Source: a virus. From it: 27,603 bases of DNA. The notes beneath the pieces were generated by a model, which was not told the DNA's origin, did not search any database, and saw only the letters and a program-made list of their open reading frames with translations. This document shows positions 1-27,603 of this stretch, piece by piece. Both the position numbers and the translations under genes were made by a program. Location of the stretch: the IMG/VR virus record IMGVR_UViG_3300010885_039772, positions 1-27,603 of that record; one strand, written 5' to 3'. Numbering within the stretch: the stretch's first letter is position 1; each line of letters begins with the position of its first letter.

Positions 1-290
1 AACAACGCGGCATCGACGCCATGGACGGGCTCATCAACGTCATCGAGAACGGGGTGACCGTCGCCACCGCCAAGGGCGAGATCGTGCAGATCGACGCCCC
101 CGCCGCGTACTACTCGCAGCTTCAACGGTGGCTCAAAGACCGCGCCGAGATCATGCGGGCGCTCGGGCACAGCCAGTCGTCATCGACACCCGCGGATCCC
201 GCCGCCGCCAGCATGGCCGCCATGTTCAGCAAGACACCACGCACGCCCGACCTTGATCACCCGGCGCTCAAGCCTTCGGAGGATGATTGA
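1..290 (+). CDS. Probable terminase small subunit, 5'-truncated
   Basis: The reading frame is open from the window edge (in frame from base 3) to a TGA at 288-290, so the true start probably lies upstream; an internal ATG at 21 would give 89 aa. The visible part has a pattern I associate with C-terminal parts of podoviral small terminases: a short beta-like stretch (GVTVATAKGEIVQI), then an APAAYYSQLQRWLKDR helix and a low-complexity polar tail. Small terminases recognise the packaging site and recruit the ATPase subunit. Position supports this: only one small gene separates it from the large terminase and the genes are translationally linked (TGATG at 288-292). The assignment rests on context plus weak pattern resemblance; no HTH is visible in the part present. 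Confidence 0.5.
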   Translation, partial: QRGIDAMDGLINVIENGVTVATAKGEIVQIDAPAAYYSQLQRWLKDRAEIMRALGHSQSSSTPADPAAASMAAMFSKTPRTPDLDHPALKPSEDD

Positions 291-550
291 TGTTTCCTGA
301 TGAACAAATGCAGGCAACGTGGGAACGCTACTGCGAGATCGCGGACAAAATCGACGCCGGCCGCGCCACACGCCAGCAATTGCCGCACTCCCGCGACCTG
401 CAACTCACGACGCGATTCAGCCCCGCAACCGGCAACCCATACCGCACGTTCATCTTCCGTGCGATGCTCGGCGCTCCCATGATTGAGATCCCTCTCGTTC
501 TTGCCATCGCATACGTTCAATACGTTGAGCAGCACGCCATCACCGAATGA
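290..550 (+). CDS. Hypothetical protein between the terminase genes
   Basis: An 86-aa protein of unknown function. I start it at ATG 290, which overlaps the preceding stop and has a GGAGG ribosome-binding site at 278-282; an upstream TTG at 287 would add one residue. The C-terminal third contains a moderately hydrophobic stretch (IEIPLVLAIAYVQYVEQH), too short and interrupted for a confident membrane helix. Its stop overlaps the large-terminase start (ATGA at 547-550), so it is translated as part of the packaging operon. In T7 the equivalent slot between the two terminase genes holds lysis accessory genes (18.5/18.7), but I see no spanin signature here. Confidence 0.6.
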   Translation: MFPDEQMQATWERYCEIADKIDAGRATRQQLPHSRDLQLTTRFSPATGNPYRTFIFRAMLGAPMIEIPLVLAIAYVQYVEQHAITE

Positions 551-2496
551 CCACCCACAACATCCCGCTGAACCAGTCCGTCCTCGCGTACCTGCGTGAG
601 CTCGGGCCCGGTCCAGCGCTCGCCGCCCTGCGCGCCAGCTACACGCTCTTCGTCCGCGCGTACTGGGAGTCGGCGAAGATCACCCCGCGTCTGTGCCGCG
701 CCGACATCGAGATGGTCAAGCTCGTTGAGCACGGGCCCGACAACATGGGCATCCTCGCCCCCCGCGGCGTCGGCAAAACCAACATCGTCGGCGCGACACT
801 CCCGGCCTACTCGTGGTTCTGCAACCCCGAGACTCGAGTCCTCATCCCCAGCAAGTCCAGCGAGCACGCCACCGCCGTCACCAGCCTCGTCAAGAACCGA
901 CTCGAAACCATCGAGTTCCTTCGCTACCTCGCCCCGCGCGAAGGCCAGAAGAACACCGAGAAGATGTTCGACGTCGGCGGCGCCAGCAAGCAGGTCGCCA
1001 AGAGCATGAAGGCCGTCGGCATGACCGGCCAGATCACCGGCTCCCGCGGCCACGTCATCATCCCTGACGACGTCGAGACGCCCCAGAACACCCTGACCCT
1101 CGAGGCCCGCGACCACCTCGAGCGCAACTGTTCCGAGCTCGCCGCCCTGATCTACATCGTCGATGAGTCCGACCAGATCAACGCCGCGGACTACGACCCC
1201 CGCATCGGCTTCCAGGCCCAGGCCGACGGCATCCGCCGCCGCATCGTCTATCTCGGCACCCGCCACCACGACACCGACTGCCTCTACGACCGCCTCGCCC
1301 GCAAGGGATACCGCTTCTACACCATCCCCCTCCTTTACCCCGAGCTCTCCGAGATCAACGACTTCGAAGGCCTCGCCCCGTTCATCATCCAGGACCTGCA
1401 GGAAGGTCGCGCCAGCCCCGGAGACATCGTCTTCAGCCCTCGCATCGGCCCCAAGCACGTCGCCACCCACCAGGCCGAGGGACGCCGCTACTTCGACATG
1501 CAGCAGATGCTCCGCAAGAACGTCGGCGGCAGCTTCAAGAACCCCCTCCGGCTCGACGACCTCATCGTCATGCCCGTGGACGCCCACTCCGCACCCGTCA
1601 GCGTCACATGGGGCACCCGCGACCACAACGGCTCCACCGCCCTCGACGACATCCCCACCATCGGGCTCGGCTCAGAACGCCTCCACCGCCCCATCGCCAT
1701 CGACAAGGACCGCCTCCCCTACCAGCGCAACGTCGCATGGCTCGACCCCGCAGGACTCGGCTCAGACGAAATGGCCTGCGCCTCCGTCGGGCTCCTCGCC
1801 GGCCGCTTCCACGTCAAGGGCGTCAAGGCCGTCCACGTCAAGGACTTCATCCCCCACGACCTCGCCGAAGGTCAGACCGCCTCAGCCCTTGACCGCGCCC
1901 TCGACCAGATCGTCCTCTTCCTCCGCAACACCGCCACCCGCGAGCTCTTCTGGGAAGACAACATCGACAACGTCGGCGCCTTCGGTTCCGCCATCACCCA
2001 CGCCATCCACCGCCACACCCTCGAGCCCGGCCAGGACCCCATCTTCCCCGACGGATGGTCGTGCCGATGCACCCCCGTCCACTCCAACGCCCTCAAGATC
2101 ACCACCGCCGGCGGCGACACCCTCCACAACGCCCCCAAGAACGCCAGGATCATCGCCGTCCTCGAGCCACTCCTCAGCCGCCACCGCATCGTCATCGACC
2201 CCAGCGCCCTCCTCCCGGACTCCACCAAGGAAGCCGACTTCCAGCTCCAACACCAACTCTCCCGACTCAGCGCCGAACGCAAGTCCCTCCGCAAAGACGA
2301 CCGCATCGACGCCCTCTCCTCCGCCATCGCCATGCTCACCGACGCCTTCACCACCAACCCAGACACCAGCCCGAAGCGACTCACCGACCGCGAAGCCCTC
2401 AAGGCCATCAAGAAACGCTCCATCCAGCGAGCCATCGAACGAGGGGCCTACACCCCAGACAGCGACTCCGTCTTCAAGCACCGCCGCACCCAATGA
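547..2496 (+). CDS. terL: Terminase large subunit (T7 gp19-like packaging ATPase/nuclease)
   Basis: A 649-aa DNA-packaging motor subunit, close to the usual length for T7-like TerL (about 590 aa plus extensions). The N-terminal ATPase has Walker A APRGVGKT at residues 71-78 and Walker B with catalytic acid VIIPDDVE near 170-177, the arrangement seen in T7 gp19. The LGTRHHDTD segment is the likely coupling region. The C-terminal RNase-H-like nuclease shows WLDPAGLGSDE near residue 400 and KDDRIDALSSAIAML near the end, supplying acidic metal ligands. It starts at ATG 547 overlapping the previous stop. It is the last gene of the late operon, as in T7; the next 1.16 kb is essentially non-coding. 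Confidence 0.93.
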   Translation: MTTHNIPLNQSVLAYLRELGPGPALAALRASYTLFVRAYWESAKITPRLCRADIEMVKLVEHGPDNMGILAPRGVGKTNIVGATLPAYSWFCNPETRVLIPSKSSEHATAVTSLVKNRLETIEFLRYLAPREGQKNTEKMFDVGGASKQVAKSMKAVGMTGQITGSRGHVIIPDDVETPQNTLTLEARDHLERNCSELAALIYIVDESDQINAADYDPRIGFQAQADGIRRRIVYLGTRHHDTDCLYDRLARKGYRFYTIPLLYPELSEINDFEGLAPFIIQDLQEGRASPGDIVFSPRIGPKHVATHQAEGRRYFDMQQMLRKNVGGSFKNPLRLDDLIVMPVDAHSAPVSVTWGTRDHNGSTALDDIPTIGLGSERLHRPIAIDKDRLPYQRNVAWLDPAGLGSDEMACASVGLLAGRFHVKGVKAVHVKDFIPHDLAEGQTASALDRALDQIVLFLRNTATRELFWEDNIDNVGAFGSAITHAIHRHTLEPGQDPIFPDGWSCRCTPVHSNALKITTAGGDTLHNAPKNARIIAVLEPLLSRHRIVIDPSALLPDSTKEADFQLQHQLSRLSAERKSLRKDDRIDALSSAIAMLTDAFTTNPDTSPKRLTDREALKAIKKRSIQRAIERGAYTPDSDSVFKHRRTQ

Positions 2497-2499
2497 GCA

Positions 2500-2524
2500 G
2501 CGCAACGTTCAGCGCACGTTGCGC
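2500..2524. repeat. GCGCAACG inverted repeat after terL
   Basis: GCGCAACG (2500-2507) and CGTTGCGC (2517-2524) form a perfect 8-bp stem with a 9-nt loop, starting 4 nt after the terL stop codon. No T-run follows, so it is not a standard intrinsic terminator. The half-site GCGCAACGT is the same word that is repeated at the 3' end of the integrase gene (7837-7867), suggesting either a shared protein-binding site or chance in GC-rich DNA. Confidence 0.5.
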
Positions 2525-2544
2525 GAATGTCACACACACCAACG

Positions 2545-2567
2545 AAAAAGCCCCCATCTCTGGAGGC
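2545..2567 (-). terminator. Leftward rho-independent terminator
   Basis: Read on the minus strand: GCCTCC, a 6-nt loop, GGGGGC, then TTTTT. The stem has five Watson-Crick pairs plus one G-U pair that exists only in the minus-strand RNA; the plus-strand RNA would have a C-A mismatch and no U-run. It would stop transcripts coming leftward from the 2.6-3.6 kb region, or protect terL from antisense transcription. No minus-strand gene feeding it was recognised. Confidence 0.6.
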
Positions 2568-2956
2568 TCATTCGCTCAGGGCCGGACTCGATTCCGACTG
2601 CGGTTTCCCATGCGGGTCATCGGCAAGGGTTCGAACCATTCATCAACCGCTAGCTTCGCGCTCAAGGAAGCCTATCCCGTATCCGCATGGATGTGCGTGT
2701 CCTTCCACGCCGCCCGATTCACCAGCTAGACAGACCAAGGTCCGCCCCGGCATGAAGCCGACTTTCGCTGGTGCCCACGATACTACCCCCTCGACCGGCC
2801 CCCTTGGGAAATTTTTGGGGGATGGGGAGCGGGATCGTAGATAAAGGGCCCGAGGCCGAGGTTCCCCCCCTAGTGGGTCTTTAGACGATTCCAAAACCGA
2901 TTTCGATTCTGCAAACCGTGTGTAAGTCTTGTCGTTGCAGCACTTACGGTTGGTTG

Positions 2957-2973
2957 TTCCCCAAAGTGGGGAA
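2957..2973. repeat. TTCCCC/GGGGAA dyad, copy 1
   Basis: TTCCCC-AAAGT-GGGGAA, a perfect 6-bp dyad with a 5-nt spacer. A second near-identical copy occurs at 8108-8124; the two 18-bp blocks including the following G match at 16 positions. One copy lies in the late/early junction and one on the far side of the attachment site, both non-coding. This fits a protein-binding site, but which protein is unknown. Confidence 0.45.
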
Positions 2974-3138
2974 GCTTACCGATTGGGCCCGTGAACCTGG
3001 GTGAAAGGGGGTTCAAGGTGCCAGCAAAGCGGGTTGATACGTCATCGAATCCTCATGCGGACCGATCACCCTCAGCGTTTTTCAACCATGCCGGCGTTTC
3101 GATCTTGATCGCTGCCGGCTGCCGGCTGCAGGTCGGTC

Positions 3139-3202
3139 GGGGTGTTGGGTCGCCGGCGTGCACGCGTTGTCCGTGTTGGGGTGTTGAGTCGTTGGGCGTG
3201 CA
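3139..3202 (+). repeat. Imperfect tandem duplication, about 39-bp period
   Basis: GGGGTGTTGGGTCG-CCGGCGTGCA (3139-3162) recurs with changes as GGGGTGTTGAGTCG-TTGGGCGTGCA (3178-3202). It is preceded by a short GCCGGCT tandem (about 3115-3127). The stretch is non-coding and G/T-rich on the plus strand. It could be part of an origin, a packaging site or decayed sequence; nothing distinguishes these. Confidence 0.35.
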
Positions 3203-3475
3203 TGGGGATTGCGTGCTGCGCGCGCACCATCTCTCAGGCGGTCGCGGGTTTTGAAAGCGACCGGACGGCGTTGGTGGTCTCCGAGTGAGCGCATGGTGAG
3301 AGCTCGGATCGCCGATCTGCGGGAGTTCCCGCGCGCCCTGGTGCTCGTTGGTCCACTACCTCGCGGTGCCGTGGGCAAGCTCGCGATGATCGCCTGGGCC
3401 GTAGGGCTGGGGCCCGGGGTGCTTTGTCTTCAGGGTAGGCGGGCGGCGGGTGTGGAGCGTGGGGGCGTTCCATGC

Positions 3476-3498
3476 TGACAATCCATTGTCATTAGGGG
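3476..3498 (+). promoter_or_regulatory. Candidate promoter or operator for phage RNA polymerase, site 1
   Basis: TGACAATCCATTGTCA (3476-3491) is a 7-bp-arm dyad followed by TTAGGGG. The other copy of this element (26219-26242) starts 6 nt after the phage RNA polymerase stop and reads TGACAATGGATTGTCA then ATAGCGG. In rightward register the two agree as TGACAAT..ATTGTCA.TAG.GG. The ending resembles the CTATAGGG initiation end of T7-family promoters, and both copies point rightward into genes. The call as promoter is inference; a repressor operator would explain the dyad equally well. Confidence 0.4.
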
Positions 3499-3574
3499 TT
3501 GGGGAAGGGGGTTGATTGAGGGTTGAAAGCGGGGTAAAAGTGTGAAAAATGATGTAGGATAGACAGTTTTACTC

Positions 3575-3603
3575 TTGACAGGAACGGGGATGGTCGATAG
3601 TAT
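3575..3603 (+). promoter_or_regulatory. sigma70-type promoter of the early module
   Basis: TTGACA (3575-3580), a 17-bp spacer, then TAGTAT (3598-3603), the best sigma70-like promoter I find in the window. The predicted start near 3609-3611 would place the ATTCAAG hairpin (3610-3629) at the very 5' end of the transcript. It drives rightward genes from 3655, probably as far as the integrase, and fits expression by host RNA polymerase immediately after infection. Confidence 0.72.
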
Positions 3604-3609
3604 CTGTGT

Positions 3610-3629
3610 GTCGGGATTCAAGCCCCGAC
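3610..3629 (+). promoter_or_regulatory. ATTCAAG-loop leader hairpin, copy 1
   Basis: GTCGGG (3610-3615), loop ATTCAAGC (3616-3623), CCCGAC (3624-3629): a perfect 6-bp stem with an 8-nt loop. Then follows a short A-rich linker and ribosome-binding site GGAGCATC (3643-3650) before ATG 3655. This is the first of five leaders with the same loop and the same GGAGCA motif. It sits exactly at the predicted transcript start. Confidence 0.65.
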
Positions 3630-3654
3630 GGCATCAAACACAGGAGCATCGGCA

Positions 3655-3993
3655 ATGAAGAATCAGGTGTGTGCGGCGGATGGGTGGTCGGTCGGGTGCA
3701 TGACTGGGCATAGCGTTCCCGATGGCATGGTTCAGGTGAACGTCTGCCGGTGGATGCGGAATGACTATCGGTCGATGGTGAAGATCCCTGAGTATGGGCA
3801 GTTCATGACGCGAGAGGCCTACGAATGCCTGTGCTTGGAACGTGGCTATACCCGCCCGTTCTTCCCGCGTGCGAATGCTTACTACAAGATCGCCAATTGG
3901 TTCAGTTCTGAGCGGATGCGGGTTGAGCTGCGGCGCTTGTCGCGCAGGCTTGGCCGCGATGTCTCCGCGGCGGAGCTGGGTTGGTCGGTGTGA
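3655..3993 (+). CDS. Early protein of unknown function
   Basis: A 112-aa protein, first gene after the early promoter. I do not recognise its family. The sequence mixes Cys (five residues, mostly in the N-terminal half), aromatic residues (YYKIANWF) and a basic C-terminal helix (ERMRVELRRLSRRLGRD). It lacks a signal peptide or membrane segment. The start at ATG 3655 is set by GGAGCATC upstream and the structured leader. First-expressed genes of T7-like phages often encode host-takeover proteins, so a role against host defence or transcription is possible, but nothing in the sequence proves it. Confidence 0.72.
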   Translation: MKNQVCAADGWSVGCMTGHSVPDGMVQVNVCRWMRNDYRSMVKIPEYGQFMTREAYECLCLERGYTRPFFPRANAYYKIANWFSSERMRVELRRLSRRLGRDVSAAELGWSV

Positions 3994-4003
3994 TGATCTT
4001 CCT

Positions 4004-4055
4004 GCCCCCGATGTTGACGCATCGGCGGGCGGTTTCCTCGGATTCAAGCCCGGGG
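4004..4055 (+). promoter_or_regulatory. Tandem hairpins with ATTCAAG loop, copy 2
   Basis: Hairpin A: CCGATG-TTGACG-CATCGG (4008-4025), extended by GCCC (4004-4007) and GGGC (4027-4030) around one bulged C. Hairpin B: CCTCGG (4036-4041), loop ATTCAAGC (4042-4049), CCGGGG (4050-4055) with one G-U pair. GGAGCATC follows before ATG 4084. The stem sequence differs completely from copy 1 while loop and ribosome-binding site are conserved, the pattern of a selected RNA structure. Confidence 0.65.
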
Positions 4056-4083
4056 GTATCGAAACACTTTTGGAGCATCAAAA

Positions 4084-4695
4084 ATGACGAACACAAAGCG
4101 CGAGTTCTCTGCATTGTCTGACACAGAACGCCAGAAAATTGGCGAAGCTCTTTGGAGGCGAGAGTCTCCCCGGTGTCAGTCTTCTCTTGTCGGTGAGCTG
4201 GTGAGCGAGAATCGGGATGGCTTTGGGATTGACGACATCATCAACCTGACTCCCGATCCTTCGGATTGGTCTATCGTCAATTGCCGGGAGTATCTGCGCG
4301 ACATCGGCGTAGGCTCGCCCGACCCGGACCCGTGGTCGATGGATCGGGCGGCGCTGGTGGAGGCTTTGGAAGGGGCGTCGATTGACTCTAACGATGACGA
4401 ATCCGACGACGTTCTGCGGGAGGCCGTGATCGTCAACATCGACGATGAAACGATCGATGGATTGGAGGAATGGCGCGACGCCGTGCGCGACAAGGGGGAA
4501 TCTGCGGAAGTCTATGAATGGTGGGAAGTCGGTTCATGGTTGGCAGAGCGCCTTGAAGCCGAAGGGGAATGCGTGATCCGCAATGGCTACGGCGATTGGT
4601 GGGGAAGGTGCTGCACGGGACAGGCGGTCTATCTGGACAACGTGATTCAGGAGCTTGGGTACGAGTACGCGTATTGGGCGCTGGAAGACAAGTGA
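4084..4695 (+). CDS. Strongly acidic early protein, unknown function
   Basis: A 203-aa protein with about 48 Asp/Glu against about 19 Lys/Arg, so strongly negative overall; acidic runs occur around residues 100-120 (SNDDESDD, NIDDETIDGLEEW). The C-terminal part is rich in Trp, Tyr and Gly (GYGDWWGRCC, YEYAYWALED). No family recognised. Phage early proteins with this charge include DNA mimics such as T7 Ocr, which block host restriction and defence enzymes. That analogy is based on charge and gene position only. Translation is preceded by the tandem-hairpin leader and GGAGCATC. The alternative is an ordinary soluble accessory protein. Confidence 0.75.
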   Translation: MTNTKREFSALSDTERQKIGEALWRRESPRCQSSLVGELVSENRDGFGIDDIINLTPDPSDWSIVNCREYLRDIGVGSPDPDPWSMDRAALVEALEGASIDSNDDESDDVLREAVIVNIDDETIDGLEEWRDAVRDKGESAEVYEWWEVGSWLAERLEAEGECVIRNGYGDWWGRCCTGQAVYLDNVIQELGYEYAYWALEDK

Positions 4696-4706
4696 TTTCA
4701 ACACTT

Positions 4707-4753
4707 CGCCCGGGCGGGAACGTTCGGGCGGGGCTTCCCCGATTCAAGTGGGG
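4707..4753 (+). promoter_or_regulatory. Tandem hairpins with ATTCAAG loop, copy 3
   Basis: Hairpin A: CGCCCG (4707-4712), 12-nt loop, CGGGCG (4725-4730). Hairpin B: CCCCG (4737-4741), loop ATTCAAG (4742-4748), TGGGG (4749-4753), closed by a G-U pair. AAACAGAGGAGCACATC then leads to ATG 4777. This copy has the weakest hairpin B, but the loop sequence is exact. Confidence 0.6.
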
Positions 4754-4776
4754 CAACACAAACAGAGGAGCACATC

Positions 4777-5433
4777 ATGCAATTGACGGAAAAGTATCGG
4801 CCAAACACGTTGGATGAGGTGGTTGGACAGGATAAGGCGGTGGCGACGATTCGTCGGCGCATAGAGGCCGGCGGATTCGGCGGGCGGGCAGTGTGGATCT
4901 CCGGCGCGTCGGGCGTGGGCAAAACTACGCTCGCCCGGATCATCGCGGGGACGCTGGCCGATCCGTTTTTCGTGGGCGAGTTTGATTCGGGCGCGGACCT
5001 GAGCGCCGCGGACCTGGAGGGGATAGAACGGTCGATGTGCCTCACAGCCTGGGGGAAGGGCGGCCGCGCCTACATCATCAACGAAGCTCACGGGCTGACA
5101 TCGCGGGCGATCCAAAAGCTTTTGGGGCTGCTCGAACGCATTCCGGCCCATGTGGTGTTCGTGTTCACGACGACGAAGGACGGGCAAGAGCAGTTGTTCG
5201 GCGACGACATCGACGCGGGCCCGTTGCTAAGTCGGTGCATTCCGATCGCGCTCACGAATCAGGGCTTGGCCGAATCCTTCGCCCGTCGCGCTCTGGATAT
5301 CGCCCGGGGTGAAGGGTTGGACGGACAGCCGATCGAGCGGTATGTGAAGCTCGCGCGGGAGTGCAAGAACAACATGCGCACCATGCTCCAGAAGATCGAT
5401 GCTGGGGTGATGATCGCGGGGGGTGGAGCTTGA
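4777..5433 (+). CDS. AAA+ ATPase resembling a DNA polymerase clamp loader
   Basis: A 218-aa P-loop ATPase of the DnaX/RFC type. It begins with the clamp-loader signature LTEKYRPNTLDEVVGQ (residues 3-18), has Walker A GASGVGKTT near residues 44-51, a Walker-B-like YIINEAHG segment and a sensor/arginine-finger-like LLSRC. Clamp loaders place sliding clamps on DNA using ATP. At 218 aa it lacks the C-terminal collar domain that makes the pentamer in normal DnaX/RFC subunits (usually over 300 aa). It is therefore a minimal AAA+ module that might hijack, replace or poison host loader subunits. It lies in the early module, far from the phage replication genes at 14.5-16.6 kb. I recall similar short proteins in planctomycete genomes and phages, unverified. 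Confidence 0.8.
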   Translation: MQLTEKYRPNTLDEVVGQDKAVATIRRRIEAGGFGGRAVWISGASGVGKTTLARIIAGTLADPFFVGEFDSGADLSAADLEGIERSMCLTAWGKGGRAYIINEAHGLTSRAIQKLLGLLERIPAHVVFVFTTTKDGQEQLFGDDIDAGPLLSRCIPIALTNQGLAESFARRALDIARGEGLDGQPIERYVKLARECKNNMRTMLQKIDAGVMIAGGGA

Positions 5434-5690
5434 AATACATCATCATCGAAGTTCAAGAGGTCACGATTATGCGGCGCTGGCGGCACATTGTTGAGGCCGA
5501 TTCTGTGGAGGACGCGCGGGAACAGTGGGCGTGTGGGCTTGCTGAGCTGGTTTCAGACGGCGACAACATCGGAGACGAGGATTACGGGAAGTCCGGTGTT
5601 GCAGTCGCGCCGGCGGATGAGAACGGCGAACCGCCCGCCGGCACAGATTGGACGGATCTGGCGTTTGAAGATTTCCATAGCCGAGTTTGA
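5430..5690 (+). CDS. Small acidic hypothetical protein
   Basis: An 86-aa protein if started at TTG 5430, overlapping the preceding stop; the alternative ATG 5469 gives 73 aa with AGAGG about 11 nt upstream. I prefer TTG because the extra KYIIIEVQEVTI completes a beta-strand pair with MRRWRHIVEADS. The VEADSVEDAREQW segment matches the strand-turn-helix pattern of many small phage proteins whose Glu-Ala-Asp-Ser turn precedes a helix. The second half is acidic (DGDNIGDEDYG). Function unknown. Confidence 0.6.
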   Translation: MKYIIIEVQEVTIMRRWRHIVEADSVEDAREQWACGLAELVSDGDNIGDEDYGKSGVAVAPADENGEPPAGTDWTDLAFEDFHSRV

Positions 5691-5697
5691 ACACTGC

Positions 5698-5746
5698 CGC
5701 GCCCGGGACACTGGGCGCGTCGGATTCCGGCATTCAAGCGCCGGGA
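5698..5746 (+). promoter_or_regulatory. Tandem hairpins with ATTCAAG loop, copy 4
   Basis: Hairpin A: CGCGCCC (5698-5704), 8-nt loop, GGGCGCG (5713-5719), a perfect 7-bp stem. Hairpin B: TCCGGC (5726-5731), loop ATTCAAGC (5732-5739), GCCGGG (5740-5745), six pairs including one terminal G-U and extendable by T-A. GGAGCATC (about 5750-5757) directly precedes ATG 5759. Confidence 0.65.
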
Positions 5747-5758
5747 ACAGGAGCATCT

Positions 5759-6142
5759 ATGCGAACTGACAAGGAAAAGCGGGCGGCGCGTGTGGCGCTG
5801 CGGGACCAACGGGACCAGTCAGAAACGGCAATCGACGGCGCGGCCGCGGCGCTCGCCCGGGTGGTGTGCCCCGACGCTGATGAGCTGCGGGCGGGGATGG
5901 ATGGGTGGTCGCTCTCCATGCGAATCCGGGCCGGTGTTGCGACCGATGCGGAGCTGCGGCTTGCCGATGCCGCGGGCGAGCTGCTGAAGGCGCTGAAGGG
6001 CATCATCGACTACGCCGACCGCGACATCGGCGAAGTTGAAGACTTGACCAGGCTAGGGGATGATCGCTCGGAACTGGAGGAGGCTTTGGGCGCGCTTGCG
6101 TTTGCCTACGCCGCCATCGCCCGCGCAGGGGGTGCGGCGTGA
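5759..6142 (+). CDS. Alanine-rich helical early protein
   Basis: A 127-aa, mostly helical protein rich in Ala, Asp and Arg. The N-terminal 30 residues are very polar and charged (RTDKEKRAARVALRDQRDQSE), followed by long amphipathic helices (ELRLADAAGELLKALKGIIDYADRD). No family recognised. The start at ATG 5759 is fixed by GGAGCATC immediately upstream. Its end overlaps the next gene (GTGA at 6139-6142), so the two are probably co-translated. Confidence 0.68.
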   Translation: MRTDKEKRAARVALRDQRDQSETAIDGAAAALARVVCPDADELRAGMDGWSLSMRIRAGVATDAELRLADAAGELLKALKGIIDYADRDIGEVEDLTRLGDDRSELEEALGALAFAYAAIARAGGAA

Positions 6143-6366
6143 ACACCATGAAAGCCATTCAAGAGATCGAACGGATGTACAGCCACGCCCGAAGCCTGCG
6201 GGCCGCGGGGCTTGCTTGGATGCAGGAGGGGACACACCCCAACCGATCGGGCAACGTGGGCGAGGATTGCAGGATACTCGGGTGGGACAATCCTGATCAG
6301 CTCATTCGGGCCGCCGATTCGATCGAACGCGAGGCCGCGATGACGCGGGTTTGTCTCGGAGTTTGA
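6139..6366 (+). CDS. Small hypothetical protein
   Basis: A 75-aa protein starting at GTG 6139, overlapping the previous stop by 4 nt; an internal ATG at 6148 would remove three residues. Predicted largely helical (KAIQEIERMYSHARSLRAAGLAWM), with a middle HPNRSGNVGEDCRILGW turn region. No recognised domain. It is the last gene of the leader-hairpin series before a 165-nt gap rich in secondary structure. Confidence 0.6.
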   Translation: MNTMKAIQEIERMYSHARSLRAAGLAWMQEGTHPNRSGNVGEDCRILGWDNPDQLIRAADSIEREAAMTRVCLGV

Positions 6367-6367
6367 C

Positions 6368-6480
6368 GCGCTTGCCCGGGTGAGAATCCGGGCGGCGCAT
6401 TGAAAAGGGCCCGTCGCCCCGATTGCTCGGTTCAAGCGGCGAAGGGCCCAGGAGCACCAGGGCGCTGGCGAACCAGCGCC
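6368..6480 (+). promoter_or_regulatory. Structured leader with TTCAAGC, copy 5, plus extra hairpin
   Basis: Three consecutive hairpins. A: GCGC-tt-GCCCGG (6368-6379), 8-nt loop, CCGGGC-g-GCGC (6388-6398). B: GGGCCC-g-TCGCC (6407-6418) pairs with GGCGA-a-GGGCCC (6438-6449). Its interior holds a small CCGA/TCGG stem (6419-6430) and then TTCAAGC (6431-6437) directly before the 3' strand, as in the other copies. GGAGCACC follows at 6451. C: GGCGCTGG-CGAA-CCAGCGCC (6461-6480), a perfect 8-bp stem. Unlike the other copies no start codon follows GGAGCA; the next gene begins at 6532 with its own GGGAG. Confidence 0.6.
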
Positions 6481-6531
6481 GACGGCACGGGCCGAGTGTA
6501 GGCAGACTGCGAATCCGGGCGGGAGATCCCC

Positions 6532-6762
6532 ATGAGCAAACCAACGGGACCGATCAATACATCCAAGTCAAAGGGCGGCCGGCCCGCATTGCCACCCGAG
6601 GAGCGGGTGAAGTTCTGGGGGGTCTACGTCGATGCGTCGCTGCGCCCCGAGGCCGATCGCTTGAGGGCGATGCTCAGTGCGAATCCGGGCAGCCAAGTCA
6701 CATGGTCCGCAGTCTTTGCCACCGCGATTCGTGAGTCGTTGAAGAAGCGGGAGTCCCGATGA
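6532..6762 (+). CDS. Small DNA-binding-like protein upstream of integrase
   Basis: A 76-aa basic protein with a KGGRPALPPEERVKF start typical of small DNA-binding proteins, where GRP resembles an AT-hook-like minor-groove element. A predicted strand-helix-helix region follows (VKFWGVYVDASLRPEADRLRAM ... TWSAVFATAIRESLKKR) that would fit a ribbon-helix-helix fold. Its stop overlaps the integrase start (ATGA at 6759-6762), so it is co-translated with it. Position suggests an excisionase/directionality factor or a regulator of int. Ribosome-binding site GGGAG lies about 7-8 nt upstream. Fold and role are inferred. Confidence 0.68.
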   Translation: MSKPTGPINTSKSKGGRPALPPEERVKFWGVYVDASLRPEADRLRAMLSANPGSQVTWSAVFATAIRESLKKRESR

Positions 6763-7922
6763 ACACACCCATCACGTCGTTCGGAGTCAGCTCCAACGGA
6801 GCCTACTGGCAGTTTTGGTACATTGACCCCGAGACGGGCAAGAAGCACCAAGAGGGGTTCGGCGCCAAGGCCGAGATGAGCGATCGCGCGGTCAAATTCA
6901 AGGCCCGGGAGCGTGCCGCCGAGCTGGGTGGCAACGTCGCGCGCGGCAAGGACGCCAAGGGCCCCACCGTCAGCATTTACTCCGAGCGCTGGCTTGGGCT
7001 CGCGTGCGCAGGCGTGGCGCGGACAACCGAGGCGAGCCTCACCCGTTCCGTGGCGGTCTTCCTTGAGTTTCTGGCCAACCCCAACCGGCGAATGGGCAGC
7101 GTCAAGCCCTCCGACGCAGAAGACTTTCGGGCGTGGCTCCTCGAGCGCACCGCCGAGGCCGATGAGGACGACGACGAGGAGCGGGCCACATGGTCGCCGT
7201 TCACCGTCAGCAGGTTCCTCATGCACGTCAAGGCGATGTTCGCCAAGGCCGCGGCCGAGCGAGCGATCAACATCGACCCGTTCATGCATGTCCCGGGCAT
7301 CGGCGCCAAGGCCGACACCGCATGGGAGTACATCCCCGTCGCGGCGCTGGCCAAGCTCACCGAGAGCAGCCCCGACGCGGCATGGCGGGCAGCGTTCATG
7401 CTCACCCGGCTCGCGGGCCTGAGGATCAACGAGGCCCGCAAGGTGGCGTGGTCCGACATCGACTGGACCAACCGCACGCTGATCGTGTTCCCCGCCGGCC
7501 GCAAGCAGTCCACCGTGCAGAGCACCAAGCGCCGGCAGCGGATCGTGCCGCTCGTGCCCGAGCTTTACACGTTCCTTCGGGGCGCTTTCGACGAGGCTCC
7601 CGCGGGCGAGCGTGGGCCGCTGGCAGGGTTCCCGCGCAACAACGTCTATCGGATCGTCGCCGGGATTCTCGCCAAGGCCGGACAGAGCCCCGTGCGGCCG
7701 TTCCACGACCTCCGAAAGTCCCGGCAGACCGATTGGATGGGTACCTACCCTGAGCCCGTCGTAGCGGCTTGGATGGGGAACAGCGTGGGCGTGGGCCGCG
7801 AGTTCTACTTCCAGGTCACCGACCAGCACGTCGCGAGCGCAACGTGCGCGCAACGTGACGCGAACGTTACGCAGCAGAGCCCGAATCCGCCTTCCCCAGA
7901 TCCTACCCAGAAAGACCAGTAA
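6759..7922 (+). CDS. int: Tyrosine site-specific integrase
   Basis: A 387-aa tyrosine recombinase that would integrate the phage at a tRNA gene. N-terminal region (about 1-70) is beta-rich and could bind arm sites; a SAM-like core-binding domain (about 75-180) follows; the catalytic domain is C-terminal. Catalytic residues visible: R222 in GLRINEAR, H316 and R319 in FHDLRKS, and nucleophile Y350 in EFYFQVTDQH. The usual second His of the GHS box is Asn (WMGNS, N341), a variant I recall in integrases of this type. The gene overlaps the upstream small DNA-binding gene, and its stop is only 42 nt before the tRNA-Thr fragment, the standard int-attP arrangement. The last codons contain three direct repeats of GCGCAACGT type. 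Confidence 0.93.
   Translation: MNTPITSFGVSSNGAYWQFWYIDPETGKKHQEGFGAKAEMSDRAVKFKARERAAELGGNVARGKDAKGPTVSIYSERWLGLACAGVARTTEASLTRSVAVFLEFLANPNRRMGSVKPSDAEDFRAWLLERTAEADEDDDEERATWSPFTVSRFLMHVKAMFAKAAAERAINIDPFMHVPGIGAKADTAWEYIPVAALAKLTESSPDAAWRAAFMLTRLAGLRINEARKVAWSDIDWTNRTLIVFPAGRKQSTVQSTKRRQRIVPLVPELYTFLRGAFDEAPAGERGPLAGFPRNNVYRIVAGILAKAGQSPVRPFHDLRKSRQTDWMGTYPEPVVAAWMGNSVGVGREFYFQVTDQHVASATCAQRDANVTQQSPNPPSPDPTQKDQ
7837..7867 (+). repeat. Three phased direct repeats in the 3' end of int
   Basis: GCGCAACGT at 7837-7845, GCGCAACGT at 7848-7856 and GCGAACGT at 7860-7867, spaced 11 and 12 bp, about one helical turn. They lie about 100-130 bp from the tRNA fragment. Tyrosine integrases commonly use directly repeated arm-type sites near attP, so these are candidates. 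They overlap coding sequence, and GC-rich codon use could partly produce them. Confidence 0.45.
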
Positions 7923-7964
7923 AAAAACCTGCTCGCGTCCTAAGTCCTTGTCTTGCCGATACTT

Positions 7965-8002
7965 GCCGCCTTAGCTCAGTGGTAGAGCAACGGTTTTGTA
8001 AA
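7965..8002 (+). other. attP: attP core: 5' half of tRNA-Thr(UGU)
   Basis: Bases 7965-8002 match the first 38 positions of a bacterial tRNA-Thr: acceptor 5' strand GCCGCC, D arm TTAGCTCAGTGGTAGAGC, then the anticodon 5' stem and loop with TTTTGTAAA. The match ends just past the anticodon loop; the following bases cannot make the anticodon 3' stem, T arm or acceptor 3' strand, so this is not a functional tRNA gene. Lying 42 nt downstream of a tyrosine integrase, it is the expected identity block shared by attP and attB, with crossover in or before the anticodon loop. It carries the 5' rather than the more usual 3' half. Confidence 0.85.
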
Positions 8003-8107
8003 GCGTCGGCACCGTCGCAGACCGTCGCCACACCCCGCGCCATTCGCTCAAAACGCCACTCTCCCAACAAAAACCCGACCGTCCGCGACGCTCCGTGACA
8101 GTTCGCT

Positions 8108-8124
8108 TTCCCCAAGTTGGGGAA
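8108..8124. repeat. TTCCCC/GGGGAA dyad, copy 2
   Basis: TTCCCC-AAGTT-GGGGAA, the partner of the dyad at 2957-2973, differing only in the 5-nt spacer. Both copies are followed by G. It lies about 105 bp beyond the attP core in non-coding DNA. Confidence 0.45.
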
Positions 8125-8375
8125 GTGATTTCGGGGGGTGAATTTGCATCGGCGGGCGGGCGCGGTATCGTTTGGTGGGGCTGAGCAGGCCCGGGGGTCT
8201 CACGACGTCCATGAGGGATGGCCTTCTGGTGGTTGTAGACGCTCTCCAGATGCCGTGCCGAATACGGACCACACGCGCATCGCCCGAACCATCGATTTTC
8301 ATTGATGGGGGGTAAGGGGGGTTCTTCGACCCACCTGGGATGGTCTTCAAAAGACAAATCCAAAGTTCAAAACTG

Positions 8376-8412
8376 AAGCGCAGCGCGCAGAAATTCAAAA
8401 AGCGCAGCGCGC
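8376..8412 (+). repeat. 13-bp direct repeats, 24-bp spacing
   Basis: AAGCGCAGCGCGC occurs at 8376-8388 and again at 8400-8412, separated by A-rich DNA (AGAAATTCAAA). Starts are 24 bp apart, about two helical turns. Both are non-coding, between attP and the end of the lysogeny operon. Candidate binding sites for integrase, excisionase or a regulator. Confidence 0.5.
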
Positions 8413-8471
8413 GTCGTAAATCTGACGAGGCTAGACTTTCGTGTCGAACGCAATAGTTCGATGGGCCTGCT

Positions 8472-8509
8472 ACCCGCGCTCATTCTCACGAGTGTGCGCG
8501 GGTTTTTTT
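8472..8509 (+). terminator. Rho-independent terminator (rightward)
   Basis: ACCCGCGC (8472-8479) pairs with GCGCGGGT (8496-8503) and is followed by seven T (8503-8509). A small TCGAAC/GTTCGA hairpin (8444-8461) precedes it. It would end rightward transcripts coming through int and attP before they run into the leftward lysogeny genes. On the minus strand no T-run follows the stem. Confidence 0.8.
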
Positions 8510-8744
8510 ATGCGCTCCCAAAGGCTTTCTCTGTGATCATGAGAAAGCCGTTGATCAGGATCATGCCGAGCCAGAGCAGCGCGAAGAACCCGACCACGCA
8601 CGCGGGCACCACGAACAGCAGCGACCAGCTAGAGCTTTGCACGATCCAGACGCACACCGCCAGCACGCACGCCGACGGAATCGCCTGGATGCCGACCATC
8701 ACGAGCCCGAACACGAAGTCGGCAAGCCGTTCGAACAGTCTCAT
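8508..8744 (-). CDS. Small two-helix membrane protein in the lysogeny operon
   Basis: A 78-aa protein, mostly hydrophobic with two predicted membrane segments (about residues 10-32, FVFGLVMVGIQAIPSACVLAVCV, and 38-66, SLLFVVPACVVGFFALLWLGMIL). Its ATG at 8744 (complement) overlaps the repressor stop as ATGA, with AAGGGG upstream; a GTG two codons earlier is an alternative. It would therefore be expressed with the repressor in lysogens. Membrane proteins in this position often exclude superinfecting phages or modify the lysogen, but this is inference. The stop codon uses the A/T run of the terminator at 8472-8509. Confidence 0.7.
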   Translation of the reverse strand: MRLFERLADFVFGLVMVGIQAIPSACVLAVCVWIVQSSSWSLLFVVPACVVGFFALLWLGMILINGFLMITEKAFGSA

Positions 8745-9403
8745 ACCCACCCCTTTCGATGCTGGATCATTTTGCCGAGCTGCGTGATGTGCTCGGTGGC
8801 GATGCTGATCTCTCTGTGCGCCGGGTTGATCTTGACGATGCGGGTGGTCGCGCCGTCGGGGAACCAGCGCCCGACAGTGCAGCCCGGGTGCTTGGCGTCA
8901 TCGCCGACGCGGACGAACACGACGTCGCCGGGTTCGAGCGTGTGCCGCGGCCGCGGCGTCGTCATCGGCGCGAAGACGAGGATGTCACTCTCGCGGATGG
9001 CAGGAGCCATCGAGTCGCCGACCACGCGCACGGCGTAGAGCTCGCCCTCGCGCGTCAGAGCGTCGCGATCTTCGTAGGCAAACGCATCGTGATACTCGCC
9101 GCCCGCAAACTGGGCATGGTCGTAAGGCATGACCTGGCCAGCGGGCCCAGCGTTGATGACGGGGATTCCGGGCGGCGCGGGCCGATCGTGGACCTTGGAG
9201 GCTCGCCAGCGGGCATCGAACTCATCCAGCGACAGCCCGAACACCTCAGCAAACCTCAACCGTTCGGGGGGCTTGATCGAGATGTCGCCGCGCTCTTTGC
9301 GGGAAACGGCCGCGTGCGTCAGCTCCATCCGTTCAGCGAGATCCCGCAGCGTCCAGCCACGCTCTTCCCGCAGCTTCCTGACCAATTCGCCGATCGCGGG
9401 CAT
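8741..9403 (-). CDS. CI/C2-type phage repressor (XRE HTH plus S24 domain)
   Basis: A 220-aa repressor. Residues 2-62 form an XRE helix-turn-helix (ELVRKLREERGWTLRDLAERMELTHAAVSRKERG); residues about 120-215 are a LexA/CI-like S24 domain with the nucleophile Ser131 in VVGDSMAPAIRESD. A possible Ala-Gly cleavage site lies in NAGPAG (84-89). The usual catalytic Lys of the TVKR-type motif reads TVGR (Gly178), so self-cleavage may be impaired. I start at the ATG at 9403 because the HTH begins there; a frame upstream to 9472 exists but runs through the control region. It should keep the lytic operons at 9.5 kb silent and is transcribed leftward, opposite to the rest of the window. Confidence 0.88.
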   Translation of the reverse strand: MPAIGELVRKLREERGWTLRDLAERMELTHAAVSRKERGDISIKPPERLRFAEVFGLSLDEFDARWRASKVHDRPAPPGIPVINAGPAGQVMPYDHAQFAGGEYHDAFAYEDRDALTREGELYAVRVVGDSMAPAIRESDILVFAPMTTPRPRHTLEPGDVVFVRVGDDAKHPGCTVGRWFPDGATTRIVKINPAHREISIATEHITQLGKMIQHRKGWV

Positions 9404-9545
9404 GGTCAAACCATAGACATATCTAGTTACCAAAGAAACTTTTCTTGGCGTAAATAGTGGAGTGTCAACCATTTGGAAGTCTAGCGGATACTTCTGGGTA
9501 CGGAAAGTGCGGAAAAGTTACCGATTAGCCGATAGACTGTTCACC
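9404..9545. promoter_or_regulatory. Divergent control region with candidate operators
   Basis: The 142-bp gap between the leftward repressor and the rightward RHH gene. Candidate operators: GAAGT-9 nt-ACTTC (9476-9494), central in the gap, and AGTT-8 nt-AACT (9425-9440). The word AGTTACC recurs at 9518-9524. A TTGACA hexamer lies on the minus strand (9463-9468) toward the repressor, but its -10 is poor. For the rightward direction TAGACT (9533-9538) could be a -10, again without a good -35. Weak promoters are usual where regulators act. The assignments are tentative. Confidence 0.45.
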
Positions 9546-9758
9546 ATGCCGAAGCCATCAGTCACCAAGAGTCGCCAAGAATCACCGGCCGTCGTGAAGA
9601 TCAGGCCGTCAACGCGGCGGGCAATGCTCCAGATTCAGGAACGGTACAGCGTGAACCGCTCGGCCGCTTTGGAGTTCATGGCCCGCGTGTGGGATGCGAC
9701 GCCAGCCAAGCAGCGGGACGCCATGGTCCTCAAGCCCGTCGATTCGGCGTCGAACTAA
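9546..9758 (+). CDS. Ribbon-helix-helix-like regulator in cro position
   Basis: A 70-aa basic protein. After a polar N-terminus, VVKIRPSTRRAMLQIQER ... SVNRSAALEFMARVWDA fits the ribbon-helix-helix pattern: a short beta strand, helix A, then helix B beginning after NRS, as in Arc/MetJ-type proteins. It is the first rightward gene opposite the repressor, the place of cro in lambdoid phages, so it may be the antirepressor-side regulator that shuts off repressor synthesis. I start at ATG 9546; an in-frame upstream start at 9462 would run through the operator region. No strong ribosome-binding site is visible, so the message may have a very short leader. Confidence 0.68.
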   Translation: MPKPSVTKSRQESPAVVKIRPSTRRAMLQIQERYSVNRSAALEFMARVWDATPAKQRDAMVLKPVDSASN

Positions 9759-9780
9759 GCACCGCCCCCGGAGTCCGCAC

Positions 9781-10038
9781 GTGACATTCATTCGCCAGCG
9801 TCCATTTAGAAGCCGCAAGAGCAGCAGCCCCAGAAAGGCCATCCTTGCCCTCCGCGACGCAGAGCCCGGAGTCGAAGTTCCTTGGCACAACGCGCCGCCG
9901 AGCATCCTGTCCTGTAAGAACGAGAAGCAGTGTGTGTCGGCCAGCCACATCCTTGTTGACGCCGCGCACAAGTACCTCACGTTCTTCCCGAAGCTCGTCG
10001 TCCGCGACGGCAAGGCGTATCTGGTTCGTCCGAAGTGA
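9781..10038 (+). CDS. Small basic hypothetical protein
   Basis: An 85-aa protein started at GTG 9781, with GGAG at 9771-9774. The N-terminus is strongly basic (RQRPFRSRKSSSPRKA), followed by a possible folded part with two Cys (ILSCKNEKQCVSASH) and a C-terminal beta-rich end (KLVVRDGKAYLVRPK). An ATG further upstream in the same frame would overlap the RHH gene and give an implausible Arg/Ser-rich extension. Function unknown. A strong intrinsic terminator follows immediately, so it ends the first lytic transcript unless antitermination occurs. Confidence 0.6.
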   Translation: MTFIRQRPFRSRKSSSPRKAILALRDAEPGVEVPWHNAPPSILSCKNEKQCVSASHILVDAAHKYLTFFPKLVVRDGKAYLVRPK

Positions 10039-10046
10039 ACCCTGAG

Positions 10047-10088
10047 ACCCGGCGGCCGTGCGAGCGTTCAGCGGTCGCCGGGTTTTTT
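10047..10088 (+). terminator. Rho-independent terminator after the first lytic genes
   Basis: ACCCGGCG (10047-10054) pairs with CGCCGGGT (10076-10083), followed by six T (10083-10088). The loop is 21 nt and may form an inner hairpin. It separates the regulator genes from the recombination and replication operon, the place where lambdoid phages use antitermination or a new promoter. No N-like antiterminator was recognised. Confidence 0.8.
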
Positions 10089-10102
10089 CTCTCCTCCTGT
10101 GT

Positions 10103-10135
10103 AGCCCGCGGCAAGTCAGCCGCCTGTCGCGGGCT
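10103..10135 (+). promoter_or_regulatory. Second hairpin upstream of the replication operon
   Basis: AGCCCGCG (10103-10110) and CGCGGGCT (10128-10135) form an 8-bp stem with a 17-nt loop, followed by only two further T. It could be a weak second terminator or an RNA element belonging to the leader of the 10166 gene. Confidence 0.45.
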
Positions 10136-10169
10136 TTCAAGTTCATCAAACCCAAGGAGTTTCACATGG
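10135..10169 (+). repeat. Duplicated translation leader, copy 1
   Basis: This 35-bp block, including AAGGAG and the ATGG start of the next gene, matches the block at 11561-11595 at 28 of 35 positions without gaps. The shared core is GTTCATCAA, then AAGG-G-GT-TCACATGG. The proteins downstream are unrelated, so the similarity is in the leader itself. It differs from the ATTCAAG hairpin leaders of the early module. Confidence 0.55.
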
Positions 10170-10525
10170 CAAGGCAGCAGCTCAAGCTCGCAACGCTTCC
10201 CGACATCGACGGGGGCAAGCTCGCCGCGGCGTTCGACATTTCGTTGGACGCCGCAATCCAGGACTGTCTCGATCGCTCCAGCGACACACGCGCCCGCAAG
10301 GTGTGTCTGGAGATCACGATCAAGCCCAACCCTGACGAGGGCGTCACAGACCTCATCGACGTCGAGGGCAAGATCATCGCCAAGGTGCCAGCCCGCCAGA
10401 GCCGCATCTACCAGATGCAGACGCATCCGACCGGCCGCGCGTTCTTCAACCCGGCCAGCCATGACGACGTTCGACAGGGCACGCTCGACGAAGCCAAGGG
10501 CGACGGCAACGACAAGAAGAACTGA
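10166..10525 (+). CDS. Replication-terminator-like phage protein
   Basis: A 119-aa protein. Its core (DGGKLAAAF ... AAIQDCLDRSSDTRARKVCLEITIKPN ... IIAKVPARQSRIYQM) follows the pattern of a small phage family that I recall annotated as replication terminator protein. That pattern is an N-terminal GG-xL helix, a DP/DT-containing turn, a K-x-x-LEITIKPN strand and then a K-x-PA strand. The family annotation is old and the biochemical role is not established, so treat the name as a family label. Start at ATG 10166 with AAGGAG 10 nt upstream. It is immediately followed by the DUF2303-like gene, with a 53-nt gap, and the two probably act together. Confidence 0.55.
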   Translation: MARQQLKLATLPDIDGGKLAAAFDISLDAAIQDCLDRSSDTRARKVCLEITIKPNPDEGVTDLIDVEGKIIAKVPARQSRIYQMQTHPTGRAFFNPASHDDVRQGTLDEAKGDGNDKKN

Positions 10526-10578
10526 GCCCGTCCGACACATTGAACCACGCCACTATCTCACATTGAAGGAGTCCTCAG

Positions 10579-11406
10579 ATGTCCGCATTCGCAAAAGACG
10601 CCCTTGAGCTGATTCAACGCTCAGGCACAGACCGCGCTCGCCCGTTCGTTCTTAACACTCCCGGCATCCCGTCGCACCAGCTCTATGTGTGGATGCCGTC
10701 GGCCGCAACCGAGGCCGCCTACGGAGGCACGCTGGAGAAGATCACGCTTGACCCGAAGCCGATCAGCTACCGCGCCAGCAACGTGCAGGGATTCATCGAG
10801 GCCGTGAAGCGTGCCTACACCGCCAACGAGCCCGAGAACTTCAACATGGCCGTCTACGTCAACAAGGGCCGCGTCGTGTGCTGGCTTGACGAGGCCACGC
10901 GCCGCGATCTGATTCTCCTCAACCTGACCTACAGCGACGCATTCAAAGGCATCACCAACGGCATGCTCACCAACATCGAGCAGAAGCCCCTTGTGCGAGT
11001 TCTCCGCACGCTCTTCAGCACCGGCGTCACCCCCGACACGTTCCTGTCCGCCGTCCGCAACCTGAAGTTCACCAGCAACGCCGAGGGCCAGTCCGAAGTT
11101 CAGCACGGCAAGGAGTCGCTGGGCCGCAACGTGCTCAAGAAGGTGTCCGGAGCCACGGACATCGCCGAGGAGATCACGCTTTCCGGGCAGGTCTTCGAGG
11201 AAGTGGACTTCACCGGCGGCCTGTTCCACATCAAGATGGTTGTCGATATTGACGTCGAGGAGGGTAGGTTCTCGCTCATCCCGATCGCGGGCCAGGTCTA
11301 CAACGCGCTGGCAGACGCCGACCAGGCGGTCGCACGCGAGATCAGGTACGGGCTTGGCGAGTTGAGCAACAAGGTCACCGTCATCTGCGGATGCGGCGGC
11401 GAGTAA
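10579..11406 (+). CDS. DUF2303 (YfdQ)-like phage protein
   Basis: A 275-aa protein. Length, gene position next to recombination genes, and segment order resemble the DUF2303/YfdQ family of prophage proteins. Segments in order: Ile/Val-rich VAVYVNKGRVVCWLDE-type strand near 95-110, a helical FLSAVRNLKF segment near 155-170, a KESLGRNVLKKVSG segment near 180, then a C-terminal beta-rich domain. Function is unknown in the family. The C-terminus ends in Cys-rich CGCGGE. The start ATG 10579 follows GAAGGAG. I base the family call on overall pattern only, not on alignment. Confidence 0.55.
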   Translation: MSAFAKDALELIQRSGTDRARPFVLNTPGIPSHQLYVWMPSAATEAAYGGTLEKITLDPKPISYRASNVQGFIEAVKRAYTANEPENFNMAVYVNKGRVVCWLDEATRRDLILLNLTYSDAFKGITNGMLTNIEQKPLVRVLRTLFSTGVTPDTFLSAVRNLKFTSNAEGQSEVQHGKESLGRNVLKKVSGATDIAEEITLSGQVFEEVDFTGGLFHIKMVVDIDVEEGRFSLIPIAGQVYNALADADQAVAREIRYGLGELSNKVTVICGCGGE

Positions 11407-11416
11407 ACGAATAACC

Positions 11417-11480
11417 CCAGCGTGAAAACGCTGGCTCACGTGTGCCAGGGCCCGGCAGTTCCGGAAGGAATGAACCGGGC
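11417..11480 (+). ncRNA. Two stable RNA hairpins between DUF2303-like gene and tRNA
   Basis: Hairpin 1: CCAGCGT-GAAA-ACGCTGG (11417-11434), a perfect 7-bp stem capped by a GNRA tetraloop. Hairpin 2: GCCCGG (11450-11455), CAG, TTCC, tetraloop GGAA (11463-11466), GGAA, TGAA, CCGGGC (11475-11480), a two-part stem with an internal loop. Neither is followed by a T-run. They lie directly upstream of the tRNA-Met-like sequence, so they may be part of one structured transcript or processing signals. Hairpin 2 superficially resembles helix 8 of SRP RNA. Confidence 0.45.
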
Positions 11481-11489
11481 ATTGAAATC

Positions 11490-11561
11490 GGCGGGGTAGA
11501 GCAGCAGTAGCTCGTCTGGCTCATAACCAGAAGGTCGGAAGTGCAAATCTTCCCCCCGCTA
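11490..11561 (+). tRNA. tRNA-Met-like (CAU anticodon), atypical
   Basis: Folds as a 72-nt cloverleaf: acceptor GGCGGGG with CCCCGCT (six pairs plus G-U), D stem GAGC/GCTC with a short AGCAGTA loop, perfect anticodon stem TCTGG/CCAGA with loop CTCATAA (anticodon CAU), variable AGGTC, and T stem GGAAG/CTTCC. The T loop is TGCAAAT instead of TTCAAAT and the D loop has AG in place of GG, changing both sides of the elbow contact. CCA is not encoded. The anticodon stem lacks the three G-C pairs of initiators, so it could be elongator Met or a lysidine-modified Ile tRNA. Non-standard elbow bases make full function uncertain. Confidence 0.75.
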
Positions 11562-11595
11562 TTCAGGTTCATCAATTCAAAGGGGTATCACATGG
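11561..11595 (+). repeat. Duplicated translation leader, copy 2
   Basis: Partner of 10135-10169 (28 of 35 positions identical). It begins at the last base of the tRNA-like sequence and ends in the start codon of the small membrane protein gene. It includes AAGGGG as ribosome-binding site. Confidence 0.55.
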
Positions 11596-11765
11596 GAAAC
11601 GGTAAATACACCGGCGATGTCTCGCGCGAAGAGGACAGCAGCGGCCACAACTTCCCGCCCGACTGGGTGATGTGGGTGTTCGAGCATTGGAGGCCGATCG
11701 CGTTGATTGTGTCGGCATTCATGTTCGGGATGGTCTTTGCACGGGTGATCCGCCATGCCGCGTGA
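11592..11765 (+). CDS. Small single-helix membrane protein
   Basis: A 57-aa protein with a polar N-terminal half (GNGKYTGDVSREEDSSGHNFPPDW) and one membrane segment (about residues 33-52, PIALIVSAFMFGMVFARVI). A basic RH follows, suggesting an N-out or single-pass anchor. Start ATG 11592 follows AAGGGG at about 11579-11584. It overlaps the next gene, whose ATG lies at 11755. No family recognised. Confidence 0.65.
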   Translation: MGNGKYTGDVSREEDSSGHNFPPDWVMWVFEHWRPIALIVSAFMFGMVFARVIRHAA

Positions 11766-11952
11766 CTGCCCCAAGTGCAACGCACGCCTGAACTACGAGC
11801 CGCAGACGCGGGCCGACGAGGCCAACGACGCGAAGCCCGAGCATTGGTGGTGCGTCAACGACCCGTGCGACTTCGAGGAACAGGGCGAGATGCAGCCCAT
11901 GAGTCTTTTCCAGCAGCTTCGGCAGGCTTTGAGCGAGGATCCAAAAGAATGA
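11755..11952 (+). CDS. Small zinc-ribbon-like protein
   Basis: A 65-aa protein with CPKC (residues 5-8) and C-x4-C (CVNDPC, about 33-38), the paired-cysteine layout of a zinc ribbon, followed by an acidic tail with a possible helix (SLFQQLRQALSEDP). Such small ribbons in phages bind nucleic acid or stabilise protein contacts; the partner is unknown. Its start lies inside the previous gene and its stop overlaps the following start (ATGA at 11949-11952). Confidence 0.66.
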   Translation: MPRDCPKCNARLNYEPQTRADEANDAKPEHWWCVNDPCDFEEQGEMQPMSLFQQLRQALSEDPKE

Positions 11953-12230
11953 GTACGGCAACCCAAAGCGAATCGGTGCGTCTTGAGCAGGCCCACGAGC
12001 AGGCGCAGCGGACTCTGTTTGCTGCGGTCGAGGCCGCGGGGCTCCCTCCGGACAAGCGGTCGGCAATCTGGATCGCGGCGTTTGACTACCAGACTGCGTT
12101 GCTCAGGTCGGTGATGCACATGGTCGCATCGTCGTCGTCCCAGCCGCCCAAGGCCTCGAGCCAAGCCGACGAGTTCATGCGTCGTGTGGTCGCCAATGCC
12201 ACCGGGCAGAACGTGGATGTGCAGGCATGA
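11949..12230 (+). CDS. Hypothetical helical protein
   Basis: A 93-aa, Gln/Ala-rich helical protein (ESVRLEQAHEQAQRTLFAAVEAAGLPPDKRSAIWIAAFDYQTALLRSVMHM), with a Ser-rich linker near residues 60-67 and a short polar end. No family recognised. It begins at ATG 11949 overlapping the zinc-ribbon gene, and its stop overlaps the next ATG (12227), so it belongs to the coupled operon leading to the recombination genes. Confidence 0.62.
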   Translation: MSTATQSESVRLEQAHEQAQRTLFAAVEAAGLPPDKRSAIWIAAFDYQTALLRSVMHMVASSSSQPPKASSQADEFMRRVVANATGQNVDVQA

Positions 12231-12550
12231 GCAAGATCATCGACGGCGGACCAGCGTTTCCGATGCCGAGTGGCAATGAACCGCGAGTCAACGAGACCAC
12301 GCACTACAACGAAGGCATGAGCCTCCGCGACTACTTCGCGGGGCAGTTCATGGCGGCGATTATCACGACATCAGACCCGAAGCATTCGAACCAGTTTAAT
12401 GACTATCTCAGTTCAGAGGACATCAACGGCAGTGGAGCTCCCCTAGAGGATGGCTCTCGAACGCCGTACGACTGTTTTCTGAAGTGGGGGCCGAGCACTG
12501 CGTACCACATCGCCGACGCCATGCTCGCCGCCCGGGGGGTGAAGCCATGA
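12227..12550 (+). CDS. Widespread phage protein with GGPAFP motif
   Basis: A 107-aa protein containing DGGPAFP near the N-terminus, GMSLRDYFAGQFMAAI in the middle and AYHIADAMLAAR at the end. This combination is familiar from many small hypothetical proteins in Gram-negative phages, usually near recombination genes, with no known function. The start ATG 12227 and stop 12550 both overlap neighbours by 4 nt. Family recognition is from memory of the motifs. Confidence 0.72.
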   Translation: MSKIIDGGPAFPMPSGNEPRVNETTHYNEGMSLRDYFAGQFMAAIITTSDPKHSNQFNDYLSSEDINGSGAPLEDGSRTPYDCFLKWGPSTAYHIADAMLAARGVKP

Positions 12551-13497
12551 CCATCACCGCCCGCCAGCTCAAGCAGCGTGCCAAGGGCGTCGGCGCATCC
12601 GAAGTGCCCGCATTGCTCGGGCTTGATGACTTCCAATCCCCCGCCGATGTGCTCCTCAGCAAGATTCATCCGACGACTCCGCTTCAAACCACTGACGCGA
12701 TGGACATGGGCAACATCTTCGAGGCCCCGATTGCTCGCCTCTTCACCAAGCGCACGGGCTTGACGTTGGCTCATCCCAAGGCGACGTTCAAGCACGACGC
12801 GGGCATCATGTTCGCCAACCCAGACCGCATGGTGGGCACGCCCAGCCGCGGCAGGCCAATCGTCGAGATCAAGTGGTCGTCGATGGCCGATCGGTGGGGC
12901 GAAGAGCAGGACGGGCCCGACGGCATCCCGCCCAACGTGCTCGCCCAGGTCCAGGCACAGATGGCGTGCACCGATGCTCCGATGGCCTACGTCGCGGGCA
13001 TGATCGTGGGGGGCTTCTCGCCCGCGCTGCGGATCTACGAGATCCCGCGGATGAACGACGCCATCGAGGGCATCGTCGATCGTGTGGCCACACTCTGGGG
13101 CGATCACGTCGTCAACCGCAAGCCGCTCCCGACCGAGTGGGCACCGCCGAGCGAGAGCATCCTGCGCAGGATCAAGCGCGAGCCCAAGTCCTTGTGCGAG
13201 ATCAACCCCGATGTCCTGTCGCGGTTCCAGGCCACGAAAGAGGCGATGGAACAGGCGAAGGAAGCCAACGACGAGGCCCGCAGGCTCCTCATCATGGCGC
13301 TCAACAACTGCGAGGCCGGCGGGTGCAATCTCGGGCGCGTGACGTACTTCACGCAGAGCAGGTCCGGCGTGGATCTCGACATGCTCCGCGCCCGGTTCCC
13401 CGAGGCGTTCGCGACATGCCAGAAGACCACCACATTCCCGGTTCTCAGGACCAAGTTCAACGCGCCCGGTGAGGCGCAGAAAGCGATTGAATCATGA
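12547..13497 (+). CDS. YqaJ-type viral recombinase exonuclease
   Basis: A 316-aa nuclease of the YqaJ/lambda Red-exo (PD-(D/E)xK) family, which resects double-strand ends for annealing. Motifs in order: GASEVPALLGL (16-26), GNIFEAPIARLF (55-66), NPDRMVG with D93, then the catalytic E107-x-K109 in VEIKWSS and the helix VLAQVQAQMACT (131-142). The C-terminal part (about 190-250) is a helical coiled region. It is followed with a 4-nt overlap by recT, the classic exonuclease-annealase pair. Length is typical for the family. Confidence 0.88.
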   Translation: MTITARQLKQRAKGVGASEVPALLGLDDFQSPADVLLSKIHPTTPLQTTDAMDMGNIFEAPIARLFTKRTGLTLAHPKATFKHDAGIMFANPDRMVGTPSRGRPIVEIKWSSMADRWGEEQDGPDGIPPNVLAQVQAQMACTDAPMAYVAGMIVGGFSPALRIYEIPRMNDAIEGIVDRVATLWGDHVVNRKPLPTEWAPPSESILRRIKREPKSLCEINPDVLSRFQATKEAMEQAKEANDEARRLLIMALNNCEAGGCNLGRVTYFTQSRSGVDLDMLRARFPEAFATCQKTTTFPVLRTKFNAPGEAQKAIES

Positions 13498-14144
13498 GCC
13501 AGGCAGACACGGCGGGACTATCGGTGCAGGGCGATGTCGTGGACAGGGGCGGGAATCTTGCCACCCGCAAGCCCGCCACCATCATGCAGCTTCTTGAGCA
13601 GAAGAAGGACGCGATGGCGGCCGTCGCCACGCAGCACCTCACACCCGAAAAGCTCATCCGCATCTTCGGCGCGGCACAGAGCCGGGTGCCGAAGCTCGCC
13701 CAGTGCACGCCGACCAGTGTGCTCTTGGCAGCGATGACGTGCTCAGAGCTTGGCTTGGTGCCCAGCTCGCTCGGGACGGCGTACCTCGTGCCCTACGGCA
13801 CCGAATGCACGCTGATCATTGGCTACCGCGGGTTCATCGAGCTCGCCCGCAGGTCCGGCAAGATCGTCTCCATCCAAAGCGCCGTGGTCCGCGAGGGCGA
13901 CGAGTTCGAGTACGAGTACGGGCTCGAGGACAAGTTCCGCCACAAGATCAAGTCGGCCCCCGGCGCGGCCATCACGCATGTGTGGTGCTTGGCGCGATTC
14001 AAGGACGGCGGGCACCATCTTGAAGTGATGACCGTCGAAGAGGTCAACTACATCCGGGCAAGGTCGAAGGCGAAGGACAGCGGCCCGTGGGTGACGGACT
14101 TCGGCGAAATGTGGAAAAAAACGTGCGTGCGGCGCGCGAGCTAG
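13494..14144 (+). CDS. recT: RecT-family annealing protein, ends at an in-frame amber codon
   Basis: A 216-aa single-strand annealing protein that pairs resected DNA and works with the upstream exonuclease. RecT features: MQLLEQKKDAMAAVATQHLTPEKLIRI (about 28-54), CTPTSVLLAAMTCSELGLVP (about 71-90), YLVPYGTECTLIIGYRGFIELARRSG and DFGEMWKKTCVRRAS at the end. E. coli RecT continues after this block with KYLP and an acidic tail. Here TAG (14142-14144) stands at the position of that Lys and the same frame continues afterwards with a matching tail to 14354. The product is therefore either truncated or made by readthrough. Confidence 0.85.
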   Translation: MSQADTAGLSVQGDVVDRGGNLATRKPATIMQLLEQKKDAMAAVATQHLTPEKLIRIFGAAQSRVPKLAQCTPTSVLLAAMTCSELGLVPSSLGTAYLVPYGTECTLIIGYRGFIELARRSGKIVSIQSAVVREGDEFEYEYGLEDKFRHKIKSAPGAAITHVWCLARFKDGGHHLEVMTVEEVNYIRARSKAKDSGPWVTDFGEMWKKTCVRRAS

Positions 14145-14354
14145 TGTTGGCCCTTGACGATCGAGGTCGAGCAGCAGATCGCACTGGCCGATCGCACCGA
14201 GTTCAACTTCGAACAGACTTTCGGAGAGCTTGAGGACGCCAAGCCCACCAGCACCGACCGCCTCAACGCGGCCGCAGGCGTCAAGCCAAGCGACACGTCC
14301 CAGGAGGCCCCCGCGCCGAAGGCAGGGACGCCCAAGGCGAACAGCAAGGCATGA
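14145..14354 (+). pseudogene. C-terminal remainder of recT after the amber codon
   Basis: In the same frame as recT, codons after the TAG read CWPLTIEVEQQIALADRTEFNFEQTF and then an acidic, Ala/Pro-rich tail ending at TGA 14352-14354. WPLTIEVEQQIALAD aligns with the YLPVSIEIQRAVSMDE part of RecT, so this is the true C-terminus. TTG 14154 could in principle restart translation, but no ribosome-binding site is evident. Full length by readthrough would be 286 residues, normal for the family. Confidence 0.75.
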
Positions 14355-14527
14355 CGCCGCAAAACGGACACTTGCCCCCGTCCACCCGTTTCCATCCGCG
14401 CGAACACAAAGGGTTCGCGAGCGGGCGCTGAGGGGCAGCGTGACGGCCGACAACGAGTGCGCCGTCCGAGTCGAGTACGTCAGGGATCGACATCTCGCCC
14501 ACGCTGAAAGGTGCGGGCGGGATTTAC

Positions 14528-15214
14528 ATGCCACGCCCGGCCGCCCTCTGCAACATCCCGATCTCGCCGGAGTCGTGGGCCCTCTGGCTCCCTCTGCCTC
14601 ACCACGCCCGCAGCCTGTACATGGAGCTCGCCGTGCTTTCCCTTGTGTCGGCCAACCCGATCATGCCCGCAGCCGACGAGCACGCCACGCAGGCGCTTGT
14701 CGATCGCGGATTGCTCACCATCGACGGCACGACGTTCAAGCTCCCGCACATCGACGCCATCACCCAGCAGCGGGCACAGAGCGCCGCCAGGATGCGTCGG
14801 TGCCGCGGGAAGGTCGAGGAGGCCCCGGCCGCCCCCTCGCCCGCCCAGAAGCCAGCCAAGCCAGCCAAGGGCCGCACGTTCAGCGAGCGAGTCACGCGCG
14901 TCTACGACGCGTGCACATGGCGAAAGGTGGGCAAGCAGCACGCCCTGAAAGCCATCGAGCGGGCCGGGAAGTCTCTGGCCGCCCAGCGGTTCAACGGCAG
15001 CGCCGACGAAGCAGCGGCGTTCCTCCTCGACCGTGCGACCGTCTACGCCGCGTCCCGCATCGTGAAGACAACACCCGTCGATTACTTGCCCCACCCCGCG
15101 ACATGGTTTAACGGCGGGCGATACGACGACGACGTTCGCGAGTGGGACCGCGAGTATCAGGTCGGCACTGGCCAGCCCAAGCCCGCACCGCGCAGGCCGG
15201 AGGGCTTTTCATGA
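14528..15214 (+). CDS. Primosomal / helicase-loader-like replication protein
   Basis: A 228-aa protein immediately upstream of the DnaB-type helicase. N-terminal part (about 15-80) resembles the winged-helix of phage replisome organisers (HHARSLYMELAVLSLVSANPIMPA ... LLTIDGTTFKLPHID). The middle is a Pro/Ala/Lys linker (EEAPAAPSPAQKPAKPAKG), and the C-terminus has the TPVDYLPHPATWFNGGRYDDD motif typical of phage primosome/loader proteins. It likely binds the origin and loads the helicase. Start ATG 14528 has only a weak G-rich ribosome-binding site. The 173 nt before it holds no recognised gene. It overlaps the helicase start (ATGA). Confidence 0.7.
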   Translation: MPRPAALCNIPISPESWALWLPLPHHARSLYMELAVLSLVSANPIMPAADEHATQALVDRGLLTIDGTTFKLPHIDAITQQRAQSAARMRRCRGKVEEAPAAPSPAQKPAKPAKGRTFSERVTRVYDACTWRKVGKQHALKAIERAGKSLAAQRFNGSADEAAAFLLDRATVYAASRIVKTTPVDYLPHPATWFNGGRYDDDVREWDREYQVGTGQPKPAPRRPEGFS

Positions 15215-16605
15215 GCAAGCCCCGCCCGACCGTCGAGATCGGTCGCCTCTTCGACCGCTTGCCGCCACACTCCCTCGAAGCCGAGATGTCGTTGCTCGGA
15301 TCGATGATCCTTGACATCAACGTCATCGCCGATGTGCGCGAGATCATCACCAACCCCGACCAGTTCTACGGCGAGAATCACCGGGCCATCTACGAGGCGA
15401 TCGTCGGCGTCTACGCCGAGACGGGCACGCTCGACCTGGTGCAGCTCCACGCGTTCCTCAACTCCGGCGGCGGCATCGACAAGATCGGCGGCGGCGACTA
15501 CCTCGTCACACTCTCCGAAAGCGTCCCCAGCGCCGTCAACGCCCCGCACTACGCCCGCATCGTCCGCGAGAAGGCCCAGCTTCGAGGGATCATTCAGGCC
15601 GCATCCAAGGCGGTCTACGAGGCCTATCACGCGATCGACGGCACCGACCCGACCACCATCGGGTCCGAGCTTGCCGCCCACGTCGTGCGCTTCACGAACG
15701 CGGGCGCCGCACAGACGACGATGGCCGACGCCCTCCGCGAGTTCACCGCCAAGCTCGGGCGCGGCGAGACCATGACGCCCACAGGCCTGGAGCGATTCGA
15801 CGCCGAGCTTGGTGGCATCCCCAACACCGGCATGGTCACTTTCCTGGGTGTGCCATCATCGGGCAAGACGAGCCTCGCGGGCCAGTGGGTGTGGCAGCTC
15901 GCATCGAACGGCCGCGGCGTCCGGGTCTATTCCTCCGAGATGGGCCCCGAGAACGCATCGGCGTCCATCGCGTCGCAGGTCACAGGTGTCTCGCTTCACA
16001 CGCACCGCCGCAAGGGATCAGAGCCCACGGCCGAAGAGTGGCGTGAATTGATGAAGGTCGAGACGAGCAGCGCCGCCCAGCGGATTCACTTCAGCCTGCG
16101 CAACATGACGGCCCGCGAGATGCTGGCACAGGCGGCCGCGGACAAGCGACGAGGCATCGACGTGGTGCTTGTGGATTACATCCAAAACATTGAGCGCCCG
16201 CAGCGTGAGGATGGCAGTATCGCCAGCGAGGTCGAGACGATCAGCGAAGGGTGCCGCATCCTTCAGCGGATCAGCCGTGAGCTTGGCGTGTTGGTGCTCA
16301 TGGTGTCGCAGATGACGGCGTCGTCGGCACGCGAGAAGCGGCCGCCGAAGATGAGCGACGGCGTAGGCGCTGGAGCAATCCAGCAGGCCAGCGACATGAT
16401 GATCGGCGTTTATCGACCCAGCGTGTTCGATGAGCACGAGGGCGCGTACGACACGATGAACGAGGGTGAGCGATGGGCCGACCGCAAGGCCTACACCGAG
16501 CTTCACGTCCTCAAGAACAAGTTCGGGATGTGCGGCATGGTGAGGGCGACGTTTGCCGGCCACATCACACGGTTCAGTGATTACCAAGCAAGGAGCTTTA
16601 CGTGA
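15211..16605 (+). CDS. dnaB: DnaB-type replicative helicase
   Basis: A 464-aa helicase unwinding DNA at the phage fork. The N-terminal domain starts with LPPHSLEAEMSLLGSMILD (17-35) and ends near residue 130, as in DnaB. The RecA-like C-terminal domain has Walker A GVPSSGKT (213-220), Walker B VVLVDYIQ (318-325) and a VLMVSQM-type H3 strand, with hexamer-typical spacing. Start ATG 15211 overlaps the loader stop. With no phage DNA polymerase or T7 gp4-like primase-helicase visible, this phage appears to recruit the host polymerase, unlike T7. Confidence 0.9.
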   Translation: MSKPRPTVEIGRLFDRLPPHSLEAEMSLLGSMILDINVIADVREIITNPDQFYGENHRAIYEAIVGVYAETGTLDLVQLHAFLNSGGGIDKIGGGDYLVTLSESVPSAVNAPHYARIVREKAQLRGIIQAASKAVYEAYHAIDGTDPTTIGSELAAHVVRFTNAGAAQTTMADALREFTAKLGRGETMTPTGLERFDAELGGIPNTGMVTFLGVPSSGKTSLAGQWVWQLASNGRGVRVYSSEMGPENASASIASQVTGVSLHTHRRKGSEPTAEEWRELMKVETSSAAQRIHFSLRNMTAREMLAQAAADKRRGIDVVLVDYIQNIERPQREDGSIASEVETISEGCRILQRISRELGVLVLMVSQMTASSAREKRPPKMSDGVGAGAIQQASDMMIGVYRPSVFDEHEGAYDTMNEGERWADRKAYTELHVLKNKFGMCGMVRATFAGHITRFSDYQARSFT

Positions 16606-16979
16606 GCAAGCCTGAGAGCAAGATCAAGAATCGTTTCATTGTGTTCCGTGCAGACGCCAACCTTCCCGGTATCCCGTGGAGCGATGTCGCTCGGAATCGA
16701 ACGGAGAGCCAGCATGTCGTGTACGAGTTGGCCGAGAGGGGCCGCGGCACGCTCGCCGAACTCGCGGCGATGGATGACCCGGACGCGCCGGTGATTGAGG
16801 TGCAGAAAGACGATGACGTTTACATCGTCGTCTGCGGCGAATATGCGTGGGACGGCGACGGCTGGGCGAATCGTATCGGAGACGCTTGGCATTTCGATAC
16901 CGACTTTGAGGCCGGGAAAATCGCCGCCCTCCTCCGCAAGCACAAGGACTACCCGCCCGTCGTTGGAGGTGGGAAGTGA
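16602..16979 (+). CDS. Hypothetical accessory protein
   Basis: A 125-aa protein started at GTG 16602, overlapping the helicase stop, with AAGGAG 7 nt upstream. The N-terminal part is basic (SKPESKIKNRFIVFRADANLPG); the centre is beta-rich and acidic (APVIEVQKDDDVYIVVCGEYAWDGDGWANR). No family recognised. It opens the long string of small overlapping genes and may be translated from the same message as the helicase. Confidence 0.65.
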   Translation: MSKPESKIKNRFIVFRADANLPGIPWSDVARNRTESQHVVYELAERGRGTLAELAAMDDPDAPVIEVQKDDDVYIVVCGEYAWDGDGWANRIGDAWHFDTDFEAGKIAALLRKHKDYPPVVGGGK

Positions 16980-17305
16980 GCAAGGAATACTGGAGGATCT
17001 GCGTCGAGGAGGCATTGACCGAGAACGGACTTTCCGCAACCGACGGGCAAGTTGAGGCCATGGCCGCCAGCATGTACTCCGCTCGACAGATGGAGAGCGA
17101 AAGCTGCGGCTACGACAGGATTCCCGACCCGCGCGTTCAGGAAATCTCTGACCTGAAGAAAGCACTGGCCCGCGAGCAGGGTGCGACATTCTGTGGCGAA
17201 TGCAAAGGCCGAGGACTCGTTACGTCAAGCGGACCAGCTCACAGTTCGACAAGCCGGTGCTGGAAGTGCAGTGGGCTTGGCAAGCTTTATGGAGGTGCCC
17301 AGTGA
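16976..17305 (+). CDS. Small protein with DnaJ-type zinc-finger motif
   Basis: A 109-aa protein from GTG 16976. The N-terminal half is helical; the C-terminal half carries CGECKGRG (about 73-80) and CWKCSGLG (about 95-102), two CxxCxGxG elements like those of the DnaJ zinc domain, enough to bind one zinc. Two repeats rather than four suggest a small stand-alone zinc ribbon rather than a chaperone. Both ends overlap neighbours by 4 nt. Role unknown; such proteins are common in phage accessory regions. Confidence 0.68.
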   Translation: MSKEYWRICVEEALTENGLSATDGQVEAMAASMYSARQMESESCGYDRIPDPRVQEISDLKKALAREQGATFCGECKGRGLVTSSGPAHSSTSRCWKCSGLGKLYGGAQ

Positions 17306-17646
17306 GCAATCACACGCCGGATCTGAGCAAGATGAGCGTGCAAGAGTTGGCCTACGCCATCGGCAGTGCAAACTACTGGGGCCGCGACGAGAAGCCATTC
17401 ATCGCCGAACTCGAACGCCGAACATCATACCCCGCCGCTGAGATGGCGAGGTTGAGGGCGGTGGAGGAGTCGTGGGAAGACATGAAAAGTTTTTTGAAGC
17501 ACATCGCCATGACTTCAGACTGCGGATGTCGTCCGTGTCGTGGCCAGTGCAGTTCTCCAGCGGCCATGAAGTTTTGGATTGACGAGGTTATCAGCATTGC
17601 AAAGCACGCCCTCGCCAACGCCGCGAAGGTCGGGGGTGGAGCGTGA
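17302..17646 (+). CDS. Hypothetical protein with cysteine cluster
   Basis: A 114-aa protein from GTG 17302. N-terminal region resembles a small helical module (SVQELAYAIGSANYWG ... IAELERR), followed by a long helix (AAEMARLRAVEESWEDMKSFLKHI). Then comes a Cys cluster DCGCRPCRGQC (about 74-84) that could bind a metal, and a final helix. No recognised family. Start and stop overlap neighbours. Confidence 0.62.
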   Translation: MSNHTPDLSKMSVQELAYAIGSANYWGRDEKPFIAELERRTSYPAAEMARLRAVEESWEDMKSFLKHIAMTSDCGCRPCRGQCSSPAAMKFWIDEVISIAKHALANAAKVGGGA

Positions 17647-18032
17647 CGAACAGCAACAAGAAGGGCGGACGCGGCGAACGCGAGCTTGCCGCGATGCTCA
17701 CGGAATTCGGCTACCCGGCCGAGCGTGCTGCGCGGAACGGCGTGCGAGGAGGCGAGGACATCATCTGCAAGATGCTGGAGGCGAAGGGCTTTCTTGTCGA
17801 GGGCAAGCGCGTCGAGGCGTTGAGGCTCGGGACGGGTTCGTTCCGCAAGCTCTTCGACAAGGCGAGGAAGCAGCATCCCAATCTCCAACCGCTGTTGTTC
17901 TGGCGGTACAACAAAGGCGAGTGGAATTTGAGCGCGATGGATGGAGACATCGGGCTTTGCACGGCGACGGGTCGTGGCGCAATCAAGGTGTTTCTTGAGG
18001 CTCTGGTCGGCAACACAAAGGAAGGTGCATGA
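17643..18032 (+). CDS. Holliday-junction resolvase-like nuclease
   Basis: A 129-aa protein of the PD-(D/E)xK type. KKGGRGERELAAMLTEFGYPAERAARNGVRGGEDI gives E12 in the GERE start helix and D39 in the GEDI strand; E53-x-K55 follows in FLVEGKRVE, the layout of Hjc-like and phage resolvases. Resolvases cut branched DNA made during recombination and clear it before packaging, which fits with the RecT/YqaJ pair upstream. The E-G-K centre (usually E-V/C-K) is slightly unusual. It starts at GTG 17643, with 4-nt overlaps on both sides. Confidence 0.76.
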   Translation: MTNSNKKGGRGERELAAMLTEFGYPAERAARNGVRGGEDIICKMLEAKGFLVEGKRVEALRLGTGSFRKLFDKARKQHPNLQPLLFWRYNKGEWNLSAMDGDIGLCTATGRGAIKVFLEALVGNTKEGA

Positions 18033-18265
18033 TGCGATACACACTTCTGGTCGGGGTTCTCTGCGTGATCTCCATCTTTCACGGCGTGAACGAAGGCGTG
18101 CGGTACGCCGCGCCGGTGACGCACATCCAGGTCACTGCGGCATTCGATGATTGGTGGTGGAGGGTGTGGCGTCCGATCCTCCGCACGAAGCGCGTCATCG
18201 GGTCCACCGAAAACTCGCAGTCTGTGTCAACCAAGAAGGCTCTTTATTCAGAGGGGGATATGTGA
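18029..18265 (+). CDS. Small protein with N-terminal membrane segment
   Basis: A 78-aa protein beginning MMRYTLLVGVLCVISIFHGV, a typical signal/anchor of about 17 hydrophobic residues after one Arg. The remainder includes DDWWWRVWRPILRTKRVIG, a Trp/Arg-rich stretch that could lie at the membrane surface. No lipobox. Function unknown; lysis or envelope-related roles are possible but unsupported. GGAAGG precedes the ATG. Confidence 0.6.
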   Translation: MMRYTLLVGVLCVISIFHGVNEGVRYAAPVTHIQVTAAFDDWWWRVWRPILRTKRVIGSTENSQSVSTKKALYSEGDM

Positions 18266-18522
18266 ACGAGCCCATTGAGAGCGAAGTGATCGCAAACGAC
18301 GGCGATGTGTTTGCCATTGACGAATGCACCGAATGCGGCGGTTTCGTGATCGAGCGGTACATGACCAAGAACCCCGGCGTGCGTGCAGCGCCTTCGGAGA
18401 ACCCGGACGACGTGATCGACATGCCGTCCGAGCTGGCTGAGTGGTTTCGCCGAGCCGTCAATCTGTGGGCCGACCGGGTGAAGGGCATTGTTGCAGACGT
18501 GCCAGAAGGGAGCGAATCATGA
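18262..18522 (+). CDS. Hypothetical acidic protein
   Basis: An 86-aa protein from GTG 18262 preceded by GAGGGGG. Acidic N-terminus with a CTEC pair (about 21-24) followed by GGFVIERYMTK, and a C-terminal helix (PSELAEWFRRAVNLWADRVKGIV). A single CxxC is not enough for a confident zinc site. No family recognised. It is coupled to its neighbours by 4-nt overlaps. Confidence 0.6.
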   Translation: MNEPIESEVIANDGDVFAIDECTECGGFVIERYMTKNPGVRAAPSENPDDVIDMPSELAEWFRRAVNLWADRVKGIVADVPEGSES

Positions 18523-18740
18523 GCACCGAACGCACAGTGACGCGGGATGAGGTGGTGGCATGGACGCCGCCTCCTGACGTTGAGATGTACGGAGTGAAGG
18601 CCTGCCAGTTCAACTCAGATTGGTTCATTCACACTTGGACCACGCGGGAGAAGCGTGACCAACGGCTCGCTGAGTACGTCAAGAGCGGTTACGTCTGCAT
18701 CCCAATCACGATCCCCGGCGCGACAGGAGCAACATCATGA
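18519..18740 (+). CDS. Small hypothetical protein
   Basis: A 73-aa protein from ATG 18519. Sequence TVTRDEVVAWTPPPDVEMYGV ... FNSDWFIHTWTTREKRDQRLAEYVKSGYVCIPI suggests a mixed alpha/beta fold. It shares the opening MSTE and its nucleotide context (AATCATGAGCACCGAAC) with the next gene (ATCATGAGCACCGAACC at 18734), which may reflect local duplication of the start region. Function unknown. Confidence 0.58.
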   Translation: MSTERTVTRDEVVAWTPPPDVEMYGVKACQFNSDWFIHTWTTREKRDQRLAEYVKSGYVCIPITIPGATGATS

Positions 18741-19120
18741 GCACCGAACCGATCATCTTCAACACGGTGGATGAGTGGGAGTTTTGGCGGGCTGCGTACT
18801 TGTAATGCTGGGGGACAGACAACGCGGAATACGCCGACGCCGCCGTCCGCGAGCTGCGTGCGAGGATGCCAGCGGCCCAAGTGCAACCCACCTACCCGCC
18901 CGGCGAGGAGCCGAGGGTGGTGCAAGCTGCTGATGGACTGTGGGTCATTGTTCGAGGCGGCATCGCGGCGCAAGAGTGGTGGGATTCAGACGAACTGGAA
19001 TGGGTATTCGATCACACAAAGGACTTGGGCACGCACCCAGAGCGGGACGACGCGCTGCGGGAATTTGCCTCCCTCACCCCCGCCCAGCTCGCGGCGCCGG
19101 TTGGGGTGGAGGTCAAGTAA
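18737..19120 (+). pseudogene. Hypothetical gene interrupted by an in-frame TAA
   Basis: ATG 18737 opens a 128-codon frame that continues uninterrupted to TAA 19118-19120, except for TAA at codon 23 (18803-18805). Before it: MSTEPIIFNTVDEWEFWRAAYL; after it: CWGTDNAEYADAAVRELRARM and a Trp-rich region (EWWDSDELEWVFDHTKD). Both halves share codon style and read as one protein. A restart at ATG 18866 would give 84 aa but lacks a clear ribosome-binding site. Most likely a nonsense mutation, sequencing error or readthrough site. Function unknown. Confidence 0.6.
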
Positions 19121-19171
19121 CCGCCCACTGAGGGCAGCCGCCGGGGACAGTCCCGGAATGAAGGAGTTGGC

Positions 19172-19510
19172 ATGGCAAAGTATCGAAAGAAGCCGGTGGT
19201 TGTTGAGGCAATCACGTTTGATGAATTGGTGGAGCATGGACGCCAGCAGCAGCCGCAGGGACCGTTCGGCGGGATGCCGTGGTCATTCCAGTACGCAGGT
19301 CACCCGATCACGCACGAAAACGACGACTGCTACTTGATCCCGACGCTTGAAGGCACCATGAAGATGGGCCGCGACGACATGCTTATCACGGGCGTCAAGG
19401 GTGAGATTTACCCGTGCAAACGGGACATCTTTGACGCGGCGTATGAGCCAGTCGCCACCAAGAACACTGCGGGATCTGTTGAAACCGCAGAGGACGAAGA
19501 CTGGTTCTGA
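19172..19510 (+). CDS. Widespread phage protein (RKKPVVVEA family)
   Basis: A 112-aa protein with the recognisable signature MAKYRKKPVVVEAITF at the start and LEGTMKMGRDDMLITGVKGEIYPCKRDIFDAAYE in the second half. This is a common small phage family whose members typically read YRKKPVVIEA ... G-D-x-I-x-GVKGE-YPCK-IF. The fold is probably beta-rich; function is not established. Ribosome-binding site AAGGAG lies 9-10 nt upstream. The final 20 residues are an acidic extension. Confidence 0.78.
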   Translation: MAKYRKKPVVVEAITFDELVEHGRQQQPQGPFGGMPWSFQYAGHPITHENDDCYLIPTLEGTMKMGRDDMLITGVKGEIYPCKRDIFDAAYEPVATKNTAGSVETAEDEDWF

Positions 19511-19554
19511 ACCCCCCTCCCCCGGCCAACGCCGGGGCGGGGGATTAGGAGTAC

Positions 19555-20010
19555 ATGATGACTGATCTTCAACTCAGATGGATCAAACTGAAGGACGCCA
19601 ATGCGTTCGTCGCTCGGCACCATCGGCATCACAAGCCAACCGTCGGGCACGTCATCTCCGTCGGCGCTCAGCGTGGAGACAGCATGGTTGGCGTTGCCAT
19701 CATCGGCCGTCCGGTTGCTCGCCATCTCGACAACGGCGAGACGCTGGAAGTGCTTCGCCTGTGCGTCCCCGAGGGTTGCCCCAACGTCTGTTCGTGGCTG
19801 CTGACGCGAGCCAAGAGATTGGTCCAGGCGATGGGATGCAAGCCAATCACCTACACGCTCGAAAGCGAGGGCGGCGCGTCACTTCGGGCGGCAGGCTGGA
19901 CTCCAGAACTCATCTCACAGGGCGGCGAGTGGACTCGCCCGAGCCGAGAGCGCGAGGCCGCTTCGGAGCCGGGCAAGAAGATCAGATGGACACCGGAGGT
20001 ACACCGATGA
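19555..20010 (+). CDS. XF1762-like (GNAT-fold-like) phage protein
   Basis: A 151-aa protein with KDANAFVARHHRHHKPTVGHVISVG at the start, MVGVAIIGRPVARHLDNGETLEVLRLCV in the middle, then NVCSWLLTRAKRLVQAMG and ITYTLESEGGASLRAAGW. This is the pattern of the XF1762 family found in phages and mobile DNA; the central strand and A/G-loop layout resembles an acetyltransferase fold. The substrate is unknown. A neighbouring adenine methyltransferase could point to DNA modification, but that is context only. Start ATG 19555 (or 19558) after TTAGGAG. Confidence 0.78.
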   Translation: MMTDLQLRWIKLKDANAFVARHHRHHKPTVGHVISVGAQRGDSMVGVAIIGRPVARHLDNGETLEVLRLCVPEGCPNVCSWLLTRAKRLVQAMGCKPITYTLESEGGASLRAAGWTPELISQGGEWTRPSREREAASEPGKKIRWTPEVHR

Positions 20011-20888
20011 CTGACGCGGCGAGGCAACCCGACATCACATCCATCGCGCCGTGGTTCGGCAACAACCGCACCAGCGCGCGACGTGTCGCCGACCTGTTTG
20101 GTCCGCTGGCGCATTGCACGGTTCCGTTCTTGGGTGGAGCGCCCGAGCTTCTTCACATCAAGACGAGGGATGGAGTCGCCAGCGACTTGCATCGGCACCT
20201 CATCAACCTTGTGCGGGTGACTCGTGACGACGAGCTGCGGGAACGGATGATCGCGGATCTGGATTCACGGATCTTCCATGCCTCAGAACTTGCCGAGGCT
20301 CAAGCCCGATGCACAGACCGGGAGCGGAACAACGGCCAGAGAGCGGATCTGTTTGGTGTGATCACGCCAGCACCCGACCTAGACCCAGATCCTCTGTGGG
20401 CCGCGGACTACTTCGTGTGCTCTTGGATGGGGCGCGGTGGGGCGATGGGCAAGGTTGGAGAGTTCGACCAGTCGCTTGCGGTGCGAATGACCAGCAGCGG
20501 GGGCAGCAGCGCCAAGCGATGGAGAAGCGCCGTCGAGAGCCTGAGACCGTGGGGCCGCGCGTTTGCATCATGGTCCTTCGTGGTGCGTGATGGATTGTCG
20601 CTTTTGGATGACGTGACGGACAATGCCAATCACGGCATTTACCTTGACCCGCCGTGGCCCGACGCTGGCGACGACTACAGGCATTCGATGCCCGTGAAGA
20701 TGCACGATGACATCGCGCGGAGACTTTGCAGGTTCAATCACACCAAGATCGTCGTGCGCTACGCGGACCACCCGGCCATCCGCGAGTGCTACGCGAACGA
20801 GGACCGCTGGCGCTGGCATCGATTCCCTTCCAAGAACCAGGCGGGCAACGAATATCCCGAAGTCCTCATTGAAAGCGTGCGAGCATGA
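20007..20888 (+). CDS. D12-class N6-adenine DNA methyltransferase
   Basis: A 293-aa Dam-like methyltransferase. APWFGNNRTSARRVADLF (14-31) corresponds to the N-terminal P-x-FGGK element, PFLGGAPELL (40-49) to the FxGxG SAM-binding motif I, VASDLHRHLINLVR to the D-x-N-x-x-LI element, and YLDPPWPD (D214-P-P-W) to the catalytic DPPY motif with Trp for Tyr. Such enzymes protect phage DNA from restriction or affect packaging and regulation. No cognate restriction gene is visible, so it is an orphan enzyme. It starts at ATG 20007 inside the end of the XF1762-like gene. Confidence 0.82.
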   Translation: MTDAARQPDITSIAPWFGNNRTSARRVADLFGPLAHCTVPFLGGAPELLHIKTRDGVASDLHRHLINLVRVTRDDELRERMIADLDSRIFHASELAEAQARCTDRERNNGQRADLFGVITPAPDLDPDPLWAADYFVCSWMGRGGAMGKVGEFDQSLAVRMTSSGGSSAKRWRSAVESLRPWGRAFASWSFVVRDGLSLLDDVTDNANHGIYLDPPWPDAGDDYRHSMPVKMHDDIARRLCRFNHTKIVVRYADHPAIRECYANEDRWRWHRFPSKNQAGNEYPEVLIESVRA

Positions 20889-21091
20889 GCAACATCTACG
20901 GACTGTGGCACTTGGGCCTTCAACGCTGGTTCCGCGCATCGCAGGACGGTGCCGCAGTGGCCGCGTACCTGACGCATGAGGACGCGCAACACGGACTGGC
21001 GTTCTGGAGCGTGGCGATGGACGGGCAGCTTGAAATCCGCGTGATTGGCACGCACAACACCCCGCAGGGGGAGGAGCAGATCAATGGATAA
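20885..21091 (+). CDS. Small hypothetical protein
   Basis: A 68-aa protein (MSNIYGLWHLGLQRWFRASQDGAAVAAYLTHEDAQHGLAFW) with a strand-rich WSVAMDGQLEIRVIG end. The composition suggests a compact alpha/beta domain of the kind that reports position by helix-strand pairing. I do not recognise it. It overlaps the methyltransferase (ATGA) and the next membrane protein (start at 21084), so expression is coupled. Confidence 0.6.
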   Translation: MSNIYGLWHLGLQRWFRASQDGAAVAAYLTHEDAQHGLAFWSVAMDGQLEIRVIGTHNTPQGEEQING

Positions 21092-21464
21092 GGACCTGGA
21101 ATCGAAACTGTCTTCGGTGTTGGACCTCATCATCTCCGGCGCGAAGGACGCGACGCATTGGACGCTGGAGCAAGCGCCGGATGTGGCACGCGAGATGGTC
21201 GCGGCGGGGCGGGTGAAGTCGGTGTTTGCGATTGTGGTCATCGCGGGCATATCGGCCGTATTTGCGATGCTTGCCCGCAAGGCGTTCAAGAAGGCGGAAA
21301 CCGATACGTCGAGCGACGCGGATTGGGTGACCGCGTTCATGCTGGCCACGGTCGCCTCCGTAGTCCTTGCGATTGCCGCGTTGGTGAACATCTACGGCGC
21401 GATCACCATCTGGTTCGCTCCCCGCGTGTACCTGCTGGAAGAGGCCGCGAAGCTTTTGAAGTGA
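21084..21464 (+). CDS. Phage membrane protein with two helices (holin-like topology)
   Basis: A 126-aa protein with an amphipathic N-terminus (DLESKLSSVLDLIISGAKDATHW), membrane helix 1 (about 48-65, VFAIVVIAGISAVFAMLA), a charged loop (KAFKKAETDTSSDAD) and helix 2 (about 84-106, AFMLATVASVVLAIAALVNIYGA). The end, IWFAPRVYLLEEAAKLLK, is a C-terminal segment I recall from phage membrane proteins of unknown role. Two helices and small size allow a class-II-like holin, but no endolysin is adjacent, so the function stays open. GAGGAG precedes ATG. Confidence 0.66.
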   Translation: MDKDLESKLSSVLDLIISGAKDATHWTLEQAPDVAREMVAAGRVKSVFAIVVIAGISAVFAMLARKAFKKAETDTSSDADWVTAFMLATVASVVLAIAALVNIYGAITIWFAPRVYLLEEAAKLLK

Positions 21465-21476
21465 GGAGGAGCAGCA

Positions 21477-21767
21477 ATGAGCGACATCGTTCAACAGTTG
21501 AAGATTAAGGCGGTCGAGGTCGAATGGGATCTGCCGATCATGGTGTCGGGCTTGATGGAGCAAGCCGCCGCCGAGATCGAGCGGCTGAGGAAGCTCTACG
21601 ACGCGGCGTGGGCGGAGTGTGAGGCGGTGAGGACGATGGACAATCTCCATTGCGAGTGCGACGTGCCCGGCGTGCCGTGCTACCGATGTGAAGCATGGGA
21701 GGATGTCCGCCGTCTCCGCATCGCAACCGACACCGCCCGAAAGGAGAACGCCAATGGTAACGCCTGA
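21477..21767 (+). CDS. Small coiled-coil protein with CxC-CxxC cluster
   Basis: A 96-aa protein with a helical N-terminus (SGLMEQAAAEIERLRKLYDAAWAECEAVRTM) likely forming a coiled coil. A cysteine cluster CECDVPGVPCYRC (about 59-71) is likely to bind zinc, and a basic C-terminal helix follows. This layout is typical of small phage accessory proteins; no function known. AGGAGG lies 7-12 nt before ATG 21477. It overlaps the next start at 21754. Confidence 0.62.
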   Translation: MSDIVQQLKIKAVEVEWDLPIMVSGLMEQAAAEIERLRKLYDAAWAECEAVRTMDNLHCECDVPGVPCYRCEAWEDVRRLRIATDTARKENANGNA

Positions 21768-22086
21768 CCTGAGCGGCATGAGCATATTGCATCTGCTATA
21801 CGAGGTCGCCAACGAATTTAGCGAGGTGAATCTTGACGACATCCACGCCGAACTCTCCCGCCGCATGACCCCGCCCCCCGGCTGCGTGCGGATCGGAGAC
21901 AAGGATGTGAAGGTGCTGGGCGAATTTGCGATGACCAAAGATGGCTTCATCGTGGCGGAATACTCTGGGCGACTTTGCGATGAACACGGCGTTGAAGTCT
22001 CGCTCATGACGAGCAAGCAGTGGTACGTCAAGCAGTTCTATTCATCGAAAGAAGCCGCCGAAGCGGCGAGGAGCAGCAAGGCATGA
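21754..22086 (+). CDS. Hypothetical protein
   Basis: A 110-aa protein from ATG 21754 (GAAAGGAG upstream). The N-terminal half is helical (DLSGMSILHLLYEVANEFSEVNLDDIHAELSRRM); the second half is beta-rich (CVRIGDKDVKVLGEFAMTKDGFIVAEYSG) and ends in an Ala-rich helix. No recognised family. It overlaps neighbours on both sides and is part of the coupled accessory string. Confidence 0.6.
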   Translation: MVTPDLSGMSILHLLYEVANEFSEVNLDDIHAELSRRMTPPPGCVRIGDKDVKVLGEFAMTKDGFIVAEYSGRLCDEHGVEVSLMTSKQWYVKQFYSSKEAAEAARSSKA

Positions 22087-22244
22087 GCCAGCCTAGTGAC
22101 GAGCAACGCCGCATCTTGGCAAGCATCCTTGAATTGACAGTGATCTTTGTTCTGTTCTTCGCCGCACTGCGAGCGACAGATCACATCCGCCGCATCGCTG
22201 ACGCACTTGACAGAATGGCACCCCAACAGGAGAACAACTCATGA
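22083..22244 (+). CDS. Very small membrane protein
   Basis: A 53-aa protein with one membrane segment (about 11-29, LASILELTVIFVLFFAALRA) and a charged C-terminus (TDHIRRIADALDRMAPQQE). Start ATG 22083 overlaps the preceding stop (ATGA), and its stop overlaps the next start (22241). Translational coupling supports its reality despite the small size. Function unknown. Confidence 0.58.
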   Translation: MSQPSDEQRRILASILELTVIFVLFFAALRATDHIRRIADALDRMAPQQENNS

Positions 22245-22837
22245 CCGACCGCAACGTCGAAGCCGTCCGCAACAAGCTCGCCGAACGCGCAGCCACCGGG
22301 CTCCGCAAGTATGGCACCACCACCGAGCGAAAGGACCTGACCCCGCTGCAATGGTTTCAGCATCTTCAGGATGAACTCATGGACGCGGCCGTGTACGTCG
22401 AGGTGCTGATGCGAACGCTCGCAGTGAAGCTTCCACCCCCCATCCCGCCGGACCACGGGGCGAAGCTCAACAGGGATGACGACGGCATCTTCTACTTCAC
22501 GCGCCGCGTCAATGGCGTGCGTCAGGTGTTCTATGAACGCAACGACTGGGAGGACAACCCCATCGACGGAAAGGGCGGCGACGGCTGGTCCACCAAAGCT
22601 GCCGCCCTCCGCGCCCTCGCCAAGGCGACGGGGTACGAAATCAAGGTCGAGCCATGTTCGGGGCTCCATTCCGTACAAAGCGGAGGATATGGGCTGACTC
22701 ATACTGGTTTTTGGGACCGCGACGGAGGTACCCGAAGTTTCAAGTTTACTGCCGAAGCCCTCGCCCGCGACTGCGAAGCTCGCGGCCACTACCCCGCCGA
22801 GATGTGCGATAGGGGGGAGGTGGAGGGGAATGGCTGA
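22241..22837 (+). CDS. Protein with MazG-like/dNTPase-like N-terminal motif
   Basis: A 198-aa protein. Residues about 8-52 (VRNKLAERAATGLRKYGTTTERKDLTPLQWFQHLQDELMDAAVYVEVL) match the phage pattern GL-KYG-TT-R-DL...HL-DEL-DA-VY, often linked with MazG-like nucleotide-pyrophosphohydrolase helices (ELMDA as a candidate metal-binding segment). The rest (about 75-198) is a different region rich in Gly, Trp and charged residues (DGIFYFTRRVNGVRQVFYERNDWED, KGGDGWSTKAAALRALAKATGYE), perhaps a fused small domain. Only the N-terminal pattern is recognised. GGAGAA precedes ATG 22241. Confidence 0.62.
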   Translation: MTDRNVEAVRNKLAERAATGLRKYGTTTERKDLTPLQWFQHLQDELMDAAVYVEVLMRTLAVKLPPPIPPDHGAKLNRDDDGIFYFTRRVNGVRQVFYERNDWEDNPIDGKGGDGWSTKAAALRALAKATGYEIKVEPCSGLHSVQSGGYGLTHTGFWDRDGGTRSFKFTAEALARDCEARGHYPAEMCDRGEVEGNG

Positions 22838-23162
22838 GAAAGCACGCACCAAAGACTTCCGCCCATGGTGGTGGGTCATCAATCCTTGGCTATACATCAA
22901 GCGGCGCGACGAGGCATACGACCACGCCTTGGACATCATCCAAGAAGAAGGGTTCTCGCAGTTGAGCCGGGACTTGCGATACCAGCAGTGTGTGAAGAAC
23001 GCGGAAGAGGCAGAGGCGACACTCCACCAGATCGGCAAGATCGCATTCCACGACGAACGCCTCAGGATGTGGATGGTTGATCCGCTCAGCGTCGAGTTCT
23101 TGGACAACCCGATTCGTGACCGCGTGAAGGCGGTTTTCAAGAAGGGTGGCACCAATGCCTAA
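22830..23162 (+). CDS. Hypothetical protein
   Basis: A 110-aa protein from ATG 22830 within the end of the previous gene (GGAGGTGGAGGGG upstream). The N-terminus is aromatic and basic (FRPWWWVINPWLYIKRRDEAYDHAL), then helical (EEAEATLHQIGKIAFHDERLRMW), ending basic (RDRVKAVFKKGG). The WWWVINPW stretch is too short and polar for a membrane helix. No recognised family. Confidence 0.6.
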   Translation: MAEKARTKDFRPWWWVINPWLYIKRRDEAYDHALDIIQEEGFSQLSRDLRYQQCVKNAEEAEATLHQIGKIAFHDERLRMWMVDPLSVEFLDNPIRDRVKAVFKKGGTNA

Positions 23163-23185
23163 GAAGCTGACGACGGGGAATCTCA

Positions 23186-23350
23186 ATGAACTCACCACTT
23201 AGACCCATATTCAGCCAGCGGCAGGTCGCCAAGATTCTCGGCATCGCGCCGCAGACCGTTCACTGGCACGAGAAGCGTGCATTGAAAAAGCTCAGGAAGG
23301 GGCTTGAGGCCATGCTCACCAAGGAAGAAGCACAAGGGGCCGCCAAATGA
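23186..23350 (+). CDS. Small HTH protein resembling sigma-70 region 4
   Basis: A 54-aa protein. SQRQVAKILGIAPQTVHWHEKRALKKLRKGL (about 10-40) fits the helix-turn-helix of sigma-70 region 4.2, whose typical form is EIGERLGVSRERVRQIEKRALRKLR; the EKRAL-KLR end is especially close. It lacks all other sigma regions. Start ATG 23186 has GGGG about 8 nt upstream, and its stop overlaps the next gene (ATGA at 23347-23350). Placed just before an excisionase-like HTH gene and the phage RNA polymerase, it may regulate them or help switch from host to phage transcription (inference). Confidence 0.66.
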   Translation: MNSPLRPIFSQRQVAKILGIAPQTVHWHEKRALKKLRKGLEAMLTKEEAQGAAK

Positions 23351-23661
23351 ACAACGTCCCCCACAACCCCGGCCCACGCAAGCCCGCGCCGACGAGAACC
23401 GTCAGGCGTGAGATCCACATCCACACCATGAACGCGACCAATCTCGCCGCCGACACGCCGTTCATGCCCGACGGCAAGCCCGCGCCGTTCATCCTCTTGA
23501 TGTCGGAGGCGGCCGCCCTTCTCCGGTGCTCCGAACGCACGATCCGCGACGCGGTGAAGGGCAACAAACTCAGGCCGATCGACGGCACCAAACATTTTCG
23601 ATTCACGCTCGAAGAGATCAAGATCTACGCCAAGAAAGCAACCGAGACGGGAATCGGGTGA
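23347..23661 (+). CDS. MerR/excisionase-type HTH protein
   Basis: A 104-aa protein whose C-terminal half (about 50-95, LLMSEAAALLRCSERTIRDAVKGNKLRPIDGTKHFRFTLEEIKIYAKK) is a MerR-like winged HTH of the excisionase (HTH_17) class. Its first 45 residues are a Pro/Arg-rich, probably disordered arm. Such domains bind DNA as excisionases or regulators. Its position just before the RNA polymerase and far from int favours a regulatory role, but an excisionase acting in trans on attP is possible. GAGGAG for the polymerase start lies at its end. Confidence 0.72.
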   Translation: MNNVPHNPGPRKPAPTRTVRREIHIHTMNATNLAADTPFMPDGKPAPFILLMSEAAALLRCSERTIRDAVKGNKLRPIDGTKHFRFTLEEIKIYAKKATETGIG

Positions 23662-23668
23662 GGAGCCC

Positions 23669-26212
23669 ATGATCATCGCAGACACCACCATCCTTCCGAC
23701 CGACAGCGTGTTTGACGTGCAGGCCAAGGTCGAGGCAGACGCCATCGACCGAGGGCGCCGCCGGTACTGGGAACAGATCGGCGACGAGCTCGCACGCAAC
23801 GTCGCGGGCCTGTCTGTGCACCAGCAGGTCATGCGGATGTGGGAAGCCGACATGCGCGGCGCCATGGTGGCCGTCAAGGCCAACCTGCGCGACGCCGACA
23901 CCCCGACTGAGGGCTCGCACCTCTACGGCCCGTACATCCTGGCGACGCCATCCAAGCGACTGGCGATGATCGCGATGGTCGAAGCGATCGGTGCGTGCAT
24001 CGAGAACCCCGCGGGCGCGAGCTGGAACAAGACATGCGCCACCATCGGCCGCGCCGTCGTCGCCGAACTCAACCTCAAGCACGCCAGCAGCCAGAAGACC
24101 ACGCAGACATCGCGCAACGGCACCGAGCGGATCGTCAGCAAGGCTCAGATCATCCGCCGCAGGTACAAGCGCCTTCGCCCGGTCCACATCAACCAGCTTT
24201 CAAAGGCGATGCTCGATGATCCGCTGGACCCGGCCTACGAAACCATCGTCCGCATCGGCGACGTTCTGCTTCACAGTTTGGTGTTCAACGCGATCGTCCC
24301 CATCAAGGCGGCGTCCCCGAGCGGCAAGGGCACCATCGTCAAGGCGTTTGAGCGACGCCTGCGCAAGATGAAGACCCGCAGCGTCTATCGCCTCCACTTC
24401 CGCGACGAGATGTACGGGCTTCTGGGTGCGCTCCACGACCAGGCATCAGGCCGCAGGCCCGTGAACCCGCCGATGGTGCACGAGCCGAACACATACAAGC
24501 TCGCCGATGGAAAGATCATGGCCGGCGGCTATGACACCATCCGTCAGCAGGTGGTGCTCAACATGCGAAGCCGCCAGCGATCGGCGCTGGAATCGACCGA
24601 CGAAGCGCCGTTCTGGCACGGGCTTTGGGCCGTCGGCACAGCCGCCAACTGGCGAGTCAACCGGCGCGTGCTGCGCGTCTACGAGAACCTGATTGGCGAC
24701 GGCGTGGCCATTCCCGGCGTCCCATCGCGTGAAGCCCCGTCGATGACACCGATCCCGTTGGAGTACGACTACGACGCCGAGGATCCTTGGCACCGCGCCC
24801 CCGACGAGGTGAAGTACAAGTTCCGGCGGGCGCGCAAGGAGGACTACCAGAAGCACGCGGCATGGCTGGGCGAGCGCGAGGTGTTCCGCGGCGTCAGGGA
24901 ATCGATCAAACTCTGGGAGTCGTTGCGCGAGGCCGGATGGGACAAGCAGTGGACGCCGTACAACTTCGACTCCCGCAACCGGGTCTACCCCGCGATGCGC
25001 GGACTCTTCTACCAGGGCCCCGACTTCAGCCGCGGCCTTTGTGAGTTCGGCACCGGCAAGGATTGCACGGGCGAGCGTGCGCGGGTGTGGCTCAAGCGTC
25101 ACGTCGCGGCGCTCTTCGGGCAGGACAAGGAGTCGCTGACCTACCGCGAGCAGTGGGCCGACGATCACATGCACGAGATTGAGAAGGTCGCCGCCGACCC
25201 CGAGGGCACGTTCGACTTCTGGAGCAAGGCCGACGGCGGGGACACGTCATGGCAGGCGCTGGCGGCGTGCTTCGCGCTGACCGACCCCGAGGCCGCGGCC
25301 CACTTCCCGATCACGCTGGACGGGACCTGCAACGGGCTCCAGCACTACGCGGCGCTCGCACGTTGCCCTGAGACGGCGGCGCTCGTGAACATGATACCGG
25401 CGACCGAAAACCAGAAGCCCGGCGACGCCTACACGGCGCTTGTGGGCCCGGTGTCGAGGATCGTGGGGCAGGACGCGATGGACGGCAACCCGGCCGCGCA
25501 GAGGCTTGTGGGACTCGTCGACCGCGCCCTCGTGAAGCAGCCGTTGATGACGACCTTGTACAACGTCACCGACCGGGGCATGAGGGCGCAGATCCTCAAG
25601 ACCCTCAAGAAGCGGATCGGCGACGATCGGCACGCATACGAGTCGGCGGCGTACATGGTCCAGGTGGTTCGAAGAGTGCTGACGAGCCAGTTCCCGCGTC
25701 CGTTCGCGGTGCTCGGGTGGCTGGAAGCGTCCGCGCTTGCAATCGCCCGCGCCGGGTACGCCGTCGGGTGGAACACGCCCTTGATGTTCCCCGTCGAGCA
25801 GCCCTATTTCAACAGCCGAGAGACGACGGTCAAGAGCGTGAGCGGCACGTTGTACCTGAGGGTGCGGGATGAGGTCCGCGGCGTGAACGCCCGCAAGCAC
25901 GCGCGCGGGTGCCCGCCCAACTACATCCACTCGCTCGACGGCACCCACAACCTGATGAACGCGATCGAGTGCGTGAAGCGAGGTGTGATGTACGCCCCGA
26001 ATCACGATCTGGGGGCGACGCACGCGAGCACCGCCGACAGGCTCGGCGTCATCGTGCGCCAGCAGTTCGCCGCCGAGCACACGCCGAATCTCCTGCATGA
26101 CCTGTGGCGCCAGTGGACCACGCGTTATCCGGACGTTGAGATCCCGGACCCGCCGCTTCAGGGGGAGTATCAGGTGGGCGACGTGATGCACAACCCCAGC
26201 TTTTGGAGCTGA
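23669..26212 (+). CDS. T7-type single-subunit RNA polymerase
   Basis: An 847-aa DNA-directed RNA polymerase (T7 gp1 is 883 aa), which would transcribe the late genes from phage-specific promoters. All core motifs are visible. The NFDSRNRVYPAMRGLFYQG segment matches the T7 DWRGRVY region. Motif A is PITLDGTCNGLQHYAAL with catalytic D551. Motif B is RALVKQPLMTTLYNVTDRGMR with K623. Motif C is NYIHSLDGTHN with D757. The C-terminus is FWS, comparable with the T7 FAFA end. Between B and C a region (about 715-745) corresponds to the specificity loop. The N-terminal domain is diverged but of normal size. GAGGAG precedes ATG 23669. It lies directly before the structural genes, as in phiKMV-like phages rather than T7. 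Confidence 0.93.
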   Translation: MIIADTTILPTDSVFDVQAKVEADAIDRGRRRYWEQIGDELARNVAGLSVHQQVMRMWEADMRGAMVAVKANLRDADTPTEGSHLYGPYILATPSKRLAMIAMVEAIGACIENPAGASWNKTCATIGRAVVAELNLKHASSQKTTQTSRNGTERIVSKAQIIRRRYKRLRPVHINQLSKAMLDDPLDPAYETIVRIGDVLLHSLVFNAIVPIKAASPSGKGTIVKAFERRLRKMKTRSVYRLHFRDEMYGLLGALHDQASGRRPVNPPMVHEPNTYKLADGKIMAGGYDTIRQQVVLNMRSRQRSALESTDEAPFWHGLWAVGTAANWRVNRRVLRVYENLIGDGVAIPGVPSREAPSMTPIPLEYDYDAEDPWHRAPDEVKYKFRRARKEDYQKHAAWLGEREVFRGVRESIKLWESLREAGWDKQWTPYNFDSRNRVYPAMRGLFYQGPDFSRGLCEFGTGKDCTGERARVWLKRHVAALFGQDKESLTYREQWADDHMHEIEKVAADPEGTFDFWSKADGGDTSWQALAACFALTDPEAAAHFPITLDGTCNGLQHYAALARCPETAALVNMIPATENQKPGDAYTALVGPVSRIVGQDAMDGNPAAQRLVGLVDRALVKQPLMTTLYNVTDRGMRAQILKTLKKRIGDDRHAYESAAYMVQVVRRVLTSQFPRPFAVLGWLEASALAIARAGYAVGWNTPLMFPVEQPYFNSRETTVKSVSGTLYLRVRDEVRGVNARKHARGCPPNYIHSLDGTHNLMNAIECVKRGVMYAPNHDLGATHASTADRLGVIVRQQFAAEHTPNLLHDLWRQWTTRYPDVEIPDPPLQGEYQVGDVMHNPSFWS

Positions 26213-26218
26213 GGCTTG

Positions 26219-26242
26219 TTGACAATGGATTGTCAATAGCGG
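26219..26242 (+). promoter_or_regulatory. Candidate promoter or operator for phage RNA polymerase, site 2
   Basis: TTGACAAT-GG-ATTGTCAA (26219-26236), a perfect 8-bp-arm dyad, followed by TAGCGG, beginning 6 nt after the RNA polymerase stop. Its 16-bp core is the exact reverse complement of that at 3476-3491; in rightward register the right flanks also agree (TAG.GG). No T-run follows, so it is not a classic terminator. Its position just before the structural genes is where a late promoter is expected. Confidence 0.4.
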
Positions 26243-26336
26243 CGTGACCCGACGCACCGCGACCGATGGTGTACTGGCAGGGTGTGTAATGCTTTTGGTA
26301 TATGTTTGTACGGATAGGTACTTTTTCGGGCATGTG
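26243..26336. other. AT-richer leader before the structural genes
   Basis: A short stretch of markedly lower GC (for example TGCTTTTGGTATATG near 26290 and TACTTTTTCGGG near 26320) in an otherwise GC-rich window. An in-frame upstream ATG at 26289 exists, but the codons from it are not GC-biased, unlike those after 26337. It is more likely untranslated control sequence than coding. Confidence 0.4.
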
Positions 26337-26732
26337 ATGCTCGGGACCGCCGACGCCGTCATCGTCTACCCGAACTGGCCCGGCCGCGTGTGGCCGAAGC
26401 TGGCGTTTGACGCCCACTTCCCGGCCCCGTGGCGATGCTGGATCGTGCCCACGACCAGGCCGCCCAAGTTCACACCCCTCCTGCAAAACGTCGGACCCCC
26501 GACCTTGTGCACCGCGATCCGGTTGATTGCCCAGCGCCGCGACTGCGTGGCGGTCCCCGTGCGCCTCATGCGGCTGGCGGGCGTCCCGGTCCCGAGATGG
26601 TGCTTTACCCCCCGTTTACTGGCCCTTTGGCTCAGGATGACCCATGGCAGACCCCATCAAACAGGCGGCACGTTCCACCGCGCCCCAGAAGTGGGAGACG
26701 CTGGACACTCCGACCCTGCGCCGTGTGATTGA
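26337..26732 (+). CDS. Hypothetical Trp/Pro-rich protein
   Basis: A 131-aa frame started at ATG 26337. Codons from here to about 26640 end in G or C about 90% of the time, strong evidence of coding in this genome, whereas the upstream codons of the same frame do not. The protein is rich in Pro, Trp and Arg (VIVYPNWPGRVWPKLAFDAHFPAPWRCWIVPTTRPP). No family recognised. Its last 89 nt overlap the next gene in another frame, so the true C-terminus may be read through that gene. No good ribosome-binding site is evident. Confidence 0.5.
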   Translation: MLGTADAVIVYPNWPGRVWPKLAFDAHFPAPWRCWIVPTTRPPKFTPLLQNVGPPTLCTAIRLIAQRRDCVAVPVRLMRLAGVPVPRWCFTPRLLALWLRMTHGRPHQTGGTFHRAPEVGDAGHSDPAPCD

Positions 26733-26895
26733 AATCCTCGAGAGTCGCAAGCCGTCATTCACCGCCAGCGACGTTGTCGGCCTTCTTCACACCGAGTCTG
26801 GCCGCCTCGAGCTCGCCGCCCGGATGTCGCTGGTTCAGCTCGCCGACGAGATGCGGTGCGCCATGGGCGAGAGGTCGGCGGTGATCAATGGCTGA
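26644..26895 (+). CDS. Small protein upstream of the portal
   Basis: An 83-aa helical protein (DTPTLRRVIEILESRKPSFTASDVVGLLHTESGRLELAARMSLVQLADEMRCAMGE) from ATG 26644, with CAGGA about 8 nt upstream. It ends 8 nt inside the portal gene. The T7 gene in the corresponding place (7.3, next to 8) is a small virion-associated protein, so a minor structural or assembly role is possible. I see no sequence match that proves it. Confidence 0.68.
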   Translation: MADPIKQAARSTAPQKWETLDTPTLRRVIEILESRKPSFTASDVVGLLHTESGRLELAARMSLVQLADEMRCAMGERSAVING

Positions 26896-27603
26896 TTCAC
26901 GCCCGACCATCCAGTCGTGGTGGATGGAGCTCGACAGCGAGCGGACGGAAACGCTCAACCGTCAGCGCCAGCTTGCGGCCCTGACGATCCCGGCGCTGCT
27001 TCGGCGCGTCGGCGACAACCCGTATTCCAAGCTCCCGCAGAACTTCCAGAGCGAGGGTGCCCGGGGCCTGCGCAACATCGTCGGCAAGGTCTATCTGGCG
27101 GTGAAGCCCCCCGATCGGCCCTACTTCCAGACGAGGCTCCCGGTGGGGATCGCCGCCAGCGCGGACGTGCCCGAGACCGCCAAGTTCGAGATGATGGAGC
27201 GGTTGTTCGTCCGCGACGTGGCGATTGCCGCGATGATGGACCATGACGAAATCAGCCAAGACGGGTACAGGCCCGCCGCGGGTGGTTCGAGCTTCCTCTT
27301 GAGCCTGACCTACTTGCTCGGGCTCGGGGACACGCTCTACCGCACGAACGACGACTTCAGCGAAACAGTCTTCAACCCGGCGTCTTACGTCACGGTTCGG
27401 GATGCTGCGGGGCGAGCGGTCGCCTACGGCACGAAGGAGAAGATCGATCCGCTTGAACTCAGCGATGAGGAGTGGGAACAGATCGAGCTTGATCCGCAGC
27501 TCAAGGACAAGCCGCTCAAGGAGCGCCGCCAAGACCTGTACCGCAAGATCGAATGGCAGCCCCGCGGCAAGAAGTGGGTCATCACCCAAGAGATCAACGG
27601 CCG
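26888..27603 (+). CDS. T7-type portal (head-tail connector), 3'-truncated by window
   Basis: The first 238 codons of a portal protein; the gene runs off the window. TETLNRQRQLAALTIPALL (about 18-36) corresponds to the R-x-x-YTIPSLF segment of T7 gp8, and SEGARGLRNIVGKVYLAVKPPDRPYFQTRLP to T7 ARGLNNLASKLMLALFP. The following NPASYVTVRDAAGRAVAYGTKEKI matches the YRLSSYVVQRDAFGNVLQMVTRDQI segment. Portals form the dodecameric ring through which terminase pumps DNA. Start ATG 26888 has GAGAGG upstream and overlaps the preceding gene. It marks the beginning of the structural operon, which presumably continues around to the terminase genes at the left edge. Confidence 0.87.
   Translation, partial: MADSRPTIQSWWMELDSERTETLNRQRQLAALTIPALLRRVGDNPYSKLPQNFQSEGARGLRNIVGKVYLAVKPPDRPYFQTRLPVGIAASADVPETAKFEMMERLFVRDVAIAAMMDHDEISQDGYRPAAGGSSFLLSLTYLLGLGDTLYRTNDDFSETVFNPASYVTVRDAAGRAVAYGTKEKIDPLELSDEEWEQIELDPQLKDKPLKERRQDLYRKIEWQPRGKKWVITQEING

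Follow-up and report, generated by a model that had tools for sequence, protein, structure and literature searches.

A small hairpin with a constant loop and a stem that changes in sequence while remaining paired, here termed hairpin B, was identified ahead of each of four coding units belonging to a single operon in a virus contig (27,603 bases; G+C content, 63%), the whole of which was analysed and is called the window below. Judged from its sequence, hairpin B looks like a selected RNA signal for which neither Rfam nor the open-licence literature holds a described family, in agreement with the original prediction on both counts. That prediction listed five sites, each with GGAGCA(Y)C downstream of the loop motif and, in copies 1 to 4, with a start codon soon after. 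All five sites are present (Table 1). Copies 1 to 4 are simple 22-nt hairpins with stems of 5 to 7 bp and the common loop ATTCAAG(C/T); the GGAG lies 12, 15, 10, and 3 nt past the end of the hairpin, respectively, and the ATG lies 8, 8, 6, and 5 nt past GGAG. GGAGCAY is common to all five leaders, but the C expected next is missing in copy 3.

Table 1. Features of the operon and other genes of the window referred to in the text
Feature	Position	Strand	Remarks
Large terminase	547-2496		
Sigma-70-type promoter	3575-3603	+	TTGACA-17-TAGTAT; predicted transcript start about 3608-3610
Hairpin B, copy 1	3609-3630	+	Loop ATTCAAGC; 7 bp, the outermost a G-U
Ribosome-binding site, copy 1	3643-3650	+	GGAGCATC
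ORF behind copy 1	3655-3993	+	112 aa; no family found
Hairpin A before copy 2	4003-4030	+	
Hairpin B, copy 2	4035-4056	+	Loop ATTCAAGC; 7 bp, two G-U
Ribosome-binding site, copy 2	4072-4079	+	GGAGCATC
ORF behind copy 2	4084-4695	+	203 aa; phrog_26364 (unknown function)
Hairpin A before copy 3	4703-4734	+	13 bp
Hairpin B, copy 3	4735-4756	+	Loop ATTCAAG(T), ATTCAAGT; 5 bp
Ribosome-binding site, copy 3	4767-4773	+	GGAGCAC
Clamp-loader (DnaX/gp44-like) ATPase, behind copy 3	4777-5433	+	218 aa
Hairpin A before copy 4	5694-5723	+	
Hairpin B, copy 4	5725-5746	+	Loop ATTCAAGC; 7 bp
Ribosome-binding site, copy 4	5750-5757	+	GGAGCATC
ORF behind copy 4	5759-6142	+	127 aa; weak phrog_1273 (unknown function)
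Hairpin A before copy 5	6367-6399	+	GAGA loop
Divergent copy 5	6407-6449	+	Branched structure, TTCAAGC in junction
GGAG motif, copy 5	6451-6458	+	GGAGCACC; no nearby start codon
Tyrosine integrase	6759-7922		
S24-type repressor	8741-9472	−	
T7-like RNA polymerase	23669-26212		Second-ranking match, N4-like polymerases

Copies 1 to 4 are not chance occurrences, as judged from their stem scores. TTCAAG occurs at 25 sites and GGAGCA at 21 sites on both strands of the window, and both are found in all five leaders; nowhere else in the window does TTCAAG lie shortly upstream of GGAGCAY. When the 25 TTCAAG sites were scored for flanking stems, copies 1, 4, 2, and 3 ranked on top (18, 18, 17, and 13; next site, 11), and these scores are attained by only 0.4%, 0.4%, 0.6%, and 2.7%, respectively, of random positions. 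A covariance model run over the window gave above-chance sites only at these four leaders. In local folds, the loop is predicted to be unpaired (0.88 to 0.99) and the GGAG partly open (0.24 to 0.64).

The stems show the compensatory changes expected of a selected RNA structure. Among copies 1 to 4, the stem strands are 14 to 57% identical, whereas the loops are 88 to 100% identical. With all four copies set in a single fixed register, pairing is seen in 26 of 28 cells (92.9%) compared to 67.9% with the 3' letters shuffled, and two-sided changes were identified at five of the seven stem pairs. Exchanging the 3' strands among the copies always lowered the pairing (26 for the strands' own assignment and at most 23 for any other); such shuffle counts are not probabilities, since there are only four sequences, possibly related by duplication. 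In copies 2 to 5, folding is better on the sense than on the antisense strand, and for copies 2 to 4 the folding z values are about −3.0, −3.0, and −3.3 for the sense strand versus −1.7, −1.1, and −0.9 for the antisense strand, a bias to which the A hairpins described below partly contribute. The G-U pairs of B2, B4, and A3 become A-C mismatches in the opposite strand, which, together with the folding bias, points away from a DNA hairpin and to a coding-strand RNA. Copy 1 alone is not clearly beyond its shuffles (z of about −0.75 to −1.4). With stems compensated in this way, the case for an RNA element is unusually strong, considering that it comes from a single genome.

Copy 5 is a divergent or vestigial member, so that the predicted variable stem with a constant loop holds for copies 1 to 4 and not for copy 5. 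Its TTCAAGC lies beside an inner CCGA-UUGC-UCGG hairpin within a long GC stem and not in a hairpin loop, its covariance model score is at chance level, and the downstream gene at position 6532 has its own GGAG. The surrounding region (6364 to 6530) is GC rich, has several strong hairpins (z of about −4 for 6364 to 6500) and no assigned gene, and could be an independent structured RNA. The GC hairpins (hairpins A) predicted upstream of copies 2 to 5 were found at all four, separated from the following copy by linkers of about 1 to 8 nt, so that A and B almost touch. Copy 1 has no hairpin A, and its hairpin B begins at the predicted sigma-70 transcript start, as had been proposed. The layout is thus modular: B belongs to the gene downstream and A to the unit upstream, each unit consisting of B, a Shine-Dalgarno sequence, one or more genes, and A. 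Considered as intrinsic terminators, hairpins A are absent from the list of terminator-like sites.

Gene content marks the uncultured virus as a temperate T7-like phage, with RecE/RecT-like genes and a DnaB-like helicase gene encoded in addition to the genes in Table 1. The operon starts with the promoter, B1, a Shine-Dalgarno sequence, the 112-aa ORF, A2, B2, a Shine-Dalgarno sequence, and the 203-aa ORF; continues with A3, B3, a Shine-Dalgarno sequence, and the clamp-loader-like ATPase gene with a coupled small ORF; and ends with A4, B4, a Shine-Dalgarno sequence, the 127-aa ORF with a coupled small ORF, A5, copy 5, a 76-aa ORF, and the integrase gene. The promoter matches 10 of 12 consensus positions, and the region holds three such sites, with 1.8 expected. 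The 20-base TGACAATSSATTGTCAWTAG, which contains a palindrome, is present in exactly two copies (3476 to 3495 and 26220 to 26239), one 80 nt upstream of this promoter and the other right behind the RNA polymerase gene, and is a candidate for either a promoter of the phage polymerase or an operator of the repressor. The designation of these genes as early in the original prediction was not established: the operon lies behind the terminase gene and ends in the integrase gene, adjoining an attP-like site; in a tRNA-integrated prophage its place would be at the integrase end; and its promoter is of the host type, preceded by a palindrome that may serve as an operator or as a promoter for the phage polymerase.

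Some further sequence elements were identified in the window. A probable attP, consisting of the 5' half of a tRNA-Thr gene, lies past the integrase gene (7966 to 8003). In the genome collection it has exact matches only in five candidate-phyla (CPR) genomes, the phage polymerase is absent from all five, and an integrase search in a 380-genome sample of that candidate phylum gave weak matches only. Related GCGCAACGT repeats, one at the terminase end (2499 to 2536) and one next to attP at the integrase end (7836 to 7873), are possibly integrase arm sites, and the small palindromes TTCCCCAAAGTGGGGAA and TTCCCCAAGTTGGGGAA lie in the two noncoding regions, past the terminase gene (2957 to 2973) and past attP (8108 to 8124). 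A second shared leader, TTCARGTTCATCAA followed by a ribosome-binding site and CACATG, precedes two genes (10136 to 10168 and 11562 to 11595; 81% identity over 37 nt); one copy lies behind a long hairpin, and the other has a complete tRNA-Met gene in the place of that hairpin.

Searches beyond this genome gave no counterpart of the element. The sole Rfam match in the window at the gathering threshold was the tRNA at position 11490, and no match was obtained for positions 3550 to 6560 up to an E value of 5. A scan of IMG/VR with a loose leader pattern gave only chance matches among the matches listed, and two stricter patterns matched 2 and 23 stretches, all of them without a GC-rich stem and likewise regarded as chance matches. 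Among the IMG/VR records open to the scans, no close relatives were found via the polymerase, DnaB helicase, TerL, or integrase, and all of the evidence therefore comes from one genome. The clamp-loader relatives were two AT-rich contigs (53% identity), and the element is absent from both. In a DNA search of a phage collection, the operon region was unmatched and single leaders gave chance matches only. Of the checks proposed for the element, a covariance model combined with a search of relatives, the first singled out copies 1 to 4 in the window, but the second found no relative with the element.

The nearest described situation is that of the SAS and ESAS of cluster K mycobacteriophages (PMC3203893), which likewise recur in front of many nonstructural genes of a temperate phage and include an inverted repeat just before the ribosome-binding site and start codon. 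In ESAS, however, the half-sites are conserved, and because the changes do not support RNA pairing, the authors favoured DNA-binding sites (PMC3203893); hairpin B combines a constant loop with half-sites that have diverged without losing their pairing. The leaders have (A/T)GGAGCAY with other flanks instead of the SAS consensus GGGATAGGAGCCC (two mismatches at most, next to the start codon), and they have 7-nt half-sites of 14 to 57% identity instead of the conserved 17-bp half-sites of ESAS. The consensus of strong T4 RegB sites is GGAGRAYARAA (PMC3014915), but a C follows GGAG in all five copies. Integron attC core sites (RYYYAAC and GTTRRRY) were not noticed in the leader sequences when read by eye.

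The two kinds of hairpin might instead bracket the ends of transcript units, A forming the 3' end and B the 5' end of each, with a cut at or in A that would leave mRNAs starting with B. We regard this as unlikely, but it accounts for the A/B layout better than a trans-acting factor does: the units run from B through the Shine-Dalgarno sequence and gene(s) to A across short linkers, the A hairpins reach 11 to 13 bp, and copy 1, which would need no cut, lacks A and has B at the predicted transcript start. It does not account for the constant loop, and linkers of this length would leave very little room for single-strand cleavage. The RNase III sites of the T7 early region, to which the original prediction had compared the element, are also structured RNA between the genes of a T7-like phage, but they are long irregular hairpins that are cut by RNase III and have no constant loop. 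Since the 5- to 7-bp B stems are short for an RNase III substrate, and since such sites require no constant loop, this role has become less likely for hairpin B; the longer A hairpins could be cut by RNase III. The other proposed roles of hairpin B, a protein-binding site or 5'-end protection, are plausible from the sequence. It is rather improbable that these are ordinary leaders copied by common descent, each a stable hairpin with a strong ribosome-binding site and without a specific reader. GGAGCAY, present in all five, could have been inherited together with the hairpin, but simple descent does not predict stems that are 14 to 57% identical and still paired under loops of 88 to 100% identity.

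The promoters of the N4 virion RNA polymerase share the evolutionary pattern of hairpin B, in that the stem bases vary but remain complementary in front of phage genes while the loop and adjacent bases are conserved (PMC4496689), and the T7-like RNA polymerase of this phage has N4-like polymerases as a secondary match. It is nevertheless very unlikely that hairpin B is a DNA hairpin promoter of a single-subunit RNA polymerase. N4 promoters are DNA elements with a 3-nt loop and a fixed distance to +1 (PMC4496689), whereas hairpin B has RNA signs and a loop of 7 to 8 nt, and past it lies no fixed conserved start region but spacers to GGAG of 12, 15, 10, and 3 nt that differ in sequence. The template strand of copy 2 mispairs owing to its G-U pairs, no copies precede genes elsewhere in the window, and the repeated 20-mer TGACAATSSATTGTCAWTAG makes a better candidate for a promoter or operator. 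Even less probable is mimicry of the tRNA T arm, in which UUCAAGY would imitate the T loop and have TruB, TrmA, or another tRNA enzyme as its reader. The tRNA T-loop consensus is UUCRANY, and all five copies fit U54 U55 C56 R57 A58 N59 Y60 (UUCAAGC in four and UUCAAGU in one), the sole variable loop base (C/T) being Y60; the resemblance is notable. The closing pair G53-C61, however, is missing in all of them (A-C or A-G in copies 1 to 4; copy 5 is not closed), leaving a loop of 8 nt or, in copy 3, one of 7 nt in another register.

Our preferred reading of hairpin B is a 5' untranslated region hairpin whose loop would be read by a trans-acting factor that jointly controls the translation or stability of the operon, a possibility that we rate a little short of probable; the factor itself, its identity, and its action as a repressor or an activator are what we infer. 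A constant loop on a freely changing stem argues for a reader of the loop, as a plain stability hairpin would need none, and the sense-strand bias and the proximity of the Shine-Dalgarno sequence make trans-acting control of translation or stability the best reading. On the sense mRNA, hairpin B would act in cis from the untranslated 5' stretch ahead of each of the four coding units; the recognised part would be the constant loop AUUCAAGY, and presenting it would be the sole task of the stem, whose sequence drifts with pairing kept. An RNA-binding protein encoded by the phage is the most likely factor; it would bind the loop beside the GGAGCAY ribosome-binding site and set the translation or lifetime of the genes of the four units jointly. 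The distance from hairpin B to the GGAG downstream, 3 to 15 nt, places the hairpin at the upstream limit of the expected 30S footprint or partly within it; so variable a distance is loose for a steric repressor.

A precedent is the T4 gp43 operator, a hairpin with a conserved loop near the ribosome-binding site (PMC3014915). The hairpin of the T4 and RB69 gp43 operators lies upstream of and reaches the ribosome-binding site, and its loop bases are key determinants; it differs in being a single copy that serves autoregulation of one polymerase gene, whereas hairpin B has several copies in one operon and another loop. A hairpin with a constant loop near the ribosome-binding site, as in phage translational operators, is present here, and domain and family searches of the operon recognised no candidate regulatory protein and no RNA-binding domain among its small proteins. 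An AlphaFold model of the 112-aa product of the first ORF was unusable (pLDDT, 41.6). As to pairing of the loop with RNA in trans, the exact antisense of ATTCAAGC is absent from the window. Seven loop nucleotides (TTCAAGC) have their complement in GCTTGAAA (5428 to 5435), which covers the start of the small coupled ORF (position 5430); this may be chance.

Temperate T7-like phages have been recognised only recently, LUZ100 being a precedent of a T7-like phage with an integrase, and the control described for them is transcriptional, by the phage polymerase and a repressor (PMC10134795). More tentatively, hairpin B could define an undescribed phage RNA regulon, in which a loop-specific hairpin in front of several genes of an integrase operon would allow a phage RNA-binding protein to switch the set posttranscriptionally. 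If true, this would provide a new RNA-protein (or RNA-enzyme) pair and would add a posttranscriptional layer to the control of temperate T7-like phages.
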